A DNA stretch of 64,000 nucleotides, taken from NCBI RefSeq assembly GCF_022170825.1, contig NZ_CP081878.1, positions 2,816,001 through 2,880,000 on the forward strand, given 5' to 3'. Shown here in pieces: positions 1-64,000 of this stretch. The notes under the pieces are model-generated. The model searched no databases. It was not told the origin of the DNA and saw only the letters and a list, made by a program, of their open reading frames with translations. Both the position numbers and the translations under genes were made by a program. The stretch is from Exiguobacterium acetylicum (lineage in GTDB: Bacteria > Bacillota > Bacilli > Exiguobacteriales > Exiguobacteriaceae). Positions within the stretch are counted from its first letter, which is position 1; every line of letters starts with the position of its first letter.

Positions 1-35
1 CACCACCTTGTTAGTATCAAGAGCGTTCCGCCGGA
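1..35 (-). promoter_or_regulatory. atpA-atpG intergenic gap with atpG ribosome binding site
   Basis: Minus-strand sequence after the atpA stop ends in AAGGTGGTG at the window edge, a strong Shine-Dalgarno match. In the conserved atp order the gamma-subunit gene atpG follows atpA, so its start codon should lie a few bases beyond the left edge. No coding sequence of atpG is visible here. Confidence 0.5.
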
Positions 36-2669
<2,634 letters not shown>

Positions 2670-2757
2670 CTACATAAGGGAGCCTAAGCTCCCGTGACGG
2701 TTCACTCAAACGTTGAACGAATAGCGCCCTATGTAGTCCGTTCTCGTTAATCGTGGA

Positions 2758-3045
<288 letters not shown>

Positions 3046-3789
3046 TTAATGGTCGTGCGCTGCCTTATGTCCGATGTAAACCATCGTCAGGATAAGGAAG
3101 ATATACGCTTGGATACCACCGATGAAGAGTGAGAATCCTTGCCAGATCAACATCGGGATACCCGAGATGATCGCGCCGACTGGTCCGAGGAATTGGAAAT
3201 CGTTCGTACCAGAGACGATACCGATCGAAAGGATGATTCCGATCATGATTTCACCAGCGAAGATGTTTCCATAAAGACGAAGACCGAGCGTCAACGTGTT
3301 TGCAAACTCCTCGATGATGGTAATGATAAACATCGGCGTCATGAATGTTTTCGCATAAGCACCGAAGCCTCGCATCTTCACACCGTAGTAATGACTTAAG
3401 ACTACTACGAGAGATGAAAGTGCCAGTGTCACGTAAGGATCTGCAGTTGGTGAGTTGAACCAAATGTAGTGTCCCGTCACGACGTTGAATGGGAGACCCA
3501 TGATGTTGGACACAAGGATGAACAGGAATAATGTCATTCCGAACGTAAGGAAGCGACCCCCTGTTTTCCAGTCCATCGTGCTGCTGATGATACCGCGAAC
3601 GAATTCGAGGAACATCTCCATCACGTTTTGAGCACCGGTTGGCTTCATCACAAGACGTCGCGTACCGGCCACGGCAATCAAGAAGACGAGAGCAGCAGCA
3701 ATCAATACTGTGATCAAGTTCGTCCAGCTACCGTACAGAACGAAGTCACCCCAGAGTGGGATTTCGTAAAGTGGCATTTCGTGGTTCAT
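3046..3789 (-). CDS. atpB: ATP synthase F0 subunit a
   Basis: Stator membrane subunit forming the proton half-channels against the c-ring. 247 aa, multi-spanning, with the hallmark helix LTLGLRLYGNIFAGE holding the essential Arg. The frame continues to a GTG at 3801, but that GTG lies inside the Shine-Dalgarno AGAGGTG. The ATG at 3789 has the correct 9-base spacing and is chosen. It follows atpI almost directly (atpI stop at 3798). Confidence 0.95.
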   Translation of the reverse strand: MNHEMPLYEIPLWGDFVLYGSWTNLITVLIAAALVFLIAVAGTRRLVMKPTGAQNVMEMFLEFVRGIISSTMDWKTGGRFLTFGMTLFLFILVSNIMGLPFNVVTGHYIWFNSPTADPYVTLALSSLVVVLSHYYGVKMRGFGAYAKTFMTPMFIITIIEEFANTLTLGLRLYGNIFAGEIMIGIILSIGIVSGTNDFQFLGPVGAIISGIPMLIWQGFSLFIGGIQAYIFLILTMVYIGHKAAHDH

Positions 3790-3797
3790 TTGACTAT

Positions 3798-4184
3798 TCA
3801 CCTCTTTTCCCGCTTGAGTTCGTGAGTCAAGAACTCACAAAATTGTATGACGTGGCCGGCGAGAAGGCCTATTACCACCGCAGTTAATGACAATTCAGTT
3901 TGATATTTCAAACCGATCATCACACAGAGTACCGCGACCGCCATGCGTGAAACGGTCCCTCGAGACACTGGCTTACGCCCTGTCTCAATTACACGATACA
4001 TACGATCGACGCTCAGTCGTTGAAGCGTCAAGATCAAGAAGCTGCCAGTTCCACCAAGTGCTAGTCCATAGATGACTGGATCACTCGGGCGTCCGATGAG
4101 CAGCAGGACAGCAAGGATTCCGTAAAAGAGTCCGAACCATCGTAAGTACGCACGATACAACGCATCTTGAAGGATGATGTTCAT
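3798..4184 (-). CDS. atpI: ATP synthase protein I
   Basis: Small hydrophobic protein, 128 aa with about four transmembrane segments, encoded first or second in many atp operons. The family is implicated in c-ring assembly and Mg2+ uptake. The open frame extends to 4286, but that part is only a shadow of atpZ. AGGGGAGAAGAC before the ATG at 4184 sets the start (MNIILQDALYRAY). The gene overlaps the atpZ stop by 4 bases (ATGA type), indicating coupling. Confidence 0.8.
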   Translation of the reverse strand: MNIILQDALYRAYLRWFGLFYGILAVLLLIGRPSDPVIYGLALGGTGSFLILTLQRLSVDRMYRVIETGRKPVSRGTVSRMAVAVLCVMIGLKYQTELSLTAVVIGLLAGHVIQFCEFLTHELKREKR

Positions 4185-4399
4185 GTCTTCTCCCCTAACA
4201 AGTGCCTGATCATGGCGATCATGCAAAGAATGCCGATGAAAATCCCGATGAACACGGCGAACGTCGCACCCATTTTTTCCCACCATTGTTGTTGTTCCCC
4301 ATAGTTCCCAACCAAAAAGCCAATGACGATCGGTGCAGCCAGTGCCGTCGAAATTTGCGAGGCCATGACCATACTCTTCGCGAGCCCACTTTGGCGCAC
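4181..4399 (-). CDS. atpZ: AtpZ/AtpI family protein, first gene of the atp operon
   Basis: 72-aa protein with two transmembrane helices (about residues 12-30 and 42-65), matching the small AtpZ family found ahead of AtpI, which with AtpI has been linked to Mg2+/Ca2+ transport. A longer frame starts at a GTG at 4447, but the sequence AAAAAGGGGG lies about 9 bases upstream of the GTG at 4399, and the upstream residues (a Lys/Ser stretch) do not look like family sequence. The start is therefore GTG at 4399. Confidence 0.7.
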   Translation of the reverse strand: MRQSGLAKSMVMASQISTALAAPIVIGFLVGNYGEQQQWWEKMGATFAVFIGIFIGILCMIAMIRHLLGEKT

Positions 4400-4474
4400 T
4401 AGAGACGACCCCCTTTTTCCCAATTGTGAGTTCTTTTTCTTTCCCACAATTTGCGGATTTTCATACTAGTCAAG

Positions 4475-4502
4475 AATACAATGAAGCAGCTTTCATAGTC
4501 AA
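4475..4502 (-). promoter_or_regulatory. candidate sigma-A promoter of the atp operon
   Basis: On the minus strand TTGACT (4497-4502) is followed after 16 bases by TGTATT (4475-4480), giving a leader of about 70 nt before the atpZ GTG. The -10 matches consensus at only 4 of 6 positions. A second TTGACT at about 4469 shows no good -10. Inference from pattern only. Confidence 0.4.
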
Positions 4503-4525
4503 ATGAATTCACAATAAAAACAGAG

Positions 4526-4562
4526 CCGAAAAACCTATACATATCAACGATTGATAAGGTTT
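4526..4562 (-). terminator. possible rho-independent terminator ahead of the atp operon
   Basis: Minus strand reads an AACCT-TATCAA / TTGATA-(bulge)-AGGTT stem followed by TTTTTC. It lies downstream of the small 4629-4871 frame and could end transcription from that frame or from wecB before the atp promoter. The stem has a bulge and the T-run is short. Confidence 0.4.
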
Positions 4563-4628
4563 TCACAGATGTCATCCATGCAAGTCATTTCACGAAGATG
4601 TGAAGAAAATATGTAGTACTATCAACGG

Positions 4629-4871
4629 TTAAAGAGATTGTTCATATGGTGAACAAAACCGTTGAATAGTAACGTTATATCGTGCCTGTTCAACCGAAAC
4701 AAGACCTCTAAAATTGATTTGTGTCGATTTTGTGAAAAAACAATTTTTGTTCACAATTGTAAACGCTTCCGAATCGGGATGTAAAAACACCTTTGACATC
4801 TGTTTGTAACAATGTATTTCAACGATTTCCATTTTTTCAATCGTGAGGTGCGTCACAGCTTGAATCTTCAT
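4629..4871 (-). CDS. possible small protein of unknown function
   Basis: 80-aa open frame in the wecB-atpZ gap, same strand as its neighbours. In favour: GGAAAGGAAACG just before the ATG is a plausible ribosome binding site, and a terminator-like hairpin follows the stop. Against: no recognisable domain, no transmembrane segment, ordinary composition without a clear motif, and a base composition lower in GC than the flanking genes. It may be a chance frame in a regulatory region. I do not recognise a family. Confidence 0.3.
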   Translation of the reverse strand: MKIQAVTHLTIEKMEIVEIHCYKQMSKVFLHPDSEAFTIVNKNCFFTKSTQINFRGLVSVEQARYNVTIQRFCSPYEQSL

Positions 4872-5171
4872 CGTTTCCTTTCCAGTTTCAAGGTCATCTG
4901 GTTTTACATTTTCTAAACAAATGGGCTGAATTTAGCGGAATTGGTAAGATTTAAAGATATTATTCCCCTAAATCAACTATTGCGATTAAACGAACTTCGA
5001 GACATAACAAAGAATCGCTTATTTCACGCGACTCCTACAGGAAAAAGCACGAGTCTTCGTGCTGTCAGAGACAAGTGAGACCCGACTCCTCGTCTAAAGA
5101 CGAAAGAGGCGCGGCTCACGTCTCGTCTGAGGAAAGCAAGTGAATACAAGCGATTCGAGGATAATCGTTTT
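4872..5171. other. wecB-4871 intergenic region, holds one structured repeat
   Basis: 300 bases with no convincing gene. The right half (5026-5158) is copy A of a dispersed structured repeat (separate entry). The left part (4872-5020) is AT-rich with no clear hairpin or promoter. Confidence 0.6.
5026..5158 (+). repeat. dispersed structured intergenic repeat, copy A
   Basis: Starts CGCGACTCCTACAGGAAAAA, then a hairpin GCACGA/TCGTGC, the segment TGTCAGAGACAA, a second longer hairpin after AGACCCG, and ends GTCTCGTCTGAGGAAAGC. The same layout occurs at 62455-62575 (opposite orientation) and 63076-63195, with stems that differ in sequence but still pair. Similar GC-rich hairpin repeats are widespread in Bacillaceae intergenic DNA. 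Function is unknown. Confidence 0.75.
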
Positions 5172-6305
5172 TTATTGCGTGAGTAACGGTGCCGGTGCTT
5201 CCCCTTGACCGAAGTGATGCAAAATTGCTTGGACGATCCGTTCGGATGCATGTCCGTCTCCGTACGGATTTGAGGCATGCGCCATCTCTTGATAAAGCGC
5301 TTCGTTCGTCAAGAGTTCTGTTGCCATCTGATAAATCGTCTCTTCTTCCGTTCCGGCAAGCTTTAACGTCCCAGCCGCAATCCCTTCTGGACGCTCTGTT
5401 GTATCTCGTAAGACAAGCACTGGTACTCCGAGTGACGGTGCTTCTTCTTGTACCCCACCGGAATCAGTCAAGATTAAGTGAGCACGACTCGCGAAGTTAT
5501 GGAAATCGAAGACATCAAGTGGCGCAATCAACGAAATTCGATCATGCCCTTCAAAGACAGTCTTTGCTGCTTCCTGAACGACTGGATTGAGGTGGACCGG
5601 GTAGACGACGTGCGTATCCGGAAACGTATCGACGAGGCGGCGGATTGCTCGGAACATCTGATGCATCTTCTCTCCTTGGTTCTCACGACGATGCGCCGTC
5701 ATCAAGATCAATTTCCGGTCCCCGACCGTCTCGAGCATCGGATGGACGTAATCGGTTTGAACTGTCGTTTGCAGGGCATCGATCGCTGTGTTCCCCGTGA
5801 TGTAGACACCCGCATGACGATTTTCGGACGCGAGATTCGCCGCCGCTTGCGCCGTCGGAGCGAAATGTAAGTCCGCGAGCGTCGACGTCAACTGACGATT
5901 GACCTCTTCCGGAAACGGAGAATATTTATTATAGGTGCGCAGTCCCGCTTCGACGTGACCGACCGCGATTTGATTGTAGTAGGCAGCAAGGCTTCCGACG
6001 AACGTCGTCGTCGTGTCGCCATGGACGAGGACAAGATCCGGCTTGATTTCTTTCATGATCGCATCGAGTCCTTCGAGACCACGTGTCGTGATATCAACGA
6101 GTGTCTGACGTTGCTTCATGATATTCAAGTCGTGATCCGGTTCGATCTCGAACAGTTCGAGCACTTGATCGAGCATCTCGCGGTGCTGGGCAGTAATCGT
6201 AACATGAACATCGAATGCAGGGTGTTGCTTCAGGGCATTGACGAGCGGTGCCATCTTAATGGCTTCCGGTCGTGTCCCGAAAATCGGCATGACTGTAATC
6301 GGCAT
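5172..6305 (-). CDS. mnaA: UDP-N-acetylglucosamine 2-epimerase (non-hydrolysing)
   Basis: Interconverts UDP-GlcNAc and UDP-ManNAc, the precursor for wall teichoic acid linkage units or other surface polymers; cytoplasmic. 377 aa, family length. Family landmarks are the N-terminal IFGTRPEAIKMAP, VHGDTTTT, HVEAGLRT, the HRREN motif and the TDSGGVQEEAP nucleotide-binding segment. The frame is open to 6416, but AAAAAAGGAGGAAG lies just before the ATG at 6305. It sits between upp and the atp operon, as mnaA/wecB-type genes do in several Firmicutes. Confidence 0.93.
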   Translation of the reverse strand: MPITVMPIFGTRPEAIKMAPLVNALKQHPAFDVHVTITAQHREMLDQVLELFEIEPDHDLNIMKQRQTLVDITTRGLEGLDAIMKEIKPDLVLVHGDTTTTFVGSLAAYYNQIAVGHVEAGLRTYNKYSPFPEEVNRQLTSTLADLHFAPTAQAAANLASENRHAGVYITGNTAIDALQTTVQTDYVHPMLETVGDRKLILMTAHRRENQGEKMHQMFRAIRRLVDTFPDTHVVYPVHLNPVVQEAAKTVFEGHDRISLIAPLDVFDFHNFASRAHLILTDSGGVQEEAPSLGVPVLVLRDTTERPEGIAAGTLKLAGTEEETIYQMATELLTNEALYQEMAHASNPYGDGHASERIVQAILHHFGQGEAPAPLLTQ

Positions 6306-6379
6306 GGTGACTTCCTCCTTTTTTCCTTTTTTCATTAAAGCATATTTCAGCAGCCTTGCGCAGTTTACGAAATAGCAAC

Positions 6380-6412
6380 GAAAAAAGCCGCAGAGCATCG
6401 TCTGCGACTTTT
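6380..6412 (-). terminator. terminator of upp
   Basis: Minus strand: CGCAGA-CGATGC-TCTGCG stem, then GC and a run of six T. It lies directly after the upp stop and before the mnaA ribosome binding site, so mnaA probably needs its own promoter or depends on read-through. Confidence 0.8.
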
Positions 6413-6430
6413 CCATGTATCTTACTATTT

Positions 6431-7060
6431 TTACTTCGTTCCGAAGAGACGGTCTCCTGCATCACCGAGTCCTGGGACGATGTATCCGTGGTCATCCAAC
6501 TTCTCGTCAAGCGCTGCGAGATAGATGTCGACGTCCGGGTGTTCTTCTTGAACGCGTTTGACGCCTTCAGGTGCTGCACAGAGACATGCGAGCTTGATGC
6601 TCTTTGCCCCTTGTTTCTTTAACGAGGAGATGGCGTCTGCCGCCGAACCACCTGTCGCAAGCATCGGGTCAACGACGACGAAATCACGTTCTGCGACGTC
6701 TGTTGGAAGCTTGAGGTAGTATTCCGTTGGCTCGAGTGTCTCCGGATCACGATAAAGACCGATGTGACCGACTTTAACGTTCGGCATCATGCGGAGCATT
6801 CCGTCGACCATACCGAGACCAGCGCGGAGAATCGGGACGATCCCGAGTTTCTTGCCTTCGATCATCTTCTGCGTCGTCTTCGTGACCGGTGTCTCGATCG
6901 CGACATCTGTGAGTGGAAGGTCACGTGTGAGTTCATATGCCATCAATGAAGCCACCTCGTCGACAAGTTCCCGGAATTGTTTCGTTCCTGTTTCGACTTT
7001 ACGCATGATCGTCATCTTGTGCTGAATCAATGGGTGATCAAATACATGTACTTTACTCAT
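6431..7060 (-). CDS. upp: uracil phosphoribosyltransferase
   Basis: Pyrimidine salvage: uracil plus PRPP to UMP. 209 aa, the usual length. The PRPP-binding loop [13 protein letters not shown] and the uracil-binding C-terminus ([15 protein letters not shown]) are present. The frame extends to 7093. GAGAGGAG directly abuts an ATG at 7069 but is 9-10 bases from the ATG at 7060, which also gives the family N-terminus [12 protein letters not shown], so 7060 is chosen. In B. subtilis upp lies between glyA and the atp operon; here other genes separate it from glyA. Confidence 0.95.
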
Positions 7061-7091
7061 TGTTTGCATCTCCTCTCCATTCTCTTTTCGC

Positions 7092-7121
7092 ATTGTACTC
7101 TAAAAGCGCACTGCTTGGGAA
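7092..7121 (-). promoter_or_regulatory. weak candidate promoter of upp
   Basis: Minus strand has TACAAT (7092-7097) 18 bases downstream of TTCCCA (7116-7121), ending about 30 bases before the upp start. The -10 is good (5 of 6) but the -35 is weak. Confidence 0.35.
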
Positions 7122-7132
7122 CTGTTTTTTCG

Positions 7133-8089
7133 TCAATCTCCGAGTGTACTCTTACCTGATAGAATCGCTTTCGCAGCGTAAGACCATTCATTGTCAGGTT
7201 GTTTCGCGAGTTCTTGCAAGGTCGCACGATAGTCACCTTTTTTATATTTTTGTTCATAAACAGCTTGCATCCAAAGAACATCACTCATATAACCAGACTT
7301 CGGAAAATCTTCCTGGTAAGCAATATAATCTGCCTGCGTCGTCTGCTTCAACTTCCCTGCGGCAATCAACTTATAGAAGCGTGCCATACCTGCTGTCTCT
7401 TTATTCGTTAGGACAGGTCCAGTCAGAACACTGTTCGCTTGTTTATAGTCTTTTGCTTGAACGGCAGCGACTCCTTGTTCGAGTGCATCTTTCGCAGGCA
7501 GCTTTGTTTCCTTCGTTTCGGGTGAAGTTTCCTTCTTTTCTGGCTTGATCGCCTTCGCCTTCTCTTGCTCACTTGCTAGCTGTTCATTTTTCTCTTTTAA
7601 TCGTTCGACTTCCGTTTGCAGTGCTGCGAGTTGTTGCTCGACCTCTGTCTGTTTCGTCGCGACGGGTGTCACCGGTTCGTCGTCTAATTGTGTCCAGACG
7701 AGACCAAGACCGATGATAGCGACTACTCCACCGATCCACCATGGATTCAGTTTGCCGAGTCGTTTCCAGTCTTTCAGTTGTGGATGATTCTGAACGGTCA
7801 CGGGAAACGATGCCAATCGTTTCTGGGCAAGACGTTTCCCACCTGCTTTTCCTGCGATCGCTAGACGATAACGATAGACTTCCGCTGGCATCGGTAACGT
7901 CTTCCACTGTTCAAAACGAGCATCCGCTTGTTCATAGAATCCCGCCTGTTGCATGATGACGATGGTTTTGAAATCTTCGAGCATCCGTTGATATTCCCGG
8001 CGTTCATGGCTTTTATGTGTAAACCATTCCGTTAGTCGTTCGGTCTGAATGGCTTGAAGTTCTGATTGGATCAAGGCTGATAAGTTCAC
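7133..8089 (-). CDS. unknown membrane-anchored protein with coiled coil and repeat-like C-terminus
   Basis: 318 aa; family not recognised. Seen: a charged cytoplasmic-looking N-terminal region (about 1-115), one transmembrane segment (about 118-134, IGGVVAIIGLGLVW), a coiled coil (about 145-185: LAALQTEVERLKEKNEQLA), a Lys/Glu/Thr/Pro linker (about 186-205), and a C-terminal helical region of about 110 residues with alternating Ala/Tyr/Leu resembling tetratricopeptide-type repeats. The frame is open to a GTG at 8101, but AAAGGTGG overlaps that codon, so the GTG at 8089 fits better. It lies between the heme cassette and upp on the same strand. Single-span topology plus a repeat domain suggests a scaffold or cell-envelope role (inference only). 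Confidence 0.75.
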   Translation of the reverse strand: MNLSALIQSELQAIQTERLTEWFTHKSHERREYQRMLEDFKTIVIMQQAGFYEQADARFEQWKTLPMPAEVYRYRLAIAGKAGGKRLAQKRLASFPVTVQNHPQLKDWKRLGKLNPWWIGGVVAIIGLGLVWTQLDDEPVTPVATKQTEVEQQLAALQTEVERLKEKNEQLASEQEKAKAIKPEKKETSPETKETKLPAKDALEQGVAAVQAKDYKQANSVLTGPVLTNKETAGMARFYKLIAAGKLKQTTQADYIAYQEDFPKSGYMSDVLWMQAVYEQKYKKGDYRATLQELAKQPDNEWSYAAKAILSGKSTLGD

Positions 8090-8187
8090 ATTTATTTCCA
8101 CCTTTATCTTTTTTTACTACGGTTAAGTATAGCAAAGATAACGCTTCCGCAAATGGTCCGTTTCCCCTATCTTGTGGACAAAATATC

Positions 8188-8236
8188 AAAAACTCTATTG
8201 TTCCCTTACGCGTTGTCGCAAGAAAACAATAGAGTA
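8188..8236 (-). terminator. terminator of the hss/hrt cassette
   Basis: Minus strand CTCTATTGTT pairs with AACAATAGAG across a loop of about 23 bases and is followed by TTTTTG. It lies directly after the hrtA stop. Confidence 0.75.
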
Positions 8237-8241
8237 GTGAG

Positions 8242-8910
8242 TTAACTATGAGAATAGGATTGAAATGCTTCCGCTTCTGTGATGTGTCCATCTTCAATTC
8301 GCCAAATCCGGTCACAGACGTCAAGCATCCGTTCATCATGCGTGATGACGATGACCGTCTTGTTCGAGACGTGTGCTTGTTGTTGCAACAACTCCATCAC
8401 TCGGCGTCCGTTCGGGTAATCGAGACTTGCTGTCGGTTCATCCGCGAGTACAAGCCGTGGATCATTCACGAAGGCTCGTGCAATCGCAACCCGCTGGCGT
8501 TCACCGCCTGATAAGGCATGTGGTAGGTGATCTTTTCGGTGCTCGAGTCCGAATACAGCGAGTGCTGCCGTCGCGTCAACTGATCGTCCGGCTTCCTTCG
8601 CGACGAGTTCGAGTTGTTCTCCTGCCGTCAAAAACGGAACGAGATGCGATTCTTGGAAGATGAATCCGACTTCTTCTAGTCGTAAGCGACGACGTTCCGC
8701 GTCGGTTGCTTCACTGACACATGTATTGTCAAAATAAACGGCACCATTCGTTGGTGTCTGCAATAAACCGAGTAACTGGAGCAGCGTACTTTTCCCACTA
8801 CCGCTCGGTCCGACGAGGGCAATCAACTCACCCGCTTCTGCTTGTAGGTTGATGTCATGCAGAACCGTCATCTCACCATAACTTTGCTCAATCTGTTCTA
8901 ATCGAATCAT
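8242..8910 (-). CDS. hrtA: heme efflux ABC transporter, ATP-binding protein HrtA
   Basis: 222 aa, the size of Staphylococcus HrtA (about 221). Complete MacB/LolD-type ATPase: Walker A GPSGSGKST, Q-loop, signature LSGGERQRVAIARA, Walker B LVLADEPTASLD and the switch His in VITHDERM. The start overlaps the upstream permease stop by 4 bases. Assignment to heme export rests on the partner proteins: the permease and sensor kinase closely resemble HrtB and HssS. Expected role: energise export or membrane extraction of excess heme. Confidence 0.85.
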   Translation of the reverse strand: MIRLEQIEQSYGEMTVLHDINLQAEAGELIALVGPSGSGKSTLLQLLGLLQTPTNGAVYFDNTCVSEATDAERRRLRLEEVGFIFQESHLVPFLTAGEQLELVAKEAGRSVDATAALAVFGLEHRKDHLPHALSGGERQRVAIARAFVNDPRLVLADEPTASLDYPNGRRVMELLQQQAHVSNKTVIVITHDERMLDVCDRIWRIEDGHITEAEAFQSYSHS

Positions 8911-9935
8911 CCGTTCATTCCTCCCATCGCGTCTGCCGCCTCTAGTTTCTTAACCATCCGTAACGGAACGAGTGCTCCGAGGATTGCCGTGACGAGTAAG
9001 ATTCCGCCGTATATCAGGCTAGTCGTCCATTCAAAACGGAACGGAAGATCGCTTGGGAGGAAACGACTCGTCAAATAAGTGATCGCAACACTAACTAAAA
9101 ACGCAAGGCTCGTCAGGATGACGACTTGTACGAGCAGACTCATTCCCATCGTCCGGGTCCGGATACCGATTGCTTTTAAGACACCGAGTTGTTTCATTTT
9201 CTGCATCGTCAAGATATAGAAAAATGCGGTCAGGATCAACGCCCCGATGACGACGAGTGCGATGCGCATCATCTGAAAGGAATTTTGCTCCGCTGCGTAA
9301 CCTGGTACGTTCTTAACGACTTCTTGTTTCGTAAACAGCGATTGATCCGTTTTAAGTGATTGACCGATGTACGCTGAGACATATGATGTCCCCATCTTTG
9401 ACTGCCACGCTTGCCATGATTCATCCGTCATCCAAAGGACAGGGGCATGACTATAACGACCGTCTGTTACCGTACCGGCAATCCGGAACGTCTCTTTCGT
9501 CCGAAAATCAGTGATCGTATCGCCGACACGTGTTCCCCGTTGCTCCGCGTATGCGGCATCGACGAGAACTTCGCCTTTTTGTAACGACTGCAACTGTTTT
9601 GGACCGTACTGTGTCGCTTGCGGTAAAGCAAAGACCGTGACATCATCCTTTGTTCTATTCTTTTTCTCAAGCACCATGTTCTGGACGCCGAGCGCTTCCG
9701 CCCCCTTCGGTGTCTCGTCCACCTTTAGGAATGAACGGGTCAGCTGCCCTTCTGCATCTTTACTCAGCGCAAACTGCTCGACCGGCAGATTACGGACGGC
9801 AGCACCGTTGTCATAAGCCAGTCCATCCGCAAGTCCGGTAATCATCAAAATCAATAAAACGATCAACATCGTCACGATCGTCATCCAACTGAATCGCCCT
9901 TTCATCCGGACGAGTTCTTTCCATCCTAATTTCAT
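8907..9935 (-). CDS. hrtB: heme efflux ABC transporter, permease HrtB
   Basis: 342 aa, FtsX/MacB-like fold: one N-terminal transmembrane helix (about 17-36), a large extracytoplasmic domain (about 40-225), then three C-terminal helices. As I recall S. aureus HrtB, matching stretches include GLAxGLAxxN with NxPxE just after helix 1, YxAEQ before helix 2, AFFYxxTxQK and LGVLKAIGIRT, and a C-terminus ending in GGM. The gene is preceded by a direct-repeat operator (9984-10003) matching the published HssR site. It is followed by hrtA with a 4-base overlap. Confidence 0.85.
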   Translation of the reverse strand: MKLGWKELVRMKGRFSWMTIVTMLIVLLILMITGLADGLAYDNGAAVRNLPVEQFALSKDAEGQLTRSFLKVDETPKGAEALGVQNMVLEKKNRTKDDVTVFALPQATQYGPKQLQSLQKGEVLVDAAYAEQRGTRVGDTITDFRTKETFRIAGTVTDGRYSHAPVLWMTDESWQAWQSKMGTSYVSAYIGQSLKTDQSLFTKQEVVKNVPGYAAEQNSFQMMRIALVVIGALILTAFFYILTMQKMKQLGVLKAIGIRTRTMGMSLLVQVVILTSLAFLVSVAITYLTSRFLPSDLPFRFEWTTSLIYGGILLVTAILGALVPLRMVKKLEAADAMGGMNG

Positions 9936-9970
9936 TGCGTGATCCCTCCTGTATGTTCGCTACAGGATTG

Positions 9971-10003
9971 ATGATACGACTGCAATATGAACGGAACATG
10001 AAC
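9971..10003 (-). promoter_or_regulatory. HssR direct-repeat operator and hrtBA promoter
   Basis: Minus strand GTTCATGTT (9995-10003), CC, GTTCATATT (9984-9992). This matches the S. aureus HssR site GTTCATATT-N2-GTTCATATT with one difference. A -10-like TATCAT lies at 9971-9976, with no good -35, as expected for an activator-dependent promoter where bound HssR substitutes for the -35. The right half overlaps the hssS stop region, so hrtBA has its own heme-inducible promoter inside the cassette. Confidence 0.8.
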
Positions 10004-10010
10004 GAACGCA

Positions 10011-11366
10011 TCATGCGCGTAAAAAAGTCAACGTCACGGTCAGACCGGATGCATTAGACGACAAGCTCGCATCCCCACCGAGTTGACGCATCGTCTCTTT
10101 AACGATTGCAAGACCGAGTCCCGCCCCGCGCGACGTCCGGGCAACATCGCCTTGGTAAAAACGTTCGAAGGCATGTGCAATCTGTTGTTCGGTCATGCCT
10201 GGTCCTTCGTCCTGGATTCGGACAATGACCTGATCCGCCTGTTCTTGCGCTTGAATGTGAATCGTCGCTCCTTCTGCCGAGACCGAGACGGCGTTTCGAA
10301 CGACGTTCTGAAAGACGTGTTCGAGTGCACTGGCATCTGCTTGAATCTGCAATGTCGTTGGTACGTCAAACGCAACCGCAATCCCTTGCTCATCCAGCTG
10401 AAAAGCAAGTGTTGTTAGTGTCGCCTCTAGACTCGTGCGCAGATCGAGAGCTTGCCGCTTGAATCGGCGTCCTTCATCGAGCTTCGCTAAGATCAACAGT
10501 TGACGCGTCAACTCCGACATTCGCTCCGCTTCTTGTTGAATGATCGCCCGTTTCGTAACGTCTTCTCCCGTCACATTGAGTTGTCCCGCATATCCTGAGA
10601 TCGTCGTGAGCGGTGACTGAAATTCATGGGAGACGTTCGCAACGAACCGGCGTCGTTCTGTATCAGATGCTTCGACTGCCGTTGCCATCTCATCGAACCG
10701 GCGAGACAGCTCACCAATCTCATCGCGCGCCTTCGTTCCGACCCGGATTCCGTAGTCCCCGTCCGCCATCTGTTCCGTTGCTTTTGTCAATCGACGGATT
10801 GGACGAACGAGATACCGGATCGAGAAGACGAGCAGGAGGAAGCTGATGACGACAAGCAGACCGAGAAACAGACCAACGAACAGATGCAACTCACGGATTT
10901 GTCGACTCAAGTCCGGACGAACGAACATCGCATCCGTTCCTTGCGCCGTCTTGACCGACGTCCCGTACGTATTGATGACTTCGTTATCGAATAGACCGAG
11001 CAGGAAAAGATGGAACGGATATTCACGCATTCCATAGTACGGTTGACCGTTCTTCACTTGCTCGACGACTTGATTCGAGAGGGCTTCATCACGAAAGGCG
11101 TTTCCGTAACGCTCAATCCCGTCATCGGTTCGCACATACAGTTGAAATCCGGTCGCCTGCAACATTTGATAAAACGATTCCGTTTTCCCATCCCCATGCG
11201 TCTCGTAATAATCGATCGCTGTCTCGACCGCTTCCTCGACTTTTTGGCTATAGCTGTCCTGCCAGAATGAATAGTAGGCCATGTTACTGATTAAAAGTGC
11301 CAGCAGTGCGGACACGAGTAGAACGACACAAACGAGACCAACGATCTTCGTATAGAGTGATCTCAT
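10011..11366 (-). CDS. hssS: heme-sensing histidine kinase HssS
   Basis: 451 aa. Transmembrane helix about 7-29, extracellular sensor about 30-165, second helix about 166-188, HAMP, then dimerisation/phosphoacceptor helix with His in NVSHEFQSPLTT and ATPase domain with N box (VFQNVVRNA), DEGPGM and GAGLGLAI. The sensor matches HssS in detail: an FRDExLS segment, YxGMxxxPFxLFxxGxFDN, and a membrane-proximal MFVRPD. These point to the same signal, heme or heme-induced membrane stress. It overlaps the hssR stop by 4 bases. Confidence 0.87.
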   Translation of the reverse strand: MRSLYTKIVGLVCVVLLVSALLALLISNMAYYSFWQDSYSQKVEEAVETAIDYYETHGDGKTESFYQMLQATGFQLYVRTDDGIERYGNAFRDEALSNQVVEQVKNGQPYYGMREYPFHLFLLGLFDNEVINTYGTSVKTAQGTDAMFVRPDLSRQIRELHLFVGLFLGLLVVISFLLLVFSIRYLVRPIRRLTKATEQMADGDYGIRVGTKARDEIGELSRRFDEMATAVEASDTERRRFVANVSHEFQSPLTTISGYAGQLNVTGEDVTKRAIIQQEAERMSELTRQLLILAKLDEGRRFKRQALDLRTSLEATLTTLAFQLDEQGIAVAFDVPTTLQIQADASALEHVFQNVVRNAVSVSAEGATIHIQAQEQADQVIVRIQDEGPGMTEQQIAHAFERFYQGDVARTSRGAGLGLAIVKETMRQLGGDASLSSNASGLTVTLTFLRA

Positions 11367-12031
11367 GCGTTCACCTCTAACCGATAGCCGAGTCCGCGCA
11401 CCGTCTCGATCTTCACTTGCTTCGTTTCCTTCAAGCGTCCACGGAGTCGTTTGATGTGGACATCAATCGTCCGGTCATCCCCCATGAAATCAAGACCCCA
11501 AACGTGTTCGATCAATTCCTCGCGGCTGAAGACCCGTCCCGGAAAACTGGCCAACTGATGTAATAATTCGAATTCGCGCCGTGGTAACGTCCACTCGGTT
11601 GACTGAATCGTGACGAGCTGACTGCGTTTATCGATCGTGACGTCTCCGAGATGCAGAACGGGTTGCGCCGCTTTTTGATAGCGCCGAGCAACAGCATGGA
11701 GCCGAAACAGCAGTTCTTCTGGATCAAACGGTTTTGTGATGTAATCATCGGCACCTGCCGCAAAACCATCTCGCTTATCTGTCAGTTCGCCGAGTGCCGT
11801 CAGTATCAAGATCGGGATATCCCCGTTTTGCCGCAACTGCTCGCACAGGACGAGACCGGTCTGACCCGGAATTAAGACGTCGAGTACTGCTGCTTCGAAC
11901 GTCATCGTCTCAATCCACGCAAGCGCCTCGTTTCCGTCTGCTGTCGCTTGTACGGAATGTCCGTCGGCTTGTAACGTCGAACAGACAAGTGCTTGAATAT
12001 GTGGGTCATCTTCTACGACTAAAATATGCAT
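11363..12031 (-). CDS. hssR: heme response regulator HssR (OmpR family)
   Basis: 222 aa: receiver domain (about 1-118) with the acidic pair EDDP, phosphoacceptor Asp in AVLDVLIPG, Thr in ILTA and Lys in ITKPFDPEEL, then a C-terminal winged helix (about 128-220) ending RTIDVHIKRLR...VRGLGYRL. Paired with hssS; predicted to bind the direct repeat ahead of hrtBA. First gene of the cassette; AAAGGAGGAG precedes the ATG. In S. aureus hssRS is divergent from hrtAB; here all four genes run in one direction. Confidence 0.87.
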   Translation of the reverse strand: MHILVVEDDPHIQALVCSTLQADGHSVQATADGNEALAWIETMTFEAAVLDVLIPGQTGLVLCEQLRQNGDIPILILTALGELTDKRDGFAAGADDYITKPFDPEELLFRLHAVARRYQKAAQPVLHLGDVTIDKRSQLVTIQSTEWTLPRREFELLHQLASFPGRVFSREELIEHVWGLDFMGDDRTIDVHIKRLRGRLKETKQVKIETVRGLGYRLEVNA

Positions 12032-12055
12032 CGTACTCCTCCTTTTTTAGACAAA

Positions 12056-12100
12056 CAAAAAATCCCCTTCCCCTTCTCATAATGAAAAGGACGAAGGGGA
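12056..12100 (-). terminator. terminator of glyA
   Basis: Minus strand CCCCTTCGTCCTTTTC pairs with a complementary purine-rich arm GAGAAGGGGAAGGGG (one bulge) and ends in TTTTTTTG. It separates glyA from the heme cassette. Confidence 0.75.
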
Positions 12101-12106
12101 TGACGA

Positions 12107-13366
12107 TCATCCGCGCTCTGGGTAGAGTGGGAAACGACCTGTCAAGGCAACGACACGCTCGCGTGCTTGTGCGAGAACGTCGGCTTCTTCTGGGTGGTTC
12201 AAGACGAGTTCGATCAACTCGGCGATTTCTTTCATCTCTGCTTCTTTAAAGCCGCGTGATGTCATCGCTGCCGTTCCGATCCGGATACCGCTTGTGACGA
12301 ACGGGCTCGCTGGATCGAACGGAATCGTATTCTTATTAACTGTGATACCTGCTTCGTCAAGCGCGTGCTCTGCAAGTTTCCCTGTGATACCGAGTGGTTG
12401 CAAGTCGACGAGGAGCAAGTGATTATCCGTTCCGCCTGAGACGATCCGGAGACCACGCTTCGTCAATTCTTCACCGAGAACTTTTGCGTTCGTGACGACT
12501 TGACCGATGTAGTCCTTGAACTCTGGTGCAAGTGCTTCACCGAATGCAACAGCTTTTGCAGCGATGACGTGCATGAGTGGACCACCTTGGATTCCTGGGA
12601 AGATGGCTTTATCGATTGCTTTCGCGTGCTCTTCTTTACAGAGGATCATTCCACCACGTGGACCACGCAACGTCTTATGCGTCGTCGTCGTGACGAAGTG
12701 GGCGTGCTCGACTGGGTTCGGATGCAGACCAGCTGCGACGAGTCCCGCGATATGCGCCATGTCGACCATCAAGTAAGCACCGACACTGTCCGCGATTTCA
12801 CGGAAACGTTTGAAGTCGATGACGCGCGGATACGCCGATGCGCCCGCGACGATTAATTTTGGTTTGTGCTCTTCTGCTAATTTCGCGACGACGTCGTAAT
12901 CAATCATCTCTGTCTCTTGATCGACACCGTATTCAACGAAGTTATACTGGACACCGGAGAAATTGACGGGACTACCGTGCGTCAGATGGCCACCGTGTGA
13001 CAGATTCATCCCGAGGACTGTATCGCCCTGTTCAAGAATCGTGAAGTAAACCGCCATGTTCGCTTGTGCACCAGAGTGTGGTTGCACATTCGCGTGTTCT
13101 GCACCGAAGATTTCCTTCGCGCGGTCACGTGCGAGATTCTCAGCGAGATCGACGTACTCACAGCCACCATAATAACGGCGACCTGGATAACCTTCTGCGT
13201 ACTTGTTCGTCAAGACGCTGCCTTGTGCTTCCATGACAGCTTGCGAGACGAAGTTCTCGGATGCGATCAATTCGATGTTATCGCGTTGACGACCTAGTTC
13301 CTGGCGCATTGCCGAAAAGAGTGCCTCATCTTGTTGTTTCAGATACGTAAGCGGTGTTTGTTCCAT
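12107..13366 (-). CDS. glyA: serine hydroxymethyltransferase
   Basis: PLP enzyme converting serine and tetrahydrofolate to glycine and methylene-THF, the main source of one-carbon units. 419 aa, family length. The PLP lysine is in [15 protein letters not shown]; other landmarks are IELIASEN near the N-terminus, [11 protein letters not shown] and the VDMAHIAGL cofactor Asp. An ATG at 13366 follows GGGGGAATTCAG. In B. subtilis upp comes next; here the heme cassette and an unknown gene intervene. Confidence 0.96.
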
Positions 13367-13442
13367 CTGAATTCCCCCATTTCATTTCGATAGACCTATC
13401 TTAACACGAATGTTTCATTCCAGGCATCCCCCAAAACAACAT

Positions 13443-13472
13443 CAAAAAAGCAAGGGGTGCGCAACCCCTTGC
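13443..13472 (-). terminator. terminator of the prfA-ywlG gene run
   Basis: Minus strand GCAAGGGGTT-GCGC-ACCCCTTGC followed by six T, directly after the ywlG stop. Strong stem, so glyA is likely transcribed separately. Confidence 0.85.
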
Positions 13473-13477
13473 ATCAA

Positions 13478-14017
13478 TCATTCGTATTTAGCACGTGCTC
13501 CACCGATCAATTTCGGTCGTGTCACGGCTGCTGTCACGTGTGCCTCACCAATTTCTTTATGTGGCAAACGCACTGGAATCGCAACAGCCTTCAAATGCAT
13601 ACCGATGAACGTGTCACCGATATCAATCCCGGCATCTGCCTGAATCGTTTCGACGACGACCGGTGCCGAGAACCGCTGATAGGCAGCGCTCGCCATCGAT
13701 CCACCGGCTTCTGGAACGGGAACGACGGTTACTGGATCGAGTCCAAGTCGCTCTGCCGTTTGTCGCTCAAGCGTCAACGCCCGGTTGATGTGTTCACAGC
13801 CTTGGAAGACGAGATCGACTTGATGCGAACGACGGAAGGCATCGAAGACGTCGAACAACGCGTCCGCGACTTCTGGTGAACCGGCTTTGCCGATCTGTTT
13901 ACCGATGACTTCACTCGTCGAACAGCCGATCACGAGCAATTTTCCTTTTAAGGAAAATCGTTCATCCAGAGCGTTCAGTGCTTCTTCTAAATCGTGCTGG
14001 ATGCGTGTTACGTCCAT
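13478..14017 (-). CDS. ywlG: YwlG / TIGR01440 family protein (DUF436)
   Basis: 179 aa, matching the uncharacterised YwlG family in length and position after rpiB. Seen: an N-terminal helix, an LLVIGCSTSEVIGKQIGKAGS segment (shortened: IGCSTSEV, then IGKAGS) like a small-molecule-binding loop, and conserved VPVPEAGGSMA and ADAGIDIGDTFIGMH stretches. No enzymatic function is established. The start shares one base with the rpiB stop, indicating coupling. Confidence 0.85.
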   Translation of the reverse strand: MDVTRIQHDLEEALNALDERFSLKGKLLVIGCSTSEVIGKQIGKAGSPEVADALFDVFDAFRRSHQVDLVFQGCEHINRALTLERQTAERLGLDPVTVVPVPEAGGSMASAAYQRFSAPVVVETIQADAGIDIGDTFIGMHLKAVAIPVRLPHKEIGEAHVTAAVTRPKLIGGARAKYE

Positions 14018-14457
14018 TACTTCACCTCATAATCTGAGATTTTGCAAACGCGGTTCTCATGACGTCCGCCTTCGAATTCCGTTTCAAGCCAAAGTTGTGC
14101 GATCTCACGAGCCAGTCCTGGACCGATGACGCGTTCGCCCATCGTCAAGATGTTCGAGTTGTTGTGTTGACGCGTCGCTTTCGCACTGAACGTATCATGG
14201 ACGAGTGCTGCTCGGATGCCCTTGACCTTGTTCGCTGCGATACCGATTCCGATTCCTGTGCCACAAATCAAGATACCACGATCGAACTCTCCGTTCGCGA
14301 CTGCCTCAGCGACAGGAATCGCTACATCCGGATAATCAATTGAGTCGGACGAATACGTACCGAAGTCCGTATATTCGATGCCGAGCTCTTGTAAGAGGTC
14401 GTTGATTTCTGCCTTTAACTTAAAACCGCCATGATCCGCGCCGATTGCTACTTTCAT
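14017..14457 (-). CDS. rpiB: ribose 5-phosphate isomerase B
   Basis: Interconverts ribose 5-phosphate and ribulose 5-phosphate (pentose phosphate pathway). 146 aa, LacA/RpiB fold. N-terminal phosphate-binding GADHGGF, active-site Cys in ILICGTGIGIGIAANK, and HDTFSAKATRQHNNSNIL are all present. It lies 5 bp downstream of ywlE in a tight run. Confidence 0.93.
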   Translation of the reverse strand: MKVAIGADHGGFKLKAEINDLLQELGIEYTDFGTYSSDSIDYPDVAIPVAEAVANGEFDRGILICGTGIGIGIAANKVKGIRAALVHDTFSAKATRQHNNSNILTMGERVIGPGLAREIAQLWLETEFEGGRHENRVCKISDYEVK

Positions 14458-14462
14458 CTTTA

Positions 14463-14978
14463 CTATTCCCCCGTTTGTTTAGGTTGTTTTTTCGGAAGTT
14501 TCCGTGTATCCGGAGCTTTTCTTCCGTTTCCGTTCTGCGTCAATTTTAACACAAGACGGTTGACGAGGGGTTCGAGTTCATTGCGTACTTGCCGGTAGAC
14601 GTTCATCGATCCGCCGTACGGATCGTTGATGTCCCGTTCAAGCCCTGTCACGTATTCATATAAGGTGAACGTCCGTTCCTTCAGTTCCGGATAGCGTTCA
14701 CCGACTTCCTGCTTGTGCTGACGCGTCATCGTCAAGATGATGTCGGACCAACGTCCGAGTACATCATCAAAGACTTGCGTATAGTGCTCGAGTTCGATCC
14801 CGCGCTCGCGTAACACTTGTAATGCATTCTCGGACGCATCGAATCCTTGCATCGAACGTAGTCCTGCTGAACGGACGTCAAATTCCTGATCAGCGACTTT
14901 CGAGCGTAGTAACGCCATCGCCATCGGGCTACGGCATGTATTTCCTGTACAGATGAATAAAACGCGACGTGTGCTCAT
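14463..14978 (-). CDS. ywlE: low-molecular-weight protein arginine phosphatase YwlE
   Basis: Removes phosphate from protein arginine residues (counteracts McsB kinase) in Firmicutes. The loop CTGNTCRS carries the nucleophile Cys, and the Thr in CTGNT is the residue known to favour phosphoarginine over phosphotyrosine. The general-acid Asp lies in NDPYGG. 171 aa, about 20 longer than B. subtilis YwlE, owing to a basic C-terminal tail rich in Lys, Pro and Asn. The frame extends to a TTG at 14999, but AAGGAGG lies before the ATG at 14978. Confidence 0.88.
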   Translation of the reverse strand: MSTRRVLFICTGNTCRSPMAMALLRSKVADQEFDVRSAGLRSMQGFDASENALQVLRERGIELEHYTQVFDDVLGRWSDIILTMTRQHKQEVGERYPELKERTFTLYEYVTGLERDINDPYGGSMNVYRQVRNELEPLVNRLVLKLTQNGNGRKAPDTRKLPKKQPKQTGE

Positions 14979-14995
14979 CTCCGTATCCTCCTTCT

Positions 14996-15994
14996 TCAAG
15001 GGCGAATGACCCGACCACCTGCTGCTTTATGGAGGCGGTTGCGGACCGCAAGCCCCACCCCTTCTTCTGATAGGTCTCGTACAAAAATCTGATCCACCGT
15101 CGTCTGATCAAATCGCCGTAAACAATCGTAAAGACGTTGTGCCGCCGTCTCCATCGAATTACCAAGGGAGCAGCGAACATCTGCGTCGACGTCCTCCCCA
15201 TCAAACAAAAGAACGCCCGTCTTGTGTCCGGTTTGTCGTGCATCATCGATGAGTTGCTGTAAGAATGAGAGATCCCCCTCGACGACGGACAGTGTTGCTT
15301 CCGGCGCATAGTGGGTATATTTCATCCCGGGTGCCTTCGGTGTAACATCTTTCATCGATAAGGCAGGATCGAGTGTGACAGGGCCGATGATTGTCTCGAT
15401 TTGTTCGCGTGTCACGCCACCCGGTCGTAAAATCGCCGGCGGCATCATCGTACAATCGATGACAGTCGATTCGACCCCGATGCCCGTTTCCCCTCCATCG
15501 ACGATCGCAGCGATGCGTCCCGAGAGGTCATGCGCGACGTGCGCAGATGACGTCGGTGAAGGTTTTCCGGAACGGTTTGCACTCGGTGCTGCGAGACCCA
15601 ACCCTGTCGCCTCAATTAACTGAAGCGCGAGTGGATGGTCTGGCATCCGTAATCCGATCGTATCTAGTCCTGCTGTGACGAGTGTGGATGCGGTGCCGTT
15701 CGATTCGAGGATGATCGTCAAGGCTCCTGGCCAAAACGCCTCCATCAAACGAGCCGCGACATCTGGAATGTGCGTGACGAACTGATGTGCCTGTTCTACG
15801 GATGCGACATGGACAATCAACGGATTGTCGGAAGGTCGACCCTTCGCGGCGAAGATTCGCCGAACAGCCGCTTCGTTCGTGGCGTCCCCTGCGAGACCAT
15901 AGACGGTCTCGGTCGGCATCGCTACGACCTCTCCTTCCTGCAACAACCTTACTGCTTCATCCATTGTCTGTAAGTCAATCATTTCCGTCTTCAC
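14996..15994 (-). CDS. ywlC: threonylcarbamoyl-AMP synthase (Sua5/YrdC/YwlC)
   Basis: First step of tRNA t6A37 synthesis: threonine, bicarbonate and ATP to threonylcarbamoyl-AMP. 332 aa, the two-domain Sua5 type: YrdC domain (about 1-200, with PTETVYGLAGDA, KGRPSDNPLIVH, SANRSGKPSPT) and a C-terminal Sua5 domain after the linker KAPGMKYTHYAP. The frame begins at a TTG at 16003, but GTG at 15994 overlaps the prmC stop as GTGA with AAAGGA 9 bases upstream, so 15994 is preferred. Confidence 0.93.
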   Translation of the reverse strand: MKTEMIDLQTMDEAVRLLQEGEVVAMPTETVYGLAGDATNEAAVRRIFAAKGRPSDNPLIVHVASVEQAHQFVTHIPDVAARLMEAFWPGALTIILESNGTASTLVTAGLDTIGLRMPDHPLALQLIEATGLGLAAPSANRSGKPSPTSSAHVAHDLSGRIAAIVDGGETGIGVESTVIDCTMMPPAILRPGGVTREQIETIIGPVTLDPALSMKDVTPKAPGMKYTHYAPEATLSVVEGDLSFLQQLIDDARQTGHKTGVLLFDGEDVDADVRCSLGNSMETAAQRLYDCLRRFDQTTVDQIFVRDLSEEGVGLAVRNRLHKAAGGRVIRP

Positions 15995-16839
15995 GCTGTA
16001 CAATCCTTTCGTTCCGCATACACGATACGGTCTTTACCGTTTATATCTTTTAAAATACCCGTTTCCGCATTTGGATAACGTTCTTTTAACATCATTTGCA
16101 CTTCTGGTCCTTGATTGTGTCCAATTTCAAACGCAATCAGTCGGAAATCATCGCGTAGGACCCGTCCACTCTCTTCGACGAGACGTCGGTAAAAGACAAG
16201 ACCGTCCTTACCTCCGAACAGGGCGAGATGTGGTTCATGGTCGAATACGACCTCACTGAGTAATTCTTCTTCCTCGATATAAGGCGGATTCGAGACGAGC
16301 ACCCGCACGGAATTATCCGCGAGCGGTGCTAGCAAGTCTCCTTCAAGGAATGTCACGTCTCCACCAAGCACTGCTTGATTTTGTTTTGCGACCGCGATTG
16401 CAGCTGGTGAAATATCGACGGTCGTGACCGGTTGTTCGAGTTCAAGCGCAAGCGTGATTCCGATCGCGCCACTCCCCGTTCCGATATCAACGATCTGTCC
16501 TGTCGTGAACGTCTCATCTTTCAGACGCTCCGTGACGAAGACAATCAATTCTTCCGTTTCCGGTCGTGGAATCAAGACATCCGGTGTGACACTGAAGTCC
16601 CGTCCATAAAAGGGCTGATACCCGATTAGATGCTGAACGGGAACCCCGTGAACGTGAGCGAGCAAGTATTCACTGAACCGTAAATGCTGCTCTGGTGTCA
16701 ATTCATCCGATAAACGGACAAGGAGTCCCGTCCGGTCGACTTCTAAGACGTGCATGAGTAACCATTCGGCACTCGAACCCTCTCGTCCTGCTTGTTCCAT
16801 CATCGTTTTTGCATCATTTAGTCGTTTTGCGATCCGCAT
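15991..16839 (-). CDS. prmC: peptide chain release factor N5-glutamine methyltransferase
   Basis: Methylates the Gln of the GGQ motif in release factors; its substrate gene prfA is immediately upstream. 282 aa: N-terminal helical domain, then SAM-dependent methyltransferase with VDIGTGSGAIGITLA (SAM loop) and the catalytic NPPY. It shares one base with the prfA stop and overlaps the next gene by 4 bases, so prfA-prmC-ywlC form one coupled unit. Confidence 0.95.
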   Translation of the reverse strand: MRIAKRLNDAKTMMEQAGREGSSAEWLLMHVLEVDRTGLLVRLSDELTPEQHLRFSEYLLAHVHGVPVQHLIGYQPFYGRDFSVTPDVLIPRPETEELIVFVTERLKDETFTTGQIVDIGTGSGAIGITLALELEQPVTTVDISPAAIAVAKQNQAVLGGDVTFLEGDLLAPLADNSVRVLVSNPPYIEEEELLSEVVFDHEPHLALFGGKDGLVFYRRLVEESGRVLRDDFRLIAFEIGHNQGPEVQMMLKERYPNAETGILKDINGKDRIVYAERKDCTA

Positions 16840-17897
16840 CAGTTTGCCGCCTCCGATGCCCGCGCCTGATGTTCCATGACGAGCGTATCGATGACTTCAT
16901 CCATCTCGCCTTGCAAGATTCGGTCAAGCTTTTGAATCGTCAATCCGATGCGATGGTCCGTCACGCGATTTTGGGCGAAATTGTACGTTCGGATGCGTTC
17001 CGAACGGTCACCCGTTCCAACAGCCGATTTCCGTTTCTCATCGTATTCAGCTTGCTGCTCGCGTTGAATTTTATCGTAGACGCGCGCACGCAAGACCTTC
17101 ATCGCTTTTTCCTTGTTCTTGATTTGCGACTTCTCATCCTGACAGCTCGCGACGATCCCTGTCGGCACGTGCGTGACACGGACAGCGGACTGTGTCGTAT
17201 TGACGGACTGTCCACCTGGGCCACTCGACGTGAATGTATCGACCCGGACATCTTTGTCGTGGATTTCGACTTCGACGTCTTCTGCTTCCGGTAACACCGC
17301 AACCGTTGCGGTCGATGTATGAATCCGTCCGCCGGATTCCGTCGACGGGACACGTTGCACGCGGTGTGCCCCGTTCTCGTATTTCAGCTTCGAGTAGGCG
17401 CCCGTTCCTTTGACGATGAAGATGATCTCTTTGTAGCCACCGAGTTCGGTATAGCTCGCATCGATGATCTCAATCTTCCAGCTCTGTTTCTCCGCGAACT
17501 TCGAGTACATCTTAAAAAGATCCCCGGCAAACAAGGCTGCCTCATCTCCCCCTGCCGCACCACGAATCTCGACGATAACGTTCTTATCATCGTTCGGATC
17601 CTTCGGTAATAATAAAGCCTTCAGCTTAGCTTCGAGTTCTTTGATCTCCGGCTCAAGCATCGCGACTTCTTCCTTTGCAAGGTCGCGCATCTCCGGATCC
17701 GTCAACATTTGACGTGCCTCTTGATAAGCCTCCATCTTCTCACGATAGACGCGATACGTCTCAACAGTCGGAGCAAGTTGTGCCTGCTCTTTTGAGACCT
17801 CACGCAATTGATTCGTATCATTAATGATGGCTGGATCAGCCAACATATCATTCAGTTTTTCATAACGGTCCTCTAAGGCACTCAATCGATCCAACAT
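16839..17897 (-). CDS. prfA: peptide chain release factor 1
   Basis: Terminates translation at UAA and UAG. 352 aa. The PxT anticodon-like tripeptide lies in the VQRVPSTES region, and the peptidyl-hydrolysis motif GGQ is in [18 protein letters not shown]. The open frame runs upstream to 17984. AGGAAGG directly abuts an ATG at 17906 but is 9 bases from the ATG at 17897, which gives the family start [15 protein letters not shown], so 17897 is chosen. Confidence 0.95.
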
Positions 17898-17983
17898 CTC
17901 GGTCATCCTTCCTGGCGATTCTTCTGTCGTCAGTATAGCAAATATTGCGATCGTTGGCGTAACCGTCTTCTCGAAAAGAAGCA

Positions 17984-18037
17984 TTGACAGATTGGTATCC
18001 TCTTCCTATAATTGGTGTATTAATTGAATTAGTACAC
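17984..18037 (+). promoter_or_regulatory. consensus sigma-A promoter with GntR operator
   Basis: TTGACA (17984-17989), 17-base spacer, TATAAT (18007-18012): a perfect consensus pair. The start region is covered by a 23-bp inverted repeat at 18015-18037, GTGTAnTAATT-G-AATTAnTACAC (10 of 11 arm positions pair). The site is well placed for autorepression by the GntR-family protein encoded just downstream, as known for YtrA-type regulators. Confidence 0.8.
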
Positions 18038-18053
18038 TTAAGGAGGTGAAGAA

Positions 18054-18422
18054 ATGTTCACCGTCGATCCGAAAAGTCCGTTACCGATTTACGAACAGTT
18101 GGTGACGCAAATCATCCGCTCGATTGCCCGTGGTCTACTCCGCTCTGGCGAACAGATGCCATCTGTCCGTGAACTTGCCGGTACACTCCTTGTCAATCCG
18201 AATACTGTCTCCCGTGCTTATCAGGAACTCGAGAGCCGCAACTTCATCGTCACGATGCGCGGCAAAGGCTCCTTCATCTCAGACATCCCCCTCAGTGAAG
18301 TCAAACAAGCCGCTATTCAAGATCCACTCATCCGACTTTGTTCCGTCGCCGACGAACTCTCTATTTCAAACGAAGAACTCTATCAACTCATCTTACACAT
18401 AAGGGAGGATTCCTCATGTTGA
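18054..18422 (+). CDS. GntR-family transcriptional regulator, YtrA type
   Basis: 122 aa: winged helix-turn-helix (about 10-75: PIYEQLVTQIIRSI, GEQMPSVRELA, NPNTVSRAYQELE, GKGSFIS), then only about 45 residues of helix, the short dimerisation tail of the YtrA subfamily that usually controls an adjacent ABC transporter. AAGGAGGTGAAGAA precedes the ATG. The stop overlaps the start of the ABC ATPase by 7 bases. Strong promoter plus palindromic operator upstream argue for autoregulation of the whole operon. The inducing signal is unknown; cell-envelope antibiotics induce some relatives. Confidence 0.88.
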   Translation: MFTVDPKSPLPIYEQLVTQIIRSIARGLLRSGEQMPSVRELAGTLLVNPNTVSRAYQELESRNFIVTMRGKGSFISDIPLSEVKQAAIQDPLIRLCSVADELSISNEELYQLILHIREDSSC

Positions 18423-19282
18423 TCGTTTCTCATTTAACGAAACAAATTGACCGTACCATGATTTATGAAAATGCATCCTTCACCCTTCCAGCAGGAACGA
18501 TTACTGCCTTGATCGGTCGTAATGGCGCCGGAAAAACGACATTACTCAAAACACTCGTCGGTGCCCTTGAGCCGACACGCGGAAAGGTCGAATGGAACGG
18601 CGAGTCGATCCACCACGTCCCAAAGACGCGGGAACACCTCTTTCTCGTTCCAGACTCCGTCTCCGTCTACCGTCAGATGACGCTCGGTGAATTGATCAAC
18701 TTCTATCACGCGTTCTATCCGAACTTCGAGAAGACGTATATCGAAAACTATTGTCGCTCCTCGAATCTCGATCGTGGACGTCGCGTGACGTCCTTATCGA
18801 AAGGACAAGCACAATTGTTCCTTCTCCAACTCGCGTTTGCGACGAATGCACCTGTCTTATTGCTCGATGAACCGACCGATGGACTTGACCGGATTAATAA
18901 ACGTGATTACTTAAAACAACTCGTCTCGTTGCTCGCGGAGCGCCAAACTGCCGTCTTGATTGCCTCACACCAACTTGAGGAACTTGATTCACTCGCTGAT
19001 CGCGTCATGACGATCGAAAAACACCTCGTCCGCGAACCGAAGGCACTCGATGATGCCAAAGCTAGCATGCAGAAGTGGCAAGTCGTCTATGAAGATGTTC
19101 CAGAGCTCGGTCATGCCGATCTCCACGTCTTATCCCAAACCGGTCGGGTCGTGACATTGCTCGTCTTATCCGATGCAGGCGCGCAGTATCTTGAAACGAC
19201 GAATCCTCTATTAAAGGATGCTTTGCCGGTGCAGATGGAAGATTACTTCTTAGGGACATTTGGAGGGAAACGACATGGTTAA
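18416..19282 (+). CDS. ABC transporter ATP-binding protein (YtrB-like)
   Basis: 288 aa. Walker A GRNGAGKTT, signature VTSLSKGQAQL, Walker B VLLLDEPTDGLD, switch His in IASHQLEEL. A C-terminal extension of about 75 residues follows the ATPase core, as in drug/lipid ABC-2 exporters. The open frame begins earlier (18338), but AAGGGAGG sits before the ATG at 18416. It partners with the downstream permease; substrate not predictable. Confidence 0.9.
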   Translation: MLIVSHLTKQIDRTMIYENASFTLPAGTITALIGRNGAGKTTLLKTLVGALEPTRGKVEWNGESIHHVPKTREHLFLVPDSVSVYRQMTLGELINFYHAFYPNFEKTYIENYCRSSNLDRGRRVTSLSKGQAQLFLLQLAFATNAPVLLLDEPTDGLDRINKRDYLKQLVSLLAERQTAVLIASHQLEELDSLADRVMTIEKHLVREPKALDDAKASMQKWQVVYEDVPELGHADLHVLSQTGRVVTLLVLSDAGAQYLETTNPLLKDALPVQMEDYFLGTFGGKRHG

Positions 19283-20249
19283 GCAATTGATCCGCTATCA
19301 CATCAAGCAAGGCATTTGGCCGCTCGCTTGTTTCATTTTACTGGCGATCTTCAGTTATGGATTTGGGAGTTATACAATCATCAATGACTTTGAAACATAT
19401 GAAGTCTCCTATCAAACAGACTCGCTCCAAGCTGTCCTCGTCAGTCCGTTCTTCGCTGGGTTCGCTGCCATCCTGATTGCCGTCTTTGCGATTTTGATGC
19501 TTGGTTCTGAGCGCGGAAGTGGTCGCAGTCTGATCTTACATGCGTTGCCGTTTCCGAAGGTCTGGCTGTTCTGGATTAAATGGGCGATTGGCACTGTGAC
19601 GCTAATCGTATTCCCGATCATCGGCTTTTTCGCCAGTTGGTTATTACTGCAAGGATTCGGTATCGATCCGTTTGATTACGTCACTCTCTCATCACTCTTA
19701 AAAGATTTTGGTCTGTTCCTTCTATTTGATGTGACGATTTTGACGATCTTCCTGTTCGCTGGAACGATCGCTGGTGATATCATCGGACAACTCTTACTCG
19801 GAACGTTCTTCTTGTTCCTGAACTACTTCACGTACTTCAGCATCTATGCCGTCGCTCAGCTTGGTTTTAGCGTCGGCTATGAAGAGCTAGATAAACCACT
19901 CAGTTTCCTGATGACGATCACGACGCCATTTGCACTCTTCTTCGAGTACAATACCGAATTTAACATTACCTATGCTGTATTGTTCAACGTGGCTTTAACG
20001 ATTGCCTTACTGATTTTTGGTAGTCGTCTCTATGTCAAAGGCGCGAATGAACGACTCGGTCGTTTCACGATTTTTCCAAAGCTACACCCAGCACTCATCA
20101 TCACCTTCTCGATCTATACGACGATTCTGCTTGCCGGTATCATAGGTCTGATCTCATCTGAGAATCAGTTCCTCTACTGGCTCGCGATTGCAATTCTCGC
20201 ATGGCCGACATTTAGCTCCTATCGTCGGATGATCGGATGGAGTCGCTAA
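19275..20249 (+). CDS. ABC-2 type transporter permease
   Basis: 324 aa integral membrane protein with about seven or eight hydrophobic segments. GGAGGGAAACGAC precedes the ATG at 19275, which lies within the end of the ATPase gene (8-base overlap). No substrate motif. With the GntR regulator and ATPase it forms a three-gene export operon ended by a clear terminator. Confidence 0.87.
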   Translation: MVKQLIRYHIKQGIWPLACFILLAIFSYGFGSYTIINDFETYEVSYQTDSLQAVLVSPFFAGFAAILIAVFAILMLGSERGSGRSLILHALPFPKVWLFWIKWAIGTVTLIVFPIIGFFASWLLLQGFGIDPFDYVTLSSLLKDFGLFLLFDVTILTIFLFAGTIAGDIIGQLLLGTFFLFLNYFTYFSIYAVAQLGFSVGYEELDKPLSFLMTITTPFALFFEYNTEFNITYAVLFNVALTIALLIFGSRLYVKGANERLGRFTIFPKLHPALIITFSIYTTILLAGIIGLISSENQFLYWLAIAILAWPTFSSYRRMIGWSR

Positions 20250-20262
20250 TATCATATGTTTT

Positions 20263-20297
20263 AACCGGAGTTTATTCGACTCCGGTTTCTTTTTTGT
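20263..20297 (+). terminator. terminator of the GntR/ABC operon
   Basis: AACCGGAGT-TTATTCG-ACTCCGGTT followed by TCTTTTTT, 14 bp after the permease stop. Confidence 0.9.
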
Positions 20298-20420
20298 TAA
20301 TCTACTGTATTAAATTGTATTTATTTCAAAATCATACAAATGAAGATTTCAAAACCAAATAATTGTTATATAATAAAAATGTACAATATATTTTGAATAC
20401 TCTATCGAGGGGGGATTTCA

Positions 20421-23234
20421 TTGCCGCTAAAAAAAGGATTATCAACACTTTTTTCTCCAAAAAAATCCTCTTCTAATGTACTGTCCACAACATCGATTGA
20501 TGCAAACTTCATCGAACATCATCCGGACGCTGTTTATACATTAGATCTTTCAGGCGTCACTACGAGTCTGAATGAAAAAACAACGTTGTTACTTGGTTAT
20601 ACAAAACATGATTTGTTACGCCACAAGAATGATTTCATTCATCCTGATGATCACACCATTGCAAACGAATATTTCCAAGAAGTCTTACAAGGAAAAAGCG
20701 TCAACTACATCGTTCGTGTTCGTCACGCATCTGGTCATTACCTAGAGATGCTCATTGCTAACATTCCAATTTTTGATCAGGGACTCATCGTCGGGGCTTA
20801 CGGTATTGCTCGAGATATCACCCAAACACGTTTACTGAAGTCGAAAGTAGAATCGATTACTTTCGATCATCAACTCGTCGAGAGTCTCCCAGGCATCGCG
20901 ACTGCCACCTTCAATCAAGCAGGCTATTTGTTACGCTTCTCTCATTCATTTGGTCAGTTACTTGGTATTTCTAATCGTCAATTGGACCGTTTTGATAAGA
21001 AGAGCATTTTGCGTCTGATTCATCCAGAAAATTTAGACGCATTTCAAGCTTATTTAGATATCCTTCGTTTTCAACAAACAACCGAACCTCTTGAAATCGA
21101 GACTCGTGTCTTGCATTCACAAGATGGTTATCAAGATGTCTTTTGTCGGTGTGCGTATCGTAATCCAGAAGACGGCGAAAATGCCGAAATTACATGCGCC
21201 ATTTATAATCTTTCCGATCACAAACAATTAGATCAGCAGCTTCATGACGAACGTCATAAGCTTTCCACGTTCCAGCAAGTTGCTACAAGTGCCATATATC
21301 GTTTTAATCTATTGGATCAAAAAATCGATTTTTCCACGCAAGGCTTTGAAAATTTATTCAAAGGATTGCTGTCCGAGTATAAAACACGTCCCATCGAATG
21401 GTTACAAAACATCGTCGTTTCGGAAGACCAGACGAAACTCGAATCAGCACACGCTAGAATTTTAACCGGTCACGATGTTGAAATCGCATATCGTATCCGT
21501 ACTAATGATTCATTATTTTGGATTCTTGAGAACCGAACTCCCTTGCGAGACGAGATGAATCGCATCATTGCCTACCAAAGCGTCGTCCAAGACATTACGC
21601 AATTAAAACATCAGGAAGAACGTATTTTCCAATTAGCCATGCACGATCCAGTCACTGGACTACCAAACCGTGCACTTGTCCTTGAGCAACTTCAACACTG
21701 GATTGATACATATGAATGCTTCAGCGTCTTTACAGTAAGCTATAACTTACTTCGTTCCATCAATCATGATTTTGGTTATAAAATCGGAGATCGTTGGTTA
21801 ACACAGACTGCAACGCGTCTTTTGAATCATTTATCTAAGGAGACTTACGTCGGTCATTTATATGGAGACGAATACATCGTCTTGCTCCCCCATCTTGTCA
21901 GCGAATCTGATATTCAGACCATCTGCCAAACCTTTCTCCGAAGCTCGAAGGAGAAAATAGCAGTGGATTCCTATGAGTGGTATCCTTCGATGACAATCGG
22001 TGTTAGCCGTTACCCGGAAGACGCTTCTCAGCCGGACGAATTGATCAAAGCAGCTAACATTGCACTTGGTCGTGCGAATACGAATTCTTACAGCGTCTAT
22101 TCTTCTACTTACAATATCGAGACGTATAGAAGACACCAACTTCAAAATAGCCTACGTACTGCGATTCGTCGTGATGAGTTGTTTTTAGAATACCAACCTA
22201 AAGTAAATGCGTGGTCTGGTATCATCGTTGGTGCGGAAGCACTTGTACGCTGGCAACATCCTGAGTGGGGGCGTATTCCTCCAAACGATTTCATTCCTTT
22301 GTCTGAAGAAAGTGATATGCATATCTTGATTGCAGACTGGGTGCTTGAAGAAACCTGTCGTAGTATAAATCAATGGGTACTAGCAGGTCTTCCAGCTGTT
22401 CCTGTCTCCATTAATGTCTCTCCAAAGCGCTTGATGTATGGAAACTTCGCTGAGACGGTTAAAGAAACATTGCGTCGATTCGATGTCTCACCTGGAATGC
22501 TTGAAATTGAGATTCTTGAAACAGATGTACTCTTTGATAACACAAAAATTCATCAATCATTACAGATGCTGAGTGCTATGGGGATTCGAATTGCACTTGA
22601 TGACTTTGGAAAAGGTTATTCTTCTATTTCTTATCTACAGCAGTATCCAATCGATACGATCAAAATTGATCGGCAATTCGCTACGTCATTGGCACATGAT
22701 AAAAAAACACAATCAGTCGTCCGAAGTGTATTATTCATGGCAAATGAATTCGGAATGGATGTCATTGCTGAAGGGGTTGAAACGATGGAGCAGTTGCATT
22801 ATTTACGCCAGCTAGACTGTACGACGATTCAAGGATATCTGTTTAGTCGCCCTCTCCCGAAAGGAGAGTTTGAATCTGTTCTAAAGGAACGTCAAGTCAG
22901 CGCTATTGAGGCGATGAGTGTTACCGCCAACCAATTAACAGTGACTGCTGCAATCACGATTCACCGTTTGAAAGGAAAACAAATTCATGTTGGCTATACG
23001 GATATCCTGATTTCCAAAGGGACTTTGCATTCCGTTTCCTTCTATTCATCACTTCATCTTCCAATCAACGAAGAAATTGAACTCGCTTTAAAAATCAACG
23101 ATCATATTCTGATCATCCAACCAACGCAGGCATTTGAGCTCGAGAATGGACTAACAGAGTATGAATGCAGTTTCATGGATATGAAAGAGTCCCATTATAT
23201 ATTCGAAGCGATGCAAGGACTGAAACAACGCTAA
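20421..23234 (+). CDS. PAS-GGDEF-EAL cyclic-di-GMP signalling protein
   Basis: 937 aa, no transmembrane helix. About three PAS domains (roughly 30-135, 150-265, 280-400; PAC-like IAYQSVVQDITQL at the end). A GGDEF domain (about 402-565) starts HDPVTGLPNR but has YGDEY at about 477-481 in place of GGDEF, so cyclase activity is doubtful. The EAL domain (about 580-825) looks complete: EALVRW, SINVSP, LEIEILE, DDFGKGYSS, IKIDRQF, AEGVET, QGYLF. A C-terminal region of about 110 residues follows that may be a divergent PilZ-like barrel. Start is TTG after GAGGGGGG. It is visibly richer in A and T than its neighbours. Likely a phosphodiesterase. Confidence 0.88.
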   Translation: MPLKKGLSTLFSPKKSSSNVLSTTSIDANFIEHHPDAVYTLDLSGVTTSLNEKTTLLLGYTKHDLLRHKNDFIHPDDHTIANEYFQEVLQGKSVNYIVRVRHASGHYLEMLIANIPIFDQGLIVGAYGIARDITQTRLLKSKVESITFDHQLVESLPGIATATFNQAGYLLRFSHSFGQLLGISNRQLDRFDKKSILRLIHPENLDAFQAYLDILRFQQTTEPLEIETRVLHSQDGYQDVFCRCAYRNPEDGENAEITCAIYNLSDHKQLDQQLHDERHKLSTFQQVATSAIYRFNLLDQKIDFSTQGFENLFKGLLSEYKTRPIEWLQNIVVSEDQTKLESAHARILTGHDVEIAYRIRTNDSLFWILENRTPLRDEMNRIIAYQSVVQDITQLKHQEERIFQLAMHDPVTGLPNRALVLEQLQHWIDTYECFSVFTVSYNLLRSINHDFGYKIGDRWLTQTATRLLNHLSKETYVGHLYGDEYIVLLPHLVSESDIQTICQTFLRSSKEKIAVDSYEWYPSMTIGVSRYPEDASQPDELIKAANIALGRANTNSYSVYSSTYNIETYRRHQLQNSLRTAIRRDELFLEYQPKVNAWSGIIVGAEALVRWQHPEWGRIPPNDFIPLSEESDMHILIADWVLEETCRSINQWVLAGLPAVPVSINVSPKRLMYGNFAETVKETLRRFDVSPGMLEIEILETDVLFDNTKIHQSLQMLSAMGIRIALDDFGKGYSSISYLQQYPIDTIKIDRQFATSLAHDKKTQSVVRSVLFMANEFGMDVIAEGVETMEQLHYLRQLDCTTIQGYLFSRPLPKGEFESVLKERQVSAIEAMSVTANQLTVTAAITIHRLKGKQIHVGYTDILISKGTLHSVSFYSSLHLPINEEIELALKINDHILIIQPTQAFELENGLTEYECSFMDMKESHYIFEAMQGLKQR

Positions 23235-23260
23235 TGGGTCGAGAAATTCAAATTATTTTC

Positions 23261-23296
23261 AATGAAGCAGTGGACACACATGTTCACTGCTTCATT
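23261..23296 (+). terminator. hairpin terminator after the GGDEF-EAL gene
   Basis: AATGAAGCAGTG-GACACACATGT-TCACTGCTTCATT: 12-bp stem with one small asymmetry. The following T-run is only three bases, so efficiency is uncertain. Confidence 0.6.
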
Positions 23297-23324
23297 TGAG
23301 TTAAAAACCTCTTGTCATCGATTC

Positions 23325-23341
23325 TTCACAAAGCTTTACAA
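23325..23341 (+). promoter_or_regulatory. candidate PhoP (Pho box) direct repeat
   Basis: TTCACA-AAGCT-TTACAA: two TT(A/C)ACA-like hexamers spaced by 5 bases, the arrangement bound by B. subtilis PhoP, about 90 bp upstream of an alkaline phosphatase gene. Only one pair is clear, whereas activated Pho promoters usually have two. Confidence 0.4.
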
Positions 23342-23433
23342 ACGATAAACATGGATTTCACATTCCACCCGTAAGGTGGAGTTTGTAGGTCGTATCGATC
23401 GTCAAACCCATCACCTTTCGAGGAGGAACCATC

Positions 23434-24792
23434 ATGAAATTAAAACGTATCATCCCGATTTTTGCCTTATCGACACTTTCCCTCAGTACGATGTTCTCAA
23501 TGCCAGAAGCTGAAGCGAAGACAAAACCTGTTAAATCACCGGAAATCCGGAACGTCATCTTCTTGATCGGCGACGGAATGGGTGTCTCGTATACATCAGC
23601 CCATCGTTACTTAAAGAATGACCCATCGACACCGGTCGCTGAAAAAACAGCGTTTGACCAATACCTCGTCGGTCAACAGATGACTTATCCAGAAGATCCG
23701 AAAGAAAACGTCACCGATTCCGCTTCCGCAGCAACGGCGATGTCATCTGGCGTAAAGACGTACAATGCAGCGATTGCTGTCGATAACGATAAATCGGAAG
23801 TCAAGACCGTCCTCGAAGCGGCAAAAGAACGCGGTAAATCAACAGGACTCGTCGCAACATCTGAAATCACGCATGCGACACCTGCTTCGTTCGGTGCTCA
23901 TGATGAGAGCCGGAAGAACATGAACGCCATCGCAGACGACTACTTCAAGGAACGCGTCAATGGGAAGCATAAAATCGACGTCATGCTCGGTGGCGGGAAG
24001 TCAAACTTCGTCCGTCCGGATGTCGATTTGACGAAAGCGTTCAAAAAAGACGGGTACAGTTACGTCACGGACCTCGATCAAATGCAAGCTGATAAAAATA
24101 AACAAGTCCTTGGTCTGTTCGCAGATGGTGGATTACCAAAACGGATCGACCGCGAAAACTCGGTCCCATCGCTTGCTCAAATGACGAACTCTGCCATCAA
24201 GCGACTCGACTCGAATAAAAAAGGATTCTTCCTGATGGTCGAAGGAAGTCAAGTCGACTGGGCTGGTCATGATAATGATATCGTCGGCGCCATGAGTGAG
24301 ATGGAAGACTTCGAGCGGGCATTCAAAGCCGCAATCGCCTTTGCGAAGAAGGATAAACATACACTCGTCGTCGCAACGGCTGACCACTCAACAGGCGGAT
24401 ACTCGATCGGTGCGGATGGCATCTATAACTGGTTCGCTGAACCGATCAAAGCAGCAAAGAAAACACCTGACTTCATGGCGCAAAAAATCGTTGATGGTGC
24501 GGACGTCCGCAAGACGTTGACGACGTATATCGATCAAGACAAACTCGCCTTAACGGACAAAGAAATCGATAGCGTCTCCCGCGCTGCTGAATCGAAGAAA
24601 TTACTCGAGATTGATAATGCGATCGAAGAAATCTTCAACGAACGCTCGCATACAGGCTGGACGACAGGTGGACATACAGGTGAAGACGTACCCGTCTATG
24701 CGTTCGGTCCTGCCAAGGAACGTTTCGCGGGACAAGTCGACAACACGGATCACGCGAAAATCATCTTTGATCTCTTGAAATCGAAAAAATAA
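23434..24792 (+). CDS. phoA: secreted alkaline phosphatase
   Basis: 452 aa. Sec signal peptide (KLKRIIPIFALSTLSLSTM, cleavage near AEA-KT). Metal and catalytic motifs of the PhoA family: LIGDGMG (metal Asp), TDSASAATAMSSG (nucleophile Ser), DWAGHDND, TADHSTGGYS, and GHTGEDVPVYAFG near the C-terminus. Expected to release phosphate from organic esters outside the cell. CGAGGAGGAACC precedes the ATG. A Pho-box-like repeat lies upstream, and a lipoprotein gene follows 11 bp downstream. Confidence 0.93.
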   Translation: MKLKRIIPIFALSTLSLSTMFSMPEAEAKTKPVKSPEIRNVIFLIGDGMGVSYTSAHRYLKNDPSTPVAEKTAFDQYLVGQQMTYPEDPKENVTDSASAATAMSSGVKTYNAAIAVDNDKSEVKTVLEAAKERGKSTGLVATSEITHATPASFGAHDESRKNMNAIADDYFKERVNGKHKIDVMLGGGKSNFVRPDVDLTKAFKKDGYSYVTDLDQMQADKNKQVLGLFADGGLPKRIDRENSVPSLAQMTNSAIKRLDSNKKGFFLMVEGSQVDWAGHDNDIVGAMSEMEDFERAFKAAIAFAKKDKHTLVVATADHSTGGYSIGADGIYNWFAEPIKAAKKTPDFMAQKIVDGADVRKTLTTYIDQDKLALTDKEIDSVSRAAESKKLLEIDNAIEEIFNERSHTGWTTGGHTGEDVPVYAFGPAKERFAGQVDNTDHAKIIFDLLKSKK

Positions 24793-24803
24793 GGAGAATG
24801 TTC

Positions 24804-25451
24804 ATGAAACAGATACTTGCTACTTTGATGCTCGGGACGGTGCTCGCAGGTTGTGGCACTTCCGCATCACAAGACACGCCGAAAGAACCATCGTCTGCGA
24901 AACAGGAGCAGCCGGTATCGCTTGAAAAAACAAGCGCCTATGTTCCGAACCCGCAAATTCCAGACGATCGTGAACTAACAAAAATCGATCAGACCGTCAC
25001 GGATGATAAGGGTGACCTGACGCTTAAACAATTCAAGCGAGTGAACGAAACGCAAAAGATTGGTCCAATCGAGATGACGATCGAAGAAGTCAAAGTATTT
25101 CATGCGCGTCCAAGCTATGGCATGATTGATTTCTTCCATGGTTTCACGCACGATGAATCTTTTGATTTGATCAAGACACGCGTCACGATCAAGAACACAA
25201 GTGATGAACCGGTCACGTTCAATCCGGTCGCCCATTTTAAACTCGATGCCGCGACCGAAAAGACACTTGAGGACGACGTCTATCTGGAATCGCTCGCGAA
25301 GACGTACGCTCCGTCCGAGTCACGGAGCGGTAACTTCGGCTTCATTTTAGAACGACCGGTTGATTCGATCGAGCTCTTGACGAGTGACGTCCTCGATGAA
25401 AAACAAGATGTCCTCAAAAAAGGCACGACGTTTTCGACATCCCTTCGTTGA
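24804..25451 (+). CDS. predicted lipoprotein, DUF4352/telokin-like
   Basis: 215 aa. Lipobox LAGC near residue 16-19 after a short signal peptide (type II). The mature part begins with a Ser/Lys/Glu-rich linker, then a beta-rich domain with the pattern IGPIEMTIEEVKVF ... LIKTRVTIKNTSDEPVTFNP, typical of the telokin-like immunoglobulin fold of DUF4352/DUF5068-type lipoproteins. AAGGAG lies at the right distance for the ATG at 24804 rather than 24798. Probably co-transcribed with phoA; function unknown. Confidence 0.8.
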   Translation: MKQILATLMLGTVLAGCGTSASQDTPKEPSSAKQEQPVSLEKTSAYVPNPQIPDDRELTKIDQTVTDDKGDLTLKQFKRVNETQKIGPIEMTIEEVKVFHARPSYGMIDFFHGFTHDESFDLIKTRVTIKNTSDEPVTFNPVAHFKLDAATEKTLEDDVYLESLAKTYAPSESRSGNFGFILERPVDSIELLTSDVLDEKQDVLKKGTTFSTSLR

Positions 25452-25469
25452 ATGTCATTTCTGCTTCTA

Positions 25470-25517
25470 CGCTCCATCTATTTTCCGGTCATGCCCGGAT
25501 CATAGGTGGAGCTATTT
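25470..25517 (+). terminator. terminator after the phoA-lipoprotein pair
   Basis: GCTCCATCTAT pairs with ATAGGTGGAGC (one G-T pair) enclosing a second small hairpin CCGG-TCATG-CCGG. Followed by TATTTT. Confidence 0.65.
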
Positions 25518-25546
25518 TGATGCCTGTAATCGTTCCATGCTACACT
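25517..25546 (+). promoter_or_regulatory. candidate promoter of treR
   Basis: TTGATG (25517-25522), 18-base spacer, TACACT (25541-25546), about 34 bases before the treR start. Confidence 0.5.
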
Positions 25547-25579
25547 AAAAGCACTATTTGAATGCAAAGGACGGATGAT

Positions 25580-26287
25580 ATGCCGAAGTATTTAAACATC
25601 TACCATGAGCTCGCGCAACGTATCCAGGAAGGAACGTTACCTGCTGAGACGAAGTTGCCGTCAGAAACGAAGCTGATGCAGGAGTTCGAAGCGAGCCGCG
25701 GTACGGTCCGAAAAGCGATTGATGCCCTACAGGAAAAAGGCTTCGTCCGCAAACATCAAGGAAAAGGTGTCTTCGTCTTGTCGCAAGAAGCAATCGAGTT
25801 CCAGTTCAATGGTATCGTCAGCTTTTCGGAAGCACATCGCCGGATGGGGCGTCATACTGTTGAGACGGATGTCCTCTCATGCGATGTCCTCTCAGCCTCC
25901 TCCGAGCTCGCTTCGCTATTACATGTTGCAGAAGGAACAGACGTGACTCGCGTCGAGCGGATCCGTCGAATTGACGGTGAACGTGTCATTCGTGACATCA
26001 ATCATTTTGTGACCGATCTCGTACCCGGTTTAACGAAATCTATTGCTGCTGGCTCGATTTATCACTACATCGAGGAGACACTCGGACGCCAAATCAGCTA
26101 CGCGAAGCGAAAAATCGAGGCTCGTCCTGCGACAGCTGAAGACCGGGAACGACTTGACCTTCACGATATGACCCACGTCATCGTCGTCACGAACGATACG
26201 TACTTCTATGAAGGACAGCATTTCGAACGGACCGAATCGCGCCATCGTCTCGATAAGTTTCAGTTCACTGATATTGCCCGTCGTTGA
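25580..26287 (+). CDS. treR: trehalose operon repressor (GntR/HutC family)
   Basis: 235 aa: N-terminal winged helix (about 1-70: LPSETKLMQEFEASRGTVRKAI, shortened here to SRGTVRKAIDAL; QGKGVFVL) and a UTRA effector domain (about 90-235) expected to bind trehalose 6-phosphate. AAAGGA precedes the ATG at 25580; an earlier ATG at 25562 lacks one. It lies directly ahead of treP-treA, whose promoter carries a large inverted repeat. Assigned TreR from context plus domain make-up. Confidence 0.88.
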   Translation: MPKYLNIYHELAQRIQEGTLPAETKLPSETKLMQEFEASRGTVRKAIDALQEKGFVRKHQGKGVFVLSQEAIEFQFNGIVSFSEAHRRMGRHTVETDVLSCDVLSASSELASLLHVAEGTDVTRVERIRRIDGERVIRDINHFVTDLVPGLTKSIAAGSIYHYIEETLGRQISYAKRKIEARPATAEDRERLDLHDMTHVIVVTNDTYFYEGQHFERTESRHRLDKFQFTDIARR

Positions 26288-26302
26288 ATACACGATGATC
26301 CA

Positions 26303-26337
26303 AGAGGGAATCCGTACATGACGGGTTCTCTCTTTTT
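26303..26337 (+). terminator. terminator of treR
   Basis: AGAGGGAATCCGT pairs with ACGGGTTCTCTCT across ACATG, then TTTTTG. It separates treR from treP, so treP-treA use their own promoter. Confidence 0.8.
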
Positions 26338-26345
26338 GTTCCCTT

Positions 26346-26422
26346 AACTTATCTATATAAGTTCTTGACCTACTTATATAGATAAGTTAAGATAAGTGTG
26401 CGCAGATAAGAAAACGTTTTCA
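26346..26422 (+). promoter_or_regulatory. treP-treA control region: TreR-type inverted repeat, promoter and cre site
   Basis: A perfect 17-bp inverted repeat, arms 26346-26362 and 26372-26388 (AACTTATCTATATAAGT and its complement), separated by 9 bases that contain the -35 TTGACC (26365-26370); a weak -10 TAAGAT lies at 26388-26393. Each arm is itself palindromic around CTATATAAG, suggesting two operator half-units. Downstream, GAAAACGTTTTC (26410-26421) is a near-ideal catabolite response element for CcpA. Expected logic: induced by trehalose, repressed by glucose. Confidence 0.8.
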
Positions 26423-26467
26423 TTTCAATAGGTGTCGAGTAGGTCACTTCCAAAAAGGAGCATCGAG

Positions 26468-27907
26468 ATGAAACCAAACTATCGTCAAATTGCAGAGCAA
26501 ATCATTGAGAACATCGGGGGCAAGGAGAACGTCGAACAGGCGGCTCACTGTGTCACTCGTCTTCGTTTAACGCTTAAAAACCAAGAGCTCGTCGACCAAG
26601 ACGCTTTGCTTGAAGTCCCACTCGTCAAAGGAGCGTTCTTGAATGCGGGTGTCTATCAAATCGTCATTGGTGCTGGAGATGTCGACCGGGTCTATGCTGA
26701 ATTCATTCAATTGACCGGCTTGCAGGCGACGACGATCGCAGACGTCAAGTCGTCCGGAGCGGCAAAGATGAATCCGTTCCAAAAGTTAATCAAAGTCTTT
26801 TCTGACGTCTTCATGCCAATCATTCCCGCCATCATCGTCGCTGGTCTCCTGATGGGGATCAATAACCTGTTCGGCATCGAGTTCGGTGGTAAGACGATGA
26901 TTGACCGTTATCCGAACTTACAAGGACTCTGGGATTTAATCAATATGATGGCAAACACTGCCTTCGTCTTCCTCCCGGCACTCGTCGGTTGGTCGGCAAC
27001 GAAACGCTTCGGTGGAAGTGAGATTCTCGGGATCGTCATGGGTCTGATGCTCGTTCACCCAGACCTCTTAAACGCTTGGAACTACGGACAAAGTGCTCTA
27101 AAAGGTGAAATCCCGACGTTCAATATCCTCGGTCTCTTTGAAATTGAAAAAGTCGGCTATCAGGGACAAATCCTCCCTGTACTTGCAGCCGCATATGTTC
27201 TCAGTACGATTGAACGTTGGCTTAAACAACGGGTACCGAATGCGATTCAATTACTCGTCGTACCGATTACGACGATCACGTTGACGGGCTTCCTTGCTCT
27301 TGCCGTCATCGGACCGGTCACACGTCAAGTCGGTGACTGGATTACGATTGGTGTCGTTAATACGTTCGAAGCTGTTCCGTTACTTGGTGCCTTACTCTTT
27401 GGTGCACTCTATGCTCCGCTCGTCATCACCGGTATGCACCACATGTTCATCGCTGTCGACTTACAATTGATCGGACAAAGCGGAACGACGTTCATCTGGC
27501 CGATGATCGCGATTTCGAACATCGCTCAAGGTTCAGCAACGCTTGCGATGCTTTTCCTCGCGAAAAACGTCAACGATAAGAACATGGCATCGACATCGGC
27601 ACTCTCTGCTTACTTCGGGATCACGGAACCCGCCATGTTCGGTGTCAATCTCCGGTTCAAGTATCCGTTTTACGCGGCACTCGTCGGCTCAGCGATTGCG
27701 TCTTCCTTCATCGCCGTCAGCGGTGTTCTTGCTCCTGCGATTGGTGTCGGTGGATTACCTGCTTTCATTTCGATCGTACCAGGCTCGATTCTATCGTTCA
27801 TCGTCGGTATGGTGATCGCGATCATCGTTCCTGTTGCCTGTACGTTCTTGTTCCACTATGTCTCAACGAAACGCGCAAAAAAAGCTGCCCTGAAAAAAGC
27901 AGCGTAA
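26468..27907 (+). CDS. treP: PTS trehalose-specific transporter subunit IIBC
   Basis: 479 aa. EIIB domain (about 1-85) with phosphorylated Cys in EQAAHCVTRLRL, then EIIC domain (about 110-470) with about ten hydrophobic segments and the conserved GITEPAMFGVNLRFKYP loop (Glu of GITEP). There is no EIIA domain, so it must borrow an EIIA-Glc-type protein in trans, as TreP does in B. subtilis. Transports and phosphorylates trehalose to trehalose 6-phosphate. AAAAAGGAG precedes the ATG at 26468. Confidence 0.93.
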   Translation: MKPNYRQIAEQIIENIGGKENVEQAAHCVTRLRLTLKNQELVDQDALLEVPLVKGAFLNAGVYQIVIGAGDVDRVYAEFIQLTGLQATTIADVKSSGAAKMNPFQKLIKVFSDVFMPIIPAIIVAGLLMGINNLFGIEFGGKTMIDRYPNLQGLWDLINMMANTAFVFLPALVGWSATKRFGGSEILGIVMGLMLVHPDLLNAWNYGQSALKGEIPTFNILGLFEIEKVGYQGQILPVLAAAYVLSTIERWLKQRVPNAIQLLVVPITTITLTGFLALAVIGPVTRQVGDWITIGVVNTFEAVPLLGALLFGALYAPLVITGMHHMFIAVDLQLIGQSGTTFIWPMIAISNIAQGSATLAMLFLAKNVNDKNMASTSALSAYFGITEPAMFGVNLRFKYPFYAALVGSAIASSFIAVSGVLAPAIGVGGLPAFISIVPGSILSFIVGMVIAIIVPVACTFLFHYVSTKRAKKAALKKAA

Positions 27908-27928
27908 TTCTAGAAAGGTGTGTATCTG

Positions 27929-29569
27929 ATGATCACGACAACCGATTGGCGCAAATCCGCCGTCTATCAAATTTATCCGAAGAGTTTCTATAGTCCAGAA
28001 GGCAAAGCGACCGGTACGTTACGTGGGGTCACGGCTAAACTCGATTATTTGGCGGATCTTGGTGTCGATTACCTTTGGTTGACGCCGGTCTACGCTTCAC
28101 CGCAAAACGATAATGGCTATGATGTCAGCGACTATTACGCCATCGACCCGTCTTATGGAACAATGGATGATTTCGAGACGTTACTGAAAGAAGCGAAACG
28201 ACGTGATCTGTCCGTCATGATGGACATCGTCGTCAATCACTGCTCGACGTCGCATGTCTGGTTCGAAGAAGGACGTCACCCGGATAGTCCTTACCATGAC
28301 TATTTCATCTGGCACGATACGCCGAACGACTGGGTGTCGAAATTCGGCGGTCCTGCTTGGTCATTTGATGAGATTGCTGGTAAGTATTACTTGCACCTGT
28401 TCGATAAGACACAAGCGGACCTGAATTGGGAAAACCCACGTCTTCGAGAAGACGTTTACAAGATGATGCGCTTTTGGCGTGATAAAGGTGTCGCTGGTTT
28501 TCGACTCGATGTCATCAATTTGATCTCGAAGACGCCTGGATTACCGAACGACCCAAATGGAGACGGACGTGCGTATTATACGGACGGACCGAACGTCCAT
28601 GACTACTTGCAAGAGATGAACGCAGAAGTCTTTACTGGGCACGACCTGTTGACCGTCGGTGAGATGTCTTCGACATCTCTTGAGCATTGTCTTCGTTATT
28701 CATCGCTTGAGAATCAGGAACTGAAAATGACGTTCAACTTCCATCACTTGAAGGTCGATTACCCAAACGGTGAGAAATGGACGGCGGCTCCGTTTGATTT
28801 TAAGCAACTGAAACAAATCTTCTCCGACTGGCAAGCCGGCATGAACGGACAAGCATGGAATGCGATCTTTTGGTGTAACCACGACCAACCACGCGTCGTC
28901 AGTCGATTCGGTGATGACGTCACGTATCGCGTCGAGAGTGCGAAGATGCTTGCGACGACACTCCACGGCTTACAAGGAACGCCTTACATCTATCAAGGAG
29001 AAGAAATCGGTATGCCGAATCCGGACTTTACGGATCTATCCGACTACCGCGATGTCGAGACATTGAACGCCTATCAAGAAGCACGAGAACAGGGTGTATC
29101 AGAAGACGCGATTCTTGCTGCGATTCGACAAAAATCGCGCGATAATGCGCGGACACCGATGCCGTGGTCGGATGCACGTAACGGTGGCTTTAGTACAAGC
29201 GAACCCTGGATTCCTGTTTCGCCGACGTATGATCAAATCAACGTCGAGACCGCTATTGCGGATCCTGACTCTGTCTACCATCATTACAAACGTTTGATTC
29301 AATTACGAAAGCAGTATGATGTGTTGACGGACGGGACCTATCGCCTGTTGACGCTAGACGATTCGTCACTTTGGGCGTACGAACGTGTAACGAGTGACGA
29401 AGAGTTGCTCGTCGTCTCGAACTTTTACGGAACAGATACGACGTTCACGTTACCTCGTGACGGATCGGATTATACGGTGTTGCTTCACAATTACTCTCAA
29501 GTGCAGACGGACGGACGAAGACTCCTGTTACGTCCATACGAGTCACTCATGCTCCATCGCAAGAAATGA
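27929..29569 (+). CDS. treA: alpha,alpha-phosphotrehalase (GH13)
   Basis: Hydrolyses trehalose 6-phosphate to glucose and glucose 6-phosphate; cytoplasmic. 546 aa, family length. GH13 landmarks: DIVVNHCS, the nucleophile region GFRLDVIN, the acid/base Glu in TVGEMSS, and the transition-state Asp in WCNHDQPR. AAAGGTG precedes the ATG at 27929 (an upstream in-frame GTG at 27920 lies inside that site). It is 21 bp after treP, so one operon. Confidence 0.94.
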   Translation: MITTTDWRKSAVYQIYPKSFYSPEGKATGTLRGVTAKLDYLADLGVDYLWLTPVYASPQNDNGYDVSDYYAIDPSYGTMDDFETLLKEAKRRDLSVMMDIVVNHCSTSHVWFEEGRHPDSPYHDYFIWHDTPNDWVSKFGGPAWSFDEIAGKYYLHLFDKTQADLNWENPRLREDVYKMMRFWRDKGVAGFRLDVINLISKTPGLPNDPNGDGRAYYTDGPNVHDYLQEMNAEVFTGHDLLTVGEMSSTSLEHCLRYSSLENQELKMTFNFHHLKVDYPNGEKWTAAPFDFKQLKQIFSDWQAGMNGQAWNAIFWCNHDQPRVVSRFGDDVTYRVESAKMLATTLHGLQGTPYIYQGEEIGMPNPDFTDLSDYRDVETLNAYQEAREQGVSEDAILAAIRQKSRDNARTPMPWSDARNGGFSTSEPWIPVSPTYDQINVETAIADPDSVYHHYKRLIQLRKQYDVLTDGTYRLLTLDDSSLWAYERVTSDEELLVVSNFYGTDTTFTLPRDGSDYTVLLHNYSQVQTDGRRLLLRPYESLMLHRKK

Positions 29570-29685
29570 TTCGATAAGACTGACTCCTCCATTGTCTCAC
29601 CGCCAGTTCTTACAAAGAATGTCTCATCCTCGCATTCCACATGCGGGAGTCGAGGATGAACATGCTCAATCTCTTTTTATCTAAA

Positions 29686-29734
29686 CAAAAAGGGCACGTT
29701 TCCGAGTATACTTCGTCGGAAACGTGCCCTTTTC
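29686..29734. terminator. bidirectional terminator between treA and the AGCS symporter gene
   Basis: AAAGGGCACGTTTCCGA pairs perfectly with its complement (TCGGAAACGTGCCCTTT) around a loop of about 14 bases. A-run before and T-run after allow use by both convergent genes. The 29570-29685 stretch before it has no feature I can support. Confidence 0.85.
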
Positions 29735-29790
29735 TTTCAATTTAATCGAAACACTTCGCGTCTGAATTTACCTCTTCTCCCCATACACTT

Positions 29791-31149
29791 CTACGAAACT
29801 TTCCGATTCGCTTCTTCGCGTTTCAACTGTTCCCGGAACAGTCGTGTCTCGGCAATGACGACGCCCGATAAGCCGATTAAGCCAATCAAGTTCGGAATCG
29901 CCATCAAGCCGTTGAAGACATCCGAAATTGCCCATACCATGTTCAAGTTCGTCGTCATCGCACCAGCACCAGCCACTAAGACGAACAAGATACGATACGG
30001 TAGGATCGATTTTTGACCAAATAGATAATAGATTGATTTTTCTCCATAATATGACCAGCCAAGGACGGTCGAATAGGCAAACATGACGAGTCCGATCGTG
30101 ACGATGTACTTCCCGGCAGGACCAAGGAAGACTTCGAAGCTTGCTGTCGTTAGTTCAACACCTTGCAAGTCCGTATCGAGCTGCCCTCCCATGACGAGCG
30201 TCAATCCTGTGATCGAACAGACAACCAATGTATCGAGGAACACTTGCGTCATCGAGACGAGTGCTTGACGCCCCGGGAAGTCCGTCTTCGCAGCTGCTGC
30301 TGCAATTGGAGCTGAACCGAGACCCGCTTCGTTCGAGAACACACCACGCGCGACACCATAACGAATCGCTGCCCCGATCGCTCCACCCGTGATTGCTTCG
30401 TTTGAGAACGTACTGCTGAAGATCGTCGAAATCGCGCCCGGAATCAAGTCATAGTTCATGACAAGAATCAACAAGCCACTTCCGACATAGAAGAAAATCA
30501 TGAATGGAACGAACAGACTGACGACTTTCCCGATTGATTTGACCCCACCGAGAATGACGACACCCGTCAATACCATCAACGCAATCCCTGTTACGTAGAG
30601 CGGAACATCGAATGTCGATTTCATCGCCAGTGCAACGGAGTTCGTTTGGACCCCGTTCCCAATTCCAAAAGCAGCAATCGAAGCGAACGCCGCAAATAAG
30701 ACACCGAGCCATTTCTGCTTCAGTCCACGCTCAAGATAATACATCGGTCCGCCTGCCATCTGCCCTTTCTCATCGACGACGCGATATTTGACGGCGAGAA
30801 TCGCCTCGGCATACTTCGTCGCCATCCCGAACAGACCGGATAGCCACATCCAGACGATGGCACCAGGTCCTCCTAGTACGACAGCGGTTGCGACACCGAC
30901 GATATTCCCCGTACCAACGGTCGCAGCAAGTGCCGTCATCAAGGCTTGGAAGTGACTAATATCCCCTTCCGACTTGTCATCTTGATGCTTTGAAAAAGCT
31001 AACTTCAAGGCATACGGCAATTTGGTAATTTGAATGAAGCCTAAGCGAATCGTCAAGTAAATCCCTGTACCGACTAACAGAATGAGCAACGGTGGTCCCC
31101 AGACAATATCGGACACCGCGCTAATCCAGTCACTGAATGCATTCCCCAT
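29791..31149 (-). CDS. sodium:alanine/glycine symporter (AGCS family)
   Basis: 452 aa, about ten or eleven transmembrane segments. AGCS signature stretches are present: ATVGTGNIVGVATAV, GGPGAIVWMWLSGLFGM, AGGPMYYLERGLK and FSNEAGLGSAPIAAAAA. Imports alanine or glycine with Na+; similar to B. subtilis AlsT, which is linked to glutamine uptake, so the substrate is not certain. GGGGAGG precedes the ATG. Single gene facing the trehalose operon. Confidence 0.92.
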   Translation of the reverse strand: MGNAFSDWISAVSDIVWGPPLLILLVGTGIYLTIRLGFIQITKLPYALKLAFSKHQDDKSEGDISHFQALMTALAATVGTGNIVGVATAVVLGGPGAIVWMWLSGLFGMATKYAEAILAVKYRVVDEKGQMAGGPMYYLERGLKQKWLGVLFAAFASIAAFGIGNGVQTNSVALAMKSTFDVPLYVTGIALMVLTGVVILGGVKSIGKVVSLFVPFMIFFYVGSGLLILVMNYDLIPGAISTIFSSTFSNEAITGGAIGAAIRYGVARGVFSNEAGLGSAPIAAAAAKTDFPGRQALVSMTQVFLDTLVVCSITGLTLVMGGQLDTDLQGVELTTASFEVFLGPAGKYIVTIGLVMFAYSTVLGWSYYGEKSIYYLFGQKSILPYRILFVLVAGAGAMTTNLNMVWAISDVFNGLMAIPNLIGLIGLSGVVIAETRLFREQLKREEANRKVS

Positions 31150-31339
31150 TCGACTTACCTCCCCTTATGTAAGATATGATTCCTTATCATTTTTTCAGAA
31201 TTTACTGATAATTGTCAAACTATTTTTTCATAGAAGTATATCAAGACTTAATTTTTTCAATAATAAGTAAATTTTTTACTATCAACGTTATAATCAAGAA
31301 AATGAATCGTTCATACTGCAAAATAAAGGAGCGAAGCAC

Positions 31340-33043
31340 ATGAAGATTAAAACGAAGCTTATCTTATTGTCCTCCATACTTTTGCTTAGCCTGATCGGTG
31401 TCGGGTTGTACGGGGGGTTCTCGCTCGACCGCGTCGATCAACAAAGTCAGACCATCACTTCGTCTTGGATTCCTGGCTTGAACTTATCCCATGAAACAAA
31501 TACGGCTTTATCTGATTTACGACGTGTCGAGTTGTTACACATTCAGGAAAACGATTCAGACATTAAAGCAGACTATGATAAACGCGTTAAGAATGGGCTT
31601 GCGATGGTTGATGCGAATCTTGTGAAATACGAAAAAACGATCTATTTAAAGACGGATCGTGAACTATTCAATGACCTCACAAAAAAGTGGCAGACGTTCA
31701 AAGAGACGACCGATCGTCTTCTTACCCTTAGTACACCGGAAACACAAAAGGAAGCTGTCACCTACTATGAAGGTGACAGTCGTGATTCATACTTCGCCGT
31801 CTCTGATCAATTAACGAAGATCGTGAAATACAACAACCAACAAGCGAAAGAAAATGGAGCTGCTATCACGAGTGCCGCCAATACAGCACACATCTTACTA
31901 TTTACGATCATCGGTATCGTTGGTCTACTCGGTGTGATTTTCACGGTACTGATTTTACGATCCATTTTTGGTCCACTTCGCCAGCTTCAAGCCAAAACAC
32001 ATGAACTAGCGACACAGGGCGGTGATTTGACTGCTCAACTTGATGTCGTTCGTGACGATGAGATCGGACAGATCGCGCAGTCGATGAATCAGTTCATCGC
32101 CAATCTCCGGACAATCATCGTCCAAGTCGATGATACAGCAACATCCGTCGTCTCGACTTCTCAACATGTGACAAGCCGCATCGGGGAACTCGATCATGAT
32201 ATGGTCTCGACCTCACATACGATTGAAAATTTATCAGCAGGTATGCAAGAAACCGCTGCATCTGCAGAAGAAATGAACTCATCCGCAGTTGATATGGAAG
32301 CGACGATTCATGACATTGTCACTGGTGCAGAAGCGAACGGAAAACGGGCACAAGAAGTCGGCGGACGGGCCGAATCACTTCAAGTCGTCGCTACAGAAGC
32401 AAAACAGACTGCTAACCAAATTCTCGCCGAAACGAAAACACGACTTGAGGACGCGATGGCACGAGCAAAAGCCGTCAAGGAAATTTCCGTTTTATCGGAT
32501 GCAATCCTCTCGATTGCCGCACAAACGAACCTATTGTCCCTTAACGCTTCGATTGAAGCAGCACGCGCTGGTGAAGTCGGTCGTGGCTTTGCCGTCGTCG
32601 CTGATGAGATTCGTAAACTTGCTGAAAGTAGCCGGGACACCGTTGAACAAATCCAAGACGTCTCGATTTCTGTCATCGAGTCCGTTGAACATTTGAATTC
32701 CGCTTCCGGTGAGATGCTCTCCTTCATCGATACGAAGGTCGTCAAGGACTATGATTTATTCGAAGACGCCTCCGTTCAGTATCGAAATGACGCACAATTA
32801 TTCGGTGATGCAGCGGAACACTTCGCCGCTCAAGCCGGTCAACTCCAGGAACTGACAGCGAACATGCTCGGTGTCATCCACGATGTTGCCGTCACCGTCA
32901 ATGATGGGGCGCAAGGCACACAATCGATGTCAGAACAAATCAATCATTCCGTCCAAGCGTTCCGGGATGTCCATGACCAGACTTCCGTCAGTCAACAGCA
33001 GGCGGAAGCACTAAAGGATGTTCTCCGCCAGTTCCAAGTCTAA
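31340..33043 (+). CDS. methyl-accepting chemotaxis protein
   Basis: 567 aa. Transmembrane helix about 7-28, an extracellular four-helix-bundle sensor (about 30-188), second helix about 190-212, HAMP (about 213-265), then the cytoplasmic signalling rod with the conserved tip [24 protein letters not shown] (shortened: [20 protein letters not shown]) and [16 protein letters not shown]. Ligand unknown. AAAGGAGCGAAGC precedes the ATG. Monocistronic, ended by a terminator shared with the convergent lipoprotein gene. Confidence 0.93.
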
Positions 33044-33047
33044 ACGA

Positions 33048-33090
33048 CAAGCCCCTCGTCTTCAGATCAGAAGAGAGGGGCTTGTTTTTC
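33048..33090. terminator. terminator between the chemoreceptor and lipoprotein genes
   Basis: AAGCCCCTC-(T)CTTC...GAAG-GAGGGGCTT stem followed by GTTTTTC; A-rich flank on the other side. It serves convergent genes. Confidence 0.8.
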
Positions 33091-33095
33091 ATTTT

Positions 33096-33911
33096 TTACT
33101 GTCCAGCACCTGTGAGTGGTTGTGCGTCTTTTGCTTCCGCCGGTAATTTGATCTCGTCGATCTCATTGAATTTCGAGAATGTCGACTCGTTCTTCATGTT
33201 GAACTCGGTCTCTTTTTCAATCGCAAACACCATATCCATGTCGAGTGACTTCGGATAGAACGTCTTCGCGTCGTACGTCATTTTGTAGTTCATCTTTTTA
33301 TAATCGATGCTATCCATCGCATCTTTCATCTGCGCCATCTGTCCTGTCTGTTCGAGTGAATCCTTCATGAAGGCTTTCAGGTCATCACCACTCAGCTTAA
33401 CGTCGATCTGATAGACATCGCCCTCTTTTTTCGCTGTCCAATTATCTTTGTATTTCTTTAGGAGCTGCAAGTTTTGTTCCGTCGATGCCGATGATTCCAT
33501 CGCTTCGACCATCTCGCCTAGTTCTGAAACGTCTTGAACGATCCATTGTCCGTTTTGCGAGAGGTACATTTTATCGTCAACGATGTAACTTTCAATCGTC
33601 ACGTCTTTCCCGTCTTCAGGATTTTTCATCGTCATCGTCTGTTTCATCGCGAGCGGCTTTTGAATGATATCAGCGGAAACCTTCTGATCCATCGCCATCT
33701 CACCTGCTTTAGAGCTGACCGTTCCTTCCATGTGGAACGATTTGATGTCCTCTTGAGCGGCTGTCGCTTTCTTTAATAGCTCTGTGTTCGAGAGTTCCCC
33801 CGACTTCGTCGAACCAGATCCACTACCTGAATCCGTCTGTCCATCTTGGCATCCGGCTAGTCCAATCGATGCTGCGACAATCCCGGCTGCTACCCACCTT
33901 ATTTTCTTCAT
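33096..33911 (-). CDS. predicted lipoprotein (DUF6612/LppX-like)
   Basis: 271 aa. Signal peptide with lipobox GLAGC near residue 20, then a Gly/Ser linker and a domain of about 230 residues with repeated amphipathic strands (KSFHMEGTVSSKAGEM, shortened: SFHMEGTVSS; QKPLAMKQTMTMK; YKMTYDAKTFYPKSLDM), the half-barrel layout of LolA/LppX-type lipid-binding lipoproteins. Ends in LTGAGQ. AGGAGG is 8 bases before the ATG at 33911. Role unknown; envelope-associated by its lipid anchor. Confidence 0.8.
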   Translation of the reverse strand: MKKIRWVAAGIVAASIGLAGCQDGQTDSGSGSGSTKSGELSNTELLKKATAAQEDIKSFHMEGTVSSKAGEMAMDQKVSADIIQKPLAMKQTMTMKNPEDGKDVTIESYIVDDKMYLSQNGQWIVQDVSELGEMVEAMESSASTEQNLQLLKKYKDNWTAKKEGDVYQIDVKLSGDDLKAFMKDSLEQTGQMAQMKDAMDSIDYKKMNYKMTYDAKTFYPKSLDMDMVFAIEKETEFNMKNESTFSKFNEIDEIKLPAEAKDAQPLTGAGQ

Positions 33912-34077
33912 ATTCATTTCCTCCTTTATACGCGTTACCCTGATTTACGAAAAAATATTGGAAAATGTTTCAAACTTTCTTTAATACACCATTACCGTTC
34001 TGCTTAAAAACGAATCCTCAAATTTCAAGTCTATTGTCCTTTTTTTGAAATTTGGTTCAGTGTTCGTGAGATTTCCG

Positions 34078-34115
34078 CAAAAAAACAGGCTGACGGAAGC
34101 TTCCATCAGCCTGTC
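34078..34115 (-). terminator. terminator of the riboflavin operon
   Basis: Minus strand ACAGGCTGATGGAAG-CTTCCGTCAGCCTGT (one G-T pair) followed by seven T, just after the ribH stop. Confidence 0.9.
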
Positions 34116-34124
34116 CCTATTTCG

Positions 34125-34583
34125 TTAAATCGTCCGTAAAAGATTCGCCATCTCGATCGCGGAAACAGCTGCTTCGTAGCCTTTGTTCCCAGCTTTCGTA
34201 CCAGCACGTTCGACCGCTTGCTCGATCGAATCCGTCGTCAGCACACCAAAGATGATCGGCACGCCTGTGTCGCGCGACGCACTCGCGACCCCTTTCGCGA
34301 CTTCGTTACAGACATAATCATAGTGCGACGTTGCTCCCCGGATGACAGCACCGAGCGTGATGATAGCGTCATACTTGCCGCTTTTCGCTAACTTTTCAGC
34401 GACGAGTGGAATTTCGAATGCCCCCGGAACCCATGCTGTATCAACAGCGTCTGCTGCAACACCGTGGCGACGGAATGCGTCGTTTGCTCCTCCGACGAGT
34501 TTTGATGTGATCAATTCGTTAAACCGTGCTGCGACGATAGCGACGCGTAGTCCTTCTCCTGTTAAGAAACCTTCGTAGATCAT
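34125..34583 (-). CDS. ribH: 6,7-dimethyl-8-ribityllumazine synthase
   Basis: Penultimate riboflavin step: condenses the pyrimidine from RibD with 3,4-dihydroxy-2-butanone 4-phosphate. 152 aa, family length. Substrate and phosphate motifs: [38 protein letters not shown] (shortened: [14 protein letters not shown]) with catalytic His, and [12 protein letters not shown]. Start overlaps the ribBA stop by 4 bases. Last gene of ribD-ribE-ribBA-ribH. Confidence 0.96.
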
Positions 34584-35770
34584 GATGTGTGTCCTCCTTG
34601 GATGTCGAGCCAGTGCCCGAGTTTCGTTTGTTTTGTTTTCAGATAACGCTGATTTTCAGGTTCGACCGGTACTTGATGGGGTACGCGTTCGATGACTTCG
34701 ATGCCTTCTTGTTCGAGCACCCGTTGTTTATCCGGGTTATTCGTCATCAAACGAATCTTCGTCACACCGAGATCGCGCAACATGTTCGCCGCGACCGTAT
34801 AGTCACGCATGTCTGTCGGATAACCGAGCGCATGATTCGCTTCGACCGTATCGAGTCCTTGTTCTTGTAACTCGTATGCTTTTAACTTCGCCATCAGACC
34901 AATCCCGCGTCCTTCCTGACGTAGATACAAGACGGCTCCACCTTCTCGTTCGATTCGTTCAAGTGCCGCATCGAGTTGCGGTCCACAATCGCAACGCTTC
35001 GAACCGAAGACGTCTCCCGTCAGACATTCCGAGTGCAGCCGGACAAGCATGCCGTCCTGCGCTTCACCTGATAAGACAGCGACGTGTTCTTTATCGTCTT
35101 GCGTCGTATAGCCAATCATCCGGAAAGCTCCGAACGTCGTCGGAAGTAACACTTCCGCCTCCCGCGTCAATGGACGCTCGAGGTACGCGACGAGTGCTTC
35201 GATCGTAATCAGTTTTAAATCATGTTCTTCCTTGTAGAGAAGTAAATCATCAACCCGCGCCATCGTGCCGTCTTCCTTAATGATTTCACAGATAACAGCG
35301 ATTTCTTCACTGCCGGCAAGACGGGCGAGATCAATGCCTGCTTCCGTATGTCCACGTCGTTCCCGGACACCACCCTCTTTTGCGATCAACGGGAAGATGT
35401 GACCTGGTCGTTTGAAGCGCTCCGGTCCATCTGTTAACATCCGCTGGATCGTTAGCGACCGTTCCTCGGCGCTGATGCCAGTCTTCGCTTCTTCATGATC
35501 GATACTGAGCGTGAATGCTGTACCGTGCGGATCGGTGTTGTTCGCTGTCATCGGTGCAAGGTCAAGTCGCTGTGCAATCCGCGGACTGACCGGTACACAG
35601 ACGAGTCCTTTTCCGTATGTGATCATGAAGTTGATGTTTTCCGGCGTCGCATGTTCTGCGAGCATGACGAGATCCCCTTCATTCTCACGGTCCTCGTCAT
35701 CACAGACGATGATTGGTCGTCCGTTTTTTAAATCTTCTATCGCTTCTTCAATCAAGTCGAATCCATTCAT
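34580..35770 (-). CDS. ribBA: bifunctional DHBP synthase / GTP cyclohydrolase II
   Basis: 396 aa fusion. N-terminal RibB domain (about 1-200) makes 3,4-dihydroxy-2-butanone 4-phosphate from ribulose 5-phosphate ([12 protein letters not shown] acidic loop, RRGHTEA). C-terminal RibA domain (about 205-396) opens the GTP imidazole ring, with zinc cysteines in [17 protein letters not shown] and catalytic [11 protein letters not shown]. Both active-site sets look intact. Start shares one base with the ribE stop. Confidence 0.96.
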
Positions 35771-36396
35771 TACATGTCGCCTCCTAAGAATGCTGCCCAG
35801 TCCGTCTGCTTCTCGTGTTGCGTGAAATGATAGAGATGTTTCGCCATCATGTCACACTCGATATTGACGACTGCGCCGCTTGCCAATCGATCAAACGTCG
35901 TTACTTGACGGGAGTGCGGAATCAGTGAAATCGAGATCGTTTCCGGCGTGACGCGTTGTAAGGTCAGGCTCGTGCCGTTGATCGCAATCGATCCTTTCGG
36001 AATACAATACTTTTGCCACGATCCGACATCAAACGTATAGACCATCGCTTCACCGTCCGGTCGACGACTGATCAGTCGTGCTGTTCCGTCGATGTGTCCA
36101 CTGACGAAATGTCCACCGAAACGACCGTCTGCCGGCATCGCCCGTTCAAGTTGCAACGGACTGCCGACCCGGTACGTCCCGAGTGCTGTCGACCGAATCG
36201 TGTCATGGACGGCATCTGCCGTGAAGCCAGTCGGGCTCATCGACGTGACAGTCAAACAAATCCCGTCGACGGCGATGCTATCACCAATCTTCGTTCCTTC
36301 AAGCACCCGGTGTGCTTCAATTTCAAGCGCTAAACCGTTCGGTCGTGGAATCTTTCGTTTTAACGTCCCGACTTCTTCAATCAATCCGGTGAACAT
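35770..36396 (-). CDS. ribE: riboflavin synthase alpha subunit
   Basis: Dismutates two lumazines to riboflavin. 208 aa made of two lumazine-binding barrels: N-terminal [12 protein letters not shown] ... [14 protein letters not shown], and second barrel [13 protein letters not shown] ... [13 protein letters not shown], with the C-terminal trimerisation helix after [12 protein letters not shown]. Ribosome binding site GGAGGAGATGAC lies inside the end of ribD (16-base overlap). Confidence 0.95.
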
Positions 36397-37421
36397 GTCA
36401 TCTCCTCCTTTCGGATATACGTCAGATGGATATCCGGTCCGACTGTTTCAATCTGATCGATTTGAAAACGATCTTCGATATCGTGTTGACCGGTCCACGC
36501 ATCCCCTTCAAAAATCGATGGTGCCTGGTAGACTTCGATTCGGTCAACGAGATCTGCTTCAAAGAACGCGGCTTGGATCGTCGGTCCACCTTCAATCAAA
36601 ACGCTTCGGATATCTTGTTCGTATAATCGCTTTAAAATCGCTTTCGGCGTCTCATACTCACCGACTAAAACAGTCACCTGATCGTGACTAATGCGCGGTA
36701 CACTCGTTAGCCAGTAAGTTGGATTTTTACCGTCACGAAATACCTGTGCCGTCTCCGGCACCCGACCACGCCGGTCGACGATCACCCGAATCGGTTCGAT
36801 TCCTGATTCAGTACGTAGTGTCAGTGCCGGGTCATCGATGAGCACCGTCTCACTCCCAGCAAGAATCGCATCATGGCGACCGCGCATGGCGCGACCATGT
36901 GCCCTTGCCTCTTCTGACGTAATCCAGCGCTGTTCACCCGTCGCAGCAATCCCGTTCATCGTCTGAGCGATTTTGACGGTGACGGTCGGACGTTTTCGTT
37001 CAATCGTTTTCCAAAACGTGTCGTAGAGTGCTTCCGCTTCACGTCGTAATAATCCGACCTCGACTTCAACACCGGCATCCTGAAGTCGTTTGATTCCTGA
37101 ACCAGCGACGATCGCATGTTTGTCTTCCGTAGCGACGAAGACCCGTTTAATCCCGGCTTGTAAAATTGCTTCCGTACATGGCGGTGTCTTGCCATAGTGA
37201 TTACATGGCTCGAGCGTCACATAAAGATCAGCGCCACGAGCAGCCTCTCCTGCCATCCGTAAGGCTTCGACTTCCGCATGCGGACCACCGGCAAATCGGT
37301 GTGCACCAAAGCCGAGGATCCGCCCTTGTTTGACGATGACACAGCCGACACTTGGATTCGGACTTGTTTGTCCGTTTAACATCTGTGCTAATTGCATGGC
37401 ATAACTCATCATCTGTGACAT
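36381..37421 (-). CDS. ribD: bifunctional riboflavin deaminase/reductase RibD
   Basis: 346 aa. N-terminal deaminase (about 1-145) with zinc motifs HAEVEAL and EPCNHYGKTPPC; C-terminal reductase (about 150-346) with VTVKIAQTMNGIAA and the NADPH/phosphate region VLIEGGPTIQAAFF. A TTG-led frame begins at 37439, but AAAGGAG is 9 bases from the ATG at 37421. First gene of the rib operon, directly behind an FMN riboswitch and its terminator. Confidence 0.95.
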   Translation of the reverse strand: MSQMMSYAMQLAQMLNGQTSPNPSVGCVIVKQGRILGFGAHRFAGGPHAEVEALRMAGEAARGADLYVTLEPCNHYGKTPPCTEAILQAGIKRVFVATEDKHAIVAGSGIKRLQDAGVEVEVGLLRREAEALYDTFWKTIERKRPTVTVKIAQTMNGIAATGEQRWITSEEARAHGRAMRGRHDAILAGSETVLIDDPALTLRTESGIEPIRVIVDRRGRVPETAQVFRDGKNPTYWLTSVPRISHDQVTVLVGEYETPKAILKRLYEQDIRSVLIEGGPTIQAAFFEADLVDRIEVYQAPSIFEGDAWTGQHDIEDRFQIDQIETVGPDIHLTYIRKEEMTCSPD

Positions 37422-37442
37422 CGCGTTCACTCCTTTCAAATG

Positions 37443-37476
37443 AAAAAAGACGCCCCTTGAAAAAGGGCGTCTGTAT
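37443..37476 (-). terminator. FMN-riboswitch expression-platform terminator
   Basis: Minus strand AGACGCCC-TTTTTCAA-GGGCGTCT followed by TTTTTTC, between the FMN aptamer and ribD. The nearby TTTTCTGAAAAAAC segment (about 37540-37556) may take part in the alternative fold (inference). Confidence 0.85.
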
Positions 37477-37582
37477 AGAAGGGTTCACGAAATACACGGT
37501 TCGCTTTCTGCTTTTTTCATGCAGAAAGAGACCATCTCCTGAAAATGTTTTTTCAGAAAACAGCTTGAATCGCGTCGTTTCG

Positions 37583-37721
37583 TTCTTCTCCCATCCGGAC
37601 TTTACCGTCGGCCCTGGAATCTCACCAAGTCAGCCATGATGCGTACATCACGGGTCGCGGGCTCGTCGATCAATCGATCGCATCACCGCCGGTTGGGATT
37701 TTCACCCTACCCCGAAGAACT
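37583..37721 (-). ncRNA. FMN riboswitch (RFN element)
   Basis: Read on the minus strand, the conserved RFN pieces are all present in order: CTTCGGGGTAGGGTGAAAAT, CCCAACCGGCGGTGATGCGA, the variable stem, GAGCCCGCGACCCGTG, and the closing CCGACGGTAAAGTCCGGATG then GGAGAAGAACG. It is followed by a terminator just upstream of ribD, so excess FMN should end transcription of ribD-ribE-ribBA-ribH. The remaining part of the 37722-37855 gap has no clear gene. Confidence 0.95.
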
Positions 37722-37855
37722 GGATTATTGAGTTATACAACTTTAGCCTAGCATATCTTTTTGTAGAAAACAAAGCGGAAATGCTTCTGTCATGTCTCTT
37801 TTTTGATTTCGTTCCACTTCTGTCATCCATCGCTAATTCGTGAGCGACTGCATGT

Positions 37856-37900
37856 CAAAAACGACTGGAGCACCTGATATCAGTGCGTCCAGCCGTTATT
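37856..37900 (-). terminator. terminator of the metNIQ-M20 operon
   Basis: Minus strand AACGGCTGGACGCAC-TGATATCA-GGTGCTCCAGTCGTT (two mismatches) followed by TTTTGAC, 6 bp after the amidohydrolase stop. Confidence 0.75.
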
Positions 37901-37906
37901 TTCCCC

Positions 37907-39112
37907 TTATAAATACCCGTTCTTCCGGTCATGGAATTCTTGGGCAATCGCCCCGCGCGTCCGTTCATCGGCAAGGACACGAAGTGCTGTCCGAGCAAGA
38001 ATTTTCGCCCCTGCAATCAATGCCTCATCCCCTTCTTCTGAACGAGCAGCTTCCTTAAAGGCTTCTGTATGCGCAACGAGATCGTCTGGTCCAATCTTGA
38101 TGTACGGATGGATCGTTGGGATGACTTGGCTGATGTTGCCAGCGTCTGTCGATCCGAGACCTGGTCGTTCGTCAAGGTGCACGACTTGTCCAAGCGCCTC
38201 TGCTTCTTCTTGGAAGAGACGGTCGAATGTCCGGTTGAAGACGAGGTTATCGACTTCATTTTGGAAGGCGATGACGTCAAGCGTCGCTCCTGTCGCAAGT
38301 GCCGCACCTTGTGCGACCGCTTTGACTTTCTCTGTGACGGCATTGAGTCGTTCCCGTGTCGTCGCCCGGATGAAGAAACGTGCTTTTGCATATTCCGGAA
38401 TAATGTTCGGTGCATCACCGCCATGGGTGATGATCCCGTGGATCCGGACGTCGTCCGGCAGTTGTTGCCGCAGGGCATTGATTCCGTTAAAGAGCTGAAT
38501 GACCGCATCAAGTGCGTTGATGCCTTCTTCCGGTGATGCCGCTGCATGTGCCGGACGACCAGTAAAAGCAAAATCGAGTGGGTCGACCGCAAGCGATGAA
38601 CCGGTGATCCGTGTTTGTCCCGACGGATGGACCATCAGGGCTGCGTCAATCCCCTCAAGCAACTGATGTTTGACGAAACTGCCTTTTGCACTGCCATTTG
38701 GTCCTCCTTCTTCAGCCGGGGTCCCGAGGACGACGACACTCCCGCCAACTTCATCGAGTACTTTACTGAGCGCAATCGCTGCTGCAACACTCGTCGTTCC
38801 GATGATGTTATGTCCGCATGCGTGACCGATGCCTGGCAACGCATCATATTCAGCCAGAAAGGCAATCGTCGCACCTGGTCGATCGCTCGACTTTTTCGCA
38901 AAGAACGCCGTCTCGTGCCCCGCGACACCAAGTTCTACCGTAAAGCCTTCAGCCGTCAGGCGTTCTGCATGGAGTCGCGAAGCAAAGAATTCTTCGTTAC
39001 CGATTTCCGGTGTCGCATGAATCCGGTGACTTGTCTCAAGATACGATTCTCGTTTTTGTTCGATGTCCTGTTCAATCGTCTCTACCCATGTCGTGCGTAC
39101 TGGTGTCGTCAT
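37907..39112 (-). CDS. M20D-family amidohydrolase, fourth gene of the met operon
   Basis: 401 aa. Metal-binding motifs of the M20D amidohydrolases (N-acyl amino acid or IAA-amino acid hydrolase type): AYDALPGIGHACGHN, TPAEEGGPNGSAK, a lid/dimerisation domain starting FTGRPAHAAASPEEGINALDA (shortened: GRPAHAAASPEEG), and LGSTDAGNISQVIPTIHPYI. Soluble, no signal peptide. AAAGGAGAGTG precedes the ATG at 39112. It lies 22 bp after metQ with no terminator between, so it is SAM-riboswitch controlled with metNIQ. Likely deacylates an imported N-acyl methionine or related amide (inference). Confidence 0.88.
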   Translation of the reverse strand: MTTPVRTTWVETIEQDIEQKRESYLETSHRIHATPEIGNEEFFASRLHAERLTAEGFTVELGVAGHETAFFAKKSSDRPGATIAFLAEYDALPGIGHACGHNIIGTTSVAAAIALSKVLDEVGGSVVVLGTPAEEGGPNGSAKGSFVKHQLLEGIDAALMVHPSGQTRITGSSLAVDPLDFAFTGRPAHAAASPEEGINALDAVIQLFNGINALRQQLPDDVRIHGIITHGGDAPNIIPEYAKARFFIRATTRERLNAVTEKVKAVAQGAALATGATLDVIAFQNEVDNLVFNRTFDRLFQEEAEALGQVVHLDERPGLGSTDAGNISQVIPTIHPYIKIGPDDLVAHTEAFKEAARSEEGDEALIAGAKILARTALRVLADERTRGAIAQEFHDRKNGYL

Positions 39113-39134
39113 ATAGTCCACTCTCCTTTTGAAA

Positions 39135-39953
39135 TTATTCGCCGATGTCGCTTAGTGGAACGAACGTCGGGATCGTACTGCCTTTATATTCTTTTTTGAT
39201 GAAGGCTGCGACATCCTTTTGTTGATAGAGCGACGCGATTTTCTTCAGCTCTTTTTTATTCTTGTCTTCCGTCCGTGTCGCGATGATATTGATATACGGT
39301 TTTGCTGTTTCGTTCTCATGGACGATCGAGTCCTTGATCGGGTTGAAGCCCGCGTCGACGGCAATGCCATTGTTGATGATCGATGCAGCGACGTCTGGTA
39401 AGACGCGTGGTGTTTGCCCGGCGACGATCGGGACGATTTTCAGTTTCTTCGGATTCTCGACAATCTTATCGACTGAACCATTGCCGTCAAAGTCGTCCGG
39501 TAACTTGATCAGACCGGCTTCTTGGAGTAACAAGAGGGCACGTCCCATGTTCGTCGCTTCGTTCGGAACGGCGATCTTCCCACCAACTGGAATGTCTTTG
39601 ACGTCCTTGTATTTATCTGAGTAGATGCCCATCGGTGCAATGACAGTCGTTGCGATCGGTGATAGCTTCAACTTATGTTCCTTCTTGAAGGCGTTGAAGT
39701 AGGAAATCGTCTGGAAAGCATTGGCGTCGATCTCGCCCTCAGCCAGTGCCATGTTTGGCTGGACATAATCAGAGAACTTGACGAGCTCGATTTTGATGCC
39801 CTCCTTTTCCGCTTTTTTCGCGACGTAGTCCCAAACTTGAGTGTCCGAACCGCTGACCCCGAGTTTAATCGTCTTTTCGTCTTCTCCTGATGCTGAGCAC
39901 CCGGCAAATAAAATCGTCGTTAGTGTTGCTCCAATCGCTACTGCTTTTTTCAT
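39135..39953 (-). CDS. metQ: methionine ABC transporter substrate-binding lipoprotein
   Basis: 272 aa. Lipobox LFAGC near residue 15-19, then the NlpA/MetQ fold (KLGVSGSDTQVWDYV, FSDYVQPNMALAEGEIDANAFQ shortened: YVQPNMALAEGEIDAN, IAVPNEATNMGRALLLLQ). Binds methionine or derivatives outside the membrane and delivers them to MetI. AGGGAGCG precedes the ATG. Third gene of metN-metI-metQ. Confidence 0.94.
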   Translation of the reverse strand: MKKAVAIGATLTTILFAGCSASGEDEKTIKLGVSGSDTQVWDYVAKKAEKEGIKIELVKFSDYVQPNMALAEGEIDANAFQTISYFNAFKKEHKLKLSPIATTVIAPMGIYSDKYKDVKDIPVGGKIAVPNEATNMGRALLLLQEAGLIKLPDDFDGNGSVDKIVENPKKLKIVPIVAGQTPRVLPDVAASIINNGIAVDAGFNPIKDSIVHENETAKPYINIIATRTEDKNKKELKKIASLYQQKDVAAFIKKEYKGSTIPTFVPLSDIGE

Positions 39954-39972
39954 GGCTGAATCGCTCCCTTGA

Positions 39973-40623
39973 TTAATGTCTTCTGATTTTTCGTGCGACG
40001 ATATTACCTGTCGTCTGTAACCCCTGGACTAAGATGACGAGAATCCCGACCGTGATGATCATGACTTTCGTGTCGAACCGTTGATAACCGTACGTAATTG
40101 CTAAATCACCAAGACCACCGCCACCGATTGCGCCTGCCATCGCTGACGCTCCGATCAAGCCGACCGTTGCGATCGTCAAGTTAAGAACGAGCGAACCGAG
40201 CGCTTCCGGTAGAAGGAAACGGAAAATCGTTTGGAATGGCGTTGCCCCCATCGCTTCTGCTGCTTCAAGGACACCTTTATCGACTTCTAGCAAGGAACTC
40301 TCGATCAGCCGTGCCATATACGGTGCGGCGTAAAAGACGAGTGGAACGATGGCAGCTTCGGTTCCGATCGACGTCTGGACGATCAACCGCGTCAACGGGA
40401 TGATCGCGACGAGTAAGATGATAAACGGAATTGAGCGGAAGATATTGACGATGCTATTGAAAAACGTGAACAGCGGGACGTTCTCAAGTAATGCGCCTTT
40501 CCGTGTGACGACAAGCAGGATACCGAGCGGTAAGCCGATCAAGGTCGAGAATAAGAGTGAGACGGATACCATCGTCATCGTTTGCAAAAATGCTGTCCAG
40601 ATATCACTGTAGTTAACTAGCAT
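39973..40623 (-). CDS. metI: methionine ABC transporter permease
   Basis: 216 aa, about five transmembrane helices with the EAA loop EAAEAMGATPFQTIFRFLLPEA (shortened: EAAEAMGATPFQ) that contacts MetN, and the methionine-permease stretch GAIGGGGLGDLAI. GAGGAGGTG is 7 bases before the ATG at 40623; an earlier TTG at 40629 has poor spacing. It overlaps the metN 3' end by 11 bases. Confidence 0.94.
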   Translation of the reverse strand: MLVNYSDIWTAFLQTMTMVSVSLLFSTLIGLPLGILLVVTRKGALLENVPLFTFFNSIVNIFRSIPFIILLVAIIPLTRLIVQTSIGTEAAIVPLVFYAAPYMARLIESSLLEVDKGVLEAAEAMGATPFQTIFRFLLPEALGSLVLNLTIATVGLIGASAMAGAIGGGGLGDLAITYGYQRFDTKVMIITVGILVILVQGLQTTGNIVARKIRRH

Positions 40624-41641
40624 GAGCAAGCACCTCCTCGACGGTCACTTGTGCCTGATCAATGTACTGTAACGCTCGTTTCACTTCAGTCGTCTCACCG
40701 ATCAACTCGACGAGTAGTGTACCGAACGGCGTCTCCTGCAACTCCGTGATGCTACCGTGCAGGATGTTGACATCAACATCGAAGCGTTTCGCGACTTGTG
40801 ACAAGAGCGGCTGCCCTGTGTGATGACCGAGGAAATGAATCTTATAGATCGGATTCGCATTCCGTGACTCGATCAACTGGCGAATCGATGCTGGAATCTC
40901 GTCATGCATGACGGACCGGACGAAGTTTTTCGCCGTCTCGGTCTGCGGATTTGAGAAGACATCAAAGACCGTTCCTGACTCGATTAACTTCCCGGCTTCG
41001 ATGACGGCGACCCGGTCACAAATCTCACGGATGACACCCATCTCATGGGTAATCAAGAGAATCGTGATGCCGTATTCGGCATTGATTCGTTTTAATAACT
41101 GGAGAATATGATGTGTCGTCTGGGGATCGAGCGCTGACGTCGCTTCGTCACATAAGAGGACGGATGGTTGCGTTGCTAGTGCCCGAGCGATGCCGACACG
41201 TTGCTTTTGTCCACCAGATAATTGATCTGGGTAATGATCCGCCTTATCCGCGAGATCCACGAACTCGAGTAACTCCGTCACCCGGCGGCGAATCTCATCT
41301 TTTTTGACGCCTGCGAGAACGAGTGGCTTCGCGACATTCGTAAAGACCGTGTTCGCATTCAATAGATTGAAGTGCTGAAAGATCATCCCGATCCGCTGTT
41401 TTGCTTGCCGTAATTTTTTTGGTGATAGTTGTGTCAAATCTTCCCCGTCGACCGTCACCGTTCCTGACGTCGGTCGTTCTAACAGATTGACGCAGCGGAG
41501 CAATGAACTTTTTCCGGCACCACTAAAGCCGATGACACCGAAGATTTCGCCTTTCTCGATCGTCAGGTCGACACCGTCGAGCGCTGCGATTGTCTGATCC
41601 TTCGTGACGTACGTTTTTTTGATTTGATGAAATGCAATCAT
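40613..41641 (-). CDS. metN: methionine ABC transporter ATP-binding protein
   Basis: 342 aa. ATPase core (about 1-245): Walker A GFSGAGKSS, signature LSGGQKQRVGIARAL, Walker B VLLCDEATSALD, switch His in LITHEMG. The C-terminal NIL domain (about 265-342) is the methionine-sensing regulatory domain of MetN proteins. AAGGGGGAAAAC precedes the ATG at 41641. First gene behind a SAM riboswitch and terminator. Confidence 0.95.
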   Translation of the reverse strand: MIAFHQIKKTYVTKDQTIAALDGVDLTIEKGEIFGVIGFSGAGKSSLLRCVNLLERPTSGTVTVDGEDLTQLSPKKLRQAKQRIGMIFQHFNLLNANTVFTNVAKPLVLAGVKKDEIRRRVTELLEFVDLADKADHYPDQLSGGQKQRVGIARALATQPSVLLCDEATSALDPQTTHHILQLLKRINAEYGITILLITHEMGVIREICDRVAVIEAGKLIESGTVFDVFSNPQTETAKNFVRSVMHDEIPASIRQLIESRNANPIYKIHFLGHHTGQPLLSQVAKRFDVDVNILHGSITELQETPFGTLLVELIGETTEVKRALQYIDQAQVTVEEVLAHAS

Positions 41642-41664
41642 TCCGTTTTCCCCCTTCATTCAAC

Positions 41665-41700
41665 AAAAAAGGTCCCTTCTTGAGAAACAAGAAGAGACCT
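41665..41700 (-). terminator. SAM-riboswitch terminator ahead of metN
   Basis: Minus strand AGGTCTCTTCTTG-TTTC-TCAAGAAGGGACCT followed by TTTTTTG, between the S-box aptamer and the metN ribosome binding site. Confidence 0.9.
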
Positions 41701-41729
41701 GGATCCGCACAGTGGCAGAATCCACTCCA

Positions 41730-41829
41730 CTCATCTCTCAGACATCTGTCTGATGGAATTGGCACAGTGCTCATAATGAGTCTGTTGCCGAGGTTTCGTA
41801 GGGCCAGTCCCTCCACCTCTCTGGATAAG
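41730..41829 (-). ncRNA. SAM-I riboswitch (S-box) controlling metNIQ-M20
   Basis: Minus strand reads CTTATCCAGAGAGGTGGAGG, GACTGGCCCTACGAAACCTC, GGCAAC, a variable P3 arm, GTGCCAATTCC, the P4 arm and GAGAGATGAG, all S-box consensus blocks, with P1 CTTATC/GATGAG. It is coupled to the terminator at 41665-41700. High SAM should stop transcription of the methionine uptake operon. Confidence 0.95.
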
Positions 41830-41893
41830 TATTGCGGTATGAAATTCGTATGTGTGTTGTTGCGTTGTTGCTTATGTCGTAAAACTAATTTTT

Positions 41894-41922
41894 ACATTAC
41901 GGGTCGAACCTTTAAAAGTCAA
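41894..41922 (-). promoter_or_regulatory. promoter of the metNIQ S-box transcript
   Basis: TTGACT (41917-41922), 17-base spacer, TAATGT (41894-41899) on the minus strand, about 60 bases ahead of the aptamer. Confidence 0.6.
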
Positions 41923-41990
41923 CCAACTTTGCAAAAATAATCCATTTGTCGCATATCGATTGATTGACAAGTTATGGATTAGCTTAATGA

Positions 41991-42006
41991 ACGAATCATG
42001 ATTCGT
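41991..42006. promoter_or_regulatory. 16-bp perfect palindrome between divergent S-box transcription units
   Basis: ACGAATCATGATTCGT is a perfect inverted repeat with no loop. It lies between the two divergent SAM-riboswitch promoters and just downstream of a TTGACA at 41964-41969. It looks like a dimeric-protein operator. No matching regulator is encoded nearby. Confidence 0.45.
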
Positions 42007-42016
42007 CAAGATGGAT

Positions 42017-42046
42017 TTGACAAGTCATTTTCAGTCATGCTACCAT
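42017..42046 (+). promoter_or_regulatory. candidate promoter of the second S-box transcript
   Basis: TTGACA (42017-42022), 18-base spacer, TACCAT (42041-42046), about 37 bases upstream of the aptamer. Confidence 0.55.
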
Positions 42047-42082
42047 CGTTTCAATGATTAATCCGACAATTCCAATATGATA

Positions 42083-42178
42083 TTTATCAAGAGTGAACGA
42101 GAGACCTGGCTCTATGACTTCACGGCAACCTGCAATCTGTAAGGTGCTCCGACCAGCAAAGCGCGGCTTTGGATGATA
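42083..42178 (+). ncRNA. SAM-I riboswitch (S-box), variant, ahead of an alpha/beta hydrolase
   Basis: Blocks in S-box order: TTATCAAGAG, GAGAGACCTGGCTCTATGA, CGGCAACC, AAGGTGCTCCGACCAGCA, a P4 hairpin AAAGC-GCG-GCTTT, and GGATGATA closing P1. Compared with the common GAGGGA/GGCCC pair it has GAGAGA/GGCTC, a compensatory change that keeps the stem. A strong terminator follows. Class call is from memory of the consensus. Confidence 0.85.
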
Positions 42179-42183
42179 CGGTG

Positions 42184-42227
42184 AAAAACTCGTGGGCGTC
42201 CAAGCAGTGACGTTGACGAGTTTTTTT
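42184..42227 (+). terminator. S-box expression-platform terminator
   Basis: AAAACTCGT...CGTC...GACG...ACGAGTTTT stem with an internal loop, then a run of seven T ending right before the gene's ribosome binding site. Confidence 0.85.
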
Positions 42228-42249
42228 CATGAATGGAGGAAAAATAGTA

Positions 42250-43008
42250 ATGATGAACTATCCTGTATTGACTGGTGCTGAAGCATTTTATCTTCAAGGT
42301 GGACCGATCGGCATTCTAATCTGTCATGGTTTTAACGCGACTCCGCAAAGTGTCCGGGACGTCGGCGAGGCATTTGCTGCTGAAGGATTCACTGTCTATG
42401 CACCGCGCCTACGTGGACACGGAACGAACGTCCGTGAGTTCGAACAATCGACTGCTCGATGTTGGAAGCAGAGCCTGCAAGACGGCTATGCACGGTTACA
42501 AGAAACATGCGATCAAGTCTTCGTTATCGGTCAATCGATGGGGGCGACGCTTGCACTGTCGCTTGCCGCTGACGGGATTCCGTTTGCCGGCATCATTACA
42601 ATCAATGCTGCACTTTCCGTTCCATCCTATGAAGCACTTTCGTTTGACGACGGTCCCGAGTACTTACCGGAAGGGGCGCCGGACATCAAACGAGCAGCCT
42701 TTGAAATCATCTATGATCTCGTTCCGAGCCGTTGTGCGTTCGAACTCGTCCGTCTGATGGATGAGACAAAAGGACGCCTTGGATCGATCCTCCTCCCGAC
42801 GTTGATTCTTTACTCGGCGACGGATCACGTCGTTCCACCGTCGAGCTCGGATTATCTGCATCAACATATCGGAACAAATGATAAACGAAGCTATTGTCTT
42901 CTTAATTCATATCATGTCGCGACCCTTGATCATGATCAGGATTTGATCGTTCGGGAGACGATTCGCTTTATCGAACGCTCAAGCCGATTTTCAAAAGAAA
43001 TAAGTTAA
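42250..43008 (+). CDS. alpha/beta hydrolase (carboxylesterase Est30-like), SAM-riboswitch controlled
   Basis: 252 aa. Alpha/beta hydrolase fold: oxyanion loop ILICHGFNATPQ, nucleophile elbow IGQSMGA, acid Asp in YSATDHVV, His in NSYHVATLDHD. Closest recognised group is the monoglyceride-lipase/Est30 carboxylesterases. No signal peptide, so cytoplasmic. GGAGGA lies 9 bases before the ATG at 42250 (an earlier ATG at 42229 lacks a site). The S-box and terminator upstream tie it to methionine/SAM status, which suggests hydrolysis of a sulfur-containing ester or thioester (inference). Substrate unknown. Confidence 0.88.
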   Translation: MMNYPVLTGAEAFYLQGGPIGILICHGFNATPQSVRDVGEAFAAEGFTVYAPRLRGHGTNVREFEQSTARCWKQSLQDGYARLQETCDQVFVIGQSMGATLALSLAADGIPFAGIITINAALSVPSYEALSFDDGPEYLPEGAPDIKRAAFEIIYDLVPSRCAFELVRLMDETKGRLGSILLPTLILYSATDHVVPPSSSDYLHQHIGTNDKRSYCLLNSYHVATLDHDQDLIVRETIRFIERSSRFSKEIS

Positions 43009-43052
43009 TAAAAAAGCAGCTATTCCTTTCCCTCTGGAAACGAATAACTGCT
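43009..43052 (-). terminator. terminator of tdk
   Basis: Minus strand AGCAGTTATTC pairs with GAATAGCTGCT (one G-T pair), then TTTTTTATT. The tdk stop lies about 40 bases upstream. Confidence 0.7.
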
Positions 43053-43060
43053 ACATCAAA

Positions 43061-43088
43061 GGACGACCGCAAGCGGTCCGTCTTTTTT
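43061..43088 (+). terminator. terminator of the hydrolase gene
   Basis: GGAC-GACCGC-AAGC... hairpin (GACCGCAAGCGGTC, 43065-43078) followed by CGTCTTTTTT on the plus strand. Confidence 0.75.
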
Positions 43089-43090
43089 AT

Positions 43091-43708
43091 TTATCTTTCT
43101 TGATGTTGTACCGATTGAAGTGGCTTCGGCTTTCCAGGCACCTCATGGCAATGGCGGCAACGTGGCTCATACGATTCTGAAGCACCAACTAGAATGATTG
43201 GGTCATCATAGTTTGCTGGTTTTCCATCAATCAACCGTTGTGTCCGAGAAGCCGGATCACCACACGAAAGACAGATCGCCTGTAGCTTCGTTACGAATTC
43301 TGCGCGCGCCAGTAATTCAGGCATTTTTCCGAATGGTTCTGCCCGGAAATCTTGATCAAGCCCTGCACAAATGACACGTTTTCCGTCTTGCGCGAGTGCT
43401 TCGATGACTTGTACAATCTCATCATCAAAGAATTGAACTTCATCGATACCGACGATTTGTGTCTCTTCTGCTACTGCCGCGTAGAGATCACGACTCGTCG
43501 CCATTGGAATCGCTACAACGGAGTTGCCGATGTGAGAGACGACATGCTCTTCGTGGTACCGGTCGTCGATTGCCGGCTTGAATACTTGCACAGGCAGTTT
43601 ACCGTATTGCGCCCGTCTAACACGACGAATCAATTCTTCCGATTTCCCGGAAAACATACTGCCACAAATTACTTCGATCCAGCCGTACTGATTTATTACA
43701 TGCATCAT
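43091..43708 (-). CDS. tdk: thymidine kinase
   Basis: Thymidine salvage: ATP plus thymidine to dTMP. About 205 aa, class II (TK1-like) with P-loop [11 protein letters not shown], catalytic DEVQFFDD, and zinc-binding cysteines CLSCG and CRHCHE. The open frame extends to 43795 but the family start is near [13 protein letters not shown]; ATGs at 43708 and 43705 are adjacent and AGAGGA precedes both. In B. subtilis tdk follows rpmE and is followed by prfA; here about 25 kb intervenes. Confidence 0.94.
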
Positions 43709-43888
43709 CGTCCGACACCGTCCTCTAAAAATAGTCACTTTAACGAGTATAGCTCGAAATGGTATCGAGAAAAAGGGTTGACTTCCGGAAATCAAAATTC
43801 ATTTTTTCTTTACCTAGAATTTTTGTCCTTTCATTCCAACTGTCCCCTATTTCCTGTACACTGAAGAAGAAGATTCTCACGAAAGAAG

Positions 43889-44539
43889 GTGTCCCCGATT
43901 CATCATCTCTTACATGATATTCTGCACCAATATGGTGCCCTTGGTCTCTCCGTTCTTCTCGCAGGTGGTATCGTGGGATTGCCGGTTCCCGATGAGACCC
44001 TACTCGTTTTGTCCGGATTTTGGATGCATCAAGGTAATTTACCGCTGTTCGGTACGATTCTTGCCGCTTACGCAGGAAGTTGTATCGGTATGACAATCAG
44101 TTATTTACTCGGTTTAAAACTCGGTATGCCAGTACTGCACCGCGTCGGACCGAAAATGCGCATCTCAGAAAAACATATTCTTTCCGCTGAAGCTGGATTT
44201 CGACGTTACGGGAAATCCGTTTTGATTATCGGTTACTACATACCTGGTCTCCGTCAGCTCTCTGCCTTTTTTGCAGGTGTCTCGAAAATGCCGTTTCGCG
44301 TATTTGCGAGTTACGCATATACAGGTGCTTTAATCTGGATCAGCGTCTTCTTAGGCGCCGGTTATTTCGTCGGTCGTCATCTCTCGTTCCATAAAGTCGT
44401 CGATTATATTTTAGTACACCCAGAGGTCATGCCATACTTGATTGGTATTGCCGGCGGAATCGCCTTCTCGTTCGTCTTGAAGACATATCTCGCTTACCGT
44501 TCACAATTCAGTCTATACAAAAACAGCCTGCTTCCGTAA
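43889..44539 (+). CDS. DedA/SNARE-associated family membrane protein
   Basis: 216 aa, about five hydrophobic segments. DedA hallmarks: GLPVPDETLLVLSG near the N-terminus, the AAYAGSCIGMTISYLLG segment, and FRRYGKSVLIIGYYIPGLRQ with the re-entrant Arg-rich loop and Gly. Members act as undecaprenyl-phosphate or phospholipid flippases or in proton-motive homeostasis. Start is uncertain: GTG at 43889 overlaps the only good Shine-Dalgarno (AGAAGGTG), while that site is well placed for an ATT at 43898. Inserted between tdk and rpmE2 on the opposite strand. Confidence 0.85.
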   Translation: MSPIHHLLHDILHQYGALGLSVLLAGGIVGLPVPDETLLVLSGFWMHQGNLPLFGTILAAYAGSCIGMTISYLLGLKLGMPVLHRVGPKMRISEKHILSAEAGFRRYGKSVLIIGYYIPGLRQLSAFFAGVSKMPFRVFASYAYTGALIWISVFLGAGYFVGRHLSFHKVVDYILVHPEVMPYLIGIAGGIAFSFVLKTYLAYRSQFSLYKNSLLP

Positions 44540-44558
44540 TGGAGGCAGGCTGTTTTTT
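44519..44558. terminator. bidirectional terminator between dedA and rpmE2
   Basis: AAAAACAGCCTGC-TTCCGTAATGGA-GGCAGGCTGTTTTTT, overlapping the dedA stop codon. Perfect stem; both flanks suit convergent termination. Confidence 0.9.
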
Positions 44559-44574
44559 AAGAACCGACAAGTGA

Positions 44575-44820
44575 TTACTTGCGGCCGTATTTTTTGTTGA
44601 AGCGATCGACACGACCATCTGCCGCGTTGAACTTTTGACGACCTGTGTAGAATGGGTGCGAGTCTGAAGACACATCCACACGGATGAGTGGGTACTCGTT
44701 GCCATCTTCCCAAGTGATTGTTTCGTTCGAAGAACGAGTAGAACCGCTTAAGAATTTGTACTCAGTCGTTGAATCCATAAATACTACTTTGTTGTAGTTA
44801 GGGTGAATTCCTTGTTTCAT
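44575..44820 (-). CDS. rpmE2: 50S ribosomal protein L31 type B
   Basis: 81 aa, begins [14 protein letters not shown] and ends [13 protein letters not shown]. It lacks the CxxC zinc-ribbon cysteines of the type A protein, so it is the zinc-independent form, which in other Firmicutes replaces the zinc form under zinc limitation. Here it occupies the rho-tdk position normally held by rpmE. The leader (44821-44890) contains a small CTGG...CCAG hairpin; L31 leader autoregulation is possible but not shown. Confidence 0.95.
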
Positions 44821-44911
44821 GGTTGATTTCTCTCCTTCCGCCCTGGTTCATTTGCTGAGCCAGAGTAAGTTACCTTCCTATACTAAACGATTTTTTTGTG
44901 CGTCGCAATAG

Positions 44912-46285
44912 TTATTTTTCCGTCGGTGTTTCCTTCTTGACGGTACGCGGTTTTGCTGGTGCGCGTCGGACTGCTTTCTTCTTTTCTTTCTCCAGTTCGA
45001 CGAAAAATTCTTCATTATTTTTCGTATCACGAATCTTACGCAGGAACGTATCGACGAACTCGTTCGACTCGTTCATCGTCCGGCGAATCGTCCAGAGCGC
45101 ATCAAGCTGCTCTTTTGGAAGCAACAGTTCTTCCTTCCGCGTACCCGATTTGCGAATGTCGATCGCTGGGAAGATTCGACGTTCTGATAGCTTACGGTCG
45201 AGATGCAGTTCCATGTTCCCCGTCCCTTTGAATTCCTCATAGATGACGTCATCCATGCGCGATCCCGTCTCGACGAGCGCTGTTGCAAGAATCGTTAAAC
45301 TACCACCGTGCTCGATGTTTCGCGCCGCACCAAAGAACCGTTTTGGTTTATGGAATGCAGCTGGGTCAATCCCCCCGGAGAGCGTTCGTCCGCTTTGCGG
45401 CACCGTTAAGTTGTACGCACGTGTCAGACGTGTGATTGAATCCATCAAGATGACGACATCTTTCTTATGTTCGACGAGTCGCATCGCCCGCTCGAGTACG
45501 AGTTCTGAAATCCGAACGTGATTGTCTGGTGTTTCGTCAAACGTCGAGCTGACGACGTCTGCTCCTGGAACCGAACGCTCGATGTCCGTCACTTCCTCAG
45601 GTCGCTCATCAATCAAGAGAATGATCAGTTCGACATCAGGATGATTTTCTTGAATCGAGTTGGCGATTTCTTTGAGTAATGATGTTTTCCCTGCTTTTGG
45701 TGGTGCGACGATCAAACCACGTTGACCAAATCCGACCGGTGCGATCATATCCATGACACGAACGGATAGATGACGCGGCTCCGTCTCAAGACGCATCAAA
45801 CGATCTGGATAAATCGGTGTCAGTGCCGGGAAGAACAAACGATTACGGGCTGTATCCGGTGCTTCCCCGTTAACGGCTTCCACGCTAAGCAATCCTTGGA
45901 AACGTTCGTTTTCCTTCGGTGGACGGACTTTACCTGTGACGACATCACCATTACGTAGATTAAAGCGTCGGATTTGAGATGCTGCGATATAGATATCTTC
46001 AGAGGATTGGGAATAATTGATAGGACGAAGGAAGCCAAAGCCGCCATCGTTTTGCATTTGTGGGTTGCCAGGGATGACTTCGAGTACCCCTTCGAGGAAA
46101 TAAAGACCCGTCGATTCAGCCTGTGCTTTTAGAATCTTAAACATCAACTCGCGTTTACGGGCTTCCCGGTATTGTGGGACATTCTTCGTCTTTGCGATTT
46201 CATACAGTTCTTTTAATGTTAGTTGACTCAATTGAGCCAGTGTATAGGAACGTTCTGGTTTATCTTTTTTATCAGTTGTTGGCAT
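44912..46285 (-). CDS. rho: transcription termination factor Rho
   Basis: 457 aa. N-terminal helix bundle ([15 protein letters not shown]), cold-shock-like RNA-binding domain (GGFGFLRP), then a RecA-type ATPase with Walker [12 protein letters not shown], Walker [12 protein letters not shown], and VVSSTFDE. A basic C-terminal tail rich in Lys, Arg, Ala and Pro follows. AATAGGTG is positioned for the ATG at 46285; an upstream in-frame GTG at 46294 lies in that site. Between rpmE2 and the inserted NlpC gene. Confidence 0.95.
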
Positions 46286-46640
46286 GTTCTTCACCTATTC
46301 TTTATAAATTCAACTGCATTCAGCATACTTCCATACATACATCAGGAGGTATGTAATTTTATTCGTGAACTAAAGGTATCATATTTTTTTTAATTCGTCG
46401 TCAACAATCCTTTGCGTTTCTTACTTTGTAATATTCAAGGATATTATTTCAGTTATGTTACAAAAGCATCTGTTTTGTCTTCTAACTGAAAAAACGTTTT
46501 CAAGTGTGCTCGTGCTAAGATATTCCTGCAGACAAAATTCTTACACAGTTGTAAGGTAGACTGCTTAATTACACACTTAATGATTTCATCATATAACTTA
46601 CGGACGCAACACACTACATTTAAACGGAGGAATTCTTAAC
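46286..46640. other. rho-NlpC divergent intergenic region
   Basis: 355 bases without a gene, holding both divergent promoters. Seen: an inverted repeat ACATAC...GTATGT (about 46333-46354), a cre-like AAAACGTTTTCA (about 46493-46503) with weak outer positions, and a palindrome CTTACA-CAGT-TGTAAG (about 46540-46556). None can be assigned with confidence. Confidence 0.4.
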
Positions 46641-47318
46641 ATGAAACGTTTTCTAGCATCGATCGCGACGGCAGCCTTAGTAGTTTCAGGTTTTACATCA
46701 GTGGGTACAGGTAAAGTTGAAGCAGCGACAGTCACGAAAGTCAAGATCACGGACAACGGTCTTCGTGTTCGGACAGCACCTTCTACGAAAGCAAGCATCG
46801 TTGGGAAAGTCAACGCTGGTCAAGTCTTTACATATAAAGGCAAATCAGGTAGCTGGACAAAAATCTCTTACGGCGGCAAAACACGCTATGTCTACTCACA
46901 ATACACAAAGACATACAAATCATCTTCAAGCGCTAAAAAATCAACGAGCTCTTCTTCAAAACGTACAAAAATCTTGAACGAAGCAGCTAAGCACAAAGGA
47001 ACTCCATATGTATGGGGTGGAACGACAACTCGTGGATTCGACTGCTCTGGTTTCACAAGCTACGTTTACAAGAAAGCAGCAGGCAAAACATTGCCACGTA
47101 CATCTTCTTCACAATATTCTTCTTCGAAGAAAGTCAGCGTTTCAAGTGTACAACCAGGAGATCTTGTCTTCTTCTCACACGGTAGCGGCATTCAACACGT
47201 CGGGATCGCAACAAGCAAGTCAAGCATGGTTAACTCAGAAACTGGCGGCGTTAAATACTCAAGCTTCAAATCAGGGTACTGGGGTTCACGCCTTGTCGGC
47301 GCAGGATCTTACCTATAA
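46641..47318 (+). CDS. secreted NlpC/P60 endopeptidase with SH3 domain
   Basis: 225 aa. Signal peptide (about 1-30, cleavage near VEA-AT), one bacterial SH3 domain (about 33-92: GLRVRTAPSTKASIVGKV, shortened: LRVRTAPS), a Ser/Lys-rich linker (about 93-112), and an NlpC/P60 catalytic domain (about 113-225) with Cys in FDCSGFTSYV and His in GIQHVGIA. Cleaves peptidoglycan stem peptides (gamma-D-Glu-diamino acid bond) outside the cell, for wall turnover or cell separation. CGGAGGAATTC precedes the ATG. Followed by a terminator. Confidence 0.92.
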   Translation: MKRFLASIATAALVVSGFTSVGTGKVEAATVTKVKITDNGLRVRTAPSTKASIVGKVNAGQVFTYKGKSGSWTKISYGGKTRYVYSQYTKTYKSSSSAKKSTSSSSKRTKILNEAAKHKGTPYVWGGTTTRGFDCSGFTSYVYKKAAGKTLPRTSSSQYSSSKKVSVSSVQPGDLVFFSHGSGIQHVGIATSKSSMVNSETGGVKYSSFKSGYWGSRLVGAGSYL

Positions 47319-47329
47319 TTCATCATCTC

Positions 47330-47363
47330 AAAGCGGTTGAGCATTGGCTCGATCGCTTTTTTT
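47330..47363 (+). terminator. terminator of the NlpC/P60 gene
   Basis: AAAGCGGTTGAGC-ATT-GGCTCGATCGCTTT (one mismatch) followed by a seven-T run. Confidence 0.8.
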
Positions 47364-47394
47364 CATCTAATTGATTACACGAGGAGGAAATACG

Positions 47395-48162
47395 ATGAAT
47401 GTCTTAATTACAGGTGCTTCAAGGGGGCTTGGTCGCGAATTCGCTTATCTCCACGCACAGCAAGGTGATCACGTCCTGCTCGTCGGACGCGATGCGACAG
47501 CTCTATTCGAAACGAAATTCCATGTCGAGCGACTCGGCGGAACAGCAACGGTCTTTCCTTATGACTTAACGAAACTGACGCATCGTCTCGCGTTATTTCG
47601 CGCAACAGAACAGATTCCGGTCGACTGTGTCATCAATAACGCTGGGATTGGTGTCTTCGGTTCTTTCCTTGAGACCTCGTTTGAAGACGAATCTCGGATG
47701 ATTGCCTTGAACATCGAAGCGTTGACACACGTGACGAAGGTCTATGCCTCTCGCATGAAAGAGCATGGTATCCAAGGACGCATCATCCATCTCGCGTCAA
47801 CGGCTGCCTTTGAAGGTGGTCCATGGCTTAGTGTCTACTATGCAACAAAAGCCTACGTGCTTCACTTCTCGGAAGGATTAACGGAAGAGCTCGCGCCAGA
47901 CGGCATTCAAGTCAGCGTCGTCTGCCCAGGTGCGACACATACCGGTTTCGAATCGGCAGCAAAACTCGAACAGTCACGTCTTTTCTTGCGACCAGGCGTC
48001 ATGGACGCTCCAACAGTTGCGCGGATCGCCTATCACGGCTATATGAAGGGGAAAACGTTCATCGTTCCTGGTTTCGGAAATGCATGGTATATCTTTTCAA
48101 CACGTTTTCTTCCCCGTCGGTACGTCACGAAACAAGCGGGAGAAGTCCAGCGTCCTCGATGA
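47395..48162 (+). CDS. short-chain dehydrogenase/reductase
   Basis: 255 aa, classical SDR. NAD(P)-binding GASRGLGREFA, NNAGIG, catalytic Ser in HLASTAA, YxxxK as YYATKAY, and PG motif CPGATHTG. A basic residue after the glycine loop (GRDA) favours NADPH. GAGGAGGAAATACG precedes the ATG. Substrate not predictable. Stand-alone gene between the NlpC hydrolase and a terminator shared with glpX. Confidence 0.88.
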   Translation: MNVLITGASRGLGREFAYLHAQQGDHVLLVGRDATALFETKFHVERLGGTATVFPYDLTKLTHRLALFRATEQIPVDCVINNAGIGVFGSFLETSFEDESRMIALNIEALTHVTKVYASRMKEHGIQGRIIHLASTAAFEGGPWLSVYYATKAYVLHFSEGLTEELAPDGIQVSVVCPGATHTGFESAAKLEQSRLFLRPGVMDAPTVARIAYHGYMKGKTFIVPGFGNAWYIFSTRFLPRRYVTKQAGEVQRPR

Positions 48163-48180
48163 TTACCTAATCAATCAACG

Positions 48181-48224
48181 TTCGTATCCCCTCACTTTCC
48201 TGTAGGAGTTGAGGACGAACGCCT
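48181..48224. repeat. short hairpin, possible deletion relic of the dispersed repeat
   Basis: GTTCGT...CCTCACTTTCCTGTAGGAGTTGAGG...ACGAAC folds into one interrupted stem. Its centre TTTCCTGTAGGAGT is the complement of the repeat's leading ACTCCTACAGGAAA, as if the two ends of a full copy had fused. Confidence 0.4.
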
Positions 48225-48242
48225 TGATTCCTAAAAACATAG

Positions 48243-48292
48243 CAAAAAAGAGTTGGCGTTCCGGAAGTTATCCGAAACGCCAACTCTTTTAT
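48243..48292. terminator. bidirectional terminator between SDR and glpX
   Basis: AAAAGAGTTGGCGTTTCGGA pairs across a short loop with its near-complement (48246-48290), A-run and T-run on the two sides. Convergent genes. Confidence 0.85.
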
Positions 48293-48329
48293 ATCGATCA
48301 AGACATCCTCACGTATGAATCAGTCGACC

Positions 48330-49295
48330 TTACTTAATGACAAGCTTCGGTTTTTTCTTAAACGAGTGAATGCCTTCGACGAAACGTACCGTTCCGGACT
48401 TCGCACGCATAACGACAGAGTGTGTCTGACCGCCTTGTGCTGTGAACTGGACACCTTTCATCAACTCGCTGTCCGTGACGCCTGTTGCAGCAAAGATACA
48501 ATCGTCTCCTGCGACGAGATCATCCATCATGAGGATCTTCGATGGATCTTCGATGCCCATCTTCTTACAACGCTCGACTTCTGCCTCGTCTGCTGGTAAC
48601 AAGCGTCCTTGGAGCTCACCACCGAGACACTTCAAGGCAACGGCAGCGAGAACACCTTCTGGTGCCCCACCCGAACCGAGGAGGATATCAATCCCTGTAT
48701 GCGGGAACGCCGTGTTGATCGCACCTGCAACGTCGCCGTCACCAATCAAGCGAATCCGCGCCCCTGTTGCCCGAATCCGTTGAATGATTTCTTCATGACG
48801 TTCGCGATCTAGAATCGAGACGACGACGTCTTCGATTTCCTTGTTCTTCGCCTTCGCAACTGCTGCGATGTTCTCTTCGATCGTTGCATCTAGACTGATG
48901 TGCCCTGCCGCTTCCGGACCCACCGCGATCTTATCCATGTACATGTCTGGTGCGTGAAGTAAATCGCCCGCATCTGCGACAGCGAGGACAGCGAGTGCGC
49001 CCCATGTTCCTTTTGCAACGATATTCGTTCCTTCTAGCGGATCGACGGCGACGTCGAGTCGTGGTCCATACCCATTTCCTAGCTTTTCTCCAATGTAAAG
49101 CATCGGTGCTTCATCCATCTCGCCTTCCCCGATGACGACGGTTCCTTTCATCGGAATCGTATCGAAGACGTCACGCATTGCACTTGTTGCCGCATCATCC
49201 GCTTCATTCTTCAATCCTTTTCCCATCCAACGCGCAGAGGCGAGCGCTGCTGCCTCCGTGACGCGTACAAGTTCCATTGATAGACTTCTCTCCAT
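48330..49295 (-). CDS. glpX: class II fructose-1,6-bisphosphatase
   Basis: Gluconeogenic step: fructose 1,6-bisphosphate to fructose 6-phosphate. 321 aa. GlpX motifs: [39 protein letters not shown], and [25 protein letters not shown] precedes the ATG at 49295; an internal ATG at 49277 also has a GGAGAG upstream but the longer form matches the B. subtilis N-terminus [12 protein letters not shown]. It lies next to murA2, tal and fbaA. Confidence 0.95.
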
Positions 49296-49327
49296 GTGTA
49301 TGTCCCCTCTCCCTTGTTACAAATCGG

Positions 49328-50575
49328 TCAAATCGTTTCACGCCATACGAGGGCGCCTAGTTCCTTCAACTTCTGATCAAATCGTTCGTAACTCTGGTCA
49401 AGCACTTCTGCGTGATGCAACGTCGTCTCCCCTGAAGCGAGAAGTCCCGCCAAGACAAGTGCTGCGCCACCGCGTGGGTCCGGTGCCTCGATTTCCGTAC
49501 CGAGTAAGGTTTCTCCACCACGAATGATGATGGAGGCATCTTCATGCGTGATTCGAGCGTTCAAGCGTCGTAACTCCTGCACATGCCGGAAACGTTGCGG
49601 ATACAATTTATCGACGACGATACTCGCTCCTTTTGCTTGCAACAACGCTGCCGAGATGACAGGTTGTAAGTCGCTTGGGAATCCACCGTAGTGGAAGACA
49701 CGAATATCGACCGGCTTCGCCTCCTGAAACGTCGCCGTGACGGAATCATCCGTCGCTTCGATCAACGCACCGTACCGTTCGAGTTTTTGGATGACACTCT
49801 CAAGGTGAAGCGGAATGACGTTATCGACAGTGACGCGTCCAAGTGCCGCCCCCATCGTCAAGAACGTTCCTGCTTCCATCCGGTCAGGGATCAACGTGTG
49901 CCGGCAACCACTTAGTCTCGAAACCCCTTTGATGCGAATCTCGTCCGTTCCTGCCCCTTTGACGCTTGCGCCCATGTTCGTCAGCATCGTACTGACGTCG
50001 ATGACTTCCGGGTCATAGGCAGCGTTTTCGATGACAGTCGTTCCTTCAGCGAAGACGGCGACGAGTAACGCACTGATCGTCGCCCCGAATGATGGTAAAT
50101 CGAGATAGATCCGATTTCCGACGAGACGTTCGACGCGCATGTAATGGACGCCTTGCTCATTGCGTACAGAAACACCGAGACGTTCGAGTGCTTTGATGTG
50201 TAAATCAATCGGTCGTGGTCCGATGGCATAACCTCCAGGCAGACCGACGACTCCTTGTTTGAATCTGGCTGCCAGAACGCTCATGAGGTAGATCGATCCG
50301 CGTAACTTGCGCGTCTCCGCACCCGTCAACGGCATCGATTCGACCCGACTTGGATCAATCGTCACCATATCGCCTTGACGTGTCACGACTGCGCCGAGCG
50401 TCTCCAAAATCTCGATCATCGTCGCGACGTCGCCAATCTCCGGCACGCTTTCAAGAACGACCGTTTGATCCGTCAGGAGGGCTGCAGCAAGACACGGGAT
50501 GGCGCTTTGCTTCGAACCACTGATCGATACGGTTCCTTCTAGGCGTTGTTGCCCTACGATATGCAAAATGTCCAC
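49328..50575 (-). CDS. murAB: MurA paralogue (MurZ/MurAB position) with substituted active-site cysteine
   Basis: EPSP-synthase-like enolpyruvyl transferase; the family adds enolpyruvate from PEP to UDP-GlcNAc, first committed peptidoglycan step. 415 aa, full length, twelve-strand double-lobe layout intact. Lys22 is present (SGSKQSA) but the usual following Asn is Gln23. The mobile loop reads GLPGGYAIGPRP: Tyr116 stands where the catalytic, fosfomycin-alkylated Cys115 belongs, while the loop Arg is kept. FPSDLQ (Asp) and DPRGGAALVLAGL (Arg) are kept. Start is GTG after AAAGGTTG. Context is the second-copy (murAB) locus. Reduced, altered or fosfomycin-insensitive activity is likely (inference). 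Confidence 0.9.
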   Translation of the reverse strand: MDILHIVGQQRLEGTVSISGSKQSAIPCLAAALLTDQTVVLESVPEIGDVATMIEILETLGAVVTRQGDMVTIDPSRVESMPLTGAETRKLRGSIYLMSVLAARFKQGVVGLPGGYAIGPRPIDLHIKALERLGVSVRNEQGVHYMRVERLVGNRIYLDLPSFGATISALLVAVFAEGTTVIENAAYDPEVIDVSTMLTNMGASVKGAGTDEIRIKGVSRLSGCRHTLIPDRMEAGTFLTMGAALGRVTVDNVIPLHLESVIQKLERYGALIEATDDSVTATFQEAKPVDIRVFHYGGFPSDLQPVISAALLQAKGASIVVDKLYPQRFRHVQELRRLNARITHEDASIIIRGGETLLGTEIEAPDPRGGAALVLAGLLASGETTLHHAEVLDQSYERFDQKLKELGALVWRETI

Positions 50576-50603
50576 GTTCCATCAACCTTTCTCTTCGCTA
50601 CGA

Positions 50604-51251
50604 TTATTGCTGCGTTTTTTCCCAGTCCGCGAGGAACTTTTCGATCCCTTGCGTCGTGAGTGGGTGGTGTGTGAGTGACTCGATGACCGAGAATGGAATT
50701 GTCGCGATGTCCGCGCCTGCAAGAGCAGCGTTTGTCACGTGAACCGGATTCCGGACCGATGCCGCGATGATTTGAGTCGGGATATCATGGACGACGAAGA
50801 TTTGAGCAATCGTCTCGACGAGTCCCATTCCATCTTGTCCGATGTCGTCTAGGCGACCGAGGAACGGTGATACGTATGTCGCACCAGCACGTGCTGCGAG
50901 TAATGCTTGGTTCGGGTTGAAAATCAACGTGACGTTCGTCGTGATCTTCTCTTTTGAAAGTGCTGCGACCGCCTCGAGTCCGGCCGGAGTCATTGGAACC
51001 TTAACCGTAATGTTCGGTGCGATCTGGGCAAGTTCCTTCCCTTCGCGAATCATTCCTTCTGCATCAAGTGCGATGACTTCTGCGCTGACAGAGACGTCCC
51101 CGACGATTTCACAGATTTCACGAAGTCGTGTATGGAAATCGACGCCTTCCTTAGCGACGAGTGACGGATTCGTCGTGACACCGTCTAAAATCCCCATTTT
51201 ATGTGCTTTTTTAATATCCTCTACGTTTGCTGTGTCAATGAAAAATCTCAT
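50604..51251 (-). CDS. tal: transaldolase (short TalC/FSA type)
   Basis: 215 aa, the short decameric transaldolase/fructose-6-phosphate-aldolase class. Schiff-base Lys in NITVKVPMT, plus [23 protein letters not shown] and [13 protein letters not shown]. Whether it acts as transaldolase or F6P aldolase cannot be decided by eye; in B. subtilis the gene at this position (ywjH) is called transaldolase. AAAGGGGAAC precedes the ATG. Confidence 0.93.
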
Positions 51252-51357
51252 CTTTCTCGTTCCCCTTTCATCCCTTGAAATCGCTTACGACTCTATTATA
51301 GGTTTTTTTCACGAGAAGTCCTACTGTTTTCCATTGAATACACGTTCACATGATATG

Positions 51358-51391
51358 AAAAAAGCACGGTAGACCGAAGTCTACCGCACTT
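51358..51391 (-). terminator. terminator of fbaA
   Basis: Minus strand GCGGTAGACTTCGGTCTACCGTGC followed by TTTTTT, 15 bp after the fbaA stop. Confidence 0.85.
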
Positions 51392-51405
51392 TAAAGAGGA
51401 GTCGA

Positions 51406-52260
51406 TTAAGCTTTGTTGCTTGAACCGAACTCACGCATCTTACCGATGACAGTTTGTTTGATTGCTTCACGACCTGGTGCGATGAATACGCGTGGGTCAT
51501 ATGCTTCTGGTTTCTCAGCTAACACTTCACGAACGACTTTCGCGAATGAGATTTGGTTCTCTGTGTTAACGTTAATTTTTGAAGTTCCGAGTGAAATCGC
51601 TTTTTCGATATCGTGTGTCGGAATTCCAGTTCCACCGTGAAGAACGAGTGGGAGGTTTGTAGCGTCACGGATTTCTTCCATTTCTTTGAATCCGAGGTTT
51701 GGTTCACCTTTGTATGGTCCGTGAACAGAACCGAGTGCAGGAGCAAGCGTGTCGATTCCAGTTTCTTTGACGATGCGTACACACTCGTCAAGTTTTGCGT
51801 ACATGACATCACCGATGACGTCGTCTTCTTGTCCACCAACTGTACCAACTTCTGCTTCTACTGAAACGCCTTTAGAGTGAGCGTATTCAACAACTGCTTT
51901 AGTTGTTTCGATGTTTGTGTCGATCGGGCTGTGCGAATCATCGATCATGACAGATGTAAATCCAGCGTCGATCGCTTCTTTACATTTTTCAACGCTCGAA
52001 CCGTGGTCGAGGTGGATTGCAACTGGAACTGTGATTTTCATGTCGTGTACGAGACCTTCAACCATTTTCACGACAGTGTAGAATCCGCCCATGTGGCGTG
52101 CTGCACCTTCAGATACTCCAAGGATGACTGGTGACTGCTCTTCTTGAGCCGCACCGAGAATCGCTTGTGTCCACTCGAGGTTGTTGATGTTGAATTGACC
52201 TACTGCATACTTACCTTCGAGAGCTTTGTTTAACATGTCTGTCATAGATACTAATGGCAT
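51406..52260 (-). CDS. fbaA: class II fructose-bisphosphate aldolase
   Basis: Zinc-dependent cleavage of fructose 1,6-bisphosphate in glycolysis. 284 aa. Zinc ligands and catalytic residues: [41 protein letters not shown], and the phosphate-binding [23 protein letters not shown] precedes the ATG. Codon use is strongly biased, as for a highly expressed gene. Confidence 0.96.
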
Positions 52261-52392
52261 AATGACATCCTCCTCTGTTTTGATCGCTGCTTACACGAAC
52301 TCGTGCAATTTCAGACTGATTATAACATACTGATTCATCGGAACGTACAGCATTTCGCTCGGTTTTTTGGTTTGTGACGGCGACGTGAAGGA

Positions 52393-52767
52393 TTAACCGC
52401 TTACATCGTGAGAAATTTGCACAGTCACTTCTTTTTTTAATTCGAAGATGTCAAATGGCTTCCCGAAGAAGGCGACGACCCCTAATCGTTTCGCTTCTTC
52501 CATCGCTTCTTTTTCACCGAGTGCCGTCATTAAGATCGTCCGGACGCGTCGTCCGATCCGGTCCTGATGACGCAATACCTCGATCCCGGTCCGCCCCGGC
52601 ATGTTGACATCCATCAACAGTAAATCATATACCGCTTCTTGTAAGTAGACGATCGCTTCTTCTCCATCGACGGCGACGTCCGTTTCGTACCCTTCTGCCC
52701 GGAATAATTGCGCAAGCAAATTCCGGATTCCCGGCTCATCCTCGACGATCAACAATCTGCCTTTCAT
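52393..52767 (-). CDS. spo0F: Spo0F-like single-domain response regulator
   Basis: 124 aa, receiver domain only. Acidic pair in IVEDEPGI, phosphoacceptor Asp in LLMDVNMPG, Thr in LMTALGE, Lys in FFGKPFDIFEL, the last nearly identical to Spo0F KPFDI. GGGGGAGTG lies before the ATG at 52767; a longer frame to 52797 is not needed. It sits upstream of fbaA, the Spo0F position in B. subtilis. Exiguobacterium is regarded as non-sporulating, so the phosphorelay role is doubtful and another phosphotransfer partner is likely (inference). Confidence 0.85.
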   Translation of the reverse strand: MKGRLLIVEDEPGIRNLLAQLFRAEGYETDVAVDGEEAIVYLQEAVYDLLLMDVNMPGRTGIEVLRHQDRIGRRVRTILMTALGEKEAMEEAKRLGVVAFFGKPFDIFELKKEVTVQISHDVSG

Positions 52768-52861
52768 CTCTGCCACTCCCCCTCTAGTTATTTCCATTCT
52801 ACACTAAAGCAAAACTTGCTTTATACTGTCCTTGAGAGAAAGATAGAAAGGATGAAGAAAA

Positions 52862-53371
52862 ATGATGAAAATCTTAGCTACACAATTCAACGGAAAATTG
52901 CAAACGCTTGCGAAACAGGAAGAAGAACTATTCGATGTCGTCCGTCTTCTCGCACAGGCACTCGTCGGGGAAGGGACGGTCTACGTCGACGCTTACGGTG
53001 AATGTGAAGGACTCTACCCGATGCTATCAGAAGGTCCAGACCAGATGAAACGCGTTACGAAAATCAAGGACCGGAAGACGCTCCATGCTGTCGATCGTGT
53101 CTTAATCTTCACGCCGGATACAGAACGTTCGGATCTCTTGGCTTCCCTTGCCCGTTACGATGCATGGCATACACCTTACGCGATTATCACACTGAGTGAC
53201 GTCACGGAAACGCTCGAGCGTTCGATTGCTCCGCTTGCATTGAAGTTCAATAAAGGATTACTTCCGGCAGAAGACGGTTCACGCCACGGACTCCCGAGTC
53301 TTGCCCTTTGCGCGTTCCTCTTAACGCATATCTTGACGCAACTCCAAGAGATGACAGAAGAGTGGAACTGA
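52862..53371 (+). CDS. ywjG: DUF2529 family protein (YwjG-like)
   Basis: 169 aa, divergent from spo0F, matching the uncharacterised YwjG/DUF2529 family by position and general pattern: N-terminal ILATQFNGKLQTLAKQEEE helix (shortened: LATQFNGKLQTLA), an alpha/beta core resembling SIS-type sugar-phosphate domains (VYVDAYGECEGL; VLIFTPDTERSDLLAS; YAIITLSDV), and a C-terminal helix. AAAGGATG precedes the ATG. Function unknown. Confidence 0.8.
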   Translation: MMKILATQFNGKLQTLAKQEEELFDVVRLLAQALVGEGTVYVDAYGECEGLYPMLSEGPDQMKRVTKIKDRKTLHAVDRVLIFTPDTERSDLLASLARYDAWHTPYAIITLSDVTETLERSIAPLALKFNKGLLPAEDGSRHGLPSLALCAFLLTHILTQLQEMTEEWN

Positions 53372-53647
53372 CGTTTTTCTTCTATAATATAAAGCTCACT
53401 GGATACTTGTCCGCGTCTGACTAAGCTTACGATCTTCATTGAATCAAAGCGAAACCGTTAATGACCGTTATACAAAAAGGGCTGACTCAAAAAATGACGC
53501 GTCTTTTCACGCCCTTTCCTCAGGGGAGACACAAGCAAGAGCGACCCTACAGCGAAGCGATGCTTGACCCAGGAGAACGATTCGAAACGAACAAAAAAGC
53601 GCAATCCTTCTCGTTAGAGAAAAATTGCACTTTGTCTTCAGTCTCAA
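53372..53647. other. intergenic region with a degenerate repeat copy
   Basis: About 275 bases without a gene. 53505-53575 contains CTTTCCTCAGGGGAGACACAAGC and CTGCCTACAG-like fragments corresponding to one end of the dispersed repeat in reverse orientation; the other end is lost. A weak hairpin AGCGCAA...TTGCACT lies at about 53604-53637. Confidence 0.5.
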
Positions 53648-53676
53648 AGGAAGCGCCATTCGCGCTTCCTTTTTTG
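53648..53676. terminator. terminator of the beta-glucoside PTS operon
   Basis: GGAAGCGC-CATTC-GCGCTTCC with T-run on the plus side and AAAGG on the other; it directly follows the EIIC gene on the minus strand. Confidence 0.75.
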
Positions 53677-53677
53677 A

Positions 53678-55000
53678 TCATGCCGAAGCATGCTCTTCTT
53701 GTGCTTTTAGTTCTTCGCCGTAAGACAGCTGATCCTGCATCCGGACGAACGGTAGATAGATCGCGACCGACATCGCAATCGTCGCCAGCTGGAGCAAGGC
53801 ACCCTGCCAGCCACTGATCAAGAAGCCAGAGATGACGGGTGGCGTCGTCCATGGTACTTGAAGGGCATTGAACGGCTCGACCCAACCCCAAAGGATCGAG
53901 AAGTAGACCATGAAGGACGCAATCGCTGGTACGATGACGAACGGAACGAACATGATCGGGTTAAAGACGATCGGCATCCCGAAGATGACCGGTTCATTGA
54001 TGTTGAACAAACTTGGTGCAAGCGATAATTTACCAAGTTGCTTCAAGTGAGCCGACCGGGCAACAATCAACGTCGCAATGATGAAGCCGACCGTGATCCC
54101 TGTTCCACCTAGCTTCGTAAAGACATCGAGGAATTGAATCGTAACGATCTTCGCGTTGTCACCAACGACAAGTTCTTTCCCGGAGTCGATGATCGCTTGG
54201 TTTTGTAAGGCGTTCGCTGTCAGCAACGGTCCCATGATCCCCATGATGATCGCTGCACCGTGGATCCCACACCACCACATGACAGACATCAAGATCATGA
54301 TCAAGACAGCTCCTGCGAGCGTATCCGTCAAGTTTTGAATCGGTGCTTGTAAGACGTCATAGACGACTTCTGTGAACGTCCGATCAGCAAACGCTTGGAA
54401 GACAGCGAACGTCACAACAGACAACGTGATGATCGCAAGTCCTGGAATGAGTGCCGAGAACGAGTTCGAAACACCTGGTGGTACACCGTCTGGCATCTTG
54501 ATCCGGATGCCCCGCTTGATGAACTGTGAGTAGATGAAACCGACGACGAGTCCAACGACGATCGAGGCAAGGACCCCTTGTCCGCCCGTCCATACTTTCG
54601 GTACGACACCCGTGACGACTTCACCTGACTTCGACAAGACAGAGGATTGCGTAATGATCAAGAAGGCGATGATTCCGAGAATTCCGGCTGGAACCCCTTC
54701 GATCTTCTCGTTTTTAACGTACGAGTAGGCAATACCGAAGACACCAATCAACGCTAGGATATCAAACGTCGCACCGACGACCTGCGTCAACGGTAATGTC
54801 CAGTCGGCACCGAATAGTCCCGTCATGAACTTCTCCCAGCCTGGGATCGGTAACGCGAGAATCAATAGGAATAACGAGCCGATGATCGTCATCGGCATCG
54901 TTAAGATGAAGCCGTCCTTGATCGCAAGGACGGGCTTAGCGTTCGCGAATCGTGCGAAGGCAGGAGTGACTTTTTCAAATACGGTTTCTAATCGGTTCAT
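53678..55000 (-). CDS. celB: PTS beta-glucoside/cellobiose-type transporter subunit IIC
   Basis: 440 aa, about ten transmembrane segments, lactose/cellobiose/chitobiose EIIC family (FEKVTPAFARFANAKPVLAIKDGF shortened: FARFANAKPVLAIKDG at the start; SLFNINEPVIFGMPIVFNP loop with the conserved Asn-Glu-Pro). Carries the sugar across the membrane; phosphate comes from the separate EIIB and EIIA in this operon. Last gene, 12 bp after the GH1 gene. Cellobiose versus another beta-glucoside is not decided. Confidence 0.92.
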   Translation of the reverse strand: MNRLETVFEKVTPAFARFANAKPVLAIKDGFILTMPMTIIGSLFLLILALPIPGWEKFMTGLFGADWTLPLTQVVGATFDILALIGVFGIAYSYVKNEKIEGVPAGILGIIAFLIITQSSVLSKSGEVVTGVVPKVWTGGQGVLASIVVGLVVGFIYSQFIKRGIRIKMPDGVPPGVSNSFSALIPGLAIITLSVVTFAVFQAFADRTFTEVVYDVLQAPIQNLTDTLAGAVLIMILMSVMWWCGIHGAAIIMGIMGPLLTANALQNQAIIDSGKELVVGDNAKIVTIQFLDVFTKLGGTGITVGFIIATLIVARSAHLKQLGKLSLAPSLFNINEPVIFGMPIVFNPIMFVPFVIVPAIASFMVYFSILWGWVEPFNALQVPWTTPPVISGFLISGWQGALLQLATIAMSVAIYLPFVRMQDQLSYGEELKAQEEHASA

Positions 55001-55012
55001 TCCGACTCCTCC

Positions 55013-56419
55013 TTATAGTTCAGCAGCACGCGTCGCGATGATTTCCTGATACCAATGGAACGACTGTTTCTTCTTCCGTGCCAGACCATTCGCATGATCG
55101 ACATAGATGAATCCGTACTGCTTTTTATAACCATTCAACCAGCTAAGTAGATCAATGACAGACCATGCATAATACCCAGAGACATTGATTCCCTCTTCGA
55201 CGGCACGTTTGACGGCGCGAAGGTGACTTTCGATGTACTCAATTCGTGGTGTATCCATGATTTCTTCCCCGACGATTGGATCCTCGTCACCGAGACCGTT
55301 CTCCGTGATGTAGATCTTGATATCGCCATATCGTGCTTGTAACATCCGCATGCCTTCAAGGAAAGCATCCGGCGCGATTTCCCAGCCCCACTTCGTGTAG
55401 ACCTTATCATCCATCAAGACCGTCTTGTAGACACCGTCAAACGATGGATTCCCTGGACGTCCCGTTGAGTTTTCACGACCACCTGCCATGACGAGTGCGG
55501 AATCATTCTTCATGACACGTTGTGGACAGTAGTAGTTCAATCCAATGAAATCGTTCATCGGTGCTGTCCGTTTCAAGAGATCAAGTTCTTCTTGCGTCCA
55601 GTCCGGTAGCAAGCCTTGTTTCTCTAAATCCTTCACGACGTACGCTGGGTACTCTCCTTTTAAGATCGGATCGTAGAACCAGTGTGTCGCGTATTCATTT
55701 GCATGGACTTCGGCTTGTTTGTTTTCTGGTGCTTCATCGATGCTGAACGCCGGGTTGAAGACGTGCGTGATGCCGATTTCCCCTTCATAACCCGCTTCTT
55801 TGAACGCCTCGACTGCCCGTGCATGGGCGACGAACACATTATGTGTCGTTTGGAAGTAGGCTTTCGCATCTCCCGTGATGCCTGGTGGATGTGCTCCCGT
55901 CAAGTAGCCGAGTGAGCAGAAGATGACCGTTTCGTTGAAGGTGATCCAGTTGCGCACACGGTCGCCGAATGCTTCGAAACATGTCTTCGCAAAACGAACG
56001 AACGCATCTGCTGTTTCAGGACTACGCCAGCCACCTTGTTCTTCAAGGACTTGTGGCAAATCCCAGTGGTAGAGTGTCACGAACGGGACAATCCCGTGTT
56101 TGAGGCACTCATCGATCACGTTGTTATAGAACTCAAGACCTTTTTCGTTCACTTCACCTGTACCGTTCGGGAAGATACGTGGCCATGAGATCGAGAATCG
56201 ATACGATTCAAGACCCATCTCTGCCATCAAACCGATATCTTCTTTGTAACGGTGGTAATGATCGATCGCGACATCCCCGTTCGTCGCTTCAAACGTCTTA
56301 CCAGGGATCTTCGAGAAGACATCCCAGTTCGAGACGCCCTTTCCATCTACGTTCCAAGCACCCTCTACTTGATAAGAAGCAGAAGCAGCGCCGAATAGAA
56401 AATCTTTTGGCATTTTCAT
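55013..56419 (-). CDS. 6-phospho-beta-glucosidase (GH1)
   Basis: 468 aa. GH1 acid/base Glu in WITFNETVIF and nucleophile Glu in IYITENGLG. Also the 6-phospho-sugar-binding region near the C-terminus (SYYAWSVIDLLSW ... GYKKQYGFIYVD), with Ser/Lys/Tyr as expected for phosphorylated substrates. Hydrolyses the phosphorylated disaccharide delivered by the PTS. AGAGGTG precedes the ATG at 56419. Lies between EIIB and EIIC genes, one operon. Confidence 0.93.
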   Translation of the reverse strand: MKMPKDFLFGAASASYQVEGAWNVDGKGVSNWDVFSKIPGKTFEATNGDVAIDHYHRYKEDIGLMAEMGLESYRFSISWPRIFPNGTGEVNEKGLEFYNNVIDECLKHGIVPFVTLYHWDLPQVLEEQGGWRSPETADAFVRFAKTCFEAFGDRVRNWITFNETVIFCSLGYLTGAHPPGITGDAKAYFQTTHNVFVAHARAVEAFKEAGYEGEIGITHVFNPAFSIDEAPENKQAEVHANEYATHWFYDPILKGEYPAYVVKDLEKQGLLPDWTQEELDLLKRTAPMNDFIGLNYYCPQRVMKNDSALVMAGGRENSTGRPGNPSFDGVYKTVLMDDKVYTKWGWEIAPDAFLEGMRMLQARYGDIKIYITENGLGDEDPIVGEEIMDTPRIEYIESHLRAVKRAVEEGINVSGYYAWSVIDLLSWLNGYKKQYGFIYVDHANGLARKKKQSFHWYQEIIATRAAEL

Positions 56420-56431
56420 CGTCTTCACCTC

Positions 56432-56740
56432 TTATTTGTTTGCGAGTTTGATTGCTTGGTCGAGTACTTTTGTTCCGTTCATCATGCCGTAGTCAATCGT
56501 GTTGATGACATCGATTGGTACACCTTTTGGTTCACAGATCTGTTTACCTTTTGCGAGCAAATATTTTACCTGTGGTCCGAGGAGAGCAACGTCGAGTTCA
56601 TTGACGTACGTTTCCATCTCTGACTCCGGGTATGCTGCGATATCTGCTTCTAAGCCGCGCTCCGAGGCAACCGCTTTCATTTTTTCTACTAACATACTCG
56701 TTGACATACCTGCCGCACAAAAAAGTCCGATTTTCATCAT
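56432..56740 (-). CDS. celA: PTS lactose/cellobiose-type subunit IIB
   Basis: 102 aa (or 101 if the second ATG is used). Phospho-accepting Cys in IGLFCAAGMSTSMLV, the CelA-type P-loop, and ALLGPQVKYL. Passes phosphate from EIIA to the sugar bound by EIIC. Start shares one base with the stop of the EIIA gene; AAGGGAATGGG lies upstream. Confidence 0.93.
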   Translation of the reverse strand: MMKIGLFCAAGMSTSMLVEKMKAVASERGLEADIAAYPESEMETYVNELDVALLGPQVKYLLAKGKQICEPKGVPIDVINTIDYGMMNGTKVLDQAIKLANK

Positions 56741-57084
56741 TATTGACCCATTCCCTTCAATTGGTTGATTTCGTTTTGCATGTTCATCATGTAGCCGAGC
56801 ATTTCTTTGACGAGGATCGTATTCATGAGGTGATCCTGTGCGTGAACCATCAGGACACCGACGGTTGCTGTTTTTCCTTGCGCTTCAAGTGTGACGAATT
56901 TCGTTTGAATGCTATGCGCATCCTTCAGTGTCGCGTCACCTTCCGTAACAGCCGCTTGTGCTTCTTCGACTTTGCCTTCTTGCATCAACAACATTGCTTG
57001 GTGATAGCTTGCTTTGGCGTCGCCCGATAAGGCAATCAATCCAAAAATATCTTCAGGGGTAATTTCAATCGTTTCAGAAGTCAT
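56740..57084 (-). CDS. celC: PTS lactose/cellobiose-type subunit IIA
   Basis: 114 aa helical bundle: GLIALSGDAKASYHQAM near the N-terminus and phospho-His in VLMVHAQDHLMN. The frame extends to 57153 through the promoter, but AAAGGAGAGAC precedes the ATG at 57084. First structural gene of the operon celC-celA-GH1-celB, controlled by the upstream GntR gene and a cre. Confidence 0.93.
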   Translation of the reverse strand: MTSETIEITPEDIFGLIALSGDAKASYHQAMLLMQEGKVEEAQAAVTEGDATLKDAHSIQTKFVTLEAQGKTATVGVLMVHAQDHLMNTILVKEMLGYMMNMQNEINQLKGMGQ

Positions 57085-57143
57085 GTTGTCTCTCCTTTGT
57101 TGTATGGATAACTTAAATTCATAGGTACAAATTCTACAGTTCG

Positions 57144-57173
57144 ATAATAGCATGCGCTTTCATAACGTGTAAA
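57144..57173 (-). promoter_or_regulatory. promoter of the beta-glucoside operon with embedded cre
   Basis: Minus strand TTTACA (57168-57173), 18-base spacer, TATTAT (57144-57149). The spacer contains TGAAAGCGCATGCT (57149-57162), which fits the catabolite response element consensus at 12 of 14 positions. CcpA bound there would block RNA polymerase, giving glucose repression. Confidence 0.7.
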
Positions 57174-57198
57174 CCCTTTCTTTTTAAAAATTTGAAAT

Positions 57199-57230
57199 AA
57201 AAAAAACACACGAATTTTCTTCGTGTGTTT
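57199..57230 (-). terminator. terminator of the GntR regulator gene
   Basis: Minus strand AAACACACGAA-GAAAA-TTCGTGTGTTT followed by TTTTT, directly after the regulator stop and before the operon promoter. Confidence 0.85.
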
Positions 57231-57235
57231 CCTTC

Positions 57236-57943
57236 TTATTTAATATTCGAGACCTTCAGCATCTTCACATGGCGGAAATGATGCGTCGCCCGTGAGACGT
57301 CGAAGATCTTCCCATTCGTCAAATAGACTGTATTGTCGACAAGTAAGGAAGGATCATTTTCCTTTAATCCGAGCAACTCAGCGTCACTGCTGTTCAAATA
57401 GTCAGCATAGATGACGCGATCGGCAAATCCGATCGACAGATTTTGATCATTGCGTAAATACGTATAGATCGATTTTTGAACGATATTCTCATCGAGATAC
57501 ATGACGAGATTTTTCCGGAAATAGGACGCTTCGATCGAAAACGGATGATCGTCAACGAGACGCAATCGTTTGACATAATAGACCGGCGTGCCGATCGGAC
57601 ACTTCATCCGTTCTGCGACTTCTTCGTCCGCCTTCGTCTGTTCAAAGGCAAGCACACGCGTCTCGACCTTCCGTCCACTGAAGTCACTCGTCAATCCTTG
57701 TAGTTTTTCAAGATTAACGTAATCACTCTTATAATGATCGCGGACGAAGACGCCGCTCCCTTGTACTTGGTAAACGTATCCTTTATTGACGAGAATCTCG
57801 ATCGCCTTTCGGATCGTGTTTCGGCTGACATCGAATTTTTGGGCGTATTCGTCTTCCGTCAACAATTTGTTCGTATGTTGATAGACGTGCTCATTGATCT
57901 CGATCTCGATTTGTTCAGCGACATGTTTATACTTCGGAATCAA
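57236..57943 (-). CDS. GntR-family regulator with UTRA domain for the beta-glucoside operon
   Basis: 235 aa. Winged helix (about 1-70: LTEDEYAQKFDVSRNTIRKAIEIL shortened: FDVSRNTIRKAIEIL; GSGVFV) and UTRA ligand domain (about 85-235). Likely repressor responding to a phosphorylated beta-glucoside (inference from position next to the PTS genes). Start TTG at 57943 with GGGGGG 7 bases upstream. An extended -10 (TGCTATAAT, 57991-57999 on the minus strand) lies upstream. Confidence 0.88.
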   Translation of the reverse strand: MIPKYKHVAEQIEIEINEHVYQHTNKLLTEDEYAQKFDVSRNTIRKAIEILVNKGYVYQVQGSGVFVRDHYKSDYVNLEKLQGLTSDFSGRKVETRVLAFEQTKADEEVAERMKCPIGTPVYYVKRLRLVDDHPFSIEASYFRKNLVMYLDENIVQKSIYTYLRNDQNLSIGFADRVIYADYLNSSDAELLGLKENDPSLLVDNTVYLTNGKIFDVSRATHHFRHVKMLKVSNIK

Positions 57944-57990
57944 TGATATTCCCCCCTCTATCTGAAATTTGTAGGAATGAATCCGCTACC

Positions 57991-57999
57991 ATTATAGCA
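57991..57999 (-). promoter_or_regulatory. extended -10 promoter of the GntR regulator
   Basis: TGC-TATAAT on the minus strand, about 48 bases before the TTG start. No good -35, consistent with an extended -10 promoter. Confidence 0.6.
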
Positions 58000-58023
58000 G
58001 ATATGTATTTTAGCGATAGGGAT

Positions 58024-58060
58024 AAATAAAAATAAACCCGTCTCCGTGAAGAAGACAGGT
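58024..58060 (-). terminator. terminator of pyrG
   Basis: Minus strand ACCTGTCTTC-TTCAC-GGAGACGGGT stem (one G-T pair, one mismatch) followed by TTATTTTTATTT. Confidence 0.75.
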
Positions 58061-58075
58061 CTATTGGAAGATGAC

Positions 58076-59788
<1,713 letters not shown>

Positions 59789-59796
59789 TTAAAGAA

Positions 59797-59835
59797 GCCC
59801 ATGACTAACTTACGTCATTCGGAAAACTTCGTCAA
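59797..59835 (-). promoter_or_regulatory. pyrG promoter with GGGC start site
   Basis: TTGACG (59830-59835), 17-base spacer, weak -10 TAAGTT (59807-59812), then after 6 bases GGGC (59800 down to 59797). B. subtilis pyrG also initiates at GGGC, where low CTP makes RNA polymerase stutter and add G residues. The start site here is inferred from spacing. Confidence 0.65.
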
Positions 59836-59884
59836 GCCTAATTTTTCAGAGAAAAATTTTCGTGCTCGTTCGTCAGCCGTCAAC

Positions 59885-59919
59885 GAAAAAACTGCCATTT
59901 CTATAGGGAAATAGCAGCT
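59885..59919 (-). terminator. terminator of rpoE
   Basis: Minus strand CTGCTATTTC-CCTATA-GAAATGGCAG (one G-T pair) followed by TTTTTTCG, between rpoE and the pyrG promoter. Confidence 0.85.
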
Positions 59920-59941
59920 GTACAGTTGTGGTTGATCGTGC

Positions 59942-60466
59942 TTAGACTTCCTCTTCTTCTTCGAAGTCTTCTAAATCTTCTTCGTCGAGATCGTCATCAA
60001 GATCATCGATGGCTGCGACTTTTTTGAACGTATCGTCGTCTTCGCTGTCGTCAGCTGAATCATAGTCCGCTGTCTTCGCGAATGTATCGAGATCATCTTC
60101 AATCGTCTCGAACTCGTCTTCTTCTGCATCATAGTTGAACTCTTCTTCAAACTCATCGAGTTCTCCACGTTGACGCGCTTCGATGACAAGATCCTCATCC
60201 GACTTATCAAACGGATACCAAGCGCGGAGTGACCAACGGTTTGCTCCGACGTTGACGAAGTTTCCGTCGATGTTCATGTCTGTATAGAGTTGAGCAAGTT
60301 TCTCGAACTTGTCTTCTTCATCTGTAAACGTATGGTACTTTTCGATTTCTGACGTGATGTCATCGAACGTGATTGGCTGTTCGCCAGCTTCTTGCAACAT
60401 TTCGTTGACGAATTCGATCAGCGAAAGATCAGTAATCTCTTCTTTACTTAAACGGCTGAGGCTCAT
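59942..60466 (-). CDS. rpoE: DNA-directed RNA polymerase subunit delta
   Basis: Firmicutes-specific auxiliary RNA polymerase subunit that displaces RNA and speeds recycling. 174 aa: folded HARE-HTH N-terminal domain (about 1-90, LSKEEITDLSLIEFVNEML shortened; WSLRAWYPFDKSDED) and a disordered, almost purely acidic Asp/Glu tail (about 95-174). GTG at 60478 lies in the Shine-Dalgarno AAAGGAAGTG; the ATG at 60466 gives MSLSRLSKEE and is preferred. Confidence 0.94.
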   Translation of the reverse strand: MSLSRLSKEEITDLSLIEFVNEMLQEAGEQPITFDDITSEIEKYHTFTDEEDKFEKLAQLYTDMNIDGNFVNVGANRWSLRAWYPFDKSDEDLVIEARQRGELDEFEEEFNYDAEEDEFETIEDDLDTFAKTADYDSADDSEDDDTFKKVAAIDDLDDDLDEEDLEDFEEEEEV

Positions 60467-60636
60467 TGTGACGGCCACTTCCTTTCATTTGCGTTCAATC
60501 CATTACTTCTCATTATACGCAAAACGGCTTTTAAAAATCCAGTCTCTATTTAAAAAAAGCTCGAATTGATTCTCAAATCGTGTTTTTTCCGCTCCCGAAA
60601 AAGGAATATGCAAGGGAGAAGAAGGAGGAATGACAG

Positions 60637-61080
60637 ATGGAGATGACAATCGAACGGGTAAACGATTTTGATGACTTCAACTGGTTACCGATCCTATCCA
60701 AAAGTACACAAGAAGGCTACCCCTTCATCGAAAGGATGTTACGTGAACGACGGAATGAGACGTTTCGAGAAAATGGAGAAGCGTTGTTTGTCGTCTTATC
60801 TCTCTCGGGGCACGTCATCGCGTGCGGTGGCTATATGAAGCAAACCGGTACAGACGGCGTCGGGCGGATCCGTCATGTCTATGTCTTACCAGAAATGCGA
60901 GGTCATGGTGTCGGTACGCGTCTGCTTGAAAAAATCATCCCGGAAGCACTGTTGACGTATTCCGAGCTCTGGCTCTATACGGATGACGCCAGTATGTTTT
61001 ATGAACGATTCGGCTTTGAGCCTTATACGGCAACCAAAGTAACACATCGGCTTCTAAAGCATGCGTTCGTTCAACCGTAA
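60637..61080 (+). CDS. GNAT-family N-acetyltransferase
   Basis: 147 aa. Acetyl-CoA-binding motif A: VGRIRHVYVLPEMRGHGVGTRLLE (shortened: VLPEMRGHGVGTRLL), with the preceding strand VIACGGYMKQT and the C-terminal FYERFGFEPY. Substrate unknown. GAAGGAGGAATGAC precedes the ATG. Divergent from rpoE, followed 45 bp later by the arsR-type gene but without an obvious shared function. Confidence 0.88.
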   Translation: MEMTIERVNDFDDFNWLPILSKSTQEGYPFIERMLRERRNETFRENGEALFVVLSLSGHVIACGGYMKQTGTDGVGRIRHVYVLPEMRGHGVGTRLLEKIIPEALLTYSELWLYTDDASMFYERFGFEPYTATKVTHRLLKHAFVQP

Positions 61081-61090
61081 GTGTCTTGAA

Positions 61091-61119
61091 TTGACATATC
61101 GGGAATCATCGATTAGTTT
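61091..61119 (+). promoter_or_regulatory. arsR promoter and operator
   Basis: TTGACA (61091-61096), 17-base spacer, TAGTTT (61114-61119). The spacer holds TATCG-N8-CGATT (61097-61114). The same TATCG-N8-CGATA element lies upstream of the transporter genes (61464-61481). The expected transcription start falls at the ATG (61126), and no Shine-Dalgarno is present. Confidence 0.7.
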
Positions 61120-61125
61120 AAGCGT

Positions 61126-61443
61126 ATGACAAACCAAGTGGATCTGTTCAAGGCATTATCGAACGAGGTACGACTTGATATTTTACGCTGGCTCAAAGAT
61201 CCCGAGACTCATTTCAATAAGCCGACGGCCCATCTCGCGACGAACTTGTCGGAAAAGGGAGGCATTTGTGTCGGAGATATCCAGGAGAAGGCGAACTTGT
61301 CCCAATCGACCGTCTCCCAGTATCTTACGATGTTGCAAAAAGTCGGATTGCTCGAATCCGAACGTCACGGCAAATGGACGTATTACCGGCGAAATGAAGA
61401 AAAAATCCAAGAGCTCGCAACGTACCTCAAGGGAGAACTGTGA
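61126..61443 (+). CDS. ArsR-family transcriptional regulator
   Basis: 105 aa winged helix: LFKALSNEVRLDILRWL, a DIQEKANLSQSTVSQYLTMLQKVGLL recognition helix (shortened: LSQSTVSQYLTML), and GKWTYYRRNEE wing. Only one Cys (GGICVGDI), so the classic metal-sensing CxC site is missing; a non-metal signal or different ligand set is likely. No ribosome binding site precedes the ATG, which coincides with the predicted transcription start, suggesting a leaderless mRNA. Repeated operators imply it controls itself and the two transporter genes downstream. Confidence 0.88.
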   Translation: MTNQVDLFKALSNEVRLDILRWLKDPETHFNKPTAHLATNLSEKGGICVGDIQEKANLSQSTVSQYLTMLQKVGLLESERHGKWTYYRRNEEKIQELATYLKGEL

Positions 61444-61460
61444 TCCGTTCTCCTCGCCTT

Positions 61461-61488
61461 ACATATCGACAATTCCCGATATTTAGAT
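61461..61488 (+). promoter_or_regulatory. second ArsR-type operator, promoter of the transporter pair
   Basis: TATCG-ACAATTCC-CGATA (61464-61481), matching the arsR operator, between a -35-like CTTACA (61458-61463) and a -10-like TATTTA (61479-61484). Confidence 0.6.
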
Positions 61489-61508
61489 TTGTGAAAGGAT
61501 GAATTCTG

Positions 61509-61937
61509 TTGAAAATCGTGTATTACGTACTGGCATTACTCGCCGGTATCGCACTCAGTGTCGAAGGTGCCATCTATGGTGAGCTCGGCAACTTCGTCGG
61601 AAAACTCGAAAGTAGCTTTTATAATTTCTTCGCCGGTACGATCATCATTGGATTGATCGTCCTCTTCTTCGGAAAAGGCTCACTCGGTTATACATTCCGT
61701 GCTCCGAAATGGACCTTGCTTGGCGGTCTACTTGGTAGCATCTACTTGACGATCCTGATCATCAGCATCCCGCTCGTCGGTGTCGGTCTCGCCATGATCA
61801 GTGTCATTCTCGGTCAGATGGTCGCAAGTATCGTCATCGAACATTTTGGCTGGCTCGGTAGTCCAAAACGTCCCATCAATCGCGACAAGCTGATGGCTTC
61901 CGGTTTGATGGTCGTTGCCCTATTTTTGATCTTTTAA
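61509..61937 (+). CDS. YdcZ/DUF606 family membrane transporter, subunit 1
   Basis: 142 aa, four or five transmembrane helices, half-size drug/metabolite-type protein of the YdcZ (DUF606) family: ALSVEGAIYGELGNFVGKLES (shortened: GAIYGELGNFVGKLESSF), then PLVGVGLAMISVILGQMVAS and a C-terminal hydrophobic helix. TTG start after AAAGGATG. Paired 12 bp upstream of a related gene, so the two probably form a heteromer. Substrate unknown. Confidence 0.85.
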   Translation: MKIVYYVLALLAGIALSVEGAIYGELGNFVGKLESSFYNFFAGTIIIGLIVLFFGKGSLGYTFRAPKWTLLGGLLGSIYLTILIISIPLVGVGLAMISVILGQMVASIVIEHFGWLGSPKRPINRDKLMASGLMVVALFLIF

Positions 61938-61949
61938 GGAGGTTCGCTC

Positions 61950-62429
61950 GTGAATATTCTCTTACTTGGTTTTACATTACTCGGCGGCGTGATGCTGAGC
62001 GCGCAGTCGTCCATCAACGGTGCCTTCAGTCAAAAGGCAGGTGCCCTTGAAAGTACGTTTTTGACGTTCTTTACGGGGATGCTGATTCTTGCACTCGCCA
62101 TTCTGTTCTTTGGTCAAGGAAACGTCTTACTTTTACTTGAAGCACCTCGGTGGCAACTAAGTGCCGTCCTATTTGGTGTCAGTTATTTATTCCTGACGAT
62201 TCTTGCCGTTCCGCAAATCGGTGTCACGGCAGCTAGTATTGCGACCGTCATCGGTCAACTCGCAGCAGGGATGGTCATCGATCACATCGGTGCGTTCGGT
62301 GGCGTCGTCGTGCCACTCGACGGAAAACGTCTGCTTGGTCTGCTCGTCATGCTGGCGGCTCTTTACTTCGTCTATCGCGGGAACACACGCAAAGACGTAT
62401 CGGCTTCTTCTGATTCGATGGCGTCGTGA
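61950..62429 (+). CDS. YdcZ/DUF606 family membrane transporter, subunit 2
   Basis: 159 aa, same family as its neighbour: SSINGAFSQKAGALESTFLTFF aligned to the first subunit's GELGNFVGKLESSFYNFF (patterns shortened), then VPQIGVTAASIATVIGQLAAG. Five hydrophobic segments plus a short Ser-rich tail. GTG start after AAGGAGG. The size difference and sequence divergence suggest antiparallel partners, as known for small paired multidrug transporters (inference). Confidence 0.85.
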   Translation: MNILLLGFTLLGGVMLSAQSSINGAFSQKAGALESTFLTFFTGMLILALAILFFGQGNVLLLLEAPRWQLSAVLFGVSYLFLTILAVPQIGVTAASIATVIGQLAAGMVIDHIGAFGGVVVPLDGKRLLGLLVMLAALYFVYRGNTRKDVSASSDSMAS

Positions 62430-62454
62430 CGATTGCCCTCACGATTCGTTCACG

Positions 62455-62575
62455 CGCTTTTCTCAGGCGAGACACAAGCCAGTCTCGACTGTCACGGACA
62501 GTCGACCCGGGTCTTGTTTGTCTCTGACAGCGCAAGATCTTGCGCTTTTTCCCGTAGGAGTCGCGTAAACAACGT
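62455..62575 (-). repeat. dispersed structured intergenic repeat, copy B
   Basis: Minus strand ACGCGACTCCTACGGGAAAA, hairpin GCGCAAGA-TCTTGCGC, TGTCAGAGACAA, AAGACCCGGGTCGACTGTC with its second hairpin arm GACAGTCGA, and GTCTCGCCTGAG. Relative to copies A and C the stems have different bases but still pair. Confidence 0.8.
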
Positions 62576-62613
62576 GAGTCCTACTGTTTCTTAAAATCCA
62601 TTCGAACAAAACA

Positions 62614-62664
62614 GAAAAATCCGAAATACTGAAGGAGATGCACTTCAGCATTTCGGATTTTTTA
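62614..62664. terminator. terminator between the transporter pair and the small DUF6440-like gene
   Basis: AAAATCCGAAATACTGAAG pairs with CTTCAGCATTTCGGATTTT (one mismatch) across GAGATGCA, T-run on the plus side and AAAAA on the minus side. It suits both the plus-strand pair and the minus-strand small gene. Confidence 0.85.
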
Positions 62665-62775
62665 GTGCGGAACAATCATTTGATGAACATGAAAAGCGAA
62701 ATAGCTAAGACCCAATAAGCGCGATACTTGTCACAGGAAAGCAATTCGGGACAAATAAATAAGTGCATTTTTTCT

Positions 62776-62952
62776 TCAATTGATCGGCTTATCGATAACT
62801 ACTTTACCTTCCTTGTCTAGTAGCGGTGTCATTCCGTTCAAACCAAGTCCACTTGTCATTAAATAATTTACACCTGTTTCAGTATCTACGACAATTTTGA
62901 TAATACCACCACTTAGGTGCTGTTTTGATTTAAGTATAAATCGTTTACTCAT
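62776..62952 (-). CDS. small DUF6440-like protein
   Basis: 58-aa frame, ATG at 62952, TGA at 62776-62778. Begins MSKRFILKSKQHLSGGIIKI and continues with VVDTETGVNYLMTSG and GMTPLLDKEGKVV, the layout I recall for the DUF6440 small proteins (a metal/ligand-free beta-rich fold of unknown function). AAGAGGT lies about 11 bases before the ATG. A terminator follows about 110 bases downstream. Not membrane bound. Function unknown. Confidence 0.7.
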   Translation of the reverse strand: MSKRFILKSKQHLSGGIIKIVVDTETGVNYLMTSGLGLNGMTPLLDKEGKVVIDKPIN

Positions 62953-63075
62953 TATTTTTTATGACCTCTTGTTCTTTCCGATTTCCACGTAAAATCACAA
63001 CTTACTGTATGAGGATAGGTTTAACGCTTTTTTACCAAGGTGTTGCCTATCTACTTAGAACAGTCCTCACATTGC

Positions 63076-63195
63076 CACACGACTCCTACAGGAAAAAGCA
63101 CGATTCATCGTGCTGTCAGAGACAAACAAGACCCGAGTCGGCTGTCATAGGCAGCCGGCACTGGCTTGTGTCTCGCCTGAGGAAAGCGGGTGGAA
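63076..63195 (+). repeat. dispersed structured intergenic repeat, copy C
   Basis: CACGACTCCTACAGGAAAAA, hairpin GCACGA-TTCA-TCGTGC, TGTCAGAGACAA, AAGACCCGAGTCGGCTG with second hairpin GGCTGTCATAGGCAGCC, then TTGTGTCTCGCCTGAGGAAAG. About 500 bp from copy B in opposite orientation, flanking the small DUF6440-like gene. Confidence 0.8.
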
Positions 63196-63223
63196 CATCG
63201 TGAGGACGTCTCAAGCATCTACA

Positions 63224-63694
63224 TCACTGCTCCAACTGTTGTCTTTTAAGTAAACGCAATGCTTCCGTCGCGAGGCGATGATCGGCTTCCTGCGATAGAC
63301 CGGAAACAGTGATCGTACCGACGACACCGACTCCCTCGATCCGAATCGGGAACGACCCACCCGCATCAGCATAATCGGCTGGCGAGACAGCATACATCGT
63401 ATGATACGAGCGATGTTTACTCTCATTATAACGACGCATGTAGAGTGAACTATAGCCATGTCGTAAGACAACGTTCGATTTCCGACGGATCCACTCTTCC
63501 TGATCGGGTGCTGTCCCGTCGAGTGCCGCGTAATATAAGCGCTGTCCGTTTCGTTTAATTTCAACGGCAATCGAAAGATTCTCCTTCATCGCCCGTCCGA
63601 TCAATTCATGCCCCATTCCAATCGCTTCCGTGTTCGTCAGTGACGTCAGGACGAGTTCTTCCTCTTCTGCCAGCAATACCTTCAGTTCTTCCAT
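63224..63694 (-). CDS. UPF0303 / heme-degrading-domain (GlcG/HbpS-like) protein
   Basis: 156 aa, UPF0303 family. Recognised by LAEEEELVLTSLTN, MALYYAALDGTAPDQEEWIRRKSNVVLRH (shortened: DGTAPDQEEWIRRKSNVV) and YADAGGSFPIRIEGVGVVGTI (shortened: GGSFPIRIEGVGVVGT). Members have a GlcG-type fold; no biochemical role is settled. ATGs at 63703 and 63694: AAAGGA abuts the first and is 9 bases from the second, so 63694 is preferred. It overlaps the 3' end of the upstream oxidoreductase gene by 13 bases. Confidence 0.85.
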   Translation of the reverse strand: MEELKVLLAEEEELVLTSLTNTEAIGMGHELIGRAMKENLSIAVEIKRNGQRLYYAALDGTAPDQEEWIRRKSNVVLRHGYSSLYMRRYNESKHRSYHTMYAVSPADYADAGGSFPIRIEGVGVVGTITVSGLSQEADHRLATEALRLLKRQQLEQ

Positions 63695-64000
63695 TCGTCC
63701 CATTCCTTTCGTACGAGGCGTCGTCCTTCATCACTACTGATGCGAACCGCTTCGATCAGGCGCATCGTTTTTTCAGCGTCGCGTAAATTGACAGGTACTT
63801 GTCCTCCGCGAAGTCCTTCCGCCAATTGTTCATAAAACGTCGCATAACTACCCGGCAGTGTCGCGAGACGCTCGACGGGCTGATCGGCGATCTGGAGGTA
63901 GCCATATGTTTCTACTTCATCTTCTCCGAGTTGTGGATCAACAGGATATCCTTTCGCAAGGCGTCCTTCCTGCGGATCCATTCCGTATTTAATGTAACTG
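63682..64000 (-). CDS. Gfo/Idh/MocA-family oxidoreductase, C-terminal part
   Basis: Partial: the reading frame stays open to the right window edge, so only the last 100 or so residues are seen. KYGMDPQEGRLAKG and the closing helix VNLRDAEKTMRLIEAVRISSDEGRRL (shortened: RDAEKTMRLIEAVRISSDEG) are typical of the C-terminal substrate domain of NAD(P)-dependent Gfo/Idh/MocA sugar or inositol oxidoreductases. The N-terminal Rossmann domain lies outside the window. Translationally coupled to UPF0303. Confidence 0.85.
   Translation of the reverse strand, partial: SYIKYGMDPQEGRLAKGYPVDPQLGEDEVETYGYLQIADQPVERLATLPGSYATFYEQLAEGLRGGQVPVNLRDAEKTMRLIEAVRISSDEGRRLVRKEWDEWKN

Follow-up and report, generated by a model that had tools for sequence, protein, structure and literature searches.

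What does a SAM-I (S-box) riboswitch do in front of a gene for an alpha/beta hydrolase? The question is raised by a locus of Exiguobacterium acetylicum lying in the window, which is the whole stretch of 64,000 nucleotides analysed here. From the letters alone, the initial annotation had proposed a variant S-box at 42083-42178 that controls, through a terminator, a single Est30-like hydrolase gene with a role in sulfur or methionine metabolism, and it had named a covariance-model search as a check. Run on the entire window with cmscan, RF00162 returned the same element with 62.9 bits (cut-off 44.4; E = 3.1e-12), in a match spanning all model positions 1-108 (Table 1). The label "variant" was fair: in the cmscan alignment P2a is formed by GUGAA/UUCAC and P2b by GAG/CUC, the P2 loop carries one extra base, and P1 has merely 4 contiguous pairs. 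The segments UAUCAAG, GCAACC, GGUGC and GAU, which we take to hold the SAM-contacting bases, are all intact and were invariant across the 19 hydrolase leaders of the genus, the exceptions found in other genera being UAUAAAG in L136 and L183 and GCAGCC in L055 and L056. These conserved pocket segments point to SAM as the probable ligand of the hydrolase leader. An altered ligand class through pocket mutation was considered and is unsupported, given the intact segments. Judged by its sequence, the RNA switch before the hydrolase gene is well supported as real and would be ordinary in its mechanism.

Table 1. Features of the hydrolase locus and its divergent neighbour (positions in the window)
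Feature	Position	Strand	Basis or remark
Promoter-like site TTGACA-18-TACCAT	42017..42046	+	Consensus scan, 10/12 matches; by itself no evidence of function
SAM-I (S-box) riboswitch aptamer, GAGAGA subtype	42081..42182	+	RF00162
Predicted antiterminator, upstream arm (3' arm of P4/P1)	42166..42182	+	Truncated-leader folding
Predicted intrinsic terminator hairpin, followed by U-run	42184..42225	+	Folding, -23.4 kcal/mol at 30 C
Predicted antiterminator, downstream arm (overlaps terminator 5' arm)	42188..42205	+	Truncated-leader folding
Shine-Dalgarno GGAGG	42235..42239	+	Sequence
bMGL-like alpha/beta hydrolase, 252 aa, triad S96/D192/H222	42250..43008	+	Pfam, phmmer, structure model
Terminator-like hairpin 3' of the hydrolase gene	43065..43078	+	Consensus scan
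metN-like ABC ATPase with NIL domain, divergent neighbour	40613..41659	-	ORF; Pfam ABC_tran and NIL
Divergent S-box of metNIQ-like operon, independent element	41728..41831	-	RF00162, 93.7 bits

The terminator that had been placed at 42184-42227 was recovered by folding as a hairpin with a U-run, though it is missing from the output of a simple consensus scan. When the 3' arm of this hairpin was removed, energy folding paired the two antiterminator arms over 15 bp, which on these energies fits the usual antiterminator logic of S-boxes. A terminator was found by script in 26 of 28 hydrolase leaders, with a weak one only in L113 (-0.8), and hairpins with T-runs were seen by eye in L030 and L183. 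Among the 26 leaders with a scripted terminator, folding predicted an antiterminator built from the aptamer 3' end alone in 11; in 14 it drew on more upstream parts, either together with that end or in its place, and for L060 no such pairing was predicted. The predicted antiterminator is non-uniform among leaders, and this counts against our best explanation. Six TTGACA-type promoter-like sites were found in the region by the consensus scan, where 2.4 were expected; the one in Table 1 starts at the first position covered by the initial annotation of this locus. The hydrolase frame opens at an ATG at 42229, and translation likely starts at the ATG behind the GGAGG, judging by the position of that motif.

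An orthologue of the hydrolase occurs in all 19 genomes of the genus (62-100% identity), each with an RF00162 match of 60.0-68.7 bits directly upstream, and P2a covaries among them (GUGAA/UUCAC, GUGGA/UCCAC, GUGGG/CCCAC). The genome from which the window comes (G000) has 11 S-boxes, and a chance pairing was ruled out by this number together with the S-box directly upstream of every genus orthologue. The other ten precede, as far as the reading frames could be read, metNIQ-like operons (three), mtn (two), metK, msrA, two transporter genes and one monooxygenase gene; metN and an amino-acid permease were identified by domain match, and the luciferase-like monooxygenase, the NhaC-like transporter, the mtn operons, msrA and metK are presumed from likeness. 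In the window the S-boxes of the hydrolase side and the metNIQ side lie about 250 bases from each other in a head-to-head arrangement, and the divergent metNIQ-like operon includes what we take to be an M20 amidohydrolase-like gene at 37907-39121. The most divergent orthologue of the genus, L030 (in G005), keeps its S-box with a neighbour other than metN on the other side, so that the hydrolase S-box does not owe its presence to the metNIQ neighbour. That it could be an artefact of the metNIQ S-box was ruled out by L030 and by the separate S-box lineage described below. Elsewhere in the window we observed an FMN riboswitch before riboflavin-like genes (37579-37723, minus strand) and an L31 leader (44832-44865, minus strand).

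The initial annotation had also proposed to look for the linkage in other genomes, where it proved to extend through the genus and into other lineages of Bacilli, but not to the sister genus. There, the homologue (44-52% identity) sits elsewhere, and no S-box was found with it in any of the 19 genomes with our model R1 (11 of the 19 were also searched with Rfam). R1 comprises 18 S-boxes, and the hydrolase leaders of the genus match it by construction, since 8 of them are included. In other lineages of Bacilli the gene-leader pair recurs, the proteins being about 45% identical. When 398 genomes were sampled evenly across the class, 35 places outside the family matched at E <= 1e-45, and 3 of these, all in g42, had an S-box upstream according to R1 (Rfam was run on 20 of the 35 as well). 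Among 80 genomes of the family to which G207 belongs, 34 had a match at E <= 1e-70, with 36 places in total; R1, applied to every one of them, found an S-box upstream of 13 and none upstream of 23. Among genomes with a match, the S-box was upstream in 7/7 of g42, 5/5 of g147 and 1/1 of g148. A scan of GTDB representatives found it in 4 (L096, L098, L113 and L136) of the 80 best of at least 586 relatives; L096 and L136 are not independent of the other counts, since they hold the same hydrolase as L060 (G088) and L190 (G468). Beyond g42, g147 and g148, the named records Bacillus sp. EB01 (L113) and a Bacillales MAG have an S-box upstream of the homologue. In L162 the S-box is located after the hydrolase gene, and this place was excluded from the counts.

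The neighbours of the gene vary widely among the groups in which it follows an S-box: a similar arrangement of two S-boxes, with one gene in between, was seen in g42, and L030 and several other lineages have no metN neighbour in the stretch examined. An S-box precedes 34 of the 127 distinct proteins of the hydrolase clade and none of the 50 others in our protein tree. The link is therefore not obligatory, given its absence from the sister genus and from most clade members, and this weighs against our best explanation. The neighbours of 34 S-box-free clade members, read by eye, had no methionine theme in common, and an Rfam scan for another methionine leader in 20 S-box-free members returned only an rRNA fragment. 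Parsimony placed 5 gains or losses of the leader, of which the starred branches force only 1, by a quick method on a tree with several long branches. Two side observations concern individual records. L096 and L120 are both named Peribacillus frigoritolerans, the former with an S-box hydrolase 71% identical to ours and the latter with one lacking the S-box and 53% identical, so one of the two may be misnamed. In Bacillus sp. EB01, tandem S-boxes (L113:1538-2180, minus strand) lead into a 60-aa ORF, presumably of a Spo0E-type phosphatase, beside the S-box hydrolase.

The hydrolase leaders resemble one another across genera more than they resemble other S-boxes. Aptamers from different genera had a mean identity of 77.5% (minimum 69.7%, 57 pairs), against a mean of 51.7% (maximum 68.2%, 456 pairs) with 38 other S-boxes; the comparison used 12 hydrolase leaders, 9 non-msrA S-boxes of G000 and the best-scoring 29 of 65 non-hydrolase places in five other genomes, L218 being left out because its locus is cut. 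In a FastTree phylogeny, to be read loosely given sequences of about 100 bases, the hydrolase and msrA leaders formed one S-box clade with a local support of 0.999. In 18 aptamers (17 hydrolase, 1 msrA), 93.9% of the helix cells were paired, and the pseudoknot between the P2 loop and J3-4 was 100% paired, with one compensatory change. Changes on both sides occurred at 6 of 32 pairs, where shuffled alignments had a mean of 2.3, none of 500 reached as many and slid versions gave 0-3, a test that kinship among the aptamers inflates. Helix P3 was merely 83.2% paired, its upper pairs often being broken, and the number of further pair types in these aptamers was no better than in shuffled data (234 of 500 shuffles reached it). 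P1 is short: of 28 hydrolase leaders, 25 have 4-5 contiguous pairs and 26 have 4-6, and the other 2, mismatched at the first pair, have none, as compared with 6-8 in the 38 other S-boxes.

A pattern for this GAGAGA subtype matched 46 of the 398 class genomes, in 7 genera, and the reversed control pattern matched none. The hydrolase leader is the sole match in each of the 19 genomes of the genus, and in the sister genus a motif scan found the msrA leader as the match in 19/19 (L250-L268), one of these msrA genes being confirmed by Pfam PMSR. The msrA leader of the genome under study (L010:1501-1604), a riboswitch on methionine sulfoxide reductase, also resembles the subtype. Subtype S-boxes, confirmed as RF00162 by Rfam, further precede a protein of about 100 aa (L242, L243, L245 and L246; in L244 the frame is split) that had no Pfam match over the cut-off in the two copies tested, and in L244-L246 it is followed on the 3' side by a gene which we take to be VOC/glyoxalase-like. 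These relationships suggest a division of labour within the regulon, the S-boxes of a genome being grouped by sequence into lineages with different tasks.

As regards the protein, Pfam matched it to Hydrolase_4 and Abhydrolase, and no NCBIfam model reached its cut-off. The nucleophile, acid and histidine that had been reported as intact are indeed present as S96, D192 and H222, and the triad is kept in 200/200 aligned proteins. The closest solved structures are the monoacylglycerol lipase (MGL) of Bacillus sp. H257 and its kin (phmmer E 2.5e-63), and Est30 is distant (E about 1e-21). The genome has a separate, true Est30-type protein, L040, which is 28% identical to the hydrolase and matches 8HEA, from Exiguobacterium antarcticum, at E 4.1e-149 and 1TQH at E 9.4e-109. 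An Est30-like identity was accordingly rejected. Of what had been proposed for this locus, the single hydrolase gene stands and so does its SAM-I control, by conservation, covariation and a predicted terminator with competing pairing; the Est30 subfamily gives way to a bMGL-like assignment. An AlphaFold2 model (mean pLDDT 96.2) superposed on 3RM3 with a TM of 0.93 and an rmsd of 1.4 (Foldseek E 2.6e-32). In a tree of 177 distinct proteins, computed without L031-L039, the partial L139 and identical copies, the hydrolase fell into a clade of 127 rows with a support of 100, apart from the MGL rows.

This clade carries residues of its own, counted here over rows that include near-copies, in groups assigned from the tree; Ile-145 and Glu-156 follow the numbering of H257 MGL, which we mapped from the phmmer alignment. 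The gatekeeper Ile-145 of the lipase is Ile in 30/30 MGL rows and in 1/141 clade rows, the other 140 having Gly, Asp or Ser; our hydrolase has Gly142 there and thus lacks the hydrophobic gate. Gln95, just before the nucleophile, is found in 140/141 clade rows (Leu in 30/30 MGL rows), and Glu141 and Pro144 each in 139/141. Loss of the gate, Gln95 and Glu141 were seen in 0/30 rows of the MGL clade and in 0/18 intermediate rows. Glu-156, described as binding glycerol in H257 MGL in the part of the source available to us (PMC3829422), is kept in the hydrolase; the same part gives an activity of 82% retained for the I145G mutant of the lipase, and of 38 and 62% on two substrates for I145S. Since the mouth of the pocket is changed and its polar floor kept, a smaller or more polar substrate than that of MGL is suggested. 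Monoacylglycerols still count among the candidate substrates, because Glu-156 is kept and, according to those sections, I145G is still 82% active.

The metabolic setting was surveyed in the 38 genomes of the family and 14 control genomes. MetE (PF01717) was found in 0/38 family genomes and in 10/14 controls. PF02574, a search that we would expect to catch MetH too, matched one protein per genome, about 320 aa long, in 18 of the 19 genomes of the genus and nothing in G005 or in the 19 sister genomes, and was positive in 9/14 controls; MetH was not seen with it in the family. In G000 the PF02574 gene lies directly downstream of an S-box permease gene (L004, C1:3117559-3120027), and we take the two to be an mmuPM-like pair. 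With MetE absent and MetH not seen, homocysteine methylation looks limited or absent, and the absence of MetE from the family suggests methionine scavenging. The S-box regulon here looks to be mainly one of import, salvage and repair, into which an enzyme releasing methionine from derivatives taken up by the cell would fit.

Our best explanation combines these elements. At low SAM, the 3' arm of P4/P1 would form the antiterminator with the terminator's loop and 5' arm, and the hydrolase gene would be read; at high SAM, the aptamer would close P1, the terminator would form and the gene would be off. The product, a serine hydrolase whose clade separated from the bacterial monoacylglycerol lipases, would act within a methionine-scavenging regulon by releasing methionine or a precursor that the cell can use; its substrate would be a small polar ester, thioester or lactone. 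We give this explanation as a whole, the SAM-off attenuator together with the methionine-freeing hydrolase, a probability of roughly 0.6. Its parts differ in strength: SAM-off control of the gene is very likely on the sequence evidence, and we infer the switching itself from the folding models. A role of the enzyme in methionine or sulfur scavenging is probable. That the natural substrate is an ester, thioester or lactone of methionine or homocysteine is a tentative proposal, and rather unlikely to be correct as it stands. The sulfur or methionine role that the initial annotation had put forward, which we still only infer, gains weight from two observations, that the pairing is found again in several genera and that its leaders share a lineage with those of msrA; the ester or thioester that it suggested as substrate is still conjectural.

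Could the enzyme be a plain monoacylglycerol lipase or carboxylesterase, the S-box tying lipid or ester turnover to SAM with no methionine-derived substrate involved? We regard this as unlikely, although the best sequence and fold matches are to H257 MGL and both Glu-156 and the triad are kept. The gate is lost and Gln95 and Glu141 gained almost throughout the clade and in no row outside it, and where a genome has members of both clades together with an S-box, which is so in three (G088, G207 and G224), the S-box is on the non-MGL copy only; a fourth genome, G168, has both clades and neither copy with an S-box. A more specific alternative, a homocysteine thiolactone hydrolase that clears the thiolactone at low methionine and returns homocysteine, seems improbable to us. 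Methionyl-tRNA synthetase edits homocysteine to the thiolactone when methionine is low, and homocysteine could accumulate with MetE absent and MetH not seen; in L060, moreover, a T-box-led gene, presumably MetRS-like, is the second one downstream of the hydrolase. Precedent for such an activity comes from human BPHL, an alpha/beta hydrolase described as an efficient homocysteine thiolactonase in the sections available of PMC4198189. In that enzyme, however, by the same sections, D123 beside Ser122 neutralises the amino group, and the matching position is Met97 here and Met in 189/189 rows.

Finally, there is very little probability that the leader was taken over from the divergent metNIQ S-box next to it, or that it has decayed into a relic with no regulatory function. 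The close head-to-head placement, its likeness to the arrangement in g42 and the short P1 would agree with capture or decay, but the leader and the metNIQ element fall into separate S-box lineages, the pseudoknot and helices of the leader are kept, and it occurs in L030 and several lineages without the metN neighbour in the stretch examined.

The same pairing in several genera of Bacilli makes it likely that the enzyme is part of methionine scavenging. The finding extends the SAM regulon of Bacilli by a clade of enzymes; the recurring leader points to the pathway of the hydrolase, and the diagnostic residues can guide the choice of substrates. We found no description of the S-box-hydrolase link in the open-access full-text literature, as far as its texts could be consulted, which does not establish its absence from print. 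A term search of two surveys, PMC3766115 and PMC2258182, found neither "hydrolase" nor "esterase" in their main text; no open-access paper was found that joins monoacylglycerol lipase, riboswitch and methionine, and within these partly available sources we found no earlier description of the hydrolase target with its leader lineage. A bolder idea, which we consider doubtful, is that the GAGAGA S-boxes form a separate tier of SAM sensors, whose short P1 would set another SAM threshold or admit a SAM-like ligand, and which would control methionine repair and scavenging (msrA, the hydrolase and the small protein) apart from the S-boxes of biosynthesis and uptake, the hydrolase acting, in a way not described before, on an ester, thioester or lactone derived from methionine.

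Compared with known systems, the leader has the aptamer architecture, pocket segments, pseudoknot and predicted terminator with competing pairing of the SAM-I riboswitches (RF00162) of Bacilli, and differs from them in the GAG/CUC P2b, in one more loop base and in its target, an esterase-like enzyme. The enzyme shares only the alpha/beta hydrolase fold with Est30 and EaEst2 (1TQH, 8HEA), from which it is set apart by 21-23% identity and an rmsd > 4.6. It is much closer to the MGL of Bacillus sp. H257 (3RM3/4KE6), with the same fold, triad and Glu-156 and about 43% identity, and yet it belongs to a separate clade with a support of 100, has lost the Ile-145 gate, and carries Gln95 in place of Leu, Glu141 in place of Ala or Ser and Pro144 in place of Ser.
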